From: Selenobaculum gibii
GTDB taxonomy: Bacteria > Bacillota > Negativicutes > ICN-92133
Length of the DNA stretch: 64,000 nucleotides
Reading direction: 5' to 3'
Assembly: GCF_030273445.1 (NCBI RefSeq)
Contig: NZ_CP120678.1
Location: 1,527,501 to 1,591,500 of the forward strand
Part shown: positions 1 to 64,000 of the stretch, piece after piece
Numbering within the stretch: position 1 is the first letter of the stretch
Layout of the letters: every line of letters begins with the position of its first letter
The notes under the pieces: model-generated
The model's input: the letters and a program-made list of their open reading frames with translations, nothing else
Told to the model about the DNA's origin: nothing
The model's database searches: none
Translations under genes and position numbers: made by a program

Positions 1-25
1 AAAGTGCAGAAAAGGACTACAAAAA

Positions 26-189
26 TTGAAAACGGAATGGCTACTATGCCCAATTTGTAAAAGCAAAACTCGTATACAAACACGAGAAGACACAGGGTTA
101 ATCAACTTTCCACTGTTTTGCCCCAAATCTTAATCAATGTAAATGCATCAATTACAGACGCTAAGACGCAGAGCCAACAAATTCTATAG
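26..189 (+). pseudogene. Cysteine-rich KTR-type small protein, frameshifted remnant
   Basis: One frame reads EWLLCPICKSKTRI, then REDTGLINFPLFCPK, and stops at 131-133. The next frame, from about 127 to the TAG at 187-189, reads ILINVNASITDAKTQSQQIL. Joined, these match the small zinc-ribbon Cys_rich_KTR family: CPxCxxKTR, REDTxLxNFPLxCPKC, then a LINV...DAKTQS tail. The expected CKQE between the halves is missing, so a short deletion has removed the second half of the second Cys pair and shifted the frame. A TTG at 26 behind an AAAGGA could have been the start, but the 5' end is uncertain. From family knowledge, such genes are mostly carried by conjugative elements of Firmicutes. This copy is almost certainly non-functional. 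Confidence 0.75.
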
Positions 190-264
190 ACAAGATGACA
201 GTTCTTTTCATCTACAACCCTGCTCCAAATAATTCCCTATTTACTAAATTCCCCTTTTAAACAG

Positions 265-308
265 AAAACTCCTAACAAATAACGTCATTATTTGTCAGGA
301 GTTTTTAT
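265..308 (-). terminator. Rho-independent terminator after rlmD
   Basis: A long inverted repeat (AACTCCT-ACAAATAA pairing with TTATTTGTCAGGAGTT, small loop) lies just downstream of the rlmD stop. It has T-rich flanks on both strands, so it could also stop plus-strand transcription coming from the left. Confidence 0.8.
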
Positions 309-322
309 TTTCTCTCTATATT

Positions 323-1693
323 CTATTTCTTTTCTATCAACGCTACAGCCTCGACGTGACTTGTTGCGCCGAACATATCTACTGGTTGTATTTCTTTTGT
401 TGTATATCCTAATTCTGCTAGGATTGCGATATCTCTTGCTAGGGAGGCTGGGTTGCAGGATACGTAGACGATTCTTGTTGGCTTCATGTTTGCGAAACTT
501 TCTAGGACTTGTTTTTCACAACCGGCGCGTGGTGGGTCTACTACGATTACGTCGGGGCGGATGCCTTTTTCATAGAGGTTTGGCATTACCTCTACGGCAT
601 CACCGATGATAAATTCAGCATTTTTCACCTTATTATTTTCAGCATTTTTTATGGCATCCTTCACTGCTGGTTCTACGATTTCGATACCATAGACTTTTTT
701 CGCTTTTTTCGCTAGAAATAAACTAATCGTACCGGTTCCACAATACGCATCAATGACTGTTTCTTTGCCTGTTAAATTTGCATATTCTACTGCTTTATTG
801 TAAAGAACTTCTGCTTGTTTAGTATTAACTTGGAAGAATGATCTTGCGGATATATTAAATGAGAACTCTCCCATTTTATCAACAATCGTCGTTTTGCCCC
901 AAAGTTTTAATGTCCGATTTCCCATGATGACATTTGTATGGTTTGGATTAATATTTTGGATAATGCTTACTACTCCAGGAATATTACGACGTAATTCTTC
1001 GACAACTTTCTCTTGCTTTGGTAAAATCTCTGTACTTGTTACCAAAACAACCATAATCTCGCCACTGGCAATACCAACACGTCCAATCACATGGCGAAGT
1101 ACGCCTTGGCGTGTTTTTTCATCATATGTTGTTATATTTAATCTTCTTATTACACCGCGAACAGCATTGGCAACAAGATTATTCGCTTCATGTTGTATCA
1201 CACAATTTTCTGTATTGACAATCGCATGTGTTCCTTGTGCATAACAGCCAATAATAACATCATTACCATTTCTGCCAATTGGAAATTGCATTTTATTGCG
1301 ATAATGCCATGGATGATTTGCGCCAAGCGTTGGATGAATCACAACATCATTTTGCTTACCAATTCTTTGCACTGCATCTACCACTTGTTGACGCTTCACC
1401 TGTAACTGCCCTTCATAATCTAAATGCTGTAATTGGCAACCACCACACTTATAATAAATATCACATTGCGGCTTTGTACGATTTGGACTAGCCTTTATTA
1501 CTTGACAAAGACGTCCTTTTGCATAATTTTTCTTTACTTCAGTAATTTGAACTTCTACCGTTTCCCCAATCAACGCATAAGGCACAAAAACCGTAAAGTC
1601 TTGATATTTTCCTACGCCTTCTCCACTGTGTCCCATGCTAACAATCTCTACATTATACTTTTTCCCTTTTATTACAGGTATTTGTACTTTCAA
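323..1693 (-). CDS. rlmD: 23S rRNA (uracil-5-)-methyltransferase RlmD/RumA
   Basis: SAM-dependent m5U methyltransferase of 23S rRNA (TrmA/RumA family). An N-terminal TRAM RNA-binding domain (about 5-65) is followed by three closely spaced cysteines (about 77, 83, 86) and a fourth near 164, the [4Fe-4S] ligand pattern of RumA. The SAM site is DAYCGTGTISLF, then VVDPPRAGCEK, and the catalytic cysteine is in VYVSCNPASLARD. I prefer a TTG start at 1693: it follows GGTGGATTTAGT and gives the usual MKVQIPVxKG opening. An ATG at 1732 would add 13 residues with no good ribosome site. The last ~270 bases use C- and A-ending codons (repeated CTA, GTC, ATC, TAC) unlike the rest of the gene, which may mark replacement by an integrated element. 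Confidence 0.93.
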   Translation of the reverse strand: MKVQIPVIKGKKYNVEIVSMGHSGEGVGKYQDFTVFVPYALIGETVEVQITEVKKNYAKGRLCQVIKASPNRTKPQCDIYYKCGGCQLQHLDYEGQLQVKRQQVVDAVQRIGKQNDVVIHPTLGANHPWHYRNKMQFPIGRNGNDVIIGCYAQGTHAIVNTENCVIQHEANNLVANAVRGVIRRLNITTYDEKTRQGVLRHVIGRVGIASGEIMVVLVTSTEILPKQEKVVEELRRNIPGVVSIIQNINPNHTNVIMGNRTLKLWGKTTIVDKMGEFSFNISARSFFQVNTKQAEVLYNKAVEYANLTGKETVIDAYCGTGTISLFLAKKAKKVYGIEIVEPAVKDAIKNAENNKVKNAEFIIGDAVEVMPNLYEKGIRPDVIVVDPPRAGCEKQVLESFANMKPTRIVYVSCNPASLARDIAILAELGYTTKEIQPVDMFGATSHVEAVALIEKK

Positions 1694-1762
1694 ACTAAAT
1701 CCACCTTTTCCATCTATTCTATATATTTTCATATCTTAAATAAATCATCGCAATATTATACT

Positions 1763-1792
1763 AAATGGGGCTGCATCAACAGCCCCATTTTC
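1763..1792 (-). terminator. Terminator after the lipid kinase gene
   Basis: AAATGGGGCTG and CAGCCCCATTT form an 11-bp stem with a short loop directly downstream of the lipid kinase stop codon and before rlmD. A TATAAT-like hexamer on the minus strand (1755-1760) right after it may start rlmD transcription. Confidence 0.8.
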
Positions 1793-1797
1793 TATTG

Positions 1798-2682
1798 CTA
1801 TTTTTCGTAAAACAATTTAATTTTCCCTGCTAAAGTCGTTATCTTTAGCGGTAATTTCGGCCCAAGCTCCCCATCTAAATCACTTTCAATTTCTTCTTCA
1901 CATTCAATTTCAATATCTTTCGCCTGTAAATAAAGCACACTATTGTGACGAGTAATATTACCGCCCGCGAGCATTTCTAATGTTGATGTCATAAATTCGG
2001 GGATACTGCATTGTTTGATTAAAACCATATCCAATTTACCATCGTTAATCTTAGCATTAGCTACAACATTTTTCATACTTCCTACTGTGCCACTATTCAC
2101 GATAACGAATAAAAATATTTTTTCTTCAATGATTCTTCCATCTGCTTTGATTTTCATCTTACGCGCATGGAACCCAGGAATTTCGCCTAGCCCTTTCAGA
2201 TAATATGCCATTTTCCCCAATGCATTTTTTAATCCAGCATCTACTTTATGTGCAACGGAGGTAAGCACCCCTGCACTCGCAACGTTAATAAAATATTTAT
2301 TGCCAATTTGCCCAATATCAATCGGCATAACCGAGCCTTTAGCAATCGTTTTAATATATCTATCTAAGTTTTTATTAATTCCTAAAAAAGATGCAAAATC
2401 ATTCGACGTTCCGCTTGGAATTAAACCAATCGGTAAATCAATGTTTTCTGTAATCATTAAATTAATGATATCGTGGATGGTTCCATCTCCACCGGCAATA
2501 ATTACACCATCTGCATTTAACGAACGCACAAATTTAGCAAATACGATTTCATTATTAGGTAATGTGCGATACGGAATAATAATGCAGTCATGTACACTAA
2601 ATTTTTCAATAAGTTCATCTAGTTTGTATTTAAATAAAGCATCTCCAGAGACAGGATTATAGACTAAAATTAACTTTTTCAT
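1798..2682 (-). CDS. YegS/BmrU-family lipid (diacylglycerol) kinase
   Basis: A DAGK catalytic-domain protein expected to phosphorylate diacylglycerol or a related lipid with ATP at the inner membrane face. It shows the opening LILVYNPVSGD, the nucleotide-binding VIIAGGDGTIHD (about residues 61-72), the LPIGLIPSGTSNDFA motif and a C-terminal domain with SDLDGELGPKLP. At about 294 residues it has normal family length. I chose the ATG at 2682 because GGGGTGAG lies six bases upstream; a TTG at 2700 would place that site inside the gene. A terminator follows, so it is probably monocistronic. Whether the substrate is undecaprenol, diacylglycerol or a glycolipid cannot be told from sequence. Confidence 0.9.
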   Translation of the reverse strand: MKKLILVYNPVSGDALFKYKLDELIEKFSVHDCIIIPYRTLPNNEIVFAKFVRSLNADGVIIAGGDGTIHDIINLMITENIDLPIGLIPSGTSNDFASFLGINKNLDRYIKTIAKGSVMPIDIGQIGNKYFINVASAGVLTSVAHKVDAGLKNALGKMAYYLKGLGEIPGFHARKMKIKADGRIIEEKIFLFVIVNSGTVGSMKNVVANAKINDGKLDMVLIKQCSIPEFMTSTLEMLAGGNITRHNSVLYLQAKDIEIECEEEIESDLDGELGPKLPLKITTLAGKIKLFYEK

Positions 2683-2781
2683 TTTCATCTCACCCCACAA
2701 ATAAACGAGGCTGTTTCAGCAGACAAACTCCTACTGAAATCAGACAAGAAACAATAATATACGATGATAAACATTTTAGGT

Positions 2782-4422
2782 TTACGCTTTAAATGCACCT
2801 ACACGTTGTAATAATTTAATAATAAATTTTCCTACCATAGGAATGCGCTCTATATCTCGTTCATTCATTCCACCAAGTAAAATCAATACTAAGAAGTATA
2901 CAATAGAACCTGCAAGAATTGCGCCTAGAGTGGCCAGTGTATTACTTGCTAGGCTCGAAAAAATTTCTAAATAAGCAATATACATTATACCGCTCATTGC
3001 TGCAGTTGCTAAAATGTTTTTTGTAATCTGCTTAATATCTACGCCATATCCAACATATTTATGTAGAAAATACATATTGATTACTGCTGCAATTCCAATA
3101 TCAGCAACTGTCGCCCAAGCCGCACCTAGAATACCAAAGTTAGGATTTGCAACCATAATCCAGTTTAAAGCAACTTTAGCTACAGCAGCAATAATCATAT
3201 TAATCATCGGAATGGTTGTATGACCAAGCCCCTGTAATACTCCCGTAGTTACTTGATGAATGCCAAGCAGTACAATGCTCATTGATAAAACACTCACTGT
3301 AGGACCTGCATTTGCTGCATTGTAAATCAATTGAGAAATTGGTGTATCAAGCATAAATACAATTGCAAATGCGGGAAAACTAATTAAATAAGTAATCCGC
3401 ATTGCAGCTGACGTCTGTTGGTAAACACGAAGTTTATCACCAAGTGCTTTCGCTTCCGAAATCGCTGGAACAATACTAATTGCCAAGGAAGCTGTAAGCA
3501 ACGTAGCCAAGTTAATCAGCGGCACAGCCATACCCGTTAAATATCCAAATAATTCTGTCGCTTGTCCAACTGTATATCCAGCAACTTCAAGTCTAGCTGG
3601 AACAATCATTAAATCAAGATTCGCTACAATCGGCAACATAACGCTCGATGCCGATACAGGAAGCGCTAGCGCAAAAATCCGCTTCACAATCGTAAAACTG
3701 GATTCGCGCTTACCCTTCTCCTCGAGATGATCACCATACTCACGCCGAATATCCCGTTCTAACTGCCAATGATAATATACGAGTACAATCAATCCGGTCA
3801 CCGCACCAGCAAATGCACCGAAACTAGCTCCTGCTGCTGCAAATTCTAGACCTCTCGGCAAAAATAAATTTGCGAATAATACCATAGTAATTACACGAAA
3901 AATCTGTTCAACTATCTGCGATACAGCCGTCGGTGTCATGCGCTGCCATCCTTGCAAGAAACCACGTGAACTTGCAAGAATAGTAACAAAGAAAATGGCT
4001 GGAGCTAACGCAGCAACGGAGTAATATGCCCGTGGATCACGAATAAATCTATATTCAATCAACCACCCTGCACCAAAATAAGTAGCCAAACTAAAAATAG
4101 CTCCGGTCACAGCCATAACTGCCATTGAAATACGAAAGATTCTCTTCGCTCCTAATATATCTTTCAATGCAACTTTTTCTGCCGTGATAATCGAAATCGC
4201 AACTGGTACACCAGCTGTTGAAACACTAAGTGCTAATAAATAGATAGGAAAAGCCATTTGATATAAGCCAATCCCTTCTCCTCCAAGTACCCTGGATACA
4301 AATATCCAATTTAGTGATCCAATAACTTTGACAACAATCCCTGCTATCGCTAAAATAAATGTCCCTTTTAAAAATGAATCACCATGATCATTCTTTTTTA
4401 CTTCACTACTAATTGATAACAC
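2782..4422 (-). CDS. SpoVB/YtgP-type polysaccharide or lipid II flippase (MOP superfamily)
   Basis: A 546-residue polytopic membrane protein with about 14 hydrophobic segments. It begins with the SFLKGTFILAIAGIVVKVIG helix typical of the SpoVB/YtgP/MurJ branch of the MATE-like MOP superfamily, then SRVLGGEGIGLYQMAFPIY and STAGVPVAISIITAEK. Family members flip lipid-linked precursors (lipid II, capsule or spore cortex intermediates) across the cytoplasmic membrane. The only in-frame start in reach is GTG at 4422, just after GAGGTAG, with unusually tight spacing. It stands alone between the lipid kinase and a divergent gene. Family is clear; whether it serves growth (MurJ-like) or sporulation (SpoVB-like) is undecided. 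Confidence 0.88.
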   Translation of the reverse strand: MLSISSEVKKNDHGDSFLKGTFILAIAGIVVKVIGSLNWIFVSRVLGGEGIGLYQMAFPIYLLALSVSTAGVPVAISIITAEKVALKDILGAKRIFRISMAVMAVTGAIFSLATYFGAGWLIEYRFIRDPRAYYSVAALAPAIFFVTILASSRGFLQGWQRMTPTAVSQIVEQIFRVITMVLFANLFLPRGLEFAAAGASFGAFAGAVTGLIVLVYYHWQLERDIRREYGDHLEEKGKRESSFTIVKRIFALALPVSASSVMLPIVANLDLMIVPARLEVAGYTVGQATELFGYLTGMAVPLINLATLLTASLAISIVPAISEAKALGDKLRVYQQTSAAMRITYLISFPAFAIVFMLDTPISQLIYNAANAGPTVSVLSMSIVLLGIHQVTTGVLQGLGHTTIPMINMIIAAVAKVALNWIMVANPNFGILGAAWATVADIGIAAVINMYFLHKYVGYGVDIKQITKNILATAAMSGIMYIAYLEIFSSLASNTLATLGAILAGSIVYFLVLILLGGMNERDIERIPMVGKFIIKLLQRVGAFKA

Positions 4423-4501
4423 CTACCTCAAAGCAAATAATTGCTTTTCTTTTCAAATCTATTTATTATAATATAAGTATGTTCTTTTTTTATAAAACAA
4501 C

Positions 4502-4536
4502 TCTACTTCATTTGATTTTGTAATTAATGAAGTAGA
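4502..4536. repeat. Inverted repeat between divergent genes
   Basis: TCTACTTCAT and ATGAAGTAGA form a 10-bp stem with a 15-base loop, followed by TTTT on the plus strand. It lies in the 243-bp gap between two divergently transcribed genes, so it is more likely an operator or an old terminator than an active gene end. No other structure is evident in this gap. Confidence 0.45.
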
Positions 4537-4665
4537 TTTTCATTTGATAGATTTCCCCATATAGCTAAGTAAAATATTTTTACTTAAATTAATCTTAATC
4601 AAGCCTAAATTATATCATTTATTTCCTTACTATACCAGCATTAATTTTAAAGAAGGTGACTTTCC

Positions 4666-5433
4666 ATGCCAAATAAATATCTCGAATTCAATATCAGCAT
4701 TGGACAGCAAAAACCAGAAAGCATCGTCAATACTGGGACCAAATGTCCTTTTTGCGATCGCTCAGCCTTAACAAATGTTATCGCTCAAGATGGCGATATT
4801 ATTTTAATAAAAAATAAATATCCTGTACTTAAAGATACTTTTCAAACTGTACTCATCGAAACGACCGAATGCAAAAGTGAATTATCTGAATACAATAAAG
4901 ATCATTTGCATCGTCTATTTAAATTTGCAATACATCATTGGCTAGAAATGCAAACATCTAAAGAATATCAATCCGTCTTATTCTTCAAAAATCACGGGCC
5001 ACTTTCAGGTGGAACTATCCGTCATCCCCATATGCAAATTGTTGGCTTAAAATACGTTGATTACCATGAATATTTTGATAATTCACATTTCAACGGGCTC
5101 ATCATCGATGCTAGAAACGGTGTAGAATTAAACCTTTCAACTAAACCACGTGTTGGATTTTCTGAATTTAATGTTGTAATGCTTGAAACCAACAATAATA
5201 TTGAACAACTTGCCGATTATGTGCAAACTACAGTACATTTTCTTTTAAATAACTTCAACAAAAAGTGTAAAAGCTACAATCTATTTTTTTATTTTATTGA
5301 TGATTTAATCCGTGCAAAAATTATTCCGCGTTTTCCTACATCACCGATTTATATGGGCTATGGTATTCCACAAATTTCAGACCAATTAATCATTACTGCT
5401 AATAAAATTAAAAGCTTATATTTTTCAAAATAA
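4666..5433 (+). CDS. DUF4931 protein, GalT/HIT-like nucleotidyl transferase fold
   Basis: A 255-residue protein resembling the DUF4931 family, related to galactose-1-phosphate uridylyltransferase. Visible are a CPFC zinc-type pair near residue 28, a KNKYPVL segment as in GalT, and the key GGTIRHPHMQIVG segment (about 114-126), which parallels the GalT HPHGQ active-site motif with Gln spaced like the nucleophile region. Start ATG has GAAGGTGAC upstream. It is one of few plus-strand genes and ends at a strong bidirectional terminator shared with prfC. The reaction is unknown; the fold suggests nucleotide-sugar or nucleotide hydrolase/transferase chemistry. Neighbours give no pathway. Confidence 0.72.
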   Translation: MPNKYLEFNISIGQQKPESIVNTGTKCPFCDRSALTNVIAQDGDIILIKNKYPVLKDTFQTVLIETTECKSELSEYNKDHLHRLFKFAIHHWLEMQTSKEYQSVLFFKNHGPLSGGTIRHPHMQIVGLKYVDYHEYFDNSHFNGLIIDARNGVELNLSTKPRVGFSEFNVVMLETNNNIEQLADYVQTTVHFLLNNFNKKCKSYNLFFYFIDDLIRAKIIPRFPTSPIYMGYGIPQISDQLIITANKIKSLYFSK

Positions 5434-5437
5434 AAAA

Positions 5438-5475
5438 GAAATTAGGGTGTTGCAAATGCAACGCCCTAATTTCTC
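5438..5475. terminator. Bidirectional terminator between the DUF4931 gene and prfC
   Basis: GAAATTAGGGTGTTGC and GCAACGCCCTAATTTC form a 16-bp stem with a very small loop, flanked by A-run and T-run. It serves the convergent genes on both sides. Confidence 0.9.
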
Positions 5476-5488
5476 TTTTTATATAAAC

Positions 5489-7105
5489 TTATGCTTTCTT
5501 TTTATCTGGCGGAACTGGATAAAATTTAATATCTGGATTATTATCAGTAATCCACCCCAACGCCCATTCATTAGAAACGAGTAAAACTGGACGTTCTTTT
5601 ATATCGTAAACAAACATTCCTCTATCCGCGCCACGCAATGAACTTGGCGTAATTTTTTCTTTCCCATTTTCCATCCAACGAGCAACCTCATACGGTTGCA
5701 TTTGCATTAAAAGATCTACACCATATTCATTTTTTAAACGATATTCTAAAACTTCAAATTGTAAGCTTCCTACTGTACCAATAATATAGGATTCCGTACC
5801 TGCTCCAGCTTGTTGGAATAATTGAACTGCCCCCTCTTGCGTAAGCTCAGTAATCCCTTTAACAAATTGTTTTCGTTTCATTGTATCTTTCGCCTGAACA
5901 CGCGCAAATTGCTCCGGTGGGAATACCGGAAAATCTGGGAAGTGGAACTTATGACCTTGACTACATAAAGTATCGCCCATACCAAAAATTCCTGGATCAA
6001 ATAGACCAACAATATCCCCTGGATAGGCTTCATCAATAATCGTTCTATCTTGTGCTAAAAATTGTTGTGGTTGTGCAAGTTTAATCATTTTACCTGTACG
6101 GTCATGATATACTGACATTCCACGCGTAAATTTACCAGAACAAATTCTCATAAAAGATAAACGATCACGATGTGCTGGATTCATATTTGCTTGAATTTTA
6201 AAAATGAACGCAGAAAATTTTTCATCCTGCGGATCAATGATCCCATCTGATGATTCTCTTGCTGCCGGAGGTGGTGCAAGTCTTAAATATTCTTCGAGAA
6301 AATTTTGCACTCCAAAGTTTGTCATCGCGCTCCCAAAGAACATCGGTGTCAATTCGCCATGCTGCACTTTTTCATCATCGAATTGTTCCCCTGCCATATC
6401 GAGCAATTCAATATCTTCACAAAGTGCTTGATGATTTTCCTTGCCAATACGCTCGGCAAATACGGGATCTTCTACACTACCAACCTCAGAGGCAATGACA
6501 TTTTGTCCATGCGTTCCATCTTCGGAGAATAATTCCACTTGGTTTTTCTGGCGGTTATATACCCCTTGATAATTGCCATCGATCCCAATTGGCCAGTTCA
6601 TCGGATAAGCACGAATTCCTAGTACCTGTTCAATTTCTTCCATTAAATCAATTGGCGACTTACCAAAGCGATCGAGTTTGTTGACAAAAGTGAAAATCGG
6701 TATCCCACGTTGTCTACAAACTTTAAATAATTTTTTTGTTTGTGCTTCGACACCCTTAGCAACATCAATAATCATGACAGCACTATCTACTGCCATTAAA
6801 GTGCGATATGTATCCTCACTAAAGTCCTGATGCCCAGGTGTATCTAAAATATTAATTCTATAACCATTATAATCAAATTGTAACACACTGGATGTTACTG
6901 AAATTCCACGTTGTTTTTCAATCTCCATCCAATCAGATACTGCATGACGTTGCGTTTTCCTTGATTTTACTGAACCTGCTAAATGAATTGCACCACCATA
7001 TAATAGCAATTTTTCCGTTAAAGTTGTCTTTCCGGCATCCGGATGAGAAATAATCGCAAACGTACGTCGACGATTAATTTCCTTATTAAGTTCTTCTGCT
7101 GACAT
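5489..7105 (-). CDS. prfC: Peptide chain release factor 3
   Basis: RF3 GTPase, which removes RF1/RF2 from the ribosome after termination. At 538 residues it has standard length. It carries the P-loop HPDAGKTTLTEK (about 21-32), switch I with RGISVTSSV, DTPGHQDF, the NKLD specificity motif (FVNKLDRFGK), and the RF3-type SAMTNFGVQNFLEEYLRLAP segment, followed by domain II and III sequences. The start at 7105 has GGAGG seven bases upstream. It stands alone, sharing a bidirectional terminator with the convergent DUF4931 gene. Nothing is unusual in the active site. Confidence 0.96.
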   Translation of the reverse strand: MSAEELNKEINRRRTFAIISHPDAGKTTLTEKLLLYGGAIHLAGSVKSRKTQRHAVSDWMEIEKQRGISVTSSVLQFDYNGYRINILDTPGHQDFSEDTYRTLMAVDSAVMIIDVAKGVEAQTKKLFKVCRQRGIPIFTFVNKLDRFGKSPIDLMEEIEQVLGIRAYPMNWPIGIDGNYQGVYNRQKNQVELFSEDGTHGQNVIASEVGSVEDPVFAERIGKENHQALCEDIELLDMAGEQFDDEKVQHGELTPMFFGSAMTNFGVQNFLEEYLRLAPPPAARESSDGIIDPQDEKFSAFIFKIQANMNPAHRDRLSFMRICSGKFTRGMSVYHDRTGKMIKLAQPQQFLAQDRTIIDEAYPGDIVGLFDPGIFGMGDTLCSQGHKFHFPDFPVFPPEQFARVQAKDTMKRKQFVKGITELTQEGAVQLFQQAGAGTESYIIGTVGSLQFEVLEYRLKNEYGVDLLMQMQPYEVARWMENGKEKITPSSLRGADRGMFVYDIKERPVLLVSNEWALGWITDNNPDIKFYPVPPDKKKA

Positions 7106-7411
7106 CTAAATCCTCCAATATAAATAAATACATAATTAAAAAACGATAACTATCGCTTATTTAAAAAATTTCATGTTTTTTTCTAACCTTGTTATTTTAC
7201 CACATTTGCGAAAAAAATCGTAATTATAATTAAGAAATTTTTTAAATTCACATTTTTAATTAATAATTCATAAACTACAAGTGACAAAACCATCTATTTT
7301 GTTTTATCCAATAAGTGACGTTGTCTAAATTTCAGCTAGAAAAAAGATAACATCAGGGCTTGGATTATTACATGTCTGCTTTACTTACTTTTCTATAGGA
7401 GGGAACTTATT
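7106..7411. other. Intergenic region between prfC and the YjcZ-like gene
   Basis: This 306-base, very AT-rich gap separates divergent genes. It holds a short dyad (CGATAGTTATCG around 7143-7155) and a repeated AAGTGAC (about 7280 and 7312). At its right end is AGGAGGG (7397-7403), the ribosome site of the next gene. I see no open reading frame and no clear sigma-A promoter. A sporulation promoter for the YjcZ-like gene would be expected here, but I cannot point to one. Confidence 0.5.
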
Positions 7412-7534
7412 ATGGGTTATGGATGTTCAGGATTCGGCGGCGGTAGCGCTTGGATCATCATCATTATTATTATCTTATTATTTGCTTGCTGTTGTGGAAA
7501 CAATAACTGCGATTGTTCCTCTGGCTTCTGGTAA
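7412..7534 (+). CDS. YjcZ-like glycine/cysteine-rich membrane micropeptide
   Basis: A 40-residue peptide: a Gly-rich start (MGYGCSGFGGGSAW), seven consecutive isoleucines plus LLFA as one membrane segment, then ACCCGNNNCDC and a short SSGFW tail. This layout matches the small YjcZ-type sporulation peptides of Firmicutes. It is supported by a near-perfect ribosome site (AGGAGGG, spacing eight) and a strong terminator directly after the stop. The Cys-rich end (six Cys in total) is striking. The function of this family is unknown; a spore or envelope role is inferred from family knowledge only. Confidence 0.75.
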   Translation: MGYGCSGFGGGSAWIIIIIIILLFACCCGNNNCDCSSGFW

Positions 7535-7535
7535 T

Positions 7536-7570
7536 AAAAATAGGACTGCTTTTGCAGTCCTATTTTTATA
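7536..7570. terminator. Bidirectional terminator, YjcZ-like gene and trpG
   Basis: TAGGACTGC-TTTT-GCAGTCCTA stem-loop with A-run before and T-run after. It terminates the plus-strand peptide gene and the end of the minus-strand trp operon. Confidence 0.92.
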
Positions 7571-8132
7571 TAAACCCTAAAAAACCCCCCAAAATTTTTT
7601 CTCCATCGGGTGTCAATATGGATTCAGGATGAAATTGAATACCTTCTACTTTATAATCACGATGTCTAATTCCCATAATCATACCATCTTCAAGTTCTGC
7701 CGTAATTTCTAAACAGTCTGGTAAAGATTCTCTTTCAACAATAAGAGAATGGTATCGTCCTACCAAAATATCTTGTGATAACCCTTGATATGCACCTGTA
7801 CCTATATGTTTGACTGGTGAGGTCTTTCCATGAACAAGCTTCCCTGCCCGAATGACTTTGCCACCAAATACTTCACCAATTACTTGATGGCCTAAACAAA
7901 TACCTAATATCGGGACTTTACCCGCAAAGACTCGAACAACATCTTTACAAACCCCCGCATCATCTGGAGTCCCGGGTCCTGGCGAAATCACAATAGCTTC
8001 ATATTTTGCCGAATCAATTTCAACAGTAGTGATTTTATCATTGCGAATCACTTCAACTTCTCTTCCCATATTTGCAATCATTTGATATATGTTATACGTA
8101 AAAGAATCGTAGTTGTCAATTAATAAAATCAT
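7566..8132 (-). CDS. trpG: Anthranilate synthase glutamine amidotransferase subunit
   Basis: Class I glutamine amidotransferase that supplies ammonia to TrpE for anthranilate. It opens with MILLIDNYDSFTYNI, has the oxyanion strand SPGPGTPDDAG, the nucleophile in GICLGHQVIGE, and the His-Glu pair in EGIQFHPESILTPDG. The ATG at 8132 is chosen because GAGGAGG lies nine bases upstream; a TTG nine bases earlier is too close to it. It overlaps the trpE stop by 17 bases and is the last gene of the operon. The protein could also serve 4-amino-4-deoxychorismate synthesis (PabA role), which is common in Firmicutes with one copy. Confidence 0.95.
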   Translation of the reverse strand: MILLIDNYDSFTYNIYQMIANMGREVEVIRNDKITTVEIDSAKYEAIVISPGPGTPDDAGVCKDVVRVFAGKVPILGICLGHQVIGEVFGGKVIRAGKLVHGKTSPVKHIGTGAYQGLSQDILVGRYHSLIVERESLPDCLEITAELEDGMIMGIRHRDYKVEGIQFHPESILTPDGEKILGGFLGFI

Positions 8133-9615
8133 CGCCTTCAACCTCCTCTACCACTTGAAACATCACTTTCGCTTTTTGCAGGATTTCACCATATTCTTTC
8201 TCTGGCACAGAGTCCGCTACAATTCCCGCTCCAGCCCGAATTGTAGCACGCTCACCTTCGACTTGAATCGTGCGAATTGCGATACACATATCCATGTTTC
8301 CTTGAAAATCAATATAGCCTACAGAACCCGCATAAGATTCCCTCTTTACAGCTTCCAATTCATGAATGATTTCCATTGCTCTTACCTTTGGCGCACCACT
8401 TACTGTTCCAGCAGGAAAACAAGCTTTTAATGCATCAATTGTAGAATATTTTTGTTCTAATTGCCCTGAAACTTCCGAAACCATATGCATTACATGCGAA
8501 AACTTCTCTATTTCCATCAACTTATTTACTTTTACTGTGCCAGCTTTGCTGATTCTTCCAATATCATTTCGCCCTAAATCCACTAGCATCGCATGTTCAG
8601 CACACTCTTTTTCATCTGCCTTTAAATCTTGTGCAAGGAGTTCATCTTCTTGATTTGATACACCACGCGGTCTAGTCCCGGCAATAGGATAGGTATATAC
8701 AGTATCGCCACTTACTTTTACAAGCATTTCCGGCGATGCACCCACTAATTTTAAGTTGCCAAAATTCATATAAAACATATAGGGCGAAGGATTAATTTGC
8801 CGTAGTCTCCGATATAAATAAAATGATGGCTTTTTTAAATCACAAGTGAACTGCTTGGATAAAACAATCTGAAAAATATCGCCTGAAGCAATATATTCTT
8901 TTGCTTTCAACACTTTTTGGAAAAATTCTCTTTCTTCCTTTCCATATCGTTCACTAAAGCCTAACTTATGCCCTGAATGATATCGCTTTTCTTTTACTTT
9001 TTCTTTTTTTATCTCATTTTTGATTTGTTGGTTAATATAATAAATCTTTTCTAGTGCCGTTTGATATAAAAATTCAGTATCAATATTACGTTTATTTGGC
9101 GTCAAATAAACGATTTTTGATGTGTGCTTCAAATGATCCATGACTAAAATCACATGACATAAGAGGAATTGTCCAAGCACCATATCCTCAGGACTTTCCA
9201 TTTGCCTTATACGTTCAATCGTCTCAATCGTTTCATAAGAAAAGTATCCAACTGCCCCACCACCTAGTAATGGCATATGAAAACTTTGCCCCGCATCACT
9301 AAAATAGCTAAGATATTCTTTCACTGCCTGCATCGGACTTTTTTCGATTGTTTGACGACCATCAAATGCATCAATAACAAGCTTGTTTTTATAACAAGTT
9401 AACGTTGCAAAAGGTTCTGCACCAATAAAAGAAAATCGCCCAAAATTCGTATGCATATCCACGCTTTCTAAAATAAATCCTATATCATCGCCAACGATTT
9501 TATAATAAAGCGAAACCGGCGTCTCCATATCGGTTGAAAGCTCCGCAGTTACCGCAAGAACTTTTTCCGTTTCCGCACGTTGACAAAACTCTTTCAAGCT
9601 CGTTTCTATCCGCAT
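8116..9615 (-). CDS. trpE: Anthranilate synthase component I
   Basis: Chorismate-utilising enzyme making anthranilate with TrpG. At 499 residues it has normal length. The N-terminal half carries FILESVD, the counterpart of the LLES tryptophan feedback-binding element. The catalytic half carries PIAGTRPRG, DLGRNDIGR, GTVSGAPKVRAMEII, and AGAGIVADSVPEKEYGE. It follows trpA by one base and precedes trpG with overlap, so it sits sixth in the operon instead of first. Feedback inhibition by tryptophan is expected from the N-terminal motif, in addition to T-box control of the operon. Confidence 0.96.
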   Translation of the reverse strand: MRIETSLKEFCQRAETEKVLAVTAELSTDMETPVSLYYKIVGDDIGFILESVDMHTNFGRFSFIGAEPFATLTCYKNKLVIDAFDGRQTIEKSPMQAVKEYLSYFSDAGQSFHMPLLGGGAVGYFSYETIETIERIRQMESPEDMVLGQFLLCHVILVMDHLKHTSKIVYLTPNKRNIDTEFLYQTALEKIYYINQQIKNEIKKEKVKEKRYHSGHKLGFSERYGKEEREFFQKVLKAKEYIASGDIFQIVLSKQFTCDLKKPSFYLYRRLRQINPSPYMFYMNFGNLKLVGASPEMLVKVSGDTVYTYPIAGTRPRGVSNQEDELLAQDLKADEKECAEHAMLVDLGRNDIGRISKAGTVKVNKLMEIEKFSHVMHMVSEVSGQLEQKYSTIDALKACFPAGTVSGAPKVRAMEIIHELEAVKRESYAGSVGYIDFQGNMDMCIAIRTIQVEGERATIRAGAGIVADSVPEKEYGEILQKAKVMFQVVEEVEGDDFIN

Positions 9616-9616
9616 A

Positions 9617-10411
9617 TTATTCCTTCCTTTCGTCTAATGCTTGACGAATGGATTTAATTAAGCCAATTGCACCTGCAAAATCACTCTCTAAAATTCTCTT
9701 TACAACTGCGCTTCCAACAATCGCACCATCCGCAAATTTAGTTGCTTCAACAGCCGACGCGCCATCGCCAATCCCAAAACCAACGGCAAGCGGAATATCC
9801 GTTTGCTTACGTACCATCCGAATCACTTCATGAATCGGCGTATAATCAATTTTCCGTACACCGGTAACACCATTGACCGATACACAATAAATAAAGCCAT
9901 CTGCACTTTTACAGGTTTCAGTAATTCTTTCTGACGTTGTATTTGGCGTTACAAATTCAGCTAAATGAAAATGATGCAAACGGCAAAACTCAGCAATTTC
10001 TTTTGATTCTTCATGTGGTAAATCCGGAATAATTAATCCATCTAAGCCAGCAGTTTGAAAATCAGTAATAAATTTTTCAATGCCTACATTCATCATCGTA
10101 TTGATATATCCCATTCCGATTAAGGGAATCTGTGTATGCTCGCGCAATTTTTTTACTAGTTCTAATACCTGTTGCATCGTAGCTCCATTTTGCAAAGCTT
10201 TTACTCCGGCCTCTTGAATAACGTGTCCATCGGCAATCGGGTCGGAAAACGGAATGCCTAATTCAACAACATCAGCCCCAGCTTTTTCGGTAGCCAAGAC
10301 AAGTTCAAACGTTTTTTCAAAATCAGGAACACCTGCCATAAGATAAATGACTAACGCTTTTTTCCCTTCTTGTTTTAACCTTGCAAAAGTACTGCTTAAT
10401 CTAGACATCAT
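9617..10411 (-). CDS. trpA: Tryptophan synthase alpha chain
   Basis: Cleaves indole-3-glycerol phosphate to indole and glyceraldehyde-3-phosphate in complex with TrpB. A TIM barrel of 264 residues with [17 protein letters not shown] (catalytic Glu and Asp), [12 protein letters not shown], and the phosphate-binding [10 protein letters not shown]. The ATG overlaps the trpB stop (ATGA), indicating translational coupling. A second ATG follows at once, so the start could be one codon later. Confidence 0.96.
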
Positions 10412-11595
10412 TCTAATTCCTCCCCTAATGCTTTCGCTACCATTTGAACATCTTTATCGCCTCGTCCTGATAAACACACAACAACCGCCTGATCCTCCGT
10501 CGTCGTTGGCATCAGTGTTTCTAAATACGCCAGAGCATGTGAGCTTTCCATCGCCGGAATAATCCCTTCTGTCCTTGACAATAACTGAAAAGCGGCTAAT
10601 GCTTGTTGATCATTTACCGAAGTATACTGCACGCGATTCGTATCTTTAAAATAAGAATGTTCGGGACCAACACCAGGATAATCAAGCCCCGCTGAAATAG
10701 AATACGCTTCAATCACTTGCCCATCATCATCTTGTAAAAGATAACTATATGCACCATGTAAAACACCAGGGCGTCCTTGGCTTAAAGATTCTGCATGATC
10801 ACCATTTGCTTTTCCTCTACCTGCTGCCTCCACACCAATTTTGATAATATCTCTATCATCTTTAAATGGATAAAACATTCCCATTGCATTACTACCGCCA
10901 CCAACACAAGCTAAAATATGCGTAACTTTTCCACCTGCTAATGATTTCATCTGCTCTTTTACTTCCTTGCCGATGCAAGATTGAAAATCTCTCACAATCA
11001 TCGGATAGGGATGCGGGCCAACTACCGAGCCGATAATATAATGCGTATCTGTAATATTCGCAGCCCAGTAACGAATCGCTTCACTGGTAGCATCTTTTAG
11101 CGTCCCTGTTCCACTTGTTACCGGAATTACTTTTGCGCCAAGCAATTTCATTCGAAAAACATTTAATGATTGCCTTTCTATATCTTCTTTTCCCATAAAA
11201 ACATGACATTCTAAGCCAAACAACGCAGCAACTGTAGCACTTGCGACACCATGCTGCCCCGCTCCAGTCTCAGCAACAATACGTTTTTTCCCCATCCTTT
11301 TTGCCAAGACGGCTTGACATAAGGCATTGTTAATTTTATGTGCACCTGTATGGAGTAAATCTTCACGTTTTAAATAAATTTTTGCTTTTCCATAATGATT
11401 TGTTAACCGCTCCGCATAATAAAGTTTTGTCGGACGTCCAGCATATTCTCTTAAATACGTCCTGATTTCCTCTTGAAATTCAGCATCATTTCTATATTTT
11501 TCATAAGCTTGCTGTAATTCCATTAATACTGGCATGACGATTTCCGGTACATATTGCCCCCCATAAATTCCAAAACGCCCTTTGCTATTTGGCAT
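10408..11595 (-). CDS. trpB: Tryptophan synthase beta chain
   Basis: PLP enzyme condensing indole with serine. At 395 residues it is the TrpB1 type that pairs with TrpA. It has the opening [31 protein letters not shown] with the PLP lysine, [10 protein letters not shown], the [10 protein letters not shown] phosphate loop, and the C-terminal [14 protein letters not shown] stands a few bases upstream of the ATG. It lies between trpC and trpA and overlaps trpA by four bases. Confidence 0.97.
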
Positions 11596-11608
11596 AATAA
11601 ACTCCTCC

Positions 11609-12379
11609 TTAAAATCCTTTAACTAATGATAACTCTCTTGTTTTTGCTGCTATATTAGCGGCTTTCACTAATCCTTCGCCCACTAAAACCCCACGGATAA
11701 AGTGTTTTTTTACTCTTTCTATATCCTCTCGATTTTTTATTCCGCTCTCACTGATAATTGTTCGATTTCGATCACAATACTTTACTAAATCTAATGTATT
11801 TTGTACATCCGTTGTAAAGTTTTTTAAATTCCGATTATTAATTCCGATTAGCTCCGCCCTTGTATCATTTACCGCATTTATATCTTTTTCATCATGTACC
11901 TCAACGAGACAATCCACCCCAATCTCCCAAGCCATATGCAAATATTCTTTTAATTGCGCCGGAGATAAAATACGAGCAATTAATAAAATTGCATCAGCTC
12001 CGGCGCGCCTTGATTGATAAATTTGATATTCATCAATAATAAAATCTTTTCTCAACACCGGAAGTTTTGTAATCTCTTTTACTAAAGCAATATCCGCTAA
12101 ATTCCCTAAAAAATGTTCATCCGTATGAATAGATAAAGCCATTGCCCCATTTTTTTCATAAATTTTTGCCAGCTCCAGCACTGTATAATTCGTGCATAAG
12201 CGCCCTTTAGACGGCGATTGCAATTTGCATTCGGCAATTAAACTCCACGGCGAATTACGCATAACTTTTGATAAAGCAAACTTGCCAAAGGAAATGTCTT
12301 TTTGTATCTCTTTTAACGATAAATACTTTTTTTCTTGCTCAACAGTAATTTTTTTCTTTGCGACAATTGCATCTAACAT
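11609..12379 (-). CDS. trpC: Indole-3-glycerol phosphate synthase
   Basis: Converts carboxyphenylamino-deoxyribulose phosphate to indole-3-glycerol phosphate. It is a 256-residue TIM barrel with [60 protein letters not shown] and [11 protein letters not shown], all characteristic of TrpC. A strong ribosome site (GGAGGGTG) precedes the ATG. The gene begins 41 bases inside the 3' end of trpF. That is a long overlap, and the C-terminal tail of TrpF (basic, Cys-containing) is encoded there in another frame. Confidence 0.96.
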
Positions 12380-12998
12380 TTTTCACCCTCCGTTCCAACT
12401 CATGAACCCGCTTAATGAAGTCTATAATCTTCCCCTTTGACTTTATCCCATTACTTTCAACTCCCCCAGACACATCAACTCCTGCCGGATTTAAAACATT
12501 TATCATTTCTCCGACATTCATTTTACTAATTCCACCAGCAATGAATACCGGCAAATGAAGCTTACTTAATTTTTCCTTTGCAGTTTTCCAGTCAAAACAT
12601 CTCCCCGTCCCCCCTGCACTACCGGCTTGATAAGTGTCTATTAGTATCATATCGACAGAATATTGATAAAGAATTTTCGGATCAAAATCTTCTTTATATC
12701 GAAATGCTTTAATAATTGGATATTTAATTTTCTTGCAATATTCAATTGTTTCATCTCCATGTAACTGTACATAATCAAGATGACAGAAATCAGCGATTTC
12801 ATTTACCCTTGCTGGTTCTTCATTCATAAAGACGCCTACTTTTGCCACAGATTTTATTTCCGCACTTATCTTTGCCGCTGCTATCGGATTTATATAGCGC
12901 CTGCTGTCTGCAAAAATAAAGCCCATTAAATCAGCCTTATTTTCTTCTACTACCTTTGCAATTTCCAGAGATTGAATTCCACAAATCTTAACAAGCAT
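12339..12998 (-). CDS. trpF: Phosphoribosylanthranilate isomerase
   Basis: Catalyses the Amadori rearrangement of phosphoribosylanthranilate. It is a 219-residue barrel with the signature opening MLVKICGIQSLE (catalytic Cys), DYVQLHGDE, LIDTYQAGSAGGTGRCFDW (with the catalytic Asp) and a GGVESNGIKSKGKI phosphate region. It overlaps the trpD stop by 11 bases and trpC by 41 bases. In most bacteria trpF follows trpC; here it precedes it. The C-terminal ~15 residues run beyond the usual family end and may be an overlap by-product. Confidence 0.95.
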   Translation of the reverse strand: MLVKICGIQSLEIAKVVEENKADLMGFIFADSRRYINPIAAAKISAEIKSVAKVGVFMNEEPARVNEIADFCHLDYVQLHGDETIEYCKKIKYPIIKAFRYKEDFDPKILYQYSVDMILIDTYQAGSAGGTGRCFDWKTAKEKLSKLHLPVFIAGGISKMNVGEMINVLNPAGVDVSGGVESNGIKSKGKIIDFIKRVHELERRVKNVRCNCRKEKNYC

Positions 12999-14013
12999 TT
13001 TCTATCCCCTCACGACTAAATGCAATCAAAGCTTCCAATTTTACTAAAGCAGCACCACTGTCAATCGTTTTTTCTGCCAACCGAATACCTTCTGTAATAC
13101 TTGGTGTCTTATTTGTGATATAGAATCCTGCAGCCGCATTTAATAACACAATATCTCGTTTCGGCCCTTTTTCACCATTTAAAATTGCGCGAATAATTTT
13201 TGCATTTTCTTCAGGATTTCCCCCTTGATAATCAGCTAAAGTTCCGCGTTTAAAACCATACCTTTGCGGATCAATATGATATGTCTTCACCTTTCCATTT
13301 CGCATTTCACTTACTTTCGTTGGAAAGTTTGTTGATATTTCATCCATTCCATCCTCACTATGGACAACCATCGCTTGCTTAACCCCTATTAGGTTTAATA
13401 CTTCAGCAACTTTTTCGGTTAAGCTTTCTTCATACACACCAACCAATTGATAATCTAACTGCGCCGGATTAATGATTGGTCCCAAAAGATTAAATACTGT
13501 ACGGAACCCTAATTCCTTACGTGGATTTGCAACCACGCGCATAGCTTTATTCAACGCAGGTGCAAATAAAAACCCTATATCTAAATGTTCAATTTCTTCA
13601 CTAACTTTATCTGCCGATTTATCAACGATAACACCCAGCTGACTAAGCACATCAGCACTGCCACAAGCGCTAGAAACACTGCGATTTCCATGTTTTGCAA
13701 CAGCAACACCACCACCTGCTAAAACAAAAGCCACTGTTGTCGATACATTAAATGTCCCTTTCGTATCTCCACCTGTTCCACAAGGACAAATCACCGGTTT
13801 GCTATGCTTTACGCGATCTGCATGTTGTAGCAAGGTATGGGCAAATCCGGAAATCTCCTCGCTTATTTCACCTTTTACTTTTAAGGCTGTTAAAAATGAT
13901 CCGATCTGTGCATCTGTTGCGTTTCCATTCATAATAATTTGCATAGCTTGCCTTGACTCTTCCTGGGATAAATGTTCACCCTTTATCACTTTACTCAAAT
14001 ATTTTTTCAACAT
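12988..14013 (-). CDS. trpD: Anthranilate phosphoribosyltransferase
   Basis: Transfers phosphoribose from PRPP to anthranilate. The protein has 341 residues with the all-helical N-terminus (LSKVIKGEHLSQEESRQAM), the PRPP loop VICPCGTGGDTKGTFNVST, KHGNRSVSSACGSADVLSQLG, and FLFAPALNKAM. The ATG at 14013 is chosen because GGGGAGGG lies seven bases upstream; an in-frame start at 14052 would lie in the leader terminator. It is the first gene of the operon, directly behind the tandem T-box leader, which makes tryptophan supply depend on uncharged tRNA-Trp. Confidence 0.96.
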   Translation of the reverse strand: MLKKYLSKVIKGEHLSQEESRQAMQIIMNGNATDAQIGSFLTALKVKGEISEEISGFAHTLLQHADRVKHSKPVICPCGTGGDTKGTFNVSTTVAFVLAGGGVAVAKHGNRSVSSACGSADVLSQLGVIVDKSADKVSEEIEHLDIGFLFAPALNKAMRVVANPRKELGFRTVFNLLGPIINPAQLDYQLVGVYEESLTEKVAEVLNLIGVKQAMVVHSEDGMDEISTNFPTKVSEMRNGKVKTYHIDPQRYGFKRGTLADYQGGNPEENAKIIRAILNGEKGPKRDIVLLNAAAGFYITNKTPSITEGIRLAEKTIDSGAALVKLEALIAFSREGIENAC

Positions 14014-14041
14014 ATAAATCCCTCCCCAATAAATAAATAAA

Positions 14042-14128
14042 AAAAGAACCATCTCACCCTTACAAGGGGCGAAATAGCTCGCTGTACCACCCTAAATTCA
14101 AGATTTTTTCTTAAAAAACTTTAGAAAA
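14042..14128 (-). promoter_or_regulatory. Second T-box antiterminator/terminator module (no Stem I)
   Basis: Reading the minus strand, TTTAGGGTGGTACAGCGAG (T-box sequence, near 14078-14096) follows a short hairpin (AGTTTTTT pairing with AAAAAATCT). It is followed by a terminator stem (GAGCTATTTC...GAGATGGTTC) ending in seven T just before trpD. No Stem I or specifier loop fits in the ~40 bases separating it from the first terminator. This is a repeated T-box expression platform sharing, or lacking, a decoding domain. Confidence 0.8.
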
Positions 14129-14430
14129 TAAAAAACACCTCATCCCCTAAAGGGACGAAGTGTATTCGTTATACCACCCTAAAATTTTTCGAAAGAAAAA
14201 CTCTCCTCTTTTTCAAGTACGGGAATATCTCTAGCAATATCCGATACTCTAGCCAAATAACGGTGGCAACCGTCCCAGCCTACTCACAAAAAGCTTTTGG
14301 TGGACTCTCACAGAACCATTCGATACGCACTTTAGATCGGTCATCACACCTCTGGAAATCCAGTCACCGACTCGCTGAACAAAAGTATACCTATCTACTT
14401 TTTCCGCTCACTGATTTACAATAATCTTTA
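14129..14430 (-). promoter_or_regulatory. T-box riboswitch, tryptophan (UGG specifier)
   Basis: A complete T-box leader on the minus strand. Stem I contains the CGAATGGTTCTG segment. By alignment with known T-box specifier loops the codon UGG (14316-14318) is the specifier, i.e. tRNA-Trp. Downstream come the GAGAG and GGCTGGGACGG (Stem II/III) segments, the T-box TTTAGGGTGGTATAACGA (near 14166-14183), and a terminator hairpin (14131-14163) ending in TTTTTT. Uncharged tRNA-Trp should stabilise the antiterminator and switch on trpDFCBAEG. Confidence 0.92.
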
Positions 14431-14440
14431 ATTATTTATT

Positions 14441-14469
14441 ATAATACTGCTAATAATGTAAACTGTCAA
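14441..14469 (-). promoter_or_regulatory. Sigma-A promoter of the trp operon
   Basis: TTGACA, 17 bases, TATTAT on the minus strand: a perfect -35 with optimal spacing. The -35 hexamer contains the TGA stop codon of comEC (14466-14468), so promoter and upstream gene are packed without any gap. Confidence 0.9.
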
Positions 14470-16859
14470 GGATTTTTTCGAGAATTTTTACCGTTTTTTT
14501 GAAAAGAATCTACCGATAGTTGATTTCCATTTGTCTCCATTAAAATTGCCCCCGCCTGGTCGGTACGCAAAATCTTAATATTTTCTTTATTTAATCTATT
14601 TAACACTTGCGGATTTGGATGACCAAAGCTATTCTGAAAGCCAACAGAAATAATTGCATATTGTGGATTTACCGCTTGTAAAAACTCTTCACAAGAAGAG
14701 GTACGCGAGCCATGGTGGGCAACTTTTAACACCGAACTTTTCAATCTATGTTTTCTCATTAATTCTTTCTCCCCATTACTGTCTATATCCCCTGTAATGA
14801 GTAGACTAAAATCTCCATAACTCACACGAAATACATTAGAAATTTCATTCCCTGTTCGCGACTCACTCACTTCGCCCGCCGAAAAAATTTCAATTTTAAC
14901 ACCATCCAAAACAAAAAACTGGCCATCTTTTACCGTAACAAAATCTTGGCATTTTTCTAAGGAATAGCCTAATGTTTTTGCATATTCACTTCGGTCTTCC
15001 CGACCGACAATCACATTTTGCACTGAAAATTCTTTTAGTAAACTCCCTGCCCCACCTGCATGATCCTCGTGTGCGTGAGTTAAACATAAATAATCAATTT
15101 CTCGTATTCCATAATGATGCAAATATGGAATAACAATTCGTTTGCCAATATCAAAATCACTAATTTCGCGTCGCATGCCTCCGGTATCAAATAGCATCGT
15201 TCTACCATGTGGTGTCGTAATCAATATAGAATCCCCCTGCCCGACATCAATGAAATGTATCCTTAACGGTTGAGCAAAGATAAATTGACTGCTCCATAAA
15301 AAAATAATGGTGACAATTGCACTACAGATAAGCTTTTTCTTTTTCCGCCAGCACAGCAAAAAATTTGGAATTTTCGGTGATGCATAACCGCAGAGCCAAA
15401 ATAGCAGCAAATAATATACAATGCCACAAAGTAAACCGCCTGACGGTAAATATAAAAGCCCATAAGGAATCATCGCCATAGCTCTTGCCATAAAATAAAC
15501 TAACCCAATCGTCAAACTACAAAGAATAAATAGACCTTTTCCCACAACCGAAAAAACAAGACTTAATAAAACTGCACACAAGCCACCAATCATTGCCCAT
15601 TCTATAAACGGCACAATAATAAGATTTGCCAATAGTGCACTAAGCGAAACATTATTAAAATACCAGGCAATAAAGGGAATGACTGCTAATTGTGCAGCAA
15701 TCGTAATCGCTAAATTTTCCGCAATAAATAGAGGAACTCCCTTTAAAATATTTTTTATTTTAGGCGCGATATACAGTAATCCGGCTGTCGTCATAAATGA
15801 AAGTTGAAAACTAATGTCAAAAATTAATCTAGGGGAAATAGCTAAAATCCCCAACCCTGTCAAAGCTAAACTATAACGCGCATCTTTCTCCCGATTCAAT
15901 GCCAATGCCGAAAACGCTAAAATCCCCATAATCGCCGATCTGACTACCGGCGAAGTAAAGCCTGAAAAAATCGCATAAAAAACAATTGCTAGAATAACAA
16001 GAATTGCTGATAGGCACGCTGGAAATCGTAACATTTTCCCAATAATATGTACGGTTCCTGCCAATAGAGAAATATGCGAACCGGACACCGATAAAATATG
16101 AACGATTCCTGTCACCGTAAATGCTAGCGCTAGTTCCTCTTTTATTCCATCATATCCGCCAAATAACATTGCAAATAATGCTGCCGCATCTTCTTTGGGC
16201 ATTGCTTCTTCCATCATATTCTGAACTGCTGTTCTGGATTTTTCAATCCATTTAAGAAAAGCGTTTTGTCCTGATGAAAGAATTTCCACCGTATTTTTTT
16301 CGGCTTTACAATTTGCTCGAATCCCTTGTCGTTGCATCATCGCAACTATATCTAAACTTCCCGGATTATTATATCCATGTAATTCTCTAATTTCCCCTGA
16401 AAAACGAATACAATCGCTAATATGCGCAATCGTATGCGAGCTATCCTGCAACGCAAAGACTTTTAAGTTTCCGTTTACCTGTACTTTCTCCCCCGCAAAT
16501 TCTACTGTATGAACCTCTACAATATAATGCATACTTCGCTTGTTCCCCGCAAGCGTTCTTTCTTGTGGAATCTCTATAACTTCACCTTGCACTTGCAGCG
16601 TTTTATCAACAAAATTGCTAATGTCATTCGGGGCAATGCTATCTGCCTGCGCACAACGAATCATTCCCGCAATAAAAAATAGCAACAATACAAAATAAAG
16701 AAGCAATTTTTTATTTTTCCAATATAAATAAATACAACCAAATAAAGCAATACAAAAGGAACTATACAGGATAAGAAAAGGGATTTTTACCTGAGTTACT
16801 GTAAAAATCCCTAAAATAAATCCACCAATAAGAGCGTTAGTAAAAGCTAAATAATTCAT
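14466..16859 (-). CDS. comEC: DNA internalisation competence protein ComEC/Rec2
   Basis: Membrane channel for single-stranded DNA uptake. The 797 residues comprise N-terminal membrane helices with a DUF4131-type soluble loop, the polytopic Competence domain (about 230-500, including the typical HILSVSGSHISLLAG and GFTSPVVRSAIMG), and a C-terminal metallo-beta-lactamase domain with DVGQGDSILI, LFDTGG and THAHEDHAGG. The MBL metal ligands are present. Its ATG overlaps the comEA stop (ATGA). All parts are intact, so competence-related DNA transport is plausible, although natural transformation is not shown. Confidence 0.95.
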   Translation of the reverse strand: MNYLAFTNALIGGFILGIFTVTQVKIPFLILYSSFCIALFGCIYLYWKNKKLLLYFVLLLFFIAGMIRCAQADSIAPNDISNFVDKTLQVQGEVIEIPQERTLAGNKRSMHYIVEVHTVEFAGEKVQVNGNLKVFALQDSSHTIAHISDCIRFSGEIRELHGYNNPGSLDIVAMMQRQGIRANCKAEKNTVEILSSGQNAFLKWIEKSRTAVQNMMEEAMPKEDAAALFAMLFGGYDGIKEELALAFTVTGIVHILSVSGSHISLLAGTVHIIGKMLRFPACLSAILVILAIVFYAIFSGFTSPVVRSAIMGILAFSALALNREKDARYSLALTGLGILAISPRLIFDISFQLSFMTTAGLLYIAPKIKNILKGVPLFIAENLAITIAAQLAVIPFIAWYFNNVSLSALLANLIIVPFIEWAMIGGLCAVLLSLVFSVVGKGLFILCSLTIGLVYFMARAMAMIPYGLLYLPSGGLLCGIVYYLLLFWLCGYASPKIPNFLLCWRKKKKLICSAIVTIIFLWSSQFIFAQPLRIHFIDVGQGDSILITTPHGRTMLFDTGGMRREISDFDIGKRIVIPYLHHYGIREIDYLCLTHAHEDHAGGAGSLLKEFSVQNVIVGREDRSEYAKTLGYSLEKCQDFVTVKDGQFFVLDGVKIEIFSAGEVSESRTGNEISNVFRVSYGDFSLLITGDIDSNGEKELMRKHRLKSSVLKVAHHGSRTSSCEEFLQAVNPQYAIISVGFQNSFGHPNPQVLNRLNKENIKILRTDQAGAILMETNGNQLSVDSFQKNGKNSRKNP

Positions 16860-17449
16860 ATTGTAATCCGATCCGCCAGCTTTTTAAATTTAGCTTCGCC
16901 AATTCCCCTTACTTTTTTCACCTCTTCAATGCTTTGAAAACTGCCAATTTGTTTGCGATATTCTAAAATTGCCGCCGCTGTAGACGGACCAACACCCGGC
17001 AATGAATCTAATTCCGCTTGATCTGCTGTATTAATATTAACCAGCCCATAATTATTAGTTTGGCTCGATTTATTATTTACTTTTTTTGTATGCTCTGCTG
17101 TTAAGTTTTGTTCAGAAAGTGCCTCTTCTTGTATTGGAACTTGTATTTGTTCACCGTCTTTAAGTAACTTTGCCATATTAATCTTTGTTACATCTGCATT
17201 GGGTAAAGCACCACCACAAGCATTCACTGCATCAATTACTCTTGCTCCTCCATCCAAAGAAACAACACCAGAACGTACGACACCACCACAAACATAGACA
17301 GCAATTTGTTCCTTCTTTTGAGTTTCTGATAAATCACCTTTGCTTAAAGGTATACTCTCCTCTTGCTTTGTGTAACCATACATTCCTCCACCGACCATGA
17401 CCAATGCTAATAAAAGAAATACAACTATGGATTTCCGATAAATTGGCAT
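16856..17449 (-). CDS. comEA: Competence DNA-binding protein ComEA
   Basis: Membrane-anchored DNA receptor. An N-terminal anchor (FLLLALVMVGGGMYGY) is followed by a SLBB-type domain (VYVCGGVVRSGVVSLDGG) and a Ser/Asn-rich linker. It ends in a double helix-hairpin-helix domain, VNINTADQAELDSLPGVGPS, then GIGEAKFKKLADRI. The length of 197 residues is normal. The ATG at 17449 follows GGGGTGAT with six-base spacing; a GTG three codons earlier overlaps that site. It forms a two-gene operon with comEC. Confidence 0.94.
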   Translation of the reverse strand: MPIYRKSIVVFLLLALVMVGGGMYGYTKQEESIPLSKGDLSETQKKEQIAVYVCGGVVRSGVVSLDGGARVIDAVNACGGALPNADVTKINMAKLLKDGEQIQVPIQEEALSEQNLTAEHTKKVNNKSSQTNNYGLVNINTADQAELDSLPGVGPSTAAAILEYRKQIGSFQSIEEVKKVRGIGEAKFKKLADRITI

Positions 17450-17538
17450 ATTTATCACCCCGATATTGTTATTATCAAGGTATTTCTACATAATTTAACA
17501 TTTACCTGCACAATTTATCTAAATATCCTTAAAAATAA

Positions 17539-17575
17539 AATAGCGAATTGCAATAATTTTGCAATTCGCTATTTT
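17539..17575 (-). terminator. Terminator after leuS
   Basis: AATAGCGAATTGCAA and TTGCAATTCGCTATT form a long stem with T-runs on both sides, directly after the leuS stop. It separates leuS from comEA. Confidence 0.9.
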
Positions 17576-17580
17576 TATTT

Positions 17581-20061
17581 TTATTTTACTACAATATTCA
17601 CAATTTTATTTGGTATACAAATTACTTTAACAACTTTTTTCCCATCAATAGCAGCTTGTACTTTATCCTGTTGCATTGCTTTTTCTTCTAAAGCTTTTGC
17701 ATCAAGACCAGCAGCTACAATAATTTTATCCCGAACCTTGCCATTTATTTGCAGAACTATTTCTACCTCATCTAAAACAGTAGCTGCTGCATCATATTCA
17801 GGCCATTTTTCTTTATGAACACTGCCTTCACTGATTACTTCATTCCATAATTCTTCTGTAATATGTGGAGCAAAAGGCGCAAGTAAACGAAGTAATGATG
17901 AAATAACTTCGCGCATCAAACTATCATTTAATGCTTCGCCTTTGTCTTTTGCTGTATAAATTGCATTGACTAATTCCATGATTGAGCTAATTGCGGTATT
18001 GAAGTTAAATCGATTTCCAACATCCTCAGTTACCTTTTTAATTGTTGTATGAAGAACACGGCGCAACTCTTTTTCAACTTTTGTCAGCGTAGTTACATCA
18101 TATATAGCTTCGCCCTTCGTTACAGATGCTGCAAAATGATCAACAATACGCCATACTCTGCCTAAGAAACGATGCGCTCCTTCTACCCCTTGATCGCTCC
18201 ATTCCAAATCGCGTTCCGGTGGAGCAGCAAACAACATAAATACACGTGCAGTATCCGCACCATATGTGCCGATAATTTCTTCCGGAGAAACAACGTTTCC
18301 TTTAGATTTCGACATTTTTGAACCATCTTTAATTACCATTCCCTGGGTAAGTAAGTTTTTGAAAGGTTCATTAAAGTTTACTAACCCTGCATCTTTTAAC
18401 ACTTTGGTAAAGAAGCGTGAATAGAGTAAATGTAAAATCGCATGTTCAATTCCACCGATATATTGATCTACCGGCATCCAGTAGTTTGCTTTTTCACTAT
18501 CAAATGGCATTTTCTCATTTTTCGGGTCGGTGTAGCGCATATAATACCAGGAAGAACAAATAAACGTATCCATTGTATCCGTTTCACGACGTGCTTTCCC
18601 ACCACATTTTGGACAAGTACAATGTACAAATTCTTCAACTTGTGCTAATGGAGACACTGCACCAGCTTCAAAATTCACATTAGCTGGAAGCATTACTGGC
18701 AAATCTTCTTTTGGTACAGGAACAACACCACAGTCTGGACAATAAATTACAGGAATCGGCGCGCCCCAATAACGTTGACGGGAAACTAACCAATCTCGAA
18801 GACGATAGTTTACGCGACGTTTCCCAATATTATTTTTTTCTAACCAATCTAAAATGGCAACTTTTGCTTTTTCTACTGTCATTCCAGTAAATTCACCAGA
18901 GTCAACTAAAACCCCATCTTCGGTATAAGCATTTGTCATCTCATCTAATACTAAAGTTTTTCCTTCTGGAACTACTACAATTTTCTTTTGCAAATTATAT
19001 TTATTTGCAAATGCCCAATCGCGCTCATCATGCGTAGGTACACCCATAACTGCACCAGTACCATATTCATATAATACGTAATTTGCAATCCAGATTGGTA
19101 CACGTTCACCAGTGAACGGATTTACTGCATATTCCCCTGTAAAAATGCCTTCTTTTTCAACATCAGTAGCAGTACGATCAAGTTCACTTTGGTTGCGTAC
19201 CTTCTCCATAAAAGCCCTGATTTGTGCTTCGTTTTCTTTACCTGAAATCAACTTTTCAACCATTGGATGCTCTGCAGCCAAGACGACATAGCTTACGCCA
19301 AATACCGTATGTTGACAAGTTGTATAAACGGGTATTTTCTCTTGGATTGACGGAACATCAAAACTAAATTCTGCACCCTCACTGCGACCAATCCAATTTT
19401 CCTGCATCGTTTTTACTCGATCCGGCCAACCTTTTAACTCTTTTAAATCTTCAAGCAATACATCAGCATAATCAGTAATTTTAAAGAACCATTGTTCCAG
19501 CTCTTTTTTTACAACTTCTGAATCACAACGCCAGCATTGTCCATCGATAACTTGCTCATTTGCCAATACCGTATTACATTGATTGCACCAATTCACAGCC
19601 GCTTTCTTTTTATATGCTAATCCTTTTTCATAAAACAATAAGAATAACCACTGCGTCCAACGATAATATTCCGGCGTACAAGTCGCTACTTCACGATCCC
19701 AATCGTAAGAAAGTCCAATTTCACGTTGTTGCCGACGCATATTTTCAATATTTTTAAATGTCCATTCAGCAGGCTGTACACCATGTTTAATTGCCGCATT
19801 TTCCGCCGGCATTCCAAATGCATCCCACCCCATCGGATGAAGTACATTAAACCCTTGCATTGCTTTATATCTAGCAATAACATCACCGATAGAATAGTTA
19901 CGAACATGCCCCATATGTAAATTTCCTGATGGGTAAGGGAACATTTCAAGTACATAATATTCTGGTTTCTGTCTATCAAGTTCTGTTTTGAATGCACTGT
20001 TTTCTAACCATTTTTCTTGCCATTTGCGCTCAATCTCTTGCGGAGAATATTTTTCGTTCAC
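17581..20061 (-). CDS. leuS: Leucyl-tRNA synthetase
   Basis: Class Ia synthetase charging tRNA-Leu. At 826 residues it has the bacterial LeuRS length. The HIGH-type motif is [15 protein letters not shown] (about 42-56). A zinc ribbon (CNQC...CWRC) is near 160-180, and the CP1 editing domain spans roughly 225-415. The KMSKS motif is [12 protein letters not shown] (about 575), followed by the anticodon-binding domain and C-terminal extension. Translation starts at GTG with AAGGAGG seven bases upstream. It is monocistronic behind a CUC-specifier T-box, so it responds to uncharged tRNA-Leu. Confidence 0.97.
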
Positions 20062-20144
20062 GTTTGTGCCTCCTTGAATATTTACAAAGTAAAGTAGACT
20101 TGATTCAGCGGAGCTTTTACTCCATTCGAATTTTAGTCGTCCCT

Positions 20145-20400
20145 GAATAAATAAAAAAATCCCTTGGCATATTGCCAGGGACGATTATATCGCGGTACCA
20201 CCCTGATTGACACCTCTCTTAGATGTCCTCTCATTTATGCTTGTAACGCGAATCAGCGTCGGCCATTAGCCGAATCTCCATAGCGAGTTCAACTTTTTTA
20301 CATATTGGCTCACATCACCCGCCAACTTTCTGTGCTGCAAATAAAGTTTACTACTCTATTTCATCGAATGATAAAAAATTTTAGTAAAATACTATACATT
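20145..20400 (-). promoter_or_regulatory. T-box riboswitch, leucine (CUC specifier)
   Basis: On the minus strand, Stem I contains GTTGAACTCGCTATGG, giving the specifier CUC (20285-20287, Leu). The consensus T-box AGGGTGGTACCGCG lies at 20190-20203. The terminator TCCCTTGGCA/TGCCAGGGA (20160-20181) ends in a T-run. It regulates leuS by tRNA-Leu charging. Confidence 0.93.
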
Positions 20401-20405
20401 TGTTC

Positions 20406-20434
20406 ATTATAGCTTTTCACCTGCAGAAAGTCAA
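20406..20434 (-). promoter_or_regulatory. Sigma-A promoter of leuS
   Basis: TTGACT, 17 bases, TATAAT on the minus strand, just upstream of the T-box leader. Confidence 0.88.
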
Positions 20435-20530
20435 CTTTCATCAATAAATAAGCACTTTACTCCATATGTGTACATAGCCAGTTCTATTCAAAAGCAAGTT
20501 GCATAAACTTTAATATTGGGAGGTGCGTTT

Positions 20531-20923
20531 ATGTACAAATTGATTATTGGTAATGTTAGAGTAAATGTTTTAGACGATAATATTTCTCACACACAAGCCG
20601 TAAATGCAGCGAGACAAGCAATTTTAGATGCAGGCAATCAAAATAAACTGCTTAGCAGTGTAGAAATTTCCCGTTTAGGGGATGAACTAGAAGTAAATAC
20701 TATAGAAAGAACAGGTGCAAAACTATTACGAAAAAGCTTAAAACAAAGTATGCTTGACGGCATTCTTACTGCAGCCTGTGAAAAACTTTCACCGTCTGAT
20801 GGATTTAGTTTAAAAGATGCTTGGTTTGACAACGATACAAGTCAAGAGTGGCATGGCAGCGATGTCATCAACATTCGCGAAGAACTAATTAACAAATTAG
20901 AAGAGTGGATCAAAAATGCTTAA
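20531..20923 (+). CDS. Uncharacterised protein, 130 residues
   Basis: I do not recognise this family. The start ATG at 20531 has GGGAGGTG seven bases upstream. The protein is soluble, without signal peptide or membrane segment. It opens with a beta-rich MYKLIIGNVRVNVLDD, then a helix with TQAVNAARQAILDAG. The middle has ERTGAKLLRKSLKQSMLDGI and the end is an acidic/amphipathic helix (EELINKLEEWIKNA). It lies on the plus strand between the divergent leuS leader and lgt and has its own terminator, so it is probably monocistronic. Codon use matches the neighbours. No function can be proposed. Confidence 0.75.
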   Translation: MYKLIIGNVRVNVLDDNISHTQAVNAARQAILDAGNQNKLLSSVEISRLGDELEVNTIERTGAKLLRKSLKQSMLDGILTAACEKLSPSDGFSLKDAWFDNDTSQEWHGSDVINIREELINKLEEWIKNA

Positions 20924-20941
20924 ACCCTAATACATATTTTT

Positions 20942-20985
20942 AAAGTAATCCTAATGGATAAAATCCTTGGATTACTTTTTATTTT
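20942..20985 (+). terminator. Terminator after the 130-residue unknown
   Basis: AAAGTAATCC and GGATTACTTT pair around a loop and are followed by TTTATTTTA. Confidence 0.8.
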
Positions 20986-21098
20986 ACTAAAATTGATTAT
21001 TGTTATAAATTCTTCTATAATATACTTCATAAATCATTATAGATTTGACGATAACATAATTTTAAAATTCGTTAAGTCATTGAATAAACGGAGGCACT

Positions 21099-21884
21099 AT
21101 GCATCAATATCTTTTTTTTATTGGAGATTTTCCAATTCGCTCATACGGACTAGTATTAAGCATGAGCATCATTTTAGCAACAGGCGTTGCCTACTTTCTC
21201 GCTAAACAAGATGGACGCTGGCATAATCATATCATTGATATGGGAATTTATTGTGGGTTAGGCGGAATCTTAGGTGCTAGATTATGGGATGTTTTCTTCT
21301 TTGATTGGGGTTATTATCAACACCATTTAAATGAACTTTTCTATGTTTGGCAGGGCGGAATGGCAATTCAAGGTGGAGTTGTTCTCGGCTCAATTGTAGG
21401 CATCCTGTATACAAGATACTACAAAATTGACACTTGGGCACTCGCCGATATTATTGCCCCTGCAATTATTTTAGGACAAGCTTTAGGACGAATTGCAAAC
21501 TTACTTAATGGAGATGCTTTCGGGCATCCAACGGGTAGCTCCTTTGGCATCATCTATCCAACAACGACTCTTGCTTACCAAACTTATGGAAATCAACCTT
21601 TATGGCCGGCAGAAATTTGGGAGGGACAAATCGACATCGTCATTTTTGCACTTCTTCTTATTTTCCGTTCTATCAGACATGCCAAAGGTCAAGTATTTAT
21701 TCTTTATACGATGCTCTACTCATTAGCCCGTTTCTTTTTAGAATATTTACGTGGAGATTACAACAATCTTATTCTCGGACTAAAATCAGCGCAATGGACA
21801 AGCTTAATCGTGTTTTGTATTGGTTTTTGTTTGTTCATTTGGTGCGGTATTCGTGAAAAGCGAGCCAAAGAAAAGAATTCATAA
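21099..21884 (+). CDS. lgt: Phosphatidylglycerol-prolipoprotein diacylglyceryl transferase
   Basis: Attaches diacylglycerol to the lipobox cysteine of prolipoproteins in the cytoplasmic membrane. The 261-residue, seven-helix protein shows SYGLVLSMSIILA, GGILGARLWDVFFFDW, WQGGMAIQGGVVLGS and the Lgt signature GRIANLLNGDAFGHPTG with its essential Arg and Asn. A late YSLARFFLEYLRGD segment carries the conserved Glu and Arg. Start ATG has GGAGG at proper spacing. It stands alone on the plus strand and ends at a bidirectional terminator shared with the transglycosylase gene. Confidence 0.95.
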   Translation: MHQYLFFIGDFPIRSYGLVLSMSIILATGVAYFLAKQDGRWHNHIIDMGIYCGLGGILGARLWDVFFFDWGYYQHHLNELFYVWQGGMAIQGGVVLGSIVGILYTRYYKIDTWALADIIAPAIILGQALGRIANLLNGDAFGHPTGSSFGIIYPTTTLAYQTYGNQPLWPAEIWEGQIDIVIFALLLIFRSIRHAKGQVFILYTMLYSLARFFLEYLRGDYNNLILGLKSAQWTSLIVFCIGFCLFIWCGIREKRAKEKNS

Positions 21885-21932
21885 TAAAAGGCTGAAGAAC
21901 ACAGCTTACGCTGTAAATTCTTCAGCCTTTTA
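21884..21932. terminator. Bidirectional terminator, lgt and the transglycosylase gene
   Basis: ATAAAAGGCTGAAGAA pairs with TTCTTCAGCCTTTTAT around a loop that itself holds an AGC/GCT mini-stem. It serves both convergent genes; the stop codon of the transglycosylase gene lies at its edge. Confidence 0.9.
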
Positions 21933-22556
21933 TTCTTGATACAAACTTTTATATTTGTTTTTGCTTTTTAACACTTTCGTTACATATTCACGCGTTTCTT
22001 TAAACGGAATTTGTTTCACATCTTGAAACGACATATCCCATTGATATTTTTCCATCCACTCTTTTACATTGCCACGCCCCGCATTATATGCGGCAAGCAT
22101 TAAAACTTCATTTCCTTCAAACTCTTTATGCAGTGATGATAAATACCAAGTACCAAATCGAATATTAATTTCCGGGTCCTCTAGCTCTGCCAAAGTGAAA
22201 TCTTCATCTTCCATTTGCTGTGCTATCCACTTTGCTGTTTCCGGCATTAATTGCATTAAACCCATCGCACCCTTGTGCGAGCGCGCTTGAAAATTAAACT
22301 TACTTTCACTTAAAATGACTCCTGCAACTAAAAAAGGATCGAGTTTTTTTTCGACAGCATAATCAATAACCAATTCACGGTACGGATATGGATAAAACAC
22401 TTTCTTTTGAAACCATGCACTTTGAAAAATAGCATAACAAATAAAACTAAAACATACTAAAATCCCCAAAAATGCCTGCCACTTTATTTTTTTATAAGAT
22501 GACAAACGCATCACTCCGCTTTTCTCTTGATAACGTAACACCAAATGATTATCCAT
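21930..22556 (-). CDS. Membrane-anchored lytic transglycosylase (SLT family)
   Basis: Peptidoglycan-cleaving enzyme of the soluble lytic transglycosylase fold. One N-terminal membrane anchor (AFLGILVCFSFICYAIF) is followed by an SLT domain with the catalytic glutamate in ILSESKFNFQARS, then KGAMGLMQLMPETAKWIA and MLAAYNAGRGNVKEW. The length of 208 residues is typical of the small Firmicute enzyme. The ATG at 22556 begins seven bases after the coaE stop; an internal ATG at 22511 after GCGGAGTG is an alternative start. It is the last gene of the polA-mutM-coaE operon, an arrangement common in Clostridia and relatives. Confidence 0.9.
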   Translation of the reverse strand: MDNHLVLRYQEKSGVMRLSSYKKIKWQAFLGILVCFSFICYAIFQSAWFQKKVFYPYPYRELVIDYAVEKKLDPFLVAGVILSESKFNFQARSHKGAMGLMQLMPETAKWIAQQMEDEDFTLAELEDPEINIRFGTWYLSSLHKEFEGNEVLMLAAYNAGRGNVKEWMEKYQWDMSFQDVKQIPFKETREYVTKVLKSKNKYKSLYQE

Positions 22557-22563
22557 GAAAAAT

Positions 22564-23175
22564 CTAATCGTTTCCTTTCAATCCATCCCTCAAATATCTC
22601 CAGCGATTTGAAACTTGTTTTTTAGTATAATCTATATCCTTATTATTATCAATAACGAAACTTGCTCTTTTTACTTTTTCTTTTAGCGACATTTGACTGT
22701 TAATTCTCGCTTTTGCTTCTTCTTTAGACCAGTTATTTCTCTGTATCAATCGATTCAATTGATTTTTTTCATCTGCATAAACAACCCATACTTCATCCGC
22801 CATTTTATCCCAACCAACCTCAAATAAAAGAGGAATATCAAGCACAATGACTTCTATCCGCTTCTCTTCTAATACGCTTAAACAATGCTCAATTTCTGAT
22901 TTAATATACTTATGCGTAATTGATTCCAGGATCTTTTTCTCATTCTCATCATTAAAGATAATATTACCTAACCGAATTCGATCAATACTTTTATTTTTAG
23001 TCAATATTTCTTCACCAAAATGTGCAACAATTTCTTTCCAAGCATCTTTTTGTGGTTCTACAATATTTCTCGCTATCTTATCAGCATCAATAATGTCTGC
23101 GCCCAACTCTTTTAGTATACGGCTTACTGTACTTTTTCCACTTGCAATGCCACCTGTTAACCCCAGTATAAACAT
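22564..23175 (-). CDS. coaE: Dephospho-CoA kinase
   Basis: Last step of coenzyme A synthesis, phosphorylating the ribose 3'-OH of dephospho-CoA. The 203-residue P-loop kinase has LGLTGGIASGKSTVSRIL at its start, DADKIAR, a lid region and VLDIPLLFEVGWDKM. I chose the ATG at 23175, which puts the P-loop at the usual place and has GAGG upstream; earlier in-frame starts would add an unusual 11-residue tail. It lies 11 bases after mutM. Confidence 0.95.
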   Translation of the reverse strand: MFILGLTGGIASGKSTVSRILKELGADIIDADKIARNIVEPQKDAWKEIVAHFGEEILTKNKSIDRIRLGNIIFNDENEKKILESITHKYIKSEIEHCLSVLEEKRIEVIVLDIPLLFEVGWDKMADEVWVVYADEKNQLNRLIQRNNWSKEEAKARINSQMSLKEKVKRASFVIDNNKDIDYTKKQVSNRWRYLRDGLKGND

Positions 23176-23186
23176 CTTACACATCC

Positions 23187-24011
23187 TCATTTTTGACATT
23201 GCGGACAAAAATGCGTACCCCGCCCGCCGACTTCAATTTTTTCGATAATACTTCCACAAAATCTACATGGCAGTCCATTCCTTCCATAAACAAACAAATT
23301 CTCTTGATGACTACCTTTTTCACCATTTCCATTTCGATAATCTCTAAATGTCGTTCCACCATCATTTATTCCAGCATCAATTACTTGATTAATCGCTGCA
23401 TGTAGCTGGTTAATTTCATCCACAGCCAATGAATTACCTACTCTTTCCGGATGGATTTTGGAAAGAATTAAACACTCATCCACATATATATTTCCTAAGC
23501 CACCAATATATTTCTGATTCAATAAAAAAGATTTTATTTTCCCACGATTTGATTTTAAGGCTTCTTGCAAATAAGCAATCGTAAATTCAGCAGATAACGG
23601 TTCCGGCCCCATATTCGCAAGTCCGGAAATTCGCCATAATTCATCTTTCTTTATCGCATACAAAGTCCCTAAAGTACGCGTATCAGCATAGGTCAATACA
23701 TCACCATTATTTAAGTGAAATACAATTCTTGTATATGCATCACGTTCATCGCCTTCACTTACGTAACATAATCTTCCTGTCATTCGCAAGTGAATAACAA
23801 GCATATCACTATTATCTAATTCCAATAATAGATACTTCCCTCTGCGTTTAAAATCTGCGATTGTTCTACCGATTATCATCGACTCAAAGTTTTCAACCGT
23901 AGGCCACTTTACTAACCTAGACAACAAAACTTCCACATTGGTAATCATTTTACCTTTTAATCTATCTACTAAGTTTCTACGAATAATTTCAACTTCAGGC
24001 ATTTCAGGCAT
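23187..24011 (-). CDS. mutM: Formamidopyrimidine-DNA glycosylase (Fpg)
   Basis: Base-excision repair enzyme removing 8-oxoguanine and formamidopyrimidines, with AP-lyase activity. It begins MPEMPEVEIIRR, the MPELPEVE-type N-terminus in which Pro2 is the catalytic nucleophile and Glu3 is conserved. Lys57 is in GRRGKYLLLELD-like RGKYLL, and the C-terminal zinc finger is CRFCG...CPQC. The first ATG at 24011 is favoured by GGGAGG eight bases upstream. It sits between polA and coaE in one operon. Confidence 0.96.
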   Translation of the reverse strand: MPEMPEVEIIRRNLVDRLKGKMITNVEVLLSRLVKWPTVENFESMIIGRTIADFKRRGKYLLLELDNSDMLVIHLRMTGRLCYVSEGDERDAYTRIVFHLNNGDVLTYADTRTLGTLYAIKKDELWRISGLANMGPEPLSAEFTIAYLQEALKSNRGKIKSFLLNQKYIGGLGNIYVDECLILSKIHPERVGNSLAVDEINQLHAAINQVIDAGINDGGTTFRDYRNGNGEKGSHQENLFVYGRNGLPCRFCGSIIEKIEVGGRGTHFCPQCQK

Positions 24012-24026
24012 TTTACTCGCCTCCCA

Positions 24027-26660
24027 TCACTTTGCTTGCGCCCAATTTTCCCCCATATGAATATCAATGGTAAGCGGTACGTTAAGCTTTGCTACACCTT
24101 GCATAGAATTACGCAAAATTTCAGATACAATTTTCATTTCATCCTTTACGGTTTCAATGACTAACTCATCGTGTACCTGTAGCAAAATTCGACTACGTAA
24201 ATTTCTTTTCTTTAGTTCATGAAAAGCATCAATCATCGCTTTTTTTATAATATCCGCGGCTGTTCCTTGTATTGGGGTATTCATTGCTGTACGTTCAGCA
24301 AAAGAGCGTTGATTATAATTACTACTATTAATTTCCGGCAAATACCTTTTTCGTCCAAATAAAGTTGTGACATACCCTTGTGTATGGGCATCTTTCACCA
24401 TTTGATCAATAAATTCTTTTACACCTTGGCACTTTGTAAAATAACTTTCGATATAAATACCGGCTTCTTTCCTCGTCACTCCCAAATCCTTTGATAAACC
24501 ATAATCACTAATCCCATATACGATTCCAAAATTTACGGCTTTTGCCCGACTTCTCAATTCACTTGTCACTTCTTCCATTGGTACACCAAATACTTCTGAT
24601 GCAGTACGCGTATGAATATCTTGATTTTGTGTAAACGCTTCAACAAAATTTTTATCACCTGACATATGCGCCAATACTCTAAGTTCAATTTGTGAATAGT
24701 CAGCAGATAATAAGTAATCATAACCGACGCCTGGCACAAAAAGTTCACGAATTCTCTTTCCTGCATCCGTCCTTACAGGAATGTTTTGCAGATTCGGATC
24801 AGAGCTACTCAAACGACCGGTAGCAGTTACCATTTGATTAAACTGAGTATAAATTCTACCTGTTTTTTCATGAATTAATACACTTAGTCCATCCAAATAC
24901 GTTGATTTTAATTTTGTTAATGTACGATATTCTAGAAGTTTGCGTATAATTGGATGATGATGCACTAAAGACTCTAAAACTTCAACATCCGTAGAATAAC
25001 CGCGTTTTGTTTTCTTTATGATTGGCAATTCTAATTTTTCAAAAAGAATTTCACCAAGCTGTTTTGTTGAATTTACATTAAACTCCTGCTCTGCTAATTC
25101 ATAAATCTCTTTCAATAAAACTTTTATTTTTTCCGCTATTTCTAGCGCCATATCCTGTAAATTATCTGCATGTACACTTATTCCCGCCCCTTCCATGGCG
25201 GCTAAAACTTCTACCAAGGGAATTTCAATTTCGTCGTACAAGCTTTCTAAATCATTCTCTTGTAATTTACTATGCAAAACTGTAGATAAATCATGAATAC
25301 ACAACGCCGACCAAGTTGCATAAATACATTCATTCTCAAAATCTTCTGGTTGATTATATTCTCCCAAATAACGTTCCATTAGTCTTGCTAAATCATAATT
25401 GTTATTTGTCGGTTCTAATAAGTACGCAGCTAACATTGTATCAAATAAACTACCTGCAATTGTTATATTTAAAGGATGACAAGCATGATACATAGGTTTT
25501 AAATCATGCGTAATTTTACAAATCGTCGCATCCGACAACAGTGCAAGGATATCCATCCACCCTTCAATTTTACTATCAATATAAGCACTATCACCATTTT
25601 CTGTAACGACTGCTAGCCCTTTTAAACTCATTTCCGGAATGCGACCATCTAAAACTGGTGCAAAAACGAATTTTCTTTCTGCACGAACCAATCGAATTAA
25701 TCTTTCTACTTCCTCTTTATTTTTCAAATATACTGGCTCCGGCAATTCACTAACCACTGTACCAAACCCAAAGTCATCCGTTTCTCCAGGAAATAAAGTA
25801 TCTAATCGCGACAAAACACTCCGAAATTCATATTGATTGCAAAAATCTCTTATTTTTTTAGTGTCAGGCTGAATTTTATATGATTCTAAATCAAATTCGA
25901 TATCCATATCCCGAACGATGGTCGCTAATTTTTTCGACAGAATTGCTAATTCACGATTTTCTGTTAAACGCTCTTTTAATTTTTTGCCAGAAATATCATC
26001 AATATGCTCCAAAACATTTTCTAAAGAGTTATATTCCATCAATAGTTTTGTCGCTGTTTTTTCTCCGACACCTGGAACCCCCGGAATATTATCAGAACTA
26101 TCTCCCATTAATCCTTTCAAATCAATTAATTGTAATGGTTCTAATCCATATTTTTCTTTAAATGCAATCTCATCAAAAATCTCCATTTCAGAAATGCCTT
26201 TTTTCGTCAACATCACTTTTATATTTCCACCAATAAGCTGCAAGGCGTCTTTATCGCCAGTAACTACAATAACCTCATGCCCTTCATTTGCCGCTCTTGT
26301 TGCCATTGTACCAATAATATCATCAGCCTCAAAACCAGCTTTTTCAACTAAGGCTATACCAAAAACCTCAATTAACTCATGCAATAGAGGAATCTGCGAA
26401 GATAATTCACTCGGTGTTTGCTTACGCGTAGCTTTATATTCATTAAACAATTCATTACGAAAAGTCTTTTTCCCTTTATCAAACGCAATAACTAATCGAT
26501 CCGGTTGTAACTCTCCAATTAATTTCACCAGCATACTAGCAAATCCATAGACAGCATTTGTGTATTGCCCACTTGCCGTAGATAACAACGGTAATGCATA
26601 AAACGCGCGATAAAGAAAACTACTTCCATCTATTACAACAAATTTTTTCACTTTTTCCAC
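24027..26660 (-). CDS. polA: DNA polymerase I
   Basis: An 877-residue Pol I. The 5'-3' exonuclease domain (about 1-290) has VIDGSSFLYRAFYA, GFEADDIIG and the GVPGVGEKTA helix-hairpin-helix. The polymerase domain shows motif A DYSQIELRVLAHMSGD, motif B RAKAVNFGIVYGISDYG and motif C QVHDELVIE. The middle 3'-5' exonuclease domain lacks the DxE motif (KFVFAPVLDGRIP stands where FAFDTE is expected), so proofreading is predicted to be absent, as in many Firmicutes. Start: GTG at 26660, or GTG at 26651, which is better spaced from GGGGTGG. It leads the polA-mutM-coaE-transglycosylase operon. Confidence 0.96.
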   Translation of the reverse strand: MEKVKKFVVIDGSSFLYRAFYALPLLSTASGQYTNAVYGFASMLVKLIGELQPDRLVIAFDKGKKTFRNELFNEYKATRKQTPSELSSQIPLLHELIEVFGIALVEKAGFEADDIIGTMATRAANEGHEVIVVTGDKDALQLIGGNIKVMLTKKGISEMEIFDEIAFKEKYGLEPLQLIDLKGLMGDSSDNIPGVPGVGEKTATKLLMEYNSLENVLEHIDDISGKKLKERLTENRELAILSKKLATIVRDMDIEFDLESYKIQPDTKKIRDFCNQYEFRSVLSRLDTLFPGETDDFGFGTVVSELPEPVYLKNKEEVERLIRLVRAERKFVFAPVLDGRIPEMSLKGLAVVTENGDSAYIDSKIEGWMDILALLSDATICKITHDLKPMYHACHPLNITIAGSLFDTMLAAYLLEPTNNNYDLARLMERYLGEYNQPEDFENECIYATWSALCIHDLSTVLHSKLQENDLESLYDEIEIPLVEVLAAMEGAGISVHADNLQDMALEIAEKIKVLLKEIYELAEQEFNVNSTKQLGEILFEKLELPIIKKTKRGYSTDVEVLESLVHHHPIIRKLLEYRTLTKLKSTYLDGLSVLIHEKTGRIYTQFNQMVTATGRLSSSDPNLQNIPVRTDAGKRIRELFVPGVGYDYLLSADYSQIELRVLAHMSGDKNFVEAFTQNQDIHTRTASEVFGVPMEEVTSELRSRAKAVNFGIVYGISDYGLSKDLGVTRKEAGIYIESYFTKCQGVKEFIDQMVKDAHTQGYVTTLFGRKRYLPEINSSNYNQRSFAERTAMNTPIQGTAADIIKKAMIDAFHELKKRNLRSRILLQVHDELVIETVKDEMKIVSEILRNSMQGVAKLNVPLTIDIHMGENWAQAK

Positions 26661-26754
26661 CCCATCATTTAACCTCTTACTTTATATATTTATTTTAGCT
26701 ATAACCATTATAACATTTGCTATTCACTTGAAAAGTCCTTTAAAATATGATAAA

Positions 26755-26785
26755 AAGGGTAAATTCACTTTGAATTTACCCTTTC
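26755..26785 (-). terminator. Terminator after the L,D-transpeptidase gene
   Basis: AAGGGTAAATTCA and TGAATTTACCCTT form a 13-bp stem with a three-base loop and flanking A- and T-runs. It lies between the transpeptidase stop and the polA promoter region (a TATAAT-like -10 at 26707-26712). Confidence 0.88.
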
Positions 26786-26795
26786 TTCAATACAA

Positions 26796-27776
26796 TTAAA
26801 ATTGTTCATTACAACTTTCAATTCTCATCATATTGCGCCCAGCATCCCAATTTGCATACAATCCATAAAGCGTATGTACATCATCTTTATTTATATATAA
26901 AATATTATCTCGCACAAATCCTCTTGCATTTCCATAATAGCTAGTCAAATTTTGTGTATCTGGATTCCATTCTACATTTGTTTTTTGCTCAATTGCAATT
27001 GGAATGACTGGTAGATAGTAAATACCATTTTGTAGAACACCACGTTTATCTATCTTTTTTCCATTAACTAAAATCGAAAATGACTTACCGAGTACCATCG
27101 GCTCACCATTTGAATAAGCTAAGGCTTCATATAGCTTATCATTATCTACAAAACCGTTTAAACCATATCTAGTAAGTTGTTTATTAATCCCATCCATCGT
27201 TATCGTTTGGCAACCGTATTCATCAGGATAAATTTTTAAACTAACGTTTCCATCTAAGCCCTCACAAATAATCAATCGTTGATATGTAATTTTGACTGGA
27301 GTACCTATTTGTACTTTTTCATATAAATCTTCAACGTCAGCTTCAACCATCCGTACACAACCATTAGATACATATCCGCCAATAGATTCTGGTTTATTCG
27401 TCCCATGAATACCATATACCCCGTCAAATTCAATCCAACGATATCCTAAAGGATTATCTGGACCCGATTCTATAATGACTAATTCTTCCTTATTATCCTT
27501 TAAACTATTAACATTTTCTTGAAACGGCTTTATCCAGATAGGATTTTTTTCTTTTGCCTTTACATTAAAATCACCTATAGGTGTCTTATTTTCTTTAGTT
27601 CCAATCCCTACATTATAAACTTTTATAGCCTTTCCATCTGCAAAAATCGTTAACGTACGACTTGGAATATTAACTACAATACTTGGATTTGTAATTTCAG
27701 CAGCAGCTACAGGTAGTATCATTATAGATATCACCATAAAGCTCATTGCTAAAATCAAACCAAAAGACTTAAGCAC
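26796..27776 (-). CDS. Secreted L,D-transpeptidase with C-terminal copper-amine-oxidase-like domain
   Basis: A 326-residue exported protein. It has a signal peptide (about 1-26, ending PVAAAE), then a YkuD catalytic domain (about 32-160) with IPSRTLTIFADG and the active-site HGTNKPESIGGYVSNGCVRM containing catalytic His and Cys. The second half (about 220-326) resembles the Cu_amine_oxidase N-terminal-like stalk: ILVNGKKID, GVLQNGIYYLPV and RGFVRDNILYINKDDV. Family members make 3-3 peptidoglycan cross-links or attach proteins to the wall. The stalk may anchor or orient the enzyme (inference). Start is GTG with GGAAGGA upstream. It lies between polA and a histidine kinase gene, without an obvious operon link. 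Confidence 0.88.
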   Translation of the reverse strand: MLKSFGLILAMSFMVISIMILPVAAAEITNPSIVVNIPSRTLTIFADGKAIKVYNVGIGTKENKTPIGDFNVKAKEKNPIWIKPFQENVNSLKDNKEELVIIESGPDNPLGYRWIEFDGVYGIHGTNKPESIGGYVSNGCVRMVEADVEDLYEKVQIGTPVKITYQRLIICEGLDGNVSLKIYPDEYGCQTITMDGINKQLTRYGLNGFVDNDKLYEALAYSNGEPMVLGKSFSILVNGKKIDKRGVLQNGIYYLPVIPIAIEQKTNVEWNPDTQNLTSYYGNARGFVRDNILYINKDDVHTLYGLYANWDAGRNMMRIESCNEQF

Positions 27777-27857
27777 ACTACAACATCCTTCCCTATTTTA
27801 ACTTTATTCACCATATATGATATTCAGGAGGTTGTCACACTATGCTTAAAAGCTTGT

Positions 27858-28994
27858 CTACTGTAAATTTAACACTTGCTGATGTACAACGGACAAACGC
27901 CGACTATTATCCTCGAGTACTGGTAAATAAATATGAACTTTAGTTCCTGTTGTATCTCCAGTTGCCAGAGTTAAATTAATAAACCCGCCATGCTCTGCTA
28001 CAATTCGATAAGCAATCGGAAGTCCGAGCCCCATGCGATCAAGCTTTGTTGTATAAAATGGTTCAAAAACTTTCGGTAATATTTCCGTTGGAACTCCCGC
28101 TCCCGTATCAACGATGGAAATGACAAGCATATTCGTTTCATAATCGCGCCAAGTTTTAACTGCTAAAACACCTTTATCTCCCATCGCTTCTAATGCATTT
28201 TGTAAAATATTTACCAATGCTTGTTGCAACAAACTTGCATCACCCGTAATCGTCGGTAACCCTTTTATAATTTGTCTTTGTAGTTGAATCTCTTCATTTC
28301 CAAAATGATTAAATGTTAATAGTAACGCCTCATTTAAAATACGATTTATATCTACACCCGGCTTTTTTACGACTGAAGGTTTAGCAAACATGATTAATTC
28401 TTTGACAACATTATTTATATACGACACCTCGCCTAACAAACCTTCTAAGATATCTCGTTTTACAGTATATTTATCATTTTCTAATCTGCCAAGCATTAAT
28501 TGTAAATACCCACTAATTGTTGTGAGCGGTGTTCTAACATGATGTGCAACACCTGCAGCAACTTCGCCAAGCGACATTAACATTTTAGTTGTGTGTATCT
28601 GCTTCAATGCCGCTCTTACGGCGGAAACATCTTGCATTATTATAATATGTCCGACAACACTACCTGTATTATCAAAAATTCGTAATGTATTTACTTGTAA
28701 ATAAATCTGCTGCCCATTAATTTTTATCTTCATCGTTCCACATTTAATTTCTTCATCTTTTCCTACAGAAAAAATATTTAAAAATTCATCACCAAAATCA
28801 GCAAAAACCAATTCTGCTTTTCTGCCTATTATATCATGATGATCTAAATGACAAATTCGTTTGGCTTCATTATTTAGATTTTTAATACGATGATTTACAT
28901 CTAAATAAACCACTCCCGTAGTTGCATTGTCAAAATATTCCTTATAATCATCTTCTTGTACTAACATTGATTTATTCGCAAGCGTACTATACAT
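27858..28994 (-). CDS. PAS-domain sensor histidine kinase, cytoplasmic
   Basis: A 378-residue kinase without membrane segments. The PAS domain (about 15-125) is followed by HisKA with AAGVAHHVRTPLTTISGYLQ (phospho-His) and HATPase_c with the N box LVNILQNALEAMGD, G1 VDTGAGVP, F box FEPFYTTK and G2 GLGLPIAYRIVAEHGG. The layout resembles NtrB/KinB-type soluble kinases and sporulation kinases. I chose the ATG at 28994 after GAGGTG; a GTG three codons earlier overlaps that site. No response regulator is adjacent, so it is an orphan kinase. A Spo0F/Spo0A phosphorelay role is possible but unproven. Confidence 0.9.
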   Translation of the reverse strand: MYSTLANKSMLVQEDDYKEYFDNATTGVVYLDVNHRIKNLNNEAKRICHLDHHDIIGRKAELVFADFGDEFLNIFSVGKDEEIKCGTMKIKINGQQIYLQVNTLRIFDNTGSVVGHIIIMQDVSAVRAALKQIHTTKMLMSLGEVAAGVAHHVRTPLTTISGYLQLMLGRLENDKYTVKRDILEGLLGEVSYINNVVKELIMFAKPSVVKKPGVDINRILNEALLLTFNHFGNEEIQLQRQIIKGLPTITGDASLLQQALVNILQNALEAMGDKGVLAVKTWRDYETNMLVISIVDTGAGVPTEILPKVFEPFYTTKLDRMGLGLPIAYRIVAEHGGFINLTLATGDTTGTKVHIYLPVLEDNSRRLSVVHQQVLNLQ

Positions 28995-29381
28995 AATTCG
29001 CACCTCTTCATTTATCTTTTGTGCTTATAAAGATTCTTGTAAATATATGTATCTCCTGCTAAAAACGTTTAAAAAAATATCGTAAAAAACCGACATATTC
29101 TAAAAAAAAGAACCAGTAATTATCGACAAAATATAAGTAAATCTACAACTCAAAGAACTTTTTATTAAAAATAATGGTACCAGCGTCGATAAGGCACCTT
29201 AATATAATACATTTTTTACCATACTATCCATTTATTTTTGTGAGTTTCTTACATATTCTATATTATAATTCATTAATACTTCAAAATTATTCCATTTTCT
29301 TCTTTTTATGGATTTGACGATTTTCTTTTTGAATAAAATTTTTCTATACAAAAACTATTTAACAATGGTCAATCGTTTTCC
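28995..29381. other. Intergenic AT-rich region upstream of the kinase gene
   Basis: This 387-base gap is over 70% AT by eye and holds no convincing gene. A GC-richer island at 29174-29200 contains GGTACC and GGCACC, 11 bases apart, an imperfect dyad. Several TATAAT-like hexamers occur on both strands but without matched -35 elements. It lies next to two decayed genes, so it may itself be eroded coding sequence. Confidence 0.5.
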
Positions 29382-29552
29382 TTATATAGAATTTTGATAA
29401 TTTAAGAGTCTATCGAAAGAAATAATTCCATCGCGTATTGCCTCTTGTACAGCGCAACCTGCTTCATCAAGATGCCCACAATCATAAAATTTACACGTAG
29501 ATGCAAGTTCTTTAATATCTAAAAATGTTTTAGATAACTTGGCATTATTATT
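29382..29552 (-). pseudogene. C-terminal fragment of the ribosome-assembly GTPase RsgA
   Basis: A 56-codon stretch ending in TAA reads FLDIKELASTCKFYDCGHLD, then EAGCAVQEAIRDGIIS and FDRLLNYQ. This is the zinc-binding C-terminus of RsgA/YjeQ: Cys-x4-Cys-x-His-x5-Cys, then the GCAVxxAIxxGxIS helix. No start codon is in frame; a stop immediately precedes it, and the OB-fold and circularly permuted GTPase domain are missing. It is the remnant of a deleted copy. A full rsgA is probably elsewhere in the genome, since the gene is near-universal. Confidence 0.85.
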
Positions 29553-29615
29553 TTAATCTATAATTTTACTCTTCCATTTCAAATCTACTTATTCGCTAAG
29601 CTTACTGAAATAAAC

Positions 29616-29645
29616 ATAAGCATTAACTAAAAAGCTAATGCTTAT
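29616..29645 (-). terminator. Terminator after the cyclase pseudogene
   Basis: ATAAGCATTA and TAATGCTTAT pair around a ten-base loop just downstream of the broken cyclase gene, followed on the minus strand by a T-rich stretch. Confidence 0.7.
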
Positions 29646-29655
29646 TATTCTAATA

Positions 29656-30301
29656 TTATTCATCTGTTAGTCGTGCAATTGCACGAACTGGCGCCCCATC
29701 TGCGCCTTTTATATTTAATGGCAAAACATAAAACTCAAAGTATTTGTGTCTCACACCATTAAGGTTCTTTAAATTTTCAATTAAGATAATATTATTCTTC
29801 AAAAATTTTCGATGATTCATAAAATCCGTCGAATCTACTGAATCAACAGAAATTGTATCTATGCCAAATCCTTTCAGATTAAAATTTATCAACCAATCTG
29901 CAGCGTCTTTGCTTAATATCGGATATCCATAATAGCATGCTTCAATACCCCACTACTTGCACCAATCTGTTTTTAACAGGAAAAAATCCGTCTGCTTTAT
30001 CATTGATTCGTATTGTTTTAAATCCTCAATCAAAATTTTTCCCAGCTAAGTGACTCACATCTATAATTATTGCACACCCACAAAATAAATCGACCGGCAA
30101 CCTATCTACTGTCAATCCATCTGAAATCATATGATATGGAACATCTATATGTGTGCCAAGATGATAATCCATTGTTATTTTAGTACTATTATACCCATCT
30201 TTGTCAGCAATAGCTACGGTCTCAAAACGAGGTTCATCATCCTCTGGATAAACTATCATATTCGCTTCTAATAAATGAGATAAATCAACTATTTTCATCA
30301 T
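29656..30301 (-). pseudogene. Cyclase-family (kynurenine formamidase-like) gene, broken
   Basis: The N-terminal part (ATG at 30301, GAAGGA upstream) reads MMKIVDLSHLLEANMIVYPEDD and has the metal-binding HLGTHIDVPYH motif of the cyclase/KynB family. It runs to HLAGKNFD and a TGA. The protein then continues in another frame (IEDLKQYESMIKQTDFFLLK), meets an in-frame TAG (29953-29955) inside DWCK-stop-WGIEA, and continues as YYGYPILSKDAADW to the conserved GFGIDTISVDS and the end at 29656. One frameshift (about 30026-30040) plus one amber codon inactivate it. The rest is well conserved, so the loss is recent, or one of the changes is a sequencing error. Confidence 0.85.
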
Positions 30302-30438
30302 AAAAATCCTTCATTTTTTATTTAGTGAAGCTATTCATCTTTTATCTATTTCATTTTTTAAATATATAATTCGATGATATTGTATACTCTCCTTTTAAAC
30401 CTATTATTTAATTTTCAGCAATAAATTAATAACAATTT

Positions 30439-30457
30439 TCTAATGACAATCATTATT
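30439..30457 (+). promoter_or_regulatory. Fur-box-like operator
   Basis: TCTAATGACAATCATTATT agrees at about 15 of 19 positions with the classic GATAATGATAATCATTATC Fur box. It lies directly upstream of a TGTGATAAA extended -10-like element and 44 bases before the start of the next gene. It suggests iron- or metal-dependent repression; Fur, PerR or Zur cannot be told apart from one site. Confidence 0.55.
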
Positions 30458-30500
30458 AAAATGTGATAAACTAAAAACAGAAAACTTTAGGGGGATTTAT

Positions 30501-30773
30501 ATGAATTATAAAGATATCAAAATTAATGTTATAGGAAATCTTGAAGACAAAGAAATTCAAGCATATGTAAACTATATCCACGAAAATAATCCAAATAGAT
30601 TAATAGAGGAACTAGATATTAAAGTCGACGGAGACTATGTAGATTTGAACTATCGTTTAAAGCCTCTTTCTTTCGAGCGAATTCGCCGTATAACAGGTTA
30701 TTTAGTTGGCAGCGTAGATCGTTGGAATAATGCAAAAGCAGCTGAAGAAAAAGATCGAGTAAAACATGGATAA
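30501..30773 (+). CDS. Small NrdD C-terminus-like protein (glycyl-radical-type tail)
   Basis: A 90-residue soluble protein. The C-terminal half has FERIRRITGYLVGSVDRW, then NNAKAAEEKDRVKHG, closely resembling the end of anaerobic ribonucleotide reductase NrdD (RRxCGYLG...RFNxGKxxExxxRVKH). The glycyl-radical signature [STIV]-x-R-[IVT]-[CSA]-G-Y-x-[GACV] is met except for Thr65 in the Cys/Ser/Ala position; Gly66 would be the radical site. The NrdD zinc cysteines are absent. The N-terminal half (INVIGNLEDKEIQAYVNYIH) is not part of NrdD. I recall similar stand-alone proteins annotated as anaerobic ribonucleoside-triphosphate reductase. GGGGG precedes the ATG, and a Fur-like site lies upstream. 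Its role is unknown. Confidence 0.68.
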   Translation: MNYKDIKINVIGNLEDKEIQAYVNYIHENNPNRLIEELDIKVDGDYVDLNYRLKPLSFERIRRITGYLVGSVDRWNNAKAAEEKDRVKHG

Positions 30774-30790
30774 ATAGTCTTTTTACGAAA

Positions 30791-30846
30791 AATAAAAATA
30801 TTTATTGCAGCCCAACAAGATAAATTTACAATAAATATTTTTATTT
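30791..30846 (+). terminator. Terminator after the NrdD-like gene
   Basis: AAAAATATTTATTG and CAATAAATATTTTT pair around a ~20-base loop, followed by a T-run. Confidence 0.75.
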
Positions 30847-30851
30847 TTTTA

Positions 30852-30880
30852 TTGACTTAATATGATTAAAATGATATTAT
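30852..30880 (+). promoter_or_regulatory. Sigma-A promoter of tRNA-Leu
   Basis: TTGACT, 17 bases, TATTAT, ending 33 bases before the tRNA. Confidence 0.85.
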
Positions 30881-30913
30881 ATTAAATGTTCCCGATAGGA
30901 ACGCTAAACAAAT

Positions 30914-31001
30914 GCCGAAGTGGCGGAATTGGCAGACGCACTTGACTCAAAATCAAGCGTAGTTACCCTACGTGCCGGTTCGAGTCCGGCCTTCGGCACC
31001 A
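30914..31001 (+). tRNA. tRNA-Leu (anticodon CAA)
   Basis: An 88-base class II tRNA. The acceptor is GCCGAAG/CTTCGGC with discriminator A and encoded CCA. The anticodon arm CTTGA-CTCAAAA-TCAAG gives CAA, which reads UUG. There is a long variable arm (GTAG...CTAC), and the T arm is GCCGG-TTCGAGT-CCGGC. It has its own promoter and terminator, so it is a single transcription unit. Confidence 0.97.
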
Positions 31002-31010
31002 GTAAATTCA

Positions 31011-31040
31011 AGTCTTTGCAGATTGCAAGGGCTTTTTTTA
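31011..31040 (+). terminator. Terminator after tRNA-Leu
   Basis: AGTCTTTGCA and TGCAAGGGCT (with G-T pairs) form a stem with a three-base loop, followed by seven T. Confidence 0.88.
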
Positions 31041-31177
31041 TTATGTTTTAACAGTATGGCGACATTATTCCATATGTACATTTAGCAGAATTATCGCTAT
31101 CTTAATCATCTTTACTATTATTACTTGTTTAGCTCACGTTAAGCAGTTTTTTATCTATATCATCAAAATCAAATAAA

Positions 31178-31212
31178 AAATAATACTTATAGATTGCCTA
31201 AGTATTATTTTA
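31178..31212. repeat. Inverted repeat upstream of the secreted unknown
   Basis: AAATAATACTTA and TAAGTATTATTT form a 12-bp stem with a nine-base loop ending in TTTTA. It lies 48 bases before the next start codon. It may be a terminator closing upstream read-through or a leader structure of the downstream gene. Confidence 0.55.
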
Positions 31213-31259
31213 TGATAAACTGTAATTAAGATATATTTCTATATAGGTGGTGGTTTATC

Positions 31260-31775
31260 GTGAAATTTTTTTCGAAAATTTTTATTATTTTTTCCCTATT
31301 CTTTTCTGTACATTCTCCTTTTGCTTATGCTGAACTATCAACATTTGAAAGTTCTTATTCTAATGAAGAAACGAACTATTCTGTTTCATTAAAGCATTAT
31401 ACACGATATTTCCCTAAAGAAAATAATTCCTATCCCGTCTATGGATTACGTTTTGCTATACATAACACAGATAGCCCTTATATTTTCGAACAAGAAAATC
31501 CTCCGATATTAATTATTGATAATATAGAATATAAACAACGCGCTTCTCATCAAGACATTTTTATTTTTCACGATATAGAAGCTAATTATAACGGCACTAC
31601 ATATTATGACTCTATATTTATACGAACTTTAACAGAAAAAACTGTACAAGCCTTAATTACTGCAAAAAAAATTTCCATTATTATTCCCATAAAAAATCAA
31701 GCTTCCATAGAAATTGACTTACCAAAAGATATTGTAGCCGAATGGCGTAAATGCTCACTTTTATCAAAAAGTTAG
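31260..31775 (+). CDS. Uncharacterised exported protein, 171 residues
   Basis: The start GTG follows AGGTGGTGG. A clear signal peptide (IFIIFSLFFSVHSPFAYA, cleavage after about residue 24) shows export. The mature part is soluble and rich in Tyr, Asn and Ser, with predicted beta strands such as PVYGLRFAIHNTDSPYIFEQ and KKISIIIPIKNQASIEIDLP, and no cysteine until the C-terminal CSLLSKS. I do not recognise a family. The gene stands alone on the plus strand between an inverted repeat and a bidirectional terminator. A periplasmic or cell-surface role is all that can be inferred. Confidence 0.75.
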   Translation: MKFFSKIFIIFSLFFSVHSPFAYAELSTFESSYSNEETNYSVSLKHYTRYFPKENNSYPVYGLRFAIHNTDSPYIFEQENPPILIIDNIEYKQRASHQDIFIFHDIEANYNGTTYYDSIFIRTLTEKTVQALITAKKISIIIPIKNQASIEIDLPKDIVAEWRKCSLLSKS

Positions 31776-31781
31776 ATTCTA

Positions 31782-31822
31782 AAATACCCAGCCAAAAAAT
31801 TTCTTTTGGCTGGGTATTTTTT
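31782..31822. terminator. Bidirectional terminator
   Basis: AAATACCCAGCCAAAA and TTTTGGCTGGGTATTT form a long stem with a T-run, between the exported protein gene (plus) and the membrane protein gene of the floA operon (minus). Confidence 0.92.
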
Positions 31823-32264
31823 ATTTATTATTTTGCCATTCACCACGACAAGACTTGGTAGCCATATACTGATATGCTTTAGGTGGTTGTAATATCTGCG
31901 AGTAGGCAACAGCGTTCAGCAATACATCTGAATGAATATCTGCCGTCTTACGCACTACTTTATCACTTGTGGGCGTTTCAATAGACACTTGCTTTGCTTC
32001 TATTGACTTCGTCTTCGCTAATAAGTATTCTCGATATCTATTAGAGGCTGTATTAGCGATCGCTTCTTCTGCTTTAATCATAGGCTCTTCAATAGACACC
32101 TCTAATTTTTCTACCTTCTCCGCATTTGGATTTCCTTTTATCGTCGGAATTTCAAACCTCGGTTCATCTACTTCAGTAGGTTTCACATCTCTTTGTTTCT
32201 TTTTTCGCCCGCCAAAAATCCCGTAAAGAATAATTAACAGGACAAGAATATCTCCAAAATCCAT
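31821..32264 (-). CDS. Small membrane-anchored protein of the nfeD-floA operon
   Basis: A 147-residue protein starting MDFGDILVLLIILYGIFGG, one N-terminal membrane helix followed by a basic patch (RKKKQR) that should keep the rest in the cytoplasm. The remainder is polar, low-complexity and mostly acidic/lysine-rich, with a more ordered C-terminal end (SDVLLNAVAYSQILQPPKAY). It lies five bases after floA and is thus co-transcribed with nfeD-floA. B. subtilis has a small gene (yqfB) at the matching place, but I see no sequence basis for homology. Function unknown; a membrane-microdomain partner of FloA is a guess from context. Confidence 0.72.
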   Translation of the reverse strand: MDFGDILVLLIILYGIFGGRKKKQRDVKPTEVDEPRFEIPTIKGNPNAEKVEKLEVSIEEPMIKAEEAIANTASNRYREYLLAKTKSIEAKQVSIETPTSDKVVRKTADIHSDVLLNAVAYSQILQPPKAYQYMATKSCRGEWQNNK

Positions 32265-32269
32265 ATCAA

Positions 32270-33268
32270 CTACCTATTTTGAGGCAGTTCGCCTGGATTT
32301 GCTTGCGGACCAGCCTTACTGATAGCTTCACGCATTTGCGTATCAGCAGTAATATTATTCATATTATAATAATCCATCACACCAATTCTACCTTCACGAA
32401 GCGCTAGTGCCATAGCATGCGGAACCTCAGACTGCGCTTCAACTACTTTAGCTTCCATTTCTTGCGTGTAAGCCTTCATCTCTTGTTCTTTTGCTACAGC
32501 CATCGCGCGACGTTCTTCGGCTTTCGCTTGAGCTATGCGTTTGTCAGCTTCAGCTTGATCAGTCATAAGTTCTGCACCGATATTACGCCCTACATCAACA
32601 TCGGCTATATCAATTGATAGGATTTCAAATGCTGTTCCAGCATCTAATCCTTTTGAAAGAACCGTTCTAGAAATATGATCCGGATTCGCTAATACATCTT
32701 TATGATCATCGGATGAACCAACTGTAGTAACAATACCTTCACCAACTCTAGCGATAATTGTTGCTTCACCAGCTCCACCCACTAATCGGTCAATGTTTGC
32801 GCGCACAGTAACACGTGCTTTGATTTTTAATTCAATACCATTTTGAGCAACCGCAGAAACAACAGGTGTTTCAATTACTTTTGGATTTACGCTCATTTGT
32901 ACAGCTTCTAATACCTCACGACCAGCTAAATCAATTGCAGCTGAACGTTCAAAAGGCAATGGAATCTGCGCGCGATGTGCGGCTATAAGTGCATCAATTA
33001 CTCGATCAACATTTCCCCCCGCTAAATAATGTGCTTCAAGTTGATTTACACTCACATCAAGGCCTGCTTTGTTTGCTTTTATTAGTGGCATAACAATGTA
33101 TGAAGGTGGTACCCTTCTCAATCTCATTCCTACCAATGTAAAAATTCCTACTCTAACCCCTGCTGCAATTGCTGAAATCCAAAGACCTAACGGTACAAAA
33201 TGCAAAAAAACCATAATTGCAACAACTGCAACCACTAAAATTAAACCTGTCCCAAGTAATACATCCAA
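32270..33268 (-). CDS. floA: Flotillin-like protein FloA
   Basis: Scaffold protein of membrane microdomains. The 332 residues begin with a hydrophobic hairpin ([21 protein letters not shown], then [19 protein letters not shown]). The YqfA/FloA core follows ([22 protein letters not shown] and [20 protein letters not shown]). After that comes the EA-rich coiled-coil-like segment ([19 protein letters not shown]) and [23 protein letters not shown] start with GGAGG nine bases upstream. It follows nfeD by 25 bases, the usual pairing. Confidence 0.95.
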
Positions 33269-33293
33269 TCTTCAATTCCTCCATTTCTTTTAT

Positions 33294-33932
33294 TTAATCG
33301 AGTTGTCTTACAACAATTCGACTACCAAATACAGCAACAACTTTAACATTTGTGCCCTTTTCAATATAGCTTCCCTCGGAAACAACATCGATTTTTTTAT
33401 TTTCAATAAGCGCTGTCCCTGAAGGACGAAGTTCTGTTAAAATAACACCTGATTTTCCAACTAGAAATTGATGATCATCAGCACTAACATATCCAGCTGT
33501 AGATGTTTCCATATCCTTTAAAACAACCTTTGACCACAATTTACTTGATGGAAGCTTTTTAACAATAAAACCAAAAAGAATCAATGATGCAATTATACTT
33601 ATTACTAACAAATATATTGCCGTGCTGTCTCCACCTAGAGCCATAATAAAACTATATAAAACACAAATTACTCCTATTCCTGCAAATAAACCAATACTTG
33701 GTGTTAATAATTCAATAACAACAAATATGATTCCTACTAAGAAGAGAGCAATTTCGAATAAACTAACCAATCCCGTCATAAATTGACTGGCAAAAAATAC
33801 GCTGGCAGCAATAAGACCAAATAATGCACCTACTCCCATCCCCGCTGTTTTTATCTCAACAAGTAGCGAAAGAAAAATAATCGTCATTAAAAGTATTTTT
33901 ATGACAGGTAATGCCATAAACTCTGTTTGCAT
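33294..33932 (-). CDS. NfeD family membrane protein
   Basis: A 212-residue short-form NfeD. It has four or more membrane helices (IKILLMTIIFLSLLVEIKTA, GALFGLIAASVFFASQF, LFEIALFLVGIIFVVIELL) and a C-terminal OB-fold soluble domain (GKSGVILTELRPSGTALIEN, then KKIDVVSEGSYIEKG and the VRQLD end). Members pair with flotillins or stomatins. Start ATG follows GGGGGAAGG. The N-terminal ClpP-like protease domain of long NfeD proteins is absent here. Confidence 0.92.
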   Translation of the reverse strand: MQTEFMALPVIKILLMTIIFLSLLVEIKTAGMGVGALFGLIAASVFFASQFMTGLVSLFEIALFLVGIIFVVIELLTPSIGLFAGIGVICVLYSFIMALGGDSTAIYLLVISIIASLILFGFIVKKLPSSKLWSKVVLKDMETSTAGYVSADDHQFLVGKSGVILTELRPSGTALIENKKIDVVSEGSYIEKGTNVKVVAVFGSRIVVRQLD

Positions 33933-34046
33933 ATGACCTTCCCCCCTTTTTGCAAATAAAGTATATAAACCTTATCAATTACTTCTTTAGTATATTCCAC
34001 AAGTATAATTAAATTCCTCTATCTACTAGAAAGACTATATTTAGAC

Positions 34047-34080
34047 AAAATAAAATCCGATGCTCAATTCAGCATCGGAT
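34047..34080 (-). terminator. Terminator after yqeY
   Basis: ATCCGATGCT and AGCATCGGAT pair around a six-base loop, with TTTTATTTT following on the minus strand, just after the yqeY stop. Confidence 0.9.
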
Positions 34081-34085
34081 CAAAT

Positions 34086-34538
34086 TTATTGATTTAAAAA
34101 TTCACGCACAATGGTATTAACAAGCTTGCCATCTGCACGACCTTTTACTTTTGGCATCAATACCGCCATAACTTTACCCATTTCTTTAGCAGACACAGCA
34201 CCTGTTTGCGCTACTGCATCACTGACTAAAGCACGAATTTCTTCTTCAGTTAGTTGTTGAGGAAGATATGGCAATAATATTGCAATTTCTTGTTCAAGCT
34301 GTTCAACTAAATCTTGACGATTTCCTTTCTTGAACTCTTCCATCGAATCCTTGCGCATTTTTACTTCTTTAGCGACTATATCAAGAACTTCATCATCATT
34401 TAGTTCTTTTTTACTGTCAATCTCAACTTTTTTTATCGCGGCACGAACCATGCGAATAACGGAAAGACGTTGTTTACCAGCCTCTCTCGCTTTCATAGCC
34501 TGCTTCATGTCTTCAGTCAATTGCTCTTTAAGAGACAT
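34086..34538 (-). CDS. yqeY: GatB/YqeY domain protein
   Basis: A 150-residue stand-alone YqeY domain, the helical tRNA-binding domain also found at the end of GatB. It has LTEDMKQAMKAREAGKQRLS, VIRMVRAAIKKVEID, the YLPQQLTEEEIRALV helix and GKVMAVLMPKVKGRADGKLV with the family's GRADG. The function is not settled; a role linked to Glu/Gln-tRNA or stringent metabolism has been suggested for the family. It follows rpsU by about 23 bases with GGAGG upstream, the conserved rpsU-yqeY pair of Firmicutes. Confidence 0.93.
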   Translation of the reverse strand: MSLKEQLTEDMKQAMKAREAGKQRLSVIRMVRAAIKKVEIDSKKELNDDEVLDIVAKEVKMRKDSMEEFKKGNRQDLVEQLEQEIAILLPYLPQQLTEEEIRALVSDAVAQTGAVSAKEMGKVMAVLMPKVKGRADGKLVNTIVREFLNQ

Positions 34539-34561
34539 TTCAATTACCTCCGAAACGAAAT

Positions 34562-34741
34562 TTAAGCCTTAAATTTGCGTTTACGTGCAGCTTCGGATTT
34601 TTTCTTACGTTTTACACTAGGTTTTTCATAGTGTTCACGTTTTCTAACCTCAGCAAGAGTTCCAGCCTTTTGGCAAGTACGTTTAAATCTGCGGAGTGCA
34701 CTATCGATTGTTTCGTTTTTTCCAACTTTAACTTCTGACAT
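34562..34741 (-). CDS. rpsU: 30S ribosomal protein bS21
   Basis: A 59-residue, very basic protein reading [20 protein letters not shown], then [20 protein letters not shown] and ending [14 protein letters not shown]. This is a complete bS21. A strong ribosome site (GGAGGGGGGAG) precedes the ATG at 34741. It is the first gene of an rpsU-yqeY unit with its own promoter. Confidence 0.97.
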
Positions 34742-34797
34742 CTATTTCTCCCCCCCTCCACTCGACATGGGAGTGTACTGCTTAACTACACCTAAGT

Positions 34798-34827
34798 ATT
34801 ATACATGAAATATAGTTTTATTGTCAA
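34798..34827 (-). promoter_or_regulatory. Sigma-A promoter of rpsU-yqeY
   Basis: TTGACA, 18 bases, TATAAT on the minus strand. A short leader dyad (CACTC/GAGTG near 34759-34775) lies between it and the gene. Confidence 0.85.
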
Positions 34828-34829
34828 CC

Positions 34830-35177
34830 TTAACCTGGCGGCCAATTCATTGATCGGCCACCTAAAATATGAAAATGCAAATGATCTACAGTTTGCCCAC
34901 CATCTTCTTTGGTATTAGCAACTAAACGAAATCCTTTTTCATCAATTCCTTGATCTTTTGCAATACGTGGAATGACATTTGTCATGATATTCACCATCAA
35001 TTGGCTATCTTCGTTCGTTACCTCAAGGAGGCTGGCAATATGTTTTTTCGGTATAACAAGAATATGAACTGGAGCTTCAGGACTAATATCATGAAACGCC
35101 ATTACCATTTCATCCTCGTATACAAATTTCGCCGGAATTTCTTTATTGGCAATTTTGCAAAAAATACAATCCATCAT
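34830..35177 (-). CDS. HIT family protein (HinT-like nucleotide hydrolase)
   Basis: A histidine-triad hydrolase of about 115 residues, expected to split AMP from phosphoramidates or similar adducts. It has MDCIFCKIANKEIPAK, the APVHILVIPKKHI strand and the HIT motif TVDHLHFHILGGR with the terminal MNWPPG. Two consecutive ATG codons (35177, 35174) follow GGAGGTG; either could start. The gene sits between mtaB and rpsU, in the place of yqeW in B. subtilis gene order. Confidence 0.95.
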   Translation of the reverse strand: MMDCIFCKIANKEIPAKFVYEDEMVMAFHDISPEAPVHILVIPKKHIASLLEVTNEDSQLMVNIMTNVIPRIAKDQGIDEKGFRLVANTKEDGGQTVDHLHFHILGGRSMNWPPG

Positions 35178-35268
35178 GCACAAGCACCTCCTTTCAAACT
35201 ACACGATCAGTTATACGTTGATATAATTCGTCCTCTTTTTACATTTCCCTGCTAAAACTTATAATCTT

Positions 35269-36579
35269 TTATTCGACAATTCGTTTTCCCCACAAACCAT
35301 CTTTATATATTTTTTCTAAATATACTTTGTATATTTCCCCCGTATGAACACTATCAGAATCTACATAGACACGAATATAATTGTCAGTTAGGCCATCTGT
35401 AACCTCGTTATGTTTCGTTTCAAATAACACCTGTACTGTTTTGCCTACAAAAGTCTTATGAAATTCCTGCGCCTTTTCATCCGCTAATAATTGCATGCGA
35501 TGCACACGCTCTTTTTTTTCATGCTCATCCACTTGATTCGGGTAAGAGGCTGCTGGTGTCCCCTTTCGTTTTGAATAAGGAAATACATGCATTTTAGAAA
35601 AATTCATTGTTCGCACAAAATTTAAACTTTGTTCAAATAGTTCTTCTGTCTCACCGGGGAATCCAACAATAATGTCTGTAGATATAGCAATGTTGGGGAC
35701 TTTTTCAAACACATGATTTATCAATTCACGATATTCAGCTACTGTATAATGACGATTCATTGCTTTTAAAATATCATTTTGGCCTGCCTGCAAAGGTAAA
35801 TGCAAATGCGAGCAAAACCTATTATCAAGAGTAAAAAGTTCAAGCAATTCTGGCGATAATTCAATGGATTCTAAAGAACCTAACCTTAATCTTTTTAATC
35901 CTTGGATAGATAATACAGTCTTAACTGCATCTACTAAATTTATATTATCCTCTAGATCACGTCCATATGCCCCTAAATGAATTCCTGTCAAAACAATTTC
36001 CTTAAATTCACCCTCTACTAATTTTTCCGCTTCTTTTTTTATACTCTCAAGTCTTCTTGAACGTAAAGGGCCTCTAGCATAAGGAATAATACAATATGTA
36101 CAAAAATTTGTACATCCTTCTTGAATCTTAAGAAACGCACGAGTTCTACCTGGAGACTGAAATAGAGGAATATCTTCAAATTCTTTTGCTTTCATAATAT
36201 CTGTAATGGCATTAATAACGCCTTCTTCTTTTGCTGCTCGTTCCACTAACTCAACAATTTTATGGCGTTCTTTAGTCCCTACAATAACTTTAACACCTTC
36301 AATTTCACTCACTTGATCAGGTGCTATCTGAGAATAACATCCAGTAACCGCGATAATCGCCTGTGGATTTAAACGCATTGCACGACGAATTAATTGACGT
36401 GATTTTTTTTCGCCTAAATGCGTAACTGAACAAGTATTGATTATATAGAAATCCGCATGTTCGTCAAAATCTACGATTTCATAATTACGTTTTTTAAATA
36501 AACCTTCCATAGTTTCGGTTTCAAACTGATTTACTTTACATCCTAAAGTAGTCAACGCAACTCGTGGCAAAAAATTCAC
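35269..36579 (-). CDS. mtaB: tRNA t6A37 methylthiotransferase MtaB
   Basis: Radical-SAM enzyme forming ms2t6A37 in tRNA. The 436 residues contain the N-terminal MTTase domain with Cys in TLGCKVNQFE, NTCSVTHLGE and VTGCYSQ. The radical-SAM cluster motif GCTNFCTYCIIPYARG (CxxxCxxC) follows, and then a C-terminal TRAM-like domain. The LGCKVNQ start and the TGIHLGAYGRDL segment distinguish MtaB from MiaB and RimO. It follows rsmE by 12 bases in the prmA-rsmE-mtaB unit downstream of dnaJ. Confidence 0.95.
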   Translation of the reverse strand: MNFLPRVALTTLGCKVNQFETETMEGLFKKRNYEIVDFDEHADFYIINTCSVTHLGEKKSRQLIRRAMRLNPQAIIAVTGCYSQIAPDQVSEIEGVKVIVGTKERHKIVELVERAAKEEGVINAITDIMKAKEFEDIPLFQSPGRTRAFLKIQEGCTNFCTYCIIPYARGPLRSRRLESIKKEAEKLVEGEFKEIVLTGIHLGAYGRDLEDNINLVDAVKTVLSIQGLKRLRLGSLESIELSPELLELFTLDNRFCSHLHLPLQAGQNDILKAMNRHYTVAEYRELINHVFEKVPNIAISTDIIVGFPGETEELFEQSLNFVRTMNFSKMHVFPYSKRKGTPAASYPNQVDEHEKKERVHRMQLLADEKAQEFHKTFVGKTVQVLFETKHNEVTDGLTDNYIRVYVDSDSVHTGEIYKVYLEKIYKDGLWGKRIVE

Positions 36580-36591
36580 CCCTCACTTCTT

Positions 36592-37338
36592 TTAACCTTT
36601 CATCATTGCTCCTAAGTCACCTTTTTCATACATGACTATAGCAGATGCTGCAATTGCCGCAGTTTCTGTTCTCAAAATTCTTTTTCCTAAGGTAGCTATT
36701 TTTAATCCAGCCTTTTGGCAAATCTCAACTTCATTTTTAGTAAATCCACCTTCTGGACCGATTAAAACAAGAAATCTATTTGCCAAAGATTCTGCAAGAA
36801 TTTTTTTGATTGGTTCCTCAGCTTCTCCTTCATAACACATCAAAGCTTCAAGATTACTATCGATATTTTCCAAAAAGATTTTCAATTCCGTAACGGATTC
36901 AACTGTAGGAAGAATTGTTCTCCCACATTGCTTTGCGGCTTCATCTGCTATCTTTTGCCATTTTATTTGCCGTGCCATTTTCTTTTTTTCATCATATTTT
37001 ACAACACAGTTTTCACTGACAATTGGATAGATTGTACTGACACCTAATTCCACAGCTTTTTGTACAACTAATTCCATCTTATCTCCTTTAGGCAGACATT
37101 GCGCTAAAATAAGTTCAATCGGCGATTCTGTATTATTATCTAAAACTTCTTTTACCTCAGCAATAACCATTTCATCGCTAATTTCAATGATAAATGCCTC
37201 CATAACTTTACCACTGCCATCTACTACAATTAATTTATCTCCTAATTTATAGCGCAATACACGTCTAATATGGTGCGCATCACTGCCGTCAATCTTTATC
37301 TTATCTTCTACGACATCGGCAACAAAAAATCTTCTCAA
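36592..37338 (-). CDS. rsmE: 16S rRNA (uracil(1498)-N3)-methyltransferase
   Basis: SPOUT-class methyltransferase of 248 residues. An N-terminal PUA-like domain (MRRFFVADVVEDK, then SDAHHIRRVLRYKLGDKL) is followed by the knotted domain with LAQCLPKGDKMELVVQKAVE, IGPEGGFTKNE and LGKRILRTETAAIAA. It follows prmA by two bases, indicating tight coupling. Confidence 0.96.
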   Translation of the reverse strand: MRRFFVADVVEDKIKIDGSDAHHIRRVLRYKLGDKLIVVDGSGKVMEAFIIEISDEMVIAEVKEVLDNNTESPIELILAQCLPKGDKMELVVQKAVELGVSTIYPIVSENCVVKYDEKKKMARQIKWQKIADEAAKQCGRTILPTVESVTELKIFLENIDSNLEALMCYEGEAEEPIKKILAESLANRFLVLIGPEGGFTKNEVEICQKAGLKIATLGKRILRTETAAIAASAIVMYEKGDLGAMMKG

Positions 37339-37340
37339 AA

Positions 37341-38279
37341 TCAGTTTCCTCCATTATGGATTACCATTGCCACCCAGCCGCCTTCTTCAATAACACGATC
37401 AACTGTTAAGCCATGATCAATCACAGCTTTTGTTACATCACTGAGGCGATCAGCGATAATACCACTAGCAATCATCGTTCCACCTAGCTTTAGTCTATTT
37501 GGAATATCATCAAGCAAACGAATAATAATATCCGCAATAATATTGGCAATAATAACATCCGCCTTGCCATCTACATTTTTCAATAAATCACTCTGACCTG
37601 TCGTAATAATATCACTTACATGATTCGCTTCTATATTTTCTTTTGCAACACGTACAGCTACAGGATCAAAGTCTACTGCCGTCACTTTCATCGCTCCAAG
37701 TTTTGCAGCTGTAATTGCTAAGACCCCTGAACCTGTCCCAACATCAAATACTTCCTGCCCACCTTTGATAATCTCTTCTAAAAGGCGAATGCACATAGAA
37801 GTTGTATGGTGCGTTCCCGTACCAAAAGCCATTCCGGGATCAAGTTCAATAATAATATCATCTGGACTAGCATTATACTCTTCCCAAGATGGTTTGATTA
37901 CAATGAGATCCCCAACTTTAATCGGATGAAAATACTCTTTCCACGTTGTTGACCAATCTTCATCTTGAATCTCTGTGCAGTTAATATCACCAAGACCTTT
38001 ATCAATATTATGCCCAGCCAATTCATCTACCCGATTTTTAAACACCGCTAATTTATCATCGAGTTGCTCATCCACAGGCAAGTAAGCTTTCACTGTAACG
38101 ATTTCTGTATTAGTTGCTTCTGGTATATCGGTATAATCCCAAGCACCTGAGGCACGATACTCGTTTACAAGTGCCGGATCTTCAATTACAACACCACTTG
38201 CTCCTACCTCATGAAAAATCTCTGCAATCACTTCCGTTGCTTCATGGGTTGTTTTAATACTAATTTCTGCCCATTTCAT
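37341..38279 (-). CDS. prmA: Ribosomal protein uL11 methyltransferase
   Basis: Trimethylates uL11. The 312 residues start with the substrate-recognition domain (MKWAEISIKTTHEATEVIAE, then EVGASGVVIED) and continue in a class I methyltransferase with ELDPGMAFGTGTHHTTSMCI, VFDVGTGSGVLAITA-type FDVGTGSGVLAI, and NIIADIIIRL. It is next after dnaJ, separated by a hairpin without T-run, so it may be read through from the heat-shock operon. Confidence 0.96.
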   Translation of the reverse strand: MKWAEISIKTTHEATEVIAEIFHEVGASGVVIEDPALVNEYRASGAWDYTDIPEATNTEIVTVKAYLPVDEQLDDKLAVFKNRVDELAGHNIDKGLGDINCTEIQDEDWSTTWKEYFHPIKVGDLIVIKPSWEEYNASPDDIIIELDPGMAFGTGTHHTTSMCIRLLEEIIKGGQEVFDVGTGSGVLAITAAKLGAMKVTAVDFDPVAVRVAKENIEANHVSDIITTGQSDLLKNVDGKADVIIANIIADIIIRLLDDIPNRLKLGGTMIASGIIADRLSDVTKAVIDHGLTVDRVIEEGGWVAMVIHNGGN

Positions 38280-38320
38280 GAAAATCTCTCCCTTAACATC
38301 ATTTGCCTTAGACGAGCAAT

Positions 38321-38341
38321 GCCGAGGTTATCTGCCTCGGC
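38321..38341 (-). repeat. Hairpin between dnaJ and prmA
   Basis: GCCGAGG and CCTCGGC form a GC-rich stem with a seven-base loop. No T-run follows, so it looks like an mRNA processing or stabilising element or a weak terminator. Confidence 0.6.
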
Positions 38342-38350
38342 TAACTGCTA

Positions 38351-39487
38351 CTAAATATTAAATATTTTTTTGAACCAGCTTTTTTGCTCAGGATTCACAC
38401 TTTCACCTGTGGCTTTAGCGAAATCTTTCAGCATTTGTTTTTGTTGTTCATCTAATTTTTGCGGTGTCAAAACTTTAATTTTTACATGTTGATCACCACG
38501 GCCTTGCCCTCTAAGATATGGAATGCCTTTATTTTTAAGACGTAAAATTGTACCAGATTGAATCCCTTCAGGGATTTTCATCTTCACTTTTCCATCTAGT
38601 GTAGGAACTTCAATTTCATCGCCCAATGAAGCTTGAACAAAGTTAATTGGCACTTCACAAATAACTTCTGTACCTTCACGAGAGAAAATTTTATGTGGTT
38701 TTACAAAAATGTATACGTATAAGTCCCCTGCTGGACCACCACGCATACCAGCTTCACCTTCGCCTGAAATTCGAAGTCTAGAGCCATTATCTACACCAGC
38801 TGGAATTTTTACGCTGATCTTGCGTTTTGCGCGTTTCTTCCCTTTACCACCACAAGATTTGCATGGAGAGTGGACAATTTTCCCTTCCCCATTACAGCGT
38901 TCGCATGTTTTCATATTTACCATTCTGCCAAATGGTGTATTTTGTGCAAATTGCACTTGTCCAGCTCCTTTACATTGCGGACAAGTTTCTGGATGTGTTC
39001 CAGGGGCAGCACCACTACCATGACAAACTTCGCACTCTTCAGTTCTTGGTATACTGATTTCAGTTTCTTTACCAAAAGCTGCTTCTTTAAAATCAATTTC
39101 TAAATCATAGCGTAAATCAGACCCACGTTCCGGTCCTGGACGACGAGAACCGCCAAATCCACCTTGACCGCCAAAAAACATATCAAAAATATCTCCGAAA
39201 CCGCCACCGCTAAAGCCTCCGAATCCACCAAATCCGCCTTGACCACCACCTGCACTGCCATCAAACGCTGCATGACCAAATTGATCGTATTGCGCTCTAC
39301 GCTCTGCATTTGATAATATTTCATAAGCTTCATTTGCTTCTTTAAACTTTTCTTCTGCTTCTTTGGGATTTTCACGATTCATATCGGGATGATATTTTCT
39401 GGCTAGTTTTCTAAACGCTTTTTTGATTTCATCTTCTGATGCCGTTTTCGATACACCAAGCACCTCATAATAATCGCGTTTACTCAC
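38351..39487 (-). CDS. dnaJ: Chaperone DnaJ
   Basis: Full-length type I DnaJ of 378 residues. It has a J domain with [19 protein letters not shown] (HPD present), a Gly/Phe-rich linker (about 75-115), four CxxCxGxG-type zinc repeats ([32 protein letters not shown]) and C-terminal substrate-binding domains ending [10 protein letters not shown]. It stimulates DnaK ATPase. It is the last chaperone gene of the hrcA operon; a stem-loop separates it from dnaK. Confidence 0.97.
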
Positions 39488-39520
39488 TTTACACCATCCT
39501 AAACTATCGTTCTGTAGTCA

Positions 39521-39555
39521 TTTGACTCCGACCAAATAAATAAGTCGGAGTCAAA
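39521..39555 (-). repeat. Stem-loop in the dnaK-dnaJ spacer
   Basis: TTTGACTCCGA and TCGGAGTCAAA form an 11-bp perfect stem with a 13-base loop and no T-run. A hairpin here may set the DnaK:DnaJ ratio by RNA processing (inference). Confidence 0.65.
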
Positions 39556-39591
39556 TAGCTAATCTACTATCAATTTAATGTAACTTTACTA

Positions 39592-41433
39592 TTATTTCTT
39601 TTCATCGTCAACTACTTTGTAGTCTGCATCCATAATATTTTCATCTTTTGGAGCTTGTTGAGCGTCATCCTGTGGATTTTGTCCTGGAGCTGCAGCACCT
39701 TCAGCTGCTTGATATGCAGCTGCACTCATTTCGTATAAAGGTTTTGTTAAAGCTTCTGTATCAGCTTTGATTGCGTCAATATCTGTACCTTTTAATGTTT
39801 CTTTTAATTTTGTCACAGCAGCCTCAATCTCAGATACTTTAGCTTTATCGGCTTTATCTCCTAGATCTTTAATTGTTTTCTCCGCTTGGTAAATTAAAGA
39901 ATCTGCATTATTTCTTGTTTCTATTTCTTCTTTACGTTTTTTATCATCTGCAGCATGAACTTCTGCTTCTTTTACCATACGATCAATATCGTCTTTATTC
40001 ATACCACCGGAAGAAGTAATCGTAATTTTTTGTTCTTTTCCTGTTCCAAGATCTTTTGCAGATACATGAACAATACCATTCGCATCAATATCAAATGTAA
40101 CTTCAATACGAGGTACTCCTCTTGGAGCTGGTGGAATGTCGGACAATTCAAAGCGCCCAAGTGTTTTATTACCAGCTGCCATTTCACGTTCCCCTTGCAA
40201 TACATGGATATCAACAGATGGTTGATTATCCGCAGCAGTTGAGAATGTTTGACTCTTAGATGTAGGAATTGTTGTATTTCTTTCAATAATTTTTGTACAA
40301 ACGCCACCCAATGTTTCAATACCTAAAGAAAGTGGAGTTACATCTAATAGCAATACGTCTTTAACTTCCCCAACAAGTACACCAGCTTGAATAGCAGCAC
40401 CAATAGCTACACATTCATCAGGATTTACACCACGATGAGGTTCTTTTCCTAAGTTTTTCTTAATCGCCTCTTGAACAGCTGGAATACGGCTGGAACCGCC
40501 AACTAAAATAACTTTATCAATTCCACTTGCTGAAATACCCGCATCTTGAAGTGCTTGACGAGTTGGTCCCATGGTAGCTTCAACAAGGCTAGCTGTTAAT
40601 TCATCAAATTTTGCACGAGTTAATGTTAAATCTAAATGCTTTGGACCTGTCGCATCAGCTGTGATAAACGGTAGATTAATATTGGTAGATAATACACCTG
40701 ACAATTCAATTTTTGCTTTTTCAGCAGCTTCAATTAAGCGTTGTGCAGACATCTTATCTTGAGATAAATCAATACCAGTTTCTTTTTTGAATTCGGCAAC
40801 CATCCAATCCATTACACGTTGATCAAAGTCATCACCACCAAGACGGTTGTTACCGTTCGTAGCTTTTACTTCAAATACGCCATCACCAAGTTCAAGAATA
40901 GATACATCGAAAGTACCGCCACCCAAGTCAAATACTAAAATTGTATGCTCTTCACCTTTATCTAAACCATAAGCAAGTGAAGCAGCTGTTGGTTCATTAA
41001 TAATACGAAGAACTTCAAGACCAGCAATTGTACCAGCATCTTTCGTCGCTTGACGTTGGCTATCATTAAAATATGCAGGAACTGTGATAACAGCTTGAGT
41101 TACAGTCTCCCCTAAGTAAGCTTCCGCATCAGCCTTTAATTTTTGTAAAATCATTGCTGAAATTTCTTGTGGTGAATATTTTTTATCATCAACAGATACT
41201 TTATAATCAGTACCCATATGTCGTTTAATAGAACTAAATGTATGGTCTGGATTTGAAACAGCTTGACGTTTTGCTAGTTGACCAACTAAACGTTCGCCCG
41301 TTTTCGAGAATCCTACAACAGATGGGGTTAAACGACTTCCTTCTGTATTCGTAATAACGGTAGGTTCTCCACCTTCCATAACTGCAACTACCGAGTTTGT
41401 TGTACCTAAGTCAATACCTATTACTTTTGCCAT
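39592..41433 (-). CDS. dnaK: Chaperone DnaK (Hsp70)
   Basis: ATP-dependent chaperone of 613 residues. It has [38 protein letters not shown], the LAYGLDK and [14 protein letters not shown] phosphate loops, [11 protein letters not shown], and the linker [15 protein letters not shown]. The C-terminal lid ends [13 protein letters not shown]. Position 8 of the longer reading frame (41433) is the real start, behind GGGGGA. As in other Gram-positive-type DnaKs, the ~24-residue insertion near residue 80 found in proteobacteria is missing ([12 protein letters not shown] region is short). Confidence 0.97.
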
Positions 41434-41479
41434 AATCAAAAATCCCCCTTGCAAAATATATCAATTTTTTATTTGAATA

Positions 41480-42046
41480 TTAATTACCTATTACCTTAAC
41501 CATACTTGGCCTAATTACGCGACCTCGTACACTATAGCCACGTTGCAACTCTTCAGCAATTGTATCATCTTCCTTAGTTTCATCAGCAATACGCATAATA
41601 GCTTCATGAAAGTTAGGATCAAACTTTTCACCAACAGCTTTAATCGGTTCTAGACCATTTTTTTCAAGAGTCGCTATAAATTGTTTTAAGATCATATCTA
41701 CTCCTGCTTTAAAATTTTCTCCATCTGCACTTTCTACCGCCAAAGCTCTTTCAAAATTATCAAGTAAAGGTAGCAATTCTTTTATCAAATTTTGTGATAC
41801 AATTGCTGATAGCTCTTCTTTTTCCTGACGAGTACGCCGTCTAAAGTTATCAAAATCGGCCTGCATACGTTTTAGTCTGTCAGTACTTTCCTGAACAAGC
41901 TTATCTTTTACATCTAATTCTTGTTTTAAACGTGTAACTTCTGCATTTTGTTCTGTTTCTTCTGGTTGAATTTGTTCTGTAGACTCATTTACTTCAGCTT
42001 TTCTCGCTAAATTTTCATCTACAGGGTTCTTTATTTCTTCAGCCAT
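41480..42046 (-). CDS. grpE: Nucleotide exchange factor GrpE
   Basis: A 188-residue ADP-release factor for DnaK. An acidic N-terminal tail leads to the long helix RLKRMQADFDNFRRRTRQEK, followed by LLPLLDNFERAL and the beta domain with FDPNFHEAIM, then GYSVRGRVIRPSMVKV. It lies between the chaperonin gene and dnaK with short spacers. Confidence 0.96.
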   Translation of the reverse strand: MAEEIKNPVDENLARKAEVNESTEQIQPEETEQNAEVTRLKQELDVKDKLVQESTDRLKRMQADFDNFRRRTRQEKEELSAIVSQNLIKELLPLLDNFERALAVESADGENFKAGVDMILKQFIATLEKNGLEPIKAVGEKFDPNFHEAIMRIADETKEDDTIAEELQRGYSVRGRVIRPSMVKVIGN

Positions 42047-42071
42047 TAAAAATTTTCACCTCTTTAAATTA

Positions 42072-43628
42072 TCAGTCAAGTAACTCTCCCTGACCTTTGC
42101 ATTTCTTTTTTCTTATAATCGTGCCTATTCTTAAAATTGAAATTGCAATTTCACCAGCACTCTTTATAGCATAGTATTTTACTAATGCTGGATCAACTAT
42201 TCCCTTGGAAATCATATCAGTAATCTTACCATTATCACAATCAACTCCCAATGCTCCATTTTGTTTGTCAAATTGAGCACCGATGACTTCCTCCACTTTT
42301 TCTAATGGATGATATCCAGCATTTTTTATTATTTGAGACAATGGAGCCTTTAACGCTTGCACAACGCATTCAACTCCATAGTCAATCATCCCTGCAAATT
42401 CCTTTTTACGGCTTTTTAAGTTGCGTGCTAACATAATTTCAGCAGCACCGCCCCCCGCAACATATCCACCTTTTACAGCAGCCTGAACACTTGAAGCAGC
42501 ATCTTTCGCAATTCGCTCTTTTTCACCAGCAATTTGTTTCGTCGCTGCACCAACTAATATTGCCGCTGTCGGTATTCCTTTGCCGCCAAGAACGCGAACT
42601 TGCTGTAATTTTTCATCTTCAATTACAGATTCGGCATAACCTAAATATTTTTCTAACTCACTGAGTGATTTTTTTAACCCAGTTCTTTTTAGCTTGCGGG
42701 CACCAACATGCTCTGCTACCCGATTTAGGATTTCGTTTTCCACACGTCTTAATATCATAACGCCTGCATCTGTTAAAACTTCTTCAGCATCAGAATTTAC
42801 TCCACGGTCAACTAAAACGAATTTAACACCTAAATCAATAATTTTTTGTAAATTCTCTTTAAATTCAGCTTGCTGTTTCATGTATTGCTGAAATCCACTT
42901 TCAGTTCCCAAAGCTTCACTGCTCATTGTTTCAATCTCTAAAGCATCATCAATCACTAAAATCTTAACCGATTCTAATGTATGCGGCATCTCAGTATTCA
43001 TTCGCTTTTGATGAATCAATACACCACCAAAAACTTCATTTTCTACACCATTTTGTGAATACACGATATCTGACAGTTTAAACTTTGCATCACAAAGCTT
43101 ATCTTTTCCTATAAGCTTTGCCGCTTTTATGACCATATCCGCAACATCATTATATTTGCGCCCAGCAATTATAGCAATATTGTATAAATATGGATCATCT
43201 AAGGAGACCACTTTATGACTACAGCTTTCTATTAACTCTAAGGATGATTGAATTCCATAGGCAATTCCATCAATTAATTTGGCTACAGGAACACCCCGAA
43301 TAACTTTATCTAAGCCTTCTGAAACTAAACTGCTTGCAACAATCGTCGCTGTCGTCGTTCCATCGCCAACTTTCTCCTGCTGATTTTTAGCGATAGCAAT
43401 CATCATTTGCGCGGCTGGATGATCTACTTCCATTTGCTCTAAAATCGTCACGCCATCATTCGTAACGATTACACCACCATCACGATCCACAAGCATTGTA
43501 TCAAGTCCTTTAGGACCAATTGTGCCCTCTACTGCACTTTTTACAGCCCGAATTGCACTTACATTAGTCGTCAATGCCGCTAGTTTGTCTTCAACTTCAG
43601 CACTGCTTTCCGCTTGCTTCAACGCCAT
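42072..43628 (-). CDS. Group III (archaeal/TCP-1-like) chaperonin
   Basis: A 518-residue TCP-1/cpn60-superfamily chaperonin of the thermosome type, not GroEL. It has GPKGLDTMLVDRDGGVIVTN, DGVTILEQMEVDHPAAQMM, and the ATPase motif EKVGDGTTTATIVA. An apical region carries VLVDRGVNSDAEEVLTDAG and AEHVGARKL, then GGKGIPTAAILVG, and the equatorial end has GYVAGGGAAEIMLAR. The GroEL C-terminal GGM tail is absent. Bacterial genes of this class (first described from Carboxydothermus hydrogenoformans) are known to sit in the dnaK operon, as here between hrcA and grpE. GGAGG stands nine bases before the ATG. It should form a lid-containing, GroES-independent ring. Confidence 0.93.
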   Translation of the reverse strand: MALKQAESSAEVEDKLAALTTNVSAIRAVKSAVEGTIGPKGLDTMLVDRDGGVIVTNDGVTILEQMEVDHPAAQMMIAIAKNQQEKVGDGTTTATIVASSLVSEGLDKVIRGVPVAKLIDGIAYGIQSSLELIESCSHKVVSLDDPYLYNIAIIAGRKYNDVADMVIKAAKLIGKDKLCDAKFKLSDIVYSQNGVENEVFGGVLIHQKRMNTEMPHTLESVKILVIDDALEIETMSSEALGTESGFQQYMKQQAEFKENLQKIIDLGVKFVLVDRGVNSDAEEVLTDAGVMILRRVENEILNRVAEHVGARKLKRTGLKKSLSELEKYLGYAESVIEDEKLQQVRVLGGKGIPTAAILVGAATKQIAGEKERIAKDAASSVQAAVKGGYVAGGGAAEIMLARNLKSRKKEFAGMIDYGVECVVQALKAPLSQIIKNAGYHPLEKVEEVIGAQFDKQNGALGVDCDNGKITDMISKGIVDPALVKYYAIKSAGEIAISILRIGTIIRKKKCKGQGELLD

Positions 43629-43687
43629 TAATTATAACCTCCAAAATCATCAGAGTTTCATCATTTCTACACTAGAAATTATTATGT

Positions 43688-43708
43688 ACTATAGGCAATG
43701 CCTATAGT
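43688..43708. repeat. Palindrome at the hrcA stop codon
   Basis: ACTATAGGCA-A-TGCCTATAGT, a 10-bp perfect dyad overlapping the hrcA TAG. A second small dyad (ATTTCT/AGAAAT, about 43667-43685) follows before the chaperonin gene. Possible operator or RNA hairpin. Confidence 0.6.
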
Positions 43709-44733
43709 TTGTATTGTGTTAATATCTTTTCTAAATTGTTGTGCATAAATTCTAATAGTGACATTACTTTGCCATATTCCATCCTCGTTGGTCCAAGAAC
43801 AGCAATCGAGCCAATGACTTGCCCCTCTAATTTATACGTTGCACGAATGATGCTACAATCCTTAATTCCACTATACTTATTCTCTTGACCAATTGTCACG
43901 ATAATCCCCTGCTCATTTTCATGAGAGTTTAATAAATCGCATAAGAGCTGCTCCTCTTCAAGCATATTAAGAAGATTTTGCATTTTTTCGACATCACGAA
44001 ACTCTGGCTGGTTTATTAACTGTGTAGTTCCGCCCATATAAAGGCGTTCCTTTTTTTCAACTGTCAGCGCACGAGCAATCATATCAATCGCACACTCAAA
44101 TAAATCAGTATCAGCCATAACTTCCGCTTTAATTTTTCTTAATACGGATGGCTTAATAGATTCCAATGAACGACCTGCTAAATGTTTGTTAATAACACCA
44201 GCAATCAATTGTAAATCTTCTACTGCCGCACCTTTCGGTATCGTCATCAATTTATTTTCAACGAAACCAGCATCAGTCATAATAACAACAATCACACGTT
44301 TTTCATCAAGTGGTAAAAATTGCAGATACCTAAAATTTGCCTGTGATAACTGTGGCGCTAAAACTAAAGAAATATTTTTTGTCAGCCTTGATATAATCTT
44401 AGCTGTTTCTTGAAATACTTCTTCAGCACGCTTGGCTTTTGCCTTATACCAGTTACTGATTAAATTCATTTCATTTTCTGTAATAGCCTCAGGAGCTAAC
44501 AAGTCATCAACATAGAGCCGATACCCTTTTACCGAAGGAATACGCCCAGACGACGTATGAAGCTGTTCCAGATAACCAAGCAATTCTAAATCAGCCATTT
44601 CATTGCGAATTGTCGCCGAACTTACCCCCAAGTCATATTTACGGGCAATCGTTCTTGATCCAATAGGCTCTGCGGTGGAAATATAGTCATTAATAATCGC
44701 ACGAAGAATTTTCTGCTTTCGTTCATCAAGCAT
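43702..44733 (-). CDS. hrcA: Heat-inducible transcription repressor HrcA
   Basis: Repressor binding CIRCE elements; its activity normally depends on GroE. The 343 residues have the N-terminal winged helix (MLDERKQKILRAIINDYIS, then EPIGSRTIARKYDLGVSSAT and IRNEMADLELLGYLEQLHTS), a GAF-like domain and the C-terminal IGPTRMEYGKV-type VLGPTRMEYGKVMSLLE. The ATG at 44733 follows AGGAGG; an in-frame start eight codons earlier overlaps the ribosome site. It is the first gene of the operon and is autoregulated through the CIRCE just upstream. Confidence 0.97.
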   Translation of the reverse strand: MLDERKQKILRAIINDYISTAEPIGSRTIARKYDLGVSSATIRNEMADLELLGYLEQLHTSSGRIPSVKGYRLYVDDLLAPEAITENEMNLISNWYKAKAKRAEEVFQETAKIISRLTKNISLVLAPQLSQANFRYLQFLPLDEKRVIVVIMTDAGFVENKLMTIPKGAAVEDLQLIAGVINKHLAGRSLESIKPSVLRKIKAEVMADTDLFECAIDMIARALTVEKKERLYMGGTTQLINQPEFRDVEKMQNLLNMLEEEQLLCDLLNSHENEQGIIVTIGQENKYSGIKDCSIIRATYKLEGQVIGSIAVLGPTRMEYGKVMSLLEFMHNNLEKILTQYKL

Positions 44734-44750
44734 CTTCCCACCTCCTATTG

Positions 44751-44777
44751 TTAGCACTCTACACCAGTGAGTGCTAA
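44751..44777 (-). promoter_or_regulatory. CIRCE operator
   Basis: TTAGCACTC, nine bases, GAGTGCTAA: a perfect match to the CIRCE consensus. It lies between the promoter and hrcA, overlapping the expected 5' end of the transcript. Confidence 0.98.
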
Positions 44778-44788
44778 TGTCTAATTAG

Positions 44789-44817
44789 AAAATACCACTC
44801 ATTCATACGATTGTCAA
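44789..44817 (-). promoter_or_regulatory. Sigma-A promoter of the hrcA operon
   Basis: TTGACA, 17 bases, TATTTT on the minus strand, followed immediately by CIRCE. Confidence 0.9.
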
Positions 44818-44837
44818 GGCGTTATTATTTATTTTCT

Positions 44838-45977
44838 TTAGGAATCTAATAAAAATTCACAAAAAACCTGGTTACCATATTTCATTCCTAAGGAAGTTAA
44901 AAAAATTTGTCCATTCAATTCGGATAGTAATTTTTTTCTTTTTAAATTTTCAATAGTATCTCCATACAAATCTTTTAATTCATATCCAAAGGTATCCATA
45001 AATTCTCGGCAACTAATTCCCGTTTTTTTTCTTAACCCTAAAAAACAAAACTCTTCCACTTTATCTTTATGACTAAGAAGTTCTTCGTGCGCCACTGCAT
45101 TACGTTCCCATTTTATTTTTTGTATATATTTTTCAACCTGCTGTTCATTATAAAACCTTTTATTTTGAAAACAAGAATGTGCTGCTGCTCCCAGTCCTAT
45201 ATACGGCAAACACTGCCAATATTTCAAATTATGACGACTTTCAAAACCAGCTTTTGCAAAGTTAGAAATTTCGTAGCGCTCAAATCCAAATTCCGGCAAC
45301 TGCTTCATTACAAATTCATACATTTTATCTTCCAATGTTTCATCTGGCAAAAAAAGTTTATTTTGTTCTTCTAATTTTGCAAAGACTGTTCCCTCTTCCA
45401 CTTTTAACCCATACACAGAAATATGCTGAATTGGCAACTTTATAGCCTCTCTAACACTGTATTCCACCTCATCCAGCGTTTGCTTCGGCAACCCATACAT
45501 CAAGTCTAAACTAATATTTTTAAATCCAACACTTGCCGCGTCACAAACAATCTGCCGTGCCTCATCTGCCGTATGAATACGCCCGATTCTTTTTAAAAGA
45601 GGATCTTGAAAGCTTTGCACACCAAAACTTATCCTATTTACACCAAATTCATATAGCCTGTATAATCCTTCTCGGTTTATCGTTTGTGGATTTACTTCTA
45701 TCGTAAATTCGACATCATTTGTTAGCTTAAATTTTTTTTGTATCGTTTGTATCAAATTCGTCAGCAGGTGTATCGGCAATACCGTTGGTGTCCCACCGCC
45801 AATATAAACTGTATTTATTGAATAGGCAGATAAAAGACCGCCCTGTAAAGCAATCTCGCTAGACAAGGCGGTTATATATTCATCTTGGAGTCCTTCCTTA
45901 TTTGCATAGGAAGGAAAATCACAATAAAAACATTTTTGCTGACAAAATGGAATATGCAAATATAAACCTAATTGCAT
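44838..45977 (-). CDS. hemW: Heme chaperone HemW (HemN-like radical SAM)
   Basis: A radical-SAM family protein of 379 residues. It opens MQLGLYLHIPFCQQKCFYCDF with CxxxCxxC followed by Asp-Phe, where true HemN has a fourth Cys, so this is the HemW branch that binds and hands over heme. Further motifs are TVYIGGGTPTVLP, NRISFGVQSFQD, ISLDLMYGLPKQT, and a C-terminal HemN_C domain. The ATG at 45977 follows GGTGAGAAG. It follows lepA by 13 bases, the usual lepA-hemW-hrcA order of Firmicutes. Confidence 0.94.
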   Translation of the reverse strand: MQLGLYLHIPFCQQKCFYCDFPSYANKEGLQDEYITALSSEIALQGGLLSAYSINTVYIGGGTPTVLPIHLLTNLIQTIQKKFKLTNDVEFTIEVNPQTINREGLYRLYEFGVNRISFGVQSFQDPLLKRIGRIHTADEARQIVCDAASVGFKNISLDLMYGLPKQTLDEVEYSVREAIKLPIQHISVYGLKVEEGTVFAKLEEQNKLFLPDETLEDKMYEFVMKQLPEFGFERYEISNFAKAGFESRHNLKYWQCLPYIGLGAAAHSCFQNKRFYNEQQVEKYIQKIKWERNAVAHEELLSHKDKVEEFCFLGLRKKTGISCREFMDTFGYELKDLYGDTIENLKRKKLLSELNGQIFLTSLGMKYGNQVFCEFLLDS

Positions 45978-45990
45978 CTTCTCACCTTCA

Positions 45991-47787
45991 TCAATCAATT
46001 TTTAAAATAGCCATAAATGCTTCTTGTGGTATTTCCACGCTACCTACAGACTTCATGCGTTTTTTACCCTCTTTTTGCTTTTCAAGCAATTTACGTTTAC
46101 GTGAAATATCTCCACCATAACATTTTGCCAGTACATCTTTACGCATCGCTTTGACCGTTTCGCGTGCAATTACTTTATTTCCTATTGCCGCCTGAATCGG
46201 AATTTCAAACATTTGCTTCGGAATAATCCCTTTTAATTTTTCAGCCAATTGACGTCCTCGATATGCAGCCTTGTCTTTGTGTACAATCACTGACAATGCA
46301 TCAACAGGTTCACCGTTTAATAAAATGTCCAGTTTCACTAATATAGAAGTCTGGTAATCCGTTAACTCGTAATCAAGTGAAGCATAACCTCTAGTGGAGG
46401 ATTTTAAGCGATCAAAATAATCGTAAATAATCTCACTTAAAGGGATATGATACGTAATCATTACGCGATCGACATCAAGATATTTCATATCTTTAAATTC
46501 GCCACGTTTTTCTTGCGACAATTCCATCACGGCACCAACAAAATCATTAGGAACAATAACTGTTGCTTTAACATACGGCTCATCAATATGATCAATTTCT
46601 GTTGCCGGTGGTAGATTCGCTGGATTATCAATTTTAAGTATTTCACCATTTGTTTTATATACTTGATAAATTACGCTTGGAGCTGTTGTAATGAGCCCTA
46701 AATTATATTCGCGTTCCAACCTCTCTTGGATAACATCCATATGAAGCAATCCCAAGAATCCACAACGGAAACCAAAACCTAAAGCAATCGACGTCTCTGG
46801 TTCAAACAATAAAGATGCATCATTTAATTGCAGTTTTTCTAACGCATCTTTTAAGTTGTCATAATCAGAGCTATCCATTGGATAAAGACCACAATATACC
46901 ATAGGGTTTATTCCACGGTAACCCGGTAAAGGCTCTTTTGCGGGTTTTAGTGCATCGGTAATCGTATCACCAACACGAACATCTTTTACATTTTTAATAC
47001 TTCCTACTACAAATCCAACTTCGCCGGTACTAAGTTCACCGATATTCGCTAAAGCGGGACGGAAAATTCCCACTTCAGTAACTTCAAACTCTTTATTGGT
47101 CACCATCATTCTAAGTTTCATCCCAGGCTTTATTTTTCCATTCATTACCCGTACATAAGCAATAACACCTTTATATGCATCAAAATGAGAATCAAAAATC
47201 AACGCGCTTAGCGGTGCATTTTCATCGCCTGTCGGTGCTGGTACCTTTTCAACTATTGCATCAAGAATCTCTTTGATACCAATACCAGCTTTTGCACTGG
47301 CAAGTACAGCCTCAGATGCATCAAGTCCAATCACTTCTTCTATTTCATGTTTTACTTTATCCGGATCTGCACTTGGCAAATCAATTTTATTTACAACAGG
47401 GATAATTTCCAAATTATGTTCCAATGCTAAATATACATTGGCTAAAGTTTGTGCTTCAATTCCTTGCGCCGCATCAACAACTAAAAGAGCCCCTTCACAG
47501 GCAGCTAAACTACGTGAAACTTCATAAGTAAAATCAACATGTCCTGGTGTATCAATTAAATTAATTTGATATGTTTCTCCATCTTTGCCCACATACTCTA
47601 AACGAACTGCTTGTGCTTTAATTGTAATCCCACGTTCTCGTTCTAAATCCATCTGATCTAAGACTTGTGCTTCCATTTCTCGTTTTGATAATGTTCCTGT
47701 ATATTCAATAAGACGATCGGCAATCGTTGATTTTCCATGATCAATATGAGCAATAATAGAAAAATTGCGGATATTTTTTATATTCAT
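45991..47787 (-). CDS. lepA: Elongation factor 4 (LepA)
   Basis: Ribosome-associated back-translocase GTPase of 598 residues. It has [44 protein letters not shown] and the LepA-specific C-terminal domain ([20 protein letters not shown], then [16 protein letters not shown]). GGAGG precedes the ATG. It has its own promoter and leads lepA-hemW. Confidence 0.97.
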
Positions 47788-47826
47788 TTTTTCCTCCTGT
47801 ACCTAAAACTGCAAACACTTCTTTAA

Positions 47827-47856
47827 ATTATAGCATCTGCAAGATACCAACTGCAA
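47827..47856 (-). promoter_or_regulatory. Probable sigma-A promoter of lepA
   Basis: TTGCAG, 18 bases, TATAAT on the minus strand, ending about 40 bases before lepA. Confidence 0.7.
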
Positions 47857-47874
47857 GTATCACATCTATTCCTC

Positions 47875-48111
47875 TTAATACGGTTTTACCTTTTCTATAA
47901 TTTGTTCCATATAGCGATTGCCCTCAAGATAGATATCTAAAGTATTTTCTTCGACTAAATCATAATACTTTTTGGCTTCTTCCTCAATAATTGGTTGATT
48001 TAATGTTAACTTATTTAATTGCATTTCAGCTGTTAAAATACCAACACTTACAAAAATAATAAAAATCACCATTCCTAAAACTATTTTAAAATCAAATGTG
48101 TTCTTTAACAT
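47875..48111 (-). CDS. Small membrane protein downstream of spoIIP
   Basis: A 78-residue protein: short polar start, one membrane helix (FKIVLGMVIFIIFVSVGILTA), then an acidic, helix-forming outer part (IIEEEAKKYYDLVEENTLDI). It begins 15 bases after spoIIP with GAGG upstream, so it is co-expressed. In B. subtilis the spoIIP neighbour at this place is yqxA (DUF3679); the size and topology fit, but sequence similarity cannot be judged here. A sporulation-time membrane role is an inference from position. Confidence 0.68.
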   Translation of the reverse strand: MLKNTFDFKIVLGMVIFIIFVSVGILTAEMQLNKLTLNQPIIEEEAKKYYDLVEENTLDIYLEGNRYMEQIIEKVKPY

Positions 48112-48125
48112 CAAATCGACCTCAA

Positions 48126-49154
48126 TTATTTGTTTTCTTGAATAATTTCGCTTAGAATATCTCCTAGTAAAAACATTGCTTGTTCGCCTTCCTCCAAACT
48201 CGTTTCCTGACTACCAACTTCTAACAATAAAGCATGCGGATGTAAATGCTGATTATAACGCCAATCAACCAGTTGTATACTTTTTATCAAATCGGGATAC
48301 TTTGCATCGCATTTAGTTTTTATTAATTTTGCAAAGGCGTAGTTTTCTTCCCAATGTGGTTGTGGTAAATCTGCCTGTCCTTGCGCCACAATAATCATAA
48401 TTTGAGCTACATTTTTTCCTTGAATTGTCGTTACCACATTTGCCCTTTTATCAGCATCACGATGCACATCAAAAATCATTTCAATAGATGGATTTTCTTT
48501 AACAATTCTCGTTACTGTCTCCTCAGATTTACCATACGCTTTCATAAAGCTTGGATAATCATGAATCGTTTTATCATGTAAAGTAACAATATTTTTTTGT
48601 GCTAATGCTTGTACCAAAGCATCTCCAACTTCAACAATCTCACCAGTTTGCCCTCCAGGTGCATGAGCCACCCCAGAACTCGGAATAAATGATTCTGCTG
48701 TATGTGTATGATATAAAGCAACAATTGGCTTACCTTTAGGAATTGTTTTTATCTTATCAAAATTCGGCAAAGCTGACGTATTTGAAGCAATCGCCGTCGT
48801 TGTCTTCACCGTAGCTAACACTGGAATTTCAGCCCTTATTAAAGATCGAATATCTTGTCTATCAATATTCGTAACAAGTCTTATCATATTAAATACACTT
48901 TGTCCCATTCCATTTTCCGATTTAGCCCCGTCTTTATTTACGGTTTCAATTCCAGGGATACCATAAGATAAAACTTCATACCATTTTGTATGTGTAGAGA
49001 CAAACTGATTTCCATAAGCCGAAGCACTAGCAGGTACAGAATCCTCAATATAGTTTTGATATAATGTAGCAATTAAAAGAAACACTGCAAATACATTTAT
49101 AAAAATTCGTCGTTTACTGGCCCATAATAGTTTTCGCCTTTGCATCCTAGTCAC
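48126..49154 (-). CDS. spoIIP: Stage II sporulation protein P
   Basis: Peptidoglycan amidase/endopeptidase that, with SpoIID and SpoIIM, thins septal peptidoglycan during forespore engulfment. One N-terminal anchor (RRIFINVFAVFLLIATLYQ) is followed by the SpoIIP domain with PIVALYHTHTAESFIPSSG, MIFDVHRDADKRA and LLEVGSQETSLEEGEQAM, containing the metal-binding His and Glu residues. GTG start, GGAGG eight bases upstream. It follows gpr by about 200 bases. Its presence is strong evidence for endospore formation. Confidence 0.95.
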   Translation of the reverse strand: MTRMQRRKLLWASKRRIFINVFAVFLLIATLYQNYIEDSVPASASAYGNQFVSTHTKWYEVLSYGIPGIETVNKDGAKSENGMGQSVFNMIRLVTNIDRQDIRSLIRAEIPVLATVKTTTAIASNTSALPNFDKIKTIPKGKPIVALYHTHTAESFIPSSGVAHAPGGQTGEIVEVGDALVQALAQKNIVTLHDKTIHDYPSFMKAYGKSEETVTRIVKENPSIEMIFDVHRDADKRANVVTTIQGKNVAQIMIIVAQGQADLPQPHWEENYAFAKLIKTKCDAKYPDLIKSIQLVDWRYNQHLHPHALLLEVGSQETSLEEGEQAMFLLGDILSEIIQENK

Positions 49155-49356
49155 AAAAACAGCCTCCTACTTAAAGAATCTCTTGTCCATTGACTAACGT
49201 GTCATTTAGTTAAACACTATCTGCCAGCCTGTAGATTCCTTCTCTCTTTAGTGCCAAGTAATGCCTTCCACTAAATAGATTTATCATTTTTGTCCACATA
49301 AGATATATATGCAAAAGCCATCATAATATAACTAATAATATTCATTAATAAATTAC

Positions 49357-50328
49357 CTAAAATTTCAAATATTGCGAAATGTTTTCTTCATTAATCACAG
49401 GATGCAACACTTCATTAATTGCACTAGCAATTATTTTAGAAATATCATCCATTAACCGATCAATCTCTTTTGGAGTCACCATTAAATCCCCCAAACTTTC
49501 AGGTAAAATCTGCCTAACAATAACCTGTTGTTCCGTTGGGGACAATTTTTCTAAACTTTTAAAATATCGTGCAAATTCAGCATATTCTTTTAATGTATTT
49601 ATTGTATCCATGGCAATTGTGGAAGCGTGAATAACTGTTGGAACACCTATTGCAATCACAGGTCTGCCTAATGATTCTTCATTTAATCCAAATCTTTTAT
49701 TACCAACACCAGACCCTGGATGAATTCCTGTATTAGCAATTTGAATCGTTGTATTAATTCTTTTGCTTGAAGCAGCAGCCAAAGCATCTATTGCTATGAT
49801 AAGATCAGGTTTAACTTTTTCAACAACACCTTGAATAATTTCTGCCGTTTCCATTCCTGTAATTCCTAAAACACCAGGAGCTATCGCACATACTAAGCAT
49901 ACATCATTTTTTATCTCCTCAGTCAACATATCACCTAAATGACGGGTAACAAATAGTTTCTCTATAGCTTTAGGCCCTAATGCATCAGGCGTTACATGAC
50001 GATTTCCTAACCCAACAACTAACACAGTTTTATGTTGATTAGCATCTACGATTATTTTTAATTCATCGGCTAATAAACGAGTAATTTTTTCGTGTAAGAC
50101 TGGTATATTCTCTTTAATTCCCTGTGCTTCTATCGTAATATATTTTCCTTTAGGTTTTCCTAACGCTTTCTCAGCTTCATGATTCGTTACATCTACGCGA
50201 GTGATTAAAACATCCTCGTCTGTGCTTGTCACCATTTCCACTCCTGGAATATCATGAGAAATGCGTTTCGAAAGCATTTCTCTCGCCTCAATGGCTAAAT
50301 CTGTTCTAAAATCTAAAAATTCCTGCAT
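49357..50328 (-). CDS. gpr: Germination protease GPR
   Basis: Aspartic-type spore endopeptidase (323 residues) that degrades small acid-soluble proteins at germination. It is made as a zymogen; the N-terminal propeptide (FRTDLAIEAREMLSKR) precedes the core with VLVVGLGNRHVTPDALGPK, LIIAIDALAAASSKRINTT, IHPGSGVGNKR and ESLGRPVIAIGVPTVIHAS. The two conserved Asp of the active site are in these motifs. GGAGG precedes the ATG. It is divergent from rpsT. Confidence 0.96.
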   Translation of the reverse strand: MQEFLDFRTDLAIEAREMLSKRISHDIPGVEMVTSTDEDVLITRVDVTNHEAEKALGKPKGKYITIEAQGIKENIPVLHEKITRLLADELKIIVDANQHKTVLVVGLGNRHVTPDALGPKAIEKLFVTRHLGDMLTEEIKNDVCLVCAIAPGVLGITGMETAEIIQGVVEKVKPDLIIAIDALAAASSKRINTTIQIANTGIHPGSGVGNKRFGLNEESLGRPVIAIGVPTVIHASTIAMDTINTLKEYAEFARYFKSLEKLSPTEQQVIVRQILPESLGDLMVTPKEIDRLMDDISKIIASAINEVLHPVINEENISQYLKF

Positions 50329-50374
50329 AAAAATCCTCCTTTATAAAAACTTTTCGACATTTTCAAAGTTTTAA

Positions 50375-50403
50375 TTGACCAAATTTAAAAATTTCGCTAT
50401 ACT
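50375..50403 (+). promoter_or_regulatory. Sigma-A promoter of rpsT
   Basis: TTGACC, 17 bases, TATACT, about 100 bases before the rpsT start. Confidence 0.85.
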
Positions 50404-50503
50404 ATTTTTTAGTTTGTGTGTTTATTTAACAAATCATGCTTGCTTTTTAGATAAGTACATGCTAGAATATCTAGGTAAACAAACCCTTAAGGAGGTGAAC
50501 CAC

Positions 50504-50770
50504 TTGCCAAATATTATTTCATCCGTACGTAGCGTAAAAACTGACGCTGAACGTCGTGCAAAAAACTTCGCTGTGAAATCAGCTGTTAGAACTGCTTCCC
50601 GTAAATTAATTGAAGCTGTTGAAGCTGGTAAAGCTGATGAAGCTAAAGCCCTCCTTATTGAAGCTACTAAAACGATTGATAAAGCTGCTGCTAAAGGTGT
50701 TTTCCATAAAAATGCTGCTGCTCGCAGAAAATCCCGTTTAGCTCGTAAACTTAACGCTTTAGCTAAATAA
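50504..50770 (+). CDS. rpsT: 30S ribosomal protein bS20
   Basis: An 88-residue bS20 reading (M)PNIISSVRSVKTDAERRAKN, then the helical KSAVRTASRKLIEAVEAGKA and a C-terminal HKNAAARRKSRLARKLNALA. The start is TTG at 50504, fixed by AAGGAGGTG eight bases upstream and by the family N-terminus; in-frame codons further up are not part of the protein. A TTG start is known for rpsT in several bacteria and may limit its translation. It is the lone plus-strand gene of this part. Confidence 0.96.
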   Translation: MPNIISSVRSVKTDAERRAKNFAVKSAVRTASRKLIEAVEAGKADEAKALLIEATKTIDKAAAKGVFHKNAAARRKSRLARKLNALAK

Positions 50771-50785
50771 TTTACATTGTGTAAT

Positions 50786-50820
50786 TAAAAGCCTATTCAC
50801 TTTAGTGAATAGGCTTTCTT
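50786..50820 (+). terminator. Terminator after rpsT
   Basis: AAAGCCTATTCAC and GTGAATAGGCTTT form a 13-bp stem with a four-base loop and A/T flanks. Confidence 0.92.
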
Positions 50821-50862
50821 ACTTTATCTTTCCTAAAAAATCAATACATATACATATATACT

Positions 50863-50896
50863 TAATGGCAGACAGAAATATTTCCGTCTGCCATTT
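50863..50896 (-). terminator. Terminator after holA
   Basis: AATGGCAGACAGAAA/TTTCCGTCTGCCATT stem-loop directly after the holA stop, with T-run. Confidence 0.9.
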
Positions 50897-51922
50897 TTAT
50901 TCACTGCACAAATTAATAATAATTCTTTCTAATGCTATACAATCAGCTTGACTGGATTTTAATTGATAATCCACTTCGGCTAAATCTATCAACACTTGTT
51001 GCAGCACTTCCTGTTTAAAAGATCTGCTTTTCTTCATTAATCTTTCCGCAATAAAAGGTACCACACCAAGGCTTTCCGCAATCTGTCTACTCGTAGCGCC
51101 TTGTCTTAACAACACATTTACTTGCAATAATTGTCTAGTATGTCGGCTTAACATCGTAATTAATCTCAACGGATGTTCTCCTGCAATTAATTGTTCCTCC
51201 AACAAAACCAATGCTTGCTTTAACTTCTTTTCACTAATTGCATCAAGCATTGCAAAAATAGAAACCTCTGGGATGCTACTAAATACTTTGATTAAATCCT
51301 CTTTTTCAATTCGCGTTTTATCAGTATATAGCGTTAACTTTTCAAATTCCTGTTCGAGATATCCCAATGAAATTTGTGCCATCACACTAGTTGCTTCTAT
51401 AAAGTATTCATAAGCTTCACGAGAGAATTCCCGGTGAATCTCATATAATTTATTTTGCAGCCAATCTTTAATATCACGAGCTTTTATCGGCAATGCTTCC
51501 ACATGTATTCCATGCTTATCAATGGCTTTATAAAGCTTTCTTCGCTTATCTATTTTGTCTACGGTCACCAATAGCAATATGCTATATGTCGGCATATCAC
51601 TAAATAGCTGTATCAATTTTTCTTCATTTCTATTTGCTTGTTTCTCATTTGCATTTTTTCGCTCTTTAAATAAAGTACTATTACGCACGATAATTAAGTT
51701 TTTTTCACTAAAAAACGGCATTGACTCCACTGAATTTACAATTTCATCAACACTTGCTTCAGTGCTTAATATTTGTACCCCATCAGTGTTATTTCCTGGA
51801 AATGTTTTTTTTATCACAGCTTTTTCAAACTTATTCGCTAGATATGATTCTTCGCCACTAATTAAATAAAGCGATGAAAGCTCTTTTTTCTTTAAATTTG
51901 CGATTGCTTCAAAATAATTCAT
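50897..51922 (-). CDS. holA: DNA polymerase III delta subunit
   Basis: Clamp-loader subunit that opens the beta clamp. The 341 residues begin MNYFEAIANLKKKELSSLYL and have the diagnostic LISGEESYLANKFEKAV and FFSEKNLIIVRNSTL segments. An AAA+-like core without Walker A follows, then the C-terminal helical domain (LRLITMLSRHTRQLLQVNVL). It lies near rpsT and gpr as in many Firmicutes. Confidence 0.93.
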   Translation of the reverse strand: MNYFEAIANLKKKELSSLYLISGEESYLANKFEKAVIKKTFPGNNTDGVQILSTEASVDEIVNSVESMPFFSEKNLIIVRNSTLFKERKNANEKQANRNEEKLIQLFSDMPTYSILLLVTVDKIDKRRKLYKAIDKHGIHVEALPIKARDIKDWLQNKLYEIHREFSREAYEYFIEATSVMAQISLGYLEQEFEKLTLYTDKTRIEKEDLIKVFSSIPEVSIFAMLDAISEKKLKQALVLLEEQLIAGEHPLRLITMLSRHTRQLLQVNVLLRQGATSRQIAESLGVVPFIAERLMKKSRSFKQEVLQQVLIDLAEVDYQLKSSQADCIALERIIINLCSE

Positions 51923-51967
51923 TATAACTCTCCATATTAATCAATATTAATAGCATACCATAAAATA

Positions 51968-52000
51968 ATAGCAGGTAAACTAAAAAGTTCACCTGCTATT
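51968..52000 (-). terminator. Terminator of the 134-residue membrane protein gene
   Basis: ATAGCAGGT(GA)/ACCTGCTAT stem around a loop; the stop codon of the gene lies in the adjoining T/A-rich run. Confidence 0.8.
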
Positions 52001-52400
52001 TTTTTATTTTTTTATTTGAAAGCTGCGCTATTAGCTCATCTATTACTATCTCATTAATCCGATTAAATTCTTGTGAATCATTATAATCTACATTCAATTT
52101 TTCAGCTTTTTCAATAATTAATTTTTGAAGATTATCTTTAGCAAAAATATTTCCTAACCGTCCCGATCCCTGTTTCGCAACACTATATGTATTTTCAAAA
52201 TCATTTTTCTTGACTTTATAAATTTCTGTACACACCCTATTAGCTAAATCACTTTTAATGCCATGTTCCTTAACTAATAGCTCTTGAAGCAATACTGAAG
52301 CCACAGCTTTGTAATTGTACTTCATTCCCTGATACTTAATAACCGCAATAACAATAACACCTATAATACATATTCCTAATCCCATTACTGTAGTATCCAC
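51996..52400 (-). CDS. Uncharacterised membrane-anchored protein, 134 residues
   Basis: It starts at GTG (52400) behind AGAGGT. One N-terminal helix (MGLGICIIGVIVIAVIKYQG) is followed by a cytoplasmic or external helical part with LLQELLVKEHGIKSDLANRV, a basic middle, and a C-terminal acidic helix (RINEIVIDELIAQLSNKK). The layout (one anchor, then about 100 helical residues) recalls phage-holin LL-H-like small proteins of Firmicutes, but I see no firm match. It stands between glyS and holA with its own terminator. Function unknown. Confidence 0.65.
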   Translation of the reverse strand: MDTTVMGLGICIIGVIVIAVIKYQGMKYNYKAVASVLLQELLVKEHGIKSDLANRVCTEIYKVKKNDFENTYSVAKQGSGRLGNIFAKDNLQKLIIEKAEKLNVDYNDSQEFNRINEIVIDELIAQLSNKKIKK

Positions 52401-52633
52401 AAATCTACCTCTTTTCTCATAGTATTGTATCGAAATAATTATACAACATTTTACAACAAGCAACAACCCTAAGTTATAAAATACATTATATATTCCACTA
52501 CTGTTTTATTGGCATAGAGCAGCATCTAAAGCATATAACTAAACTTCTCTGTATTCCACTTAAAATTAAACACTATTTAGAATGTTAAATTTTAATTTAT
52601 TTTTCTTTTGAATTTTTAGATATCAAGTAAAAA

Positions 52634-52682
52634 ACAGCTGCTCTAAAACTCTCAAATTTTATATGAGAGCTAAGAGCAGCTC
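52634..52682 (-). terminator. Strong terminator after glyQS
   Basis: On the minus strand AGCTGCTCT...CTCTCA pairs with TGAGAG...AGAGCAGCT (about 16 bp with small bulges), followed by GTTTTTTACTT. Confidence 0.88.
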
Positions 52683-52706
52683 AATCTCTAAGCAAGGGGA
52701 TTAGGG

Positions 52707-52738
52707 TTCAGATAGAGTAAAAAAACTATCTGAATCAA
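52707..52738 (-). repeat. Stem-loop just after glyS
   Basis: TTCAGATAG and CTATCTGAA pair around a loop that contains seven T. It may be a first, weaker termination or 3'-end stabilising element ahead of the main terminator. Confidence 0.65.
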
Positions 52739-52752
52739 ATCAACTTGATAGC

Positions 52753-54810
52753 TTATACAATTTTACTAAAATCAGCAACTTGATTTACCATATTTGTGAT
52801 ACTGCTTAATAAAGCCAAACGATTTGTTTTGATTGCTTCCTCTTTATCCATAACCATAACGTTGTCAAAGAAGGTATCGATTGGTTCGATTAAATCCATC
52901 ATTGCATCAATTGCACCAGCATAATCTTTTCCTTCGATTAGACTTTCAACCGCACTATTAACGGATACATATGCTTGATAAAGATTTTTTTCTTCATCTG
53001 TAATAAACAATTCTGCTTTTACAATTGCAGCTTCTGCTTTTTTCGCAAGATTTCCCACGCGAACAAAGGCTTGAATTGCTTTTGTCATATCGCGTTTTTC
53101 AATTTCAGCAGTCACAGCAATTGCCTTTAAATACACATCATATATATTATCCATTCCCGTAGCAAGAACTGCATCAATAATATCATAACGAATATTTTCA
53201 TCCGTTAATACATTTTTGATTCGTAAACGGAAGAACTCTTGAACATCCGCAATTAATTTATCTCGTTTTTCTATATCAGCAATCGATAATAAATTCATAG
53301 TTTCTTCAACAAGCCCCGCTAAAGAGACATCATATTTACCATCAATCAAAATATTTACAATTCCTAATGCTTGCCGACGTAATGCATACGGATCTTGAGA
53401 ACCGGTTGGAATCAATCCGCGGCTGAACGTTGCCACAATATTGTCAATTTTATCCGCAATACTAATAAATTGACCAGCTACGCTTGCAGGCAATTCATCA
53501 CCAGCAAAACGGGGCAAATAATGTTCATAAATCGCTTGTGCTACTTCTTTAGTTTCACCGTTTAATAACGCATATTCTCTCCCCATAATGCCTTGTAATT
53601 CTGTGAATTCACAGACCATACCTGTAACTAAATCCGTTTTTGCTAATTTCGCACCACGTTCAATCGTTACTAGTGCAGATTGATCCGCACCTGTATGTTT
53701 GACAAGAAAAGCAGATAATTTAGCTAAGCGTTCAGCTTTATCATAAATCGTTCCAAGACCTTCTTGGAACACTATTGTCTTTAATTTTTCCAGTCGATCA
53801 ATCAACTTAACTTTGCAATCTTCTTCAAAGAAAAATTGTGCGTCAGCAAGTCTAGCTCTAAGTACACGCTCATTCCCATGTTGTACAATTTCTAAATGTT
53901 CTTTTCCACCATTTCTTACGGTAATAAACATCGGCATAAGAGATCCATCCGCTGCTTTCACAGGGAAGTAACGTTGATGTTCACGCATCGGTGTGATTAC
54001 TGTTTCAGGTGGCAATTTTAAATATTTGTCCTCAAAATTACCACATAAAGCTGTTGGATATTCAACTAAGAAAACAACTTCTTCTAATAAATCTTCGGAA
54101 ATTTCAGCATTTCCGCCTTTACTTTCTGCCAATTCCAGAATTTGTTTTTGAATCATATCACGACGTTTATCTTGATCAACAATTACAAATTCTTTTTCTA
54201 ATGTTTCCACATAAGAATCTGCATTTTTGATTACAATATCTCCTTGGCTAAGGAAACGATGCCCACGAGATACATTACCAGTTTTTACTTCCGCAACTGA
54301 AAAGTCAACAACCTCATTGCCAAATAGTGCAACAATCCATTTGATTGGACGAACAAACTTCATATCTAAGTCAGCCCAGTGCATATTTTTCGAAAAGTTT
54401 AAGCTATGAATAATCTCTGGTAAAACAGTTGCCATCATCCCTGAAGTTTCTTGTCCAACTTCATGTACCATCGCATAAACATAACCATCTTTGACAACTA
54501 AATCTTTGACATCAACTTTTTGTCCTCTAGCAAAACCCATACCAGCCTTTGTCGGATTTCCTTCCGCATCAAAAGCAACCTTTATTGACGGCCCTTTGTT
54601 TTCACTTGAGATGTCTTCTTGCTTATCTGCAACATTTTTTACAATCAAAGCAATCCGACGAGGCGTTCCATAAGCTTGCACTTCATCAAACGCAATACGA
54701 AGTTCTGCAAATTTATTTTTTGCTATTGTTTCTATTTGATTTAAAATTCCTGTCATAAATCTTGCGGGAATTTCTTCTGTACCAATTTCTAATAATAAAT
54801 CTTTACTCAC
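52753..54810 (-). CDS. glyS: Glycyl-tRNA synthetase beta subunit
   Basis: tRNA-binding and editing subunit of the heterotetrameric bacterial GlyRS. The 685 residues open [19 protein letters not shown], with [31 protein letters not shown] and [15 protein letters not shown]. An HD-like region and [19 protein letters not shown], then [18 protein letters not shown], precede the anticodon domain. It overlaps glyQ by eight bases. Confidence 0.97.
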
Positions 54811-55687
54811 TTGCTTTACCTCCTTTTAACAAAGGATAACCTAACTCTTCACGTTGTTTTAGATATCCCTGCGCACATAATCTAGCCATATTACGAACTC
54901 TACCGATAAACGCTGTACGTTCGCTTACGCTAATCGCTCCACGTGCGTCTAGAAGGTTAAATGTATGTGAACATTTCAATACATAATCATAAGCTGGTAA
55001 TACAAAACCCGCTTCAATAACACGAATTGCTTCTTTTTCATATTTATCAAATAACTCAAATAATAAATCAGTGTCAGCAAGCTCAAAATTATAAGTAGAT
55101 TGCTCTACTTCATTACGATGGAATACATCTCCATAAGTAACACCATTTACCCATTCTAAATCGTATACATTTTCTTTTCCTTGAATATACATAGCAAGAC
55201 GTTCCAAGCCGTATGTAATTTCCACAGATACTGGTTTTACATCTACGCTACCTACTTGTTGAAAATACGTAAATTGAGTAATTTCCATACCATCAAGCCA
55301 AACTTCCCAACCAAGTCCCCATGCACCAAGTGTCGGAGATTCCCAGTTATCTTCAACAAAGCGAATATCATGTTCTTCTGGTTTGATTCCAAGCTTTCTA
55401 AGACTTTCTAAATATAATTCTTGAATATTATCTGGTGATGGTTTCATAATGACTTGGAATTGATGATGTTGAAATAAACGATTCGGATTTTCTCCATAAC
55501 GTCCATCCGCTGGACGACGAGAAGGCTCTACATAGGCAACATGCCAAGGCTCAGGCCCTAATGCACGCAAAAATGTAGAAGGGTTCATCGTCCCTGCACC
55601 TTTTTCCACATCGTATGGTTGCGATAAAATACAATTTTGCTTCGCCCAAAAATTTTGTAAAGTCAGGATAATGTCCTGAAATGTCAT
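54803..55687 (-). CDS. glyQ: Glycyl-tRNA synthetase alpha subunit
   Basis: Catalytic class II subunit of 294 residues. It has [40 protein letters not shown], motif 2 [20 protein letters not shown] and motif 3-type [12 protein letters not shown]. The two-subunit form is the one expected in this group. Expression is controlled by the GGC-specifier T-box upstream. Confidence 0.97.
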
Positions 55688-55746
55688 AAGAAAAATTCCT
55701 CCTTTAAATTAAAGCCTCGTTTTGACCTTTGCTACAAAAACAAAAA

Positions 55747-55985
55747 TCTCGTCCCTGTAACATACATTGTTACAGGGACGAGATATACATTCCCGCGGTT
55801 CCACCCTGATTGGCATATTGCCCACCTTATAAATATTGTGAGGTTTACTCGCTTACGCTTTCCTCTCACGGCTTGGGAACGCCTTCACCTAAATTGTCAA
55901 GCTTTCACTATCCTCGACTCGCTAAGATTAGGATACTACTTTCCTTCATTGCCTTCATCAAAACTAAGACTAAATCTACTATATA
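55747..55985 (-). promoter_or_regulatory. T-box riboswitch, glycine (GGC specifier)
   Basis: On the minus strand the Stem I segment GGTGAAGGCGTTCCC gives the specifier GGC (55881-55883, Gly). The consensus T-box AGGGTGGAACCGCGG is at about 55793-55807. The terminator TCTCGTCCCTGTAAC/GTTACAGGGACGAGA (55747-55783) has a T-run. Glycine T-boxes lack Stem II, in line with the short spacer here. Confidence 0.95.
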
Positions 55986-55992
55986 CCCATTG

Positions 55993-56021
55993 AGTTTAAC
56001 AAATTGCACATACTTTGTCAA
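55993..56021 (-). promoter_or_regulatory. Sigma-A promoter of glyQS
   Basis: TTGACA, 17 bases, TAAACT on the minus strand, placed directly after the recO stop. Confidence 0.82.
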
Positions 56022-56030
56022 TTCTTAACC

Positions 56031-56783
56031 CTATGTATGAACTTTTGGCAACTCTGCCAACTGCTGAATAAATTCAAGTGATTTTAACGGCTTTTCCAGA
56101 ATAAAATGCAAATAATCAATCAATAATTTCTCCACTTGCATTAGTACCGCTCCAGACACACTAAAAGATTGCGGCTCTTCCCAATTTAAAGCTAATAGCT
56201 GGTTGATAAAGTCACGCATTTTTAACGAAAAAGAAATCTGTGGCAATTCCTTACATGCTTCACATACGATACCACCCTTACTCAATGAAAAAAATGAATC
56301 AGTTGCTATATGCTTTCCACATACCACACATTGTTCGTAATTCGGCTGGTAGCCTGTATATTCTAAAATCCGATATCCTGCTGCTAAGGCAACTAATCGA
56401 GGATTTCGTTTAGAAAACAATTGAAAAGCATTAAGTAGTAAATCATAAATATGCGGCTCCGGATGACGCTCTGGACAAACTTCATTTACCACTTCCGTCA
56501 AGAAAGCCGCATATGCCATACAATCTAAATTTTCCCTTAGCTGCTTAAACGTTTGCTTAGTTTCACATTGTTTTATTGTATCTAAACTATTGCCCCCCAT
56601 CACCTGCAATTGCAGATGACTAAATACTTGCATGCCACCTGCAAGCGGACTTCTTGGTCGACGGCAACCATAAGCAACAGCTGCTATTTTCCCGAATTCT
56701 TTTGAAAAAAAATTTACCATTTTATCTGCTTCACCCCAATTGCGAACAGATAAAATCAAAGCTTCAGTTGCATATTGCGCCAT
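56031..56783 (-). CDS. recO: DNA repair protein RecO
   Basis: Recombination mediator that loads RecA with RecR. The 250 residues have an N-terminal OB fold (ATEALILSVRNWGEADKMVN, then SKEFGKIAAVAYGCRRPRSP) and a helical domain with a zinc site (CVVCGKH...CEACKE). It follows the small yqzL gene by 24 bases. Confidence 0.95.
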   Translation of the reverse strand: MAQYATEALILSVRNWGEADKMVNFFSKEFGKIAAVAYGCRRPRSPLAGGMQVFSHLQLQVMGGNSLDTIKQCETKQTFKQLRENLDCMAYAAFLTEVVNEVCPERHPEPHIYDLLLNAFQLFSKRNPRLVALAAGYRILEYTGYQPNYEQCVVCGKHIATDSFFSLSKGGIVCEACKELPQISFSLKMRDFINQLLALNWEEPQSFSVSGAVLMQVEKLLIDYLHFILEKPLKSLEFIQQLAELPKVHT

Positions 56784-56807
56784 TTTTACCTCAACCCATA
56801 AAACTAA

Positions 56808-56951
56808 TTACTTATTTGGTATTTGTTCTAAATCATCTTTTTCTTTAGGCTGGTTATCAGCGAAATTAGTTGCACAATTCCGATACATTAAATACGCTTC
56901 TATTTGTCCAGTATTTTGAAAAATATCCCACATGACATTTCTAAGTAACAC
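56808..56951 (-). CDS. yqzL: YqzL family small protein
   Basis: A 47-residue protein with the family's core WDIFQNTGQIEAYLMYRN and a polar, charged tail ending LEQIPNK. It starts at GTG (56951), behind GGGGGTG; an internal ATG at 56933 lacks a ribosome site. YqzL lies between era and recO in Firmicutes, and here it directly precedes recO. Its function is unknown. The family match rests on the short tryptophan/TGxIxAYLxY motif and on position. Confidence 0.82.
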   Translation of the reverse strand: MLLRNVMWDIFQNTGQIEAYLMYRNCATNFADNQPKEKDDLEQIPNK

Positions 56952-57174
56952 TAAACAACACCCCCGCCAAAGTTTATAGTTTCTCTCTCTCTCTACTACT
57001 CTACCAACGGAAACAAATTTAAAATTCGCCTAAACAAAGCGCCTATGAAAAATTATGATTCTATAAATCCCTACTAATAGCATAGCCTATTTTGATAAAA
57101 ATATAAAGAGGATTTTAGCAAAAATTTTCCCAATTTCCATACAAAAATCTCCTATAAGTATAAAAGACGAATAT

Positions 57175-57822
57175 TCATGAAAAATACTTTGCATTTTTAA
57201 TCGCATCTTTTATATATTGATTATAATTACCTGCATCACTAATATTTTCCATTTCTTTTGTTGGCATTACCGAACCGGCTGTTAAAGTGTATTGTAATGC
57301 ACTTTCTACACTTACATCAAGATAGATGACATCCTTTTTAGGAATAAGAATATTGCTTCCTGATGTTACATTTAAGCTCCAAGGAATAAATACGCATACA
57401 TATTCATCATCAAGCTTCTCTGTAATTGCTTCAGATAAATCTGCCATAATAAAACCAACAGCTTTTACTCCTTGATGCGGATACGGAACAAGCACTGCCT
57501 GTTTAAATAAATTCTTTGATTCAAAAACAGCACTGGATAGATGCTTAACACTATTATAAATAAATTTCACAAACGGAATCTTACCAACAATAAATTCACC
57601 AAAATGAATAAATTGCTTCATAATCCAGCATGAAGACAACCATCCAATACATAAAATAAGACCTATAACTGTAACAAAGCCAATGCCAGGCACATCAATT
57701 GGGATATATTTTCCCAAGACACCTTCTGTAAATTGAAAAACTTCAACAATAACTAAAATTGTAATTGCAATTGGTACGATTACTAATAATCCATTAATAA
57801 AATATCGCGATAAAAATTTCAT
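57175..57822 (-). CDS. DUF502 membrane protein
   Basis: A 215-residue protein with two membrane helices (FINGLLVIVPIAITILVIVE and GIGFVTVIGLILCIGWLSSC) and a soluble domain with IPFVKFIYNSVKHLSSAVF, LVPYPHQGVKAVGFIMADLS and VFIPWSLNVTSGSNILIPK. These match the DUF502 family, which is widespread but not functionally defined; plant relatives (COV-like) affect vascular patterning. It replaces the dgkA-cdd genes found near era in B. subtilis. Confidence 0.9.
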   Translation of the reverse strand: MKFLSRYFINGLLVIVPIAITILVIVEVFQFTEGVLGKYIPIDVPGIGFVTVIGLILCIGWLSSCWIMKQFIHFGEFIVGKIPFVKFIYNSVKHLSSAVFESKNLFKQAVLVPYPHQGVKAVGFIMADLSEAITEKLDDEYVCVFIPWSLNVTSGSNILIPKKDVIYLDVSVESALQYTLTAGSVMPTKEMENISDAGNYNQYIKDAIKNAKYFS

Positions 57823-57883
57823 TTATTCTTCTCGTCCTCCTATACGATCATTCTACCATAAGGAAATTCAGATAGCAAAAAGA

Positions 57884-57909
57884 AAAGGGTGGCAATATCG
57901 CCGCCCTTT
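57884..57909 (-). terminator. Terminator overlapping the era stop
   Basis: AAAGGGCGGC and GCCACCCTTT pair around a six-base loop, followed by TCTTTTTG. The era TAA (57908-57910) is inside the stem's first arm. Confidence 0.88.
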
Positions 57910-58798
57910 ATTCATATCCTAAACCACGTAATATCCCATCACGATTACGCCAATCTTTTTTCACTTTCACCCATAAATCAAGATATACTTTCGACCCTAA
58001 CAGATGCTCAATATCAGTTCTGGCAAGAGCCCCAATTTCTTTTAGTAATGCACCACGCGCTCCAATAACAATTCCCTTTTGAGAATCACGTTCAACATAA
58101 ATCGTCGCCCGAATATAAACATCATCGTTTTCACGTCGTGACATTTCCTCTAAATCTACAGCTATTGCATGTGGAATTTCTTCACGAGTCAAATGTAATA
58201 CTTTCTCGCGAATAAGTTCTGCTGCTATTAAACGTTCTGGCTGATCCGTAACCATATCATTTGGATAGTATTGCGGGCCTTCTTCTAAATGTTTTTTTAT
58301 TTCATCCACTAAATAGTCTAAATTTGTATTTTGCTTAGCCGAAATTGGTACAACACCAATAAAATTATACCGATCTGCATATCGAGAAATCGTTGGCAAA
58401 ATTTGTTGTTTATCTATTTTATCTATTTTGTTCACAACAAGCACAACAGGCTTTTTGGTATTTCTTAATCTTTCCAAAATATACATTTCACCTGCACCTA
58501 AATCTTCACTTGCATCCACAACAAATAAAATAACGTCTACTTCTTTTAATGTATTTTCCGCCGCACTCACCATATATTCCCCTAGTTTATGTTTAGGTTT
58601 ATGAATCCCAGGTGTATCTATAAAAATAATTTGCGCATCTGGCTGTGAAAGTACACAAAGAATTTTATTTCTCGTCGTTTGTGGCTTATCTGACATAATT
58701 GCAATTTTCTGCCCAATCAAACTATTAATCAATGTAGATTTTCCTACATTCGGTCTTCCTATTACTGCAACAAATCCTGATTTGTAACCTTTTTCCAT
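57908..58798 (-). CDS. era: GTPase Era
   Basis: Essential GTPase that binds the 16S rRNA 3' end during 30S assembly. The 296 residues have [20 protein letters not shown], the effector [30 protein letters not shown] and a C-terminal KH domain with [20 protein letters not shown]. It is followed directly by a terminator, so the ybeY-era stretch ends here. Confidence 0.97.
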
Positions 58799-58871
58799 AA
58801 CTCTCTCTCCTTGAACTTCTTGATAAAAAAAACATTTCGAATATTTTTAAATCAATTCTTAATTTATTAAA

Positions 58872-59339
58872 TTATTTGCGTGGTATTCCTAATTCTCCCA
58901 ACACATACTCTTCTTCTTTTCTCATTTCAATTCTATCTTCTTCTTCAATATGGTCATACCCTAGCAAATGCATCATACCATGCACTGTAAGAAAAGCTAA
59001 TTCCCGCTCTAAACTATGTCCATATTCCTCAGCTTGCATTTGTGCTGTTTCAACTGAAATAATAATGTCACCAATTAAATTAACTGAAGGACCATCGACA
59101 ATCTCAGGCTCTTCTCCCTCATTTAATGCAAAAGATAATACATCTGTCGAACATTCTTTATTTCTATATTTTGTATTTAATTCTTTGATATACTCATTGT
59201 CCGTTAAAGTAACTCCAACTTCCGCATCTTCTTCAAGTCCGTATAATTCTGCAACTTTATTTAAGACTTTCTTCACGATTTCCTCCATTGCTGCCGTCAC
59301 TTGAACTTCCTGCGGAAAGTTCTCTAATACTATTTCCAT
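58872..59339 (-). CDS. ybeY: Endoribonuclease YbeY
   Basis: Metal-dependent RNase for 16S rRNA 3'-end maturation and quality control. The 155 residues contain the metal-binding FLTVHGMMHLLGYDHIEEED (three His) and the STDVLSFAL motif. It begins inside the 3' end of the HD gene (83-base overlap); AAAGGA stands upstream of the ATG. It is in the usual pgpH-ybeY-era order. Confidence 0.96.
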   Translation of the reverse strand: MEIVLENFPQEVQVTAAMEEIVKKVLNKVAELYGLEEDAEVGVTLTDNEYIKELNTKYRNKECSTDVLSFALNEGEEPEIVDGPSVNLIGDIIISVETAQMQAEEYGHSLERELAFLTVHGMMHLLGYDHIEEEDRIEMRKEEEYVLGELGIPRK

Positions 59340-61455
59340 CTTTATCTTTTTTCCTTTCTATCTCCTTAACACTATCCGGATACTCTATTCTAGAATGAAA
59401 CATACCTGATAAAATTCTAATATATACATCACCAATTATCGTTAAATTCTTTAATGTCAAATCACACTCATCAAATTGTCCATCATTTAAACGCTCGCGG
59501 ATTACTTTTCGTACCATTGCTTCTACTCTACTTACATTCGGTTTACCAATAGATCGAACAGCTGCCTCACAAGCATCAGCAATCATAATAAGGGCGGCTT
59601 CCTTCGTCTGCGGCTTTGGCCCTTCATAACGGAAATCCTTTTCCAACACACACTCGCCATGCTCCGTCTCAGATGCTTTTTTATAAAAAAATGATGCTAA
59701 CAATGTTCCATGATGCTGTGCTACTATATCAGAAATTACTTTGGGTAGCTTATATTCATGACATAAATCTAGTCCATCTTTAACATGCGAAGTAATAATC
59801 AACGTACTTAAAGTAGGCGATAATTTGCTATGCGGATTATCCACACCAAATTGATTTTCCACAAAAAAATAAGGTCTTTTTATTTTTCCTATATCATGAT
59901 AATATGCTCCAACTCGTACAACCACAGGATCTGCACCAATTTTATCAGCCGCAGCCTCTGCTAAATTTCCGATCAAAACACTGTGATGATATGTACCTGG
60001 AGCTTCCAATAGCAGCCTTTGCATCAACGGTTGATTAGATTGCCCAAGTTCTAAAAGTTTAATCGGCGTTGTTATACTAAAAGCATGCTCTAGATAAGGC
60101 AATAACCCAGTTGTAATAATCGCTGCAGCAAGCCCGCCAATCGCACCAGTAATACCTTGAGTTAATAATTGATAATCATCAATTTGCATTAACATTCCCA
60201 TTGAATAGATAATAATAAAATTCGCAGCACCAATCAAAAGTCCTGTTTTTGTTAGGCTATATCCATGTGCCATTTTCGTTACACTATATACTCCTGCCAT
60301 ACTTCCAACTAAAGTAAAAGCTACAGCGCGCAAATCATATTCGACAATTATACCATAAAGCATCGCTAAAACTACACTTACAATCAGCCCAACTCTAGGA
60401 TTAACCAAGATAGCTGCCAATAAAGCTCCAGCAGCCACTGGTCCAGCTAGATAATAAGAATAATAAGCAAGTTTACCTAAAGATAATGCAATTAATATAA
60501 TAAGCGCAAGTAAAATTATTTTTTTATCATCTCTATATACATTTTTCTCTAACTTATATAAATAAGCAGCCATAATTGCCACAACAATTAAAATAAAAAT
60601 CAGCAATCCTACAAATCGACTAACGCTAACTTGCCCACGATATAAGCCAACTTTCTCCATCATGACGATTTGTTGATTTGTAATTACGTCCCCATGTCTT
60701 GCAAGAACTTGTCCCTTGCGAATAGTTTCGCGCACGGGCTCAACATTTGCAATCGCAGCTTGCTTTCTATTCTCAGTTTCTTTTTCATTTAAAATCATAT
60801 TGGGCTTTAATGCATTTTTTAGTAAATCTTCAGCAGCCTCTTTCTCCTCTTGATTCAAAGGAGCAGATTCTAAATCAATTGCTAAATGTTTCTTTACTAA
60901 ACTAATTTCATCTGCATGAATCCCTCGTTGTAGATATTTGCGTAAAAAGGTAATCGTACTCACTCTTACATTTTCCACGCTATTCATGTCTGCATAAATT
61001 AAAAAATTTACAGTATTCTTGTTAACTCCTATACTAATAGCATCCGATAAAGCTTTATGCTTTAAAACTGCTTGTTCATCCGGAAGCATCGTAGAAAAAT
61101 CTTTTGTATTTACGACGTTTTGCAAAGCATTGAAAATTCCATTTACTTGATCTTCTGATTTTAGAAGTACAGCAACATCCATATCATAGACATCAGCAAC
61201 ACCTTCTAGAACTTCTGATTCGAGCTTCTTGGTCTTTTCTTCGTTTACATAGGATACCGTACGCGGTGCAATAATATCTCGATCGCTTACCGCTCCTTCT
61301 TCAACAGCGATTCTTTCCGGGATAACATCTGCAACAACAATAACTAATACTAAGAATAAAAAAGCACCTGCTAGCCAAATACGTTTAAGCATTGGATAAG
61401 AATGTAAATCCCCTAATTTATATAGAATCCATTTGAAAGGTTCTTTTATATTCAC
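59257..61455 (-). CDS. 7TM-HD domain phosphodiesterase, PgpH-like
   Basis: A 732-residue membrane protein. It has an N-terminal helix, an extracytoplasmic 7TMR-HDED domain (about 50-290), about seven membrane helices (290-480) and a cytoplasmic HD domain with APGTYHHSVLIGNLAEAAAD, VRVGAYYHDIGKIKRPYFF, SHVKDGLDLC and IADACEAAVRS. Relatives (Listeria PgpH, B. subtilis YqfF) hydrolyse cyclic di-AMP. GTG start after GGTGGAGAT. The tail is Ser/Gly-rich and is encoded in the ybeY overlap. The substrate is inferred from family. Confidence 0.92.
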   Translation of the reverse strand: MNIKEPFKWILYKLGDLHSYPMLKRIWLAGAFLFLVLVIVVADVIPERIAVEEGAVSDRDIIAPRTVSYVNEEKTKKLESEVLEGVADVYDMDVAVLLKSEDQVNGIFNALQNVVNTKDFSTMLPDEQAVLKHKALSDAISIGVNKNTVNFLIYADMNSVENVRVSTITFLRKYLQRGIHADEISLVKKHLAIDLESAPLNQEEKEAAEDLLKNALKPNMILNEKETENRKQAAIANVEPVRETIRKGQVLARHGDVITNQQIVMMEKVGLYRGQVSVSRFVGLLIFILIVVAIMAAYLYKLEKNVYRDDKKIILLALIILIALSLGKLAYYSYYLAGPVAAGALLAAILVNPRVGLIVSVVLAMLYGIIVEYDLRAVAFTLVGSMAGVYSVTKMAHGYSLTKTGLLIGAANFIIIYSMGMLMQIDDYQLLTQGITGAIGGLAAAIITTGLLPYLEHAFSITTPIKLLELGQSNQPLMQRLLLEAPGTYHHSVLIGNLAEAAADKIGADPVVVRVGAYYHDIGKIKRPYFFVENQFGVDNPHSKLSPTLSTLIITSHVKDGLDLCHEYKLPKVISDIVAQHHGTLLASFFYKKASETEHGECVLEKDFRYEGPKPQTKEAALIMIADACEAAVRSIGKPNVSRVEAMVRKVIRERLNDGQFDECDLTLKNLTIIGDVYIRILSGMFHSRIEYPDSVKEIERKKDKDGNSIRELSAGSSSDGSNGGNREESLK

Positions 61456-61482
61456 ATCTCCACCGCCTTATTGCTGCGTTTC

Positions 61483-62445
61483 CTATCTTCTTGCATATTG
61501 ATCATATGCTCTTATAATCCTTGCAACAACCTCATGCCGAATAACATCACTGTCATCTAACACAACACTTCTGATTCCCTTTACATCCTTTAAAACCTCT
61601 TGCGCCTCAGCAAGACCAGATGTGATGTGCTGAGGTAAATCTACCTGTGATAAATCACCAGTGACAACAATTTTCGAACCAAATCCCAGACGAGTTAAAA
61701 ACATTTTCATTTGCGCAGGCGTCGTATTTTGCGCTTCATCTAAAATAATAAATGCATTTTCTAATGTTCTGCCTCGCATATAAGCCAAAGGAGCAACTTC
61801 AATTATGCCTTTTACCAGAAATTTTTGAAAAGTCTCATTACCTAAAATATCATTTAATGCATCATAGATAGGCCTTAAATACGGATCTACTTTCTCTTGC
61901 AAATCGCCTGGTAAAAAGCCTAGCTTTTCTCCAGCTTCTACCGCTGGACGCGTTAATATAATTTTCTCAACTGTTTTATTCTTAAGCGCGGAAACTGCCA
62001 TTGCAACTGCTAAATATGTCTTGCCTGTTCCCGCAGGTCCAATTCCAAAAGTAATCTCATTTTGTTTAATTGCACTTAAGTATACTTTTTGTCCTAATGT
62101 TTTAGGCCTGACCTGCCGTCCTTTTGCCGTGATTAGAATATTTTCATTGAATAAATTATGCAGACTATCTTCTTTTCCTTGTAGTACTAAATCAATACTA
62201 TATCTTACCTCATGCATTGTAAGCGCATGCCCCTGACTAATCAAAAACATTAGCTCTTGAAATATTCTTTCAACTTTACTCACTTCATCTTCCTCACCGC
62301 GAATCACGATTTCATCACCACGACTCGTTATCTGACAAGAAAACTTTTTGCAAAATAAATCTATATATTCATCATTTCGGCCTAACAGTGCCAATGCCAT
62401 CTTTTTTTCTTGAAATGTAATTTTTTTTTCTAAAATCCCCTGCAA
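61483..62445 (-). CDS. phoH: PhoH family protein (KH-PhoH ATPase)
   Basis: A 320-residue ATPase with an N-terminal KH-like region and the PhoH core: FGIGPAGTGKTYLAVAMAVS (Walker A), LTRPAVEAGEKLGFLPGDLQ, FIILDEAQNTTPAQMKMFLT (Walker B) and ITSGLAEA. In Firmicutes it lies with ybeY and era, suggesting a link with RNA processing. The start is TTG following GGAGG. Confidence 0.94.
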   Translation of the reverse strand: MQGILEKKITFQEKKMALALLGRNDEYIDLFCKKFSCQITSRGDEIVIRGEEDEVSKVERIFQELMFLISQGHALTMHEVRYSIDLVLQGKEDSLHNLFNENILITAKGRQVRPKTLGQKVYLSAIKQNEITFGIGPAGTGKTYLAVAMAVSALKNKTVEKIILTRPAVEAGEKLGFLPGDLQEKVDPYLRPIYDALNDILGNETFQKFLVKGIIEVAPLAYMRGRTLENAFIILDEAQNTTPAQMKMFLTRLGFGSKIVVTGDLSQVDLPQHITSGLAEAQEVLKDVKGIRSVVLDDSDVIRHEVVARIIRAYDQYARR

Positions 62446-62460
62446 AAAAGCAGCCTCCTA

Positions 62461-63639
62461 TCAACTATGCTTACTATGCTTACTAATCTCTTCTTCTGTA
62501 ATAAACGTAATCTCTACTTCAATCCCATCTTCTACATCCGTTACTTTCACTTCATTATCAATTAACAAAGCATCCTCGGGAATTGAATTTTTGCTCATAT
62601 TTAAAGCTTCTTTTATCGCTTGTTGTTTGGCTTGATCTATTGATAAGTTTTGCCGATAAGCAATTAACTCATCATAAATATCTATAATAAATTCGACAGC
62701 AAAGCCACTATTCCTCCACCATGGAATTTTTTTAACAATTTCTTCTTTTTCAAAAGCTCCAAAAGAGTTTTCATTAAATACTTTAAGAGAATAAAAAAAA
62801 TCTCCCCATTTCACTGCAAATGAAAAATCCTTTTCCCCGCTCTTTTCATATAAAACTTTGCTAAAATCCGCTTTTCCATGCCCATGATAAGATAGTTTTG
62901 CTTTTACGATCCCTTTCGCTTTCATAGTATCGTTATCTGTATGTATATTATTATACGATTCAGCACCTTTTATTAATAAATCGCCTTCTTTTACTATATC
63001 ACCAACTTTGACCATAGGAACCCCTTGAAAAACTATGCATTCTGTGATGACTCCATCTTTACTAGCAATTAAATCATATGAATTCATCTCTTCTACGATT
63101 GGCATTACTTTCTCAACGACCTCAATATCAACTTTTGTTCCCTTTGTATTTATACCTACCCACGCCAGCTCAGGAAACCGAATTAATAATTCTCTTTCAA
63201 TTGACTTACTTGAAAATTCATCACTATGGGCACCACGTTTCAATCCATACTCTTTTGCAATCTCTAAAATTTGTTCATCACTTACAGCTTTTGTTCCTGT
63301 AACTTCAATAAACCAAATATAATTTGACAAAATATATAGACAAACAAAAAAAAGGCATGCGCCAATCATCATCACTTTACGCTTTTTCCAGCGTTTAATT
63401 AAAAAAGGCAGTCCAAAATGCTTTAATACCACAATCTTAACACCGCTCTTTTTTACAATTGGTCTTAATTTAAAAAAATCTTCTACACAAAGCCATGCAA
63501 CTAATCCATCTTCCGTATGACGAACGCCCCATAAATAAACATTATCGTTCATACAAAAATTTATGAATTTTTCTACATATCCATTTTTCACCTTTATACA
63601 CACAGACCCTTTCCGATAATTCATCAGTCTATGTATCAT
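62461..63639 (-). CDS. yqfD: Sporulation protein YqfD
   Basis: A protein of about 392 residues made in the mother cell during sporulation (sigma-E regulon in B. subtilis). It has an N-terminal soluble region (SVCIKVKNGYVEKFINFCMN), one membrane helix (MMIGACLFFVCLYILSNYIW) and an outer domain with FIEVTGTKAVSDEQILEIAK and AWVGINTKGTKVDIEVVEK, like a POTRA/FtsQ-type arrangement. The ATG at 63639 follows GGTGA; a TTG five codons earlier is possible. It overlaps yqfC. Confidence 0.92.
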   Translation of the reverse strand: MIHRLMNYRKGSVCIKVKNGYVEKFINFCMNDNVYLWGVRHTEDGLVAWLCVEDFFKLRPIVKKSGVKIVVLKHFGLPFLIKRWKKRKVMMIGACLFFVCLYILSNYIWFIEVTGTKAVSDEQILEIAKEYGLKRGAHSDEFSSKSIERELLIRFPELAWVGINTKGTKVDIEVVEKVMPIVEEMNSYDLIASKDGVITECIVFQGVPMVKVGDIVKEGDLLIKGAESYNNIHTDNDTMKAKGIVKAKLSYHGHGKADFSKVLYEKSGEKDFSFAVKWGDFFYSLKVFNENSFGAFEKEEIVKKIPWWRNSGFAVEFIIDIYDELIAYRQNLSIDQAKQQAIKEALNMSKNSIPEDALLIDNEVKVTDVEDGIEVEITFITEEEISKHSKHS

Positions 63640-63898
63640 AATGAATTTCACCAACCTTGCCTTCTACTAAAATCTGTTCTAATTGCAAATTTCCTAGGGC
63701 AAGATGCGTGCCTTTTATCACTAAAATTCCATCAACTAAATTAAGTCTTATATATGTAGACGTATATTCAATAATCCCTCGATGATTTTCAATAAGTAAT
63801 TGTTTATTTCCCAGCATCGTTAAACGAGATAAATCGCCCATAACATCTTCAGGTATCTCAAATGCTTTAACCAGCTTTCGTAAATTATTTCGCCGCAT
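63629..63898 (-). CDS. yqfC: Sporulation protein YqfC
   Basis: An 89-residue protein, YabP/YqfC family. It reads VKAFEIPEDVMGDLSRLTML, GNKQLLIENHRGIIEYTSTY and ends with the family's IKGTHLALGNLQLEQILVEG. In B. subtilis it is a sigma-E-dependent gene next to yqfD, as here. AGGCAGGTG stands upstream of the ATG. The 100 bases beyond it to the window end show no gene or clear promoter. Confidence 0.94.
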   Translation of the reverse strand: MRRNNLRKLVKAFEIPEDVMGDLSRLTMLGNKQLLIENHRGIIEYTSTYIRLNLVDGILVIKGTHLALGNLQLEQILVEGKVGEIHYDT

Positions 63899-64000
63899 AA
63901 CACATACACCTGCCTTTACAGATAATCCTATGCCTTCAAAATAAAAAACATACCAACATCCTTAATGAACAAAATATGGTGCACAGTAAAAATCTTCACT

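Follow-up and report, generated by a model that had tools for sequence, protein, structure and literature searches.

A partially tandem T-box leader before trpD in Selenobaculum gibii, with a predicted Stem III strand swap between its two platforms

Leaders with serial T-box platforms

T-boxes with duplicated terminator-antiterminator elements were reportedly announced by Vitreschak et al. in 2008 (RNA 14:717). The literature recognises partially tandem T-boxes (PMC7583486), in which a single Stem I with its specifier precedes two successive T-box/antiterminator/terminator units. A normal T-box discriminator has the form 5'-RRRNG-Stem III-AA-3' followed by the antiterminator (PMC7778990; the motif is also given in PMC7583486), and an antiterminator that lacks Stem III shows hardly any tRNA binding (PMC7583486). 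How a T-box platform lacking a Stem I works is posed as an open question in a specialist review (PMC7583486).

Complete tandem trp T-boxes of Bacillota (PMC12452182; Gutierrez-Preciado et al. 2007) also precede the trp operon, with serial terminators, tRNA-Trp as the ligand and a proposed sharper response. However, each of their units has its own Stem I and specifier, whereas in the leader described here only the first unit does. Tandem riboswitches with multiple expression platforms (PMC9481103) likewise make serial decisions on one ligand with a pseudo-cooperative logic; they have an aptamer for each platform, but the present leader has one aptamer for two.

The leader lies upstream of trpD in a 64,000-nucleotide stretch of the S. 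gibii genome (the window). It has a single Stem I upstream of two T-box/antiterminator/terminator units, and it is an ordinary member of an existing kind, the partially tandem T-box. It shares the architecture of that kind; what goes beyond the published descriptions consulted is a predicted composite helix between the linker and Stem III and the tuning of the unit 2 discriminator. A literature search found no description of Stem III pairing with the second unit, though it may have been noted earlier. The useful outcome is a testable mechanism, with comparative support, for a known T-box class.

Structure of the trpD leader

The trp operon has the order trpD-F-C-B-A-E-G (7566-14013, minus strand). 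The anthranilate synthase genes trpE and trpG are at the end of the operon, not at its start. The parts of the leader are listed in Table 1. An Rfam covariance search returned one match to RF00230, which covers the full model (1-219) with 100.2 bits (E 5e-23; gathering score 93), and two terminators were found by a terminator scan where 0.4 were expected. The initial annotation had described one full UGG T-box and a second platform without Stem I or specifier before trpD, and this description holds. Rfam matches below threshold in the leader region (PyrR, tsr24, microRNAs) were set aside as chance.

The second T-box sequence, AGGGTGGTACAGCG (= AGGGUGGUACAGCG), occupies 14093-14080 and follows the first at a distance of 87 nt. 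Its bulge is 7 nt long and its antiterminator has a complete partner strand, UCGCCCCU. Both units have a T-box sequence with a UGGN bulge and an antiterminator and a terminator which are predicted from sequence to be mutually exclusive. Paired T-box cores at this spacing with a T-run between them occur once in the window and in 0/100 shuffles; in the entire 2.68-Mb genome there is one pair with an intervening T-run. A hidden second Stem I, for which a covariance-model check had been proposed, is ruled out because only ~35 nt separate U-run 1 from T-box 2, which leaves no space for it, and because a permissive covariance search of 13990-14480 gave no second T-box match. The second Stem I and specifier that define a complete tandem T-box are therefore absent.

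Table 1. Parts of the trpD leader (positions in the window)
Feature	Position	Strand	Basis or remark
Strong promoter-like site TTGACA-17-TATTAT	14469-14441	-	consensus matches 11/12
Complete T-box riboswitch, unit 1 (Stem I, II, IIA/B, III, antiterminator 1)	14148..14420	-	RF00230
Specifier UGG (Trp)	14318-14316	-	GAA-UGG lines up with GAAauuc of the Rfam model
Purine string AAGAGGAGAG, 5' of Stem III	14201..14210	-	sequence; the leader's only copy, equivalent to the RRRNG of the discriminator motif
Stem III of unit 1, local hairpin GAGUUUUUC-UUUC-GAAAAAUUUU; alternative partner, the linker	14181..14203	-	folding
T-box 1 / antiterminator 1: AGGG, UGGUAUA bulge, ACGAA/UUCGU, AGGG/CCCU	14151..14180	-	sequence and Rfam alignment
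Terminator 1 (14163-14135), with U-run	14129..14163	-	13-pair stem, loop of 3, T-run; -19.6 kcal/mol
Linker, ending ..UUGAAUUU before T-box 2; second strand of predicted composite Stem III	14094..14128	-	folding and comparison
T-box 2 / antiterminator 2: AGGG UGGUACA GCGA...UCGC CCCU	14065..14093	-	sequence
Terminator 2 (14080-14046), with U-run	14039..14080	-	14-pair stem and T-run; strong
Ribosome-binding site GGGGAGGG	14020..14027	-	sequence
trpD, first gene of operon	12988..14013	-	TIGR01245, 2e-121

Elsewhere in the window, a strong single T-box (20174-20373, minus strand, 129.5 bits) lies upstream of the gene at 20061, which reads as a leucyl-tRNA synthetase. Another T-box match (55771-55958, minus strand, 74.8 bits) is under the Rfam cut-off; it is just upstream of putative glycyl-tRNA synthetase alpha and beta chains (55687-52753) and is probably a short glycine T-box without Stem II.

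Pairing of the linker with Stem III in the window and in related leaders

The local hairpin of Stem III alone has a folding energy of -6.8 kcal/mol. In folds that include the linker, the pairing between it and the Stem III region joins GAGUUUUUCUU to AAGAAAAAAUC and CGAAAAAUUUUAG to CUAAAGUUUUUU, with a pair probability of ~1 between linker and Stem III. The minimum free energy from Stem III to linker is -39.7 kcal/mol, a gain of 9.0 over separate Stem III, terminator 1 and linker, in a folding that leaves out tRNA, magnesium, co-transcriptional kinetics and the IIA/B pseudoknot. The predicted product is a long alternative Stem III that is capped by terminator 1. Its 5' strand begins beside the leader's one purine string, and its 3' strand runs up to the AA that precedes antiterminator 2. 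By sequence and by folding in context, unit 2 has no purine string and no local linker hairpin; a Stem III directly 5' of antiterminator 2 arises solely as the predicted composite with the Stem III of unit 1. Structure prediction of the second unit had also been proposed as a check: antiterminator 2 proved complete, and its predicted Stem III is not local but shared with unit 1. The window helix is A/U-rich, and by itself it reaches p ~0.01-0.05 (13/1000 shuffled linkers equalled the window fold).

The initial annotation considered this arrangement unusual, which the distribution of the double-platform pattern contradicts, as does the recognised status of partially tandem T-boxes. The pattern is found in 84/380 genomes of the class (22%) and in 44/102 genera; a reversed-pattern control gave zero in all listed genomes. 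A scan of other contigs gave at least 119 matching stretches. Carriers among the matches listed include Sporomusa, Phascolarctobacterium, Dialister, Megasphaera, Clostridium, Desulfosporosinus, Alicyclobacillus and Paenibacillus. Contig matches in Bacteroidia, Rhodanobacteraceae, Thalassospira and others seem to be due to chance and were removed by a T-box consensus filter. According to their translations, the first downstream genes are trpD/F/E/B, serC, serA, sodium:solute symporters (SSS), NSS transporters, asparaginyl-tRNA synthetase and others. The specifiers are UUC (Phe) and UAC (Tyr) in most of the sodium:solute symporter leaders that were aligned.

The comparison set comprised 134 non-redundant loci out of 173 unique pattern matches; the S. 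gibii genome is the sole member of its family in the set, and close relatives of this exact leader lie outside the comparison. The search pattern did not include the 3' strand of antiterminator 2, CG[TC]CC; this strand stands downstream of the second T-box at 133/134 loci (4% expected), and a T-run follows at 130/134. Some leaders have three serial platforms (L057, L124, L138 and L142, from Paenibacillus alvei, Lysinibacillus and other NSS-transporter leaders, and also L081), visible as two overlapping pattern matches ~90 nt apart. In the NSS leaders of this type, each unit seemingly has its own small Stem III hairpin. In genomes of the class that are putatively Veillonellales, several neighbouring multi-platform leaders precede LivK/LivH-like amino acid ABC transporter genes (G327:C7, G328:C6 and G330:C13; L215, L218 and L223).

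Complementary segments comparable to those in the window occur in relatives, for example AAGTTTGTTTTAC/GTAAAACGAGCTT (L180), GTGTTTAT/ATAAACAC (L120), GAAGTAAAT/ATTTACTTC (L160) and TGATGGCATA/TATGCCATCA (L058). G+C content distorted the comparison of raw duplex energies with those for other leader segments; z-scores against shuffles and swaps within gene groups were used instead. In the swap test, the duplex of each Stem III with its own linker was compared with those formed with linkers from the same gene group. Matched duplexes were stronger in the trp leaders (mean z -1.99, p=4.8e-7, n=22) and in those of the aromatic SSS symporters (z -2.71, p=1.2e-4, n=13), whereas the same linkers gave z -0.12 and 0.03 with other leader segments. 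For serA leaders the duplex was not significant (p=0.23), and Bacillales NSS-transporter leaders were null within their group (z 0.37).

Folding in context gave a similar picture. The fraction of the linker paired to Stem III was 0.38 in the relatives against 0.18 in shuffles (p=1.3e-20, a value inflated by kinship); real and shuffled values were 0.44/0.24 for trp, 0.64/0.34 for SSS, 0.33/0.13 for serC, 0.37/0.18 for serA and 0.30/0.17 for the others. Among 35 single-platform T-boxes from S. gibii and seven related genomes, the fraction was 0.10 vs 0.10 in shuffles (p=0.71). Linker pairing exceeded 0.4 in 46% of tandem leaders and in 0/35 single-platform ones (p=4e-11 for the difference). The linker also pairs the GGGTGG of T-box 1 (0.52 vs 0.28 shuffled, p=9e-12), and the AA that comes right after the composite helix, before T-box 2, is nearly invariant (trp, 20/22 and 18/22; SSS, 13/13 and 13/13). 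A duplicated local Stem III as the source of the complementarity is ruled out for most groups, as local pairs within the linker are fewer than in shuffles (0.02 vs 0.14 for trp); the three-platform NSS leaders of Bacillales may have simple duplicated Stem IIIs. A minority of loci lack a strong composite helix. It should be noted that the relatives share ancestry, so the p-values are overstated; the swap test and the single-platform control are least affected. Explicit double substitutions at aligned positions are few (36/1049 shared pair comparisons); the case for the helix rests mainly on the swap and shuffle tests.

A strand-swap model and its alternatives

Both platforms, the composite helix with its covariation and the tRNA tuning of platform 2 were computed. 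They are best accommodated by a model, which we regard as fairly probable, in which one decoding domain serves two successive checks of the acceptor end, linked by a swap of Stem III strands. Uncharged tRNA-Trp on Stem I would first stabilise antiterminator 1. If transcription continues beyond terminator 1, the nascent linker would pair with both strands of Stem III and open T-box 1. One long composite Stem III would result, with terminator 1 at its tip, harmless behind the polymerase. This would rebuild the motif of purine string, Stem III, AA and antiterminator, but antiterminator 2 would now occupy the position that antiterminator 1 had held. Antiterminator 2 would sit beside the same purine string and Stem I, and the acceptor end of the bound tRNA would be tested again. 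Because the linker is transcribed only once terminator 1 lies behind the polymerase, its pairing comes too late to affect the first decision; its possible effects are limited to resetting unit 1 and preparing the second decision. Two successive positive readings would be needed for expression of the trp operon, giving less leak and a sharper response. We infer that the same tRNA is handed over and checked twice, although it may instead be exchanged on Stem I between the checks. A point against such a relay is that it requires antiterminator 1 to release a tRNA that may be bound there stably.

The tRNA end of the interaction bears on the choice between readings. G73 tRNAs (Trp, Ser) pair with C or U at the last position of UGGN, and A73 tRNAs (Phe, Tyr) with U only. 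S. gibii carries three genes for tRNA-Trp(CCA), and the one whose full sequence was read (L236) ends in G73-CCA. Its GCCA pairs with the UGGU of both platforms, with a G-U wobble at the discriminator base. In platform 2, the final base of UGGN is C in 47/64 Trp/Ser leaders and in 0/19 of the Phe/Tyr type (Fisher p=3e-9, uncorrected for kinship; the Trp discriminator was read here, and the identities for the relatives are general knowledge). The base follows the cognate discriminator. The initial annotation had raised the possibility of a decoding-free unit which senses the NCCA end of any uncharged tRNA; such a platform would show no tuning of UGGN to the cognate discriminator, and this reading is disfavoured, the more so as the linker rebuilds Stem III from unit 1 sequence. 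A wider version, in which platform 2 has no connection to Stem I and captures the NCCA end of another uncharged tRNA molecule (any tRNA, or a second tRNA-Trp), has in its favour that platform 2 lacks a Stem I and specifier of its own and that an acceptor end can pair with UGGN through simple complementarity. It is nevertheless distinctly unlikely: UGGN tracks the cognate discriminator and not the common A73, there is no separate Stem III here to support binding, which an antiterminator alone hardly achieves (PMC7583486), and the composite helix is left unexplained.

Partial duplications arise easily, and a second strong terminator would reduce basal expression. Terminator 2 could on these grounds be a tRNA-blind device that merely cuts leakage, with antiterminator 2 a relic of duplication. 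Retention of the antiterminator 2 strand at 133/134 loci across phyla, the tuning of platform 2 and the conserved AA all speak against this; moreover, a tRNA-blind terminator 2 would block induced expression as well. This explanation is judged very unlikely. The composite helix itself is common ground with another reading, in which it merely dismantles unit 1, isolates unit 2 for folding or protects the RNA end, and a second tRNA-Trp binds Stem I afresh for antiterminator 2. The opening of T-box 1 by the linker would also suit this, but the helix ends are placed as in a normal discriminator, with the purine string at the 5' side and AA and antiterminator 2 at the 3' side. We consider it unlikely, if somewhat less so than the others. 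Among the options in the initial annotation, sensing of the same tRNA and a second gate are those predicted to fit best, and they fit jointly.

For the strand-swap model in its general form, we incline, by a little, towards accepting that the Stem III swap hands the same Stem I-bound tRNA to the second antiterminator, so that one aptamer makes two sequential, proofreading-like decisions, and that this mechanism operates generally for Trp, Ser and aromatic amino acid genes, both in Negativicutes and in other Bacillota. The comparative signal offers a concrete helix which can be mutated. If the model is true, it would answer how a platform without Stem I works, and one riboswitch aptamer would serve two expression platforms through strand exchange. 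It would also give steep control of the most expensive amino acid pathway from one sensor.
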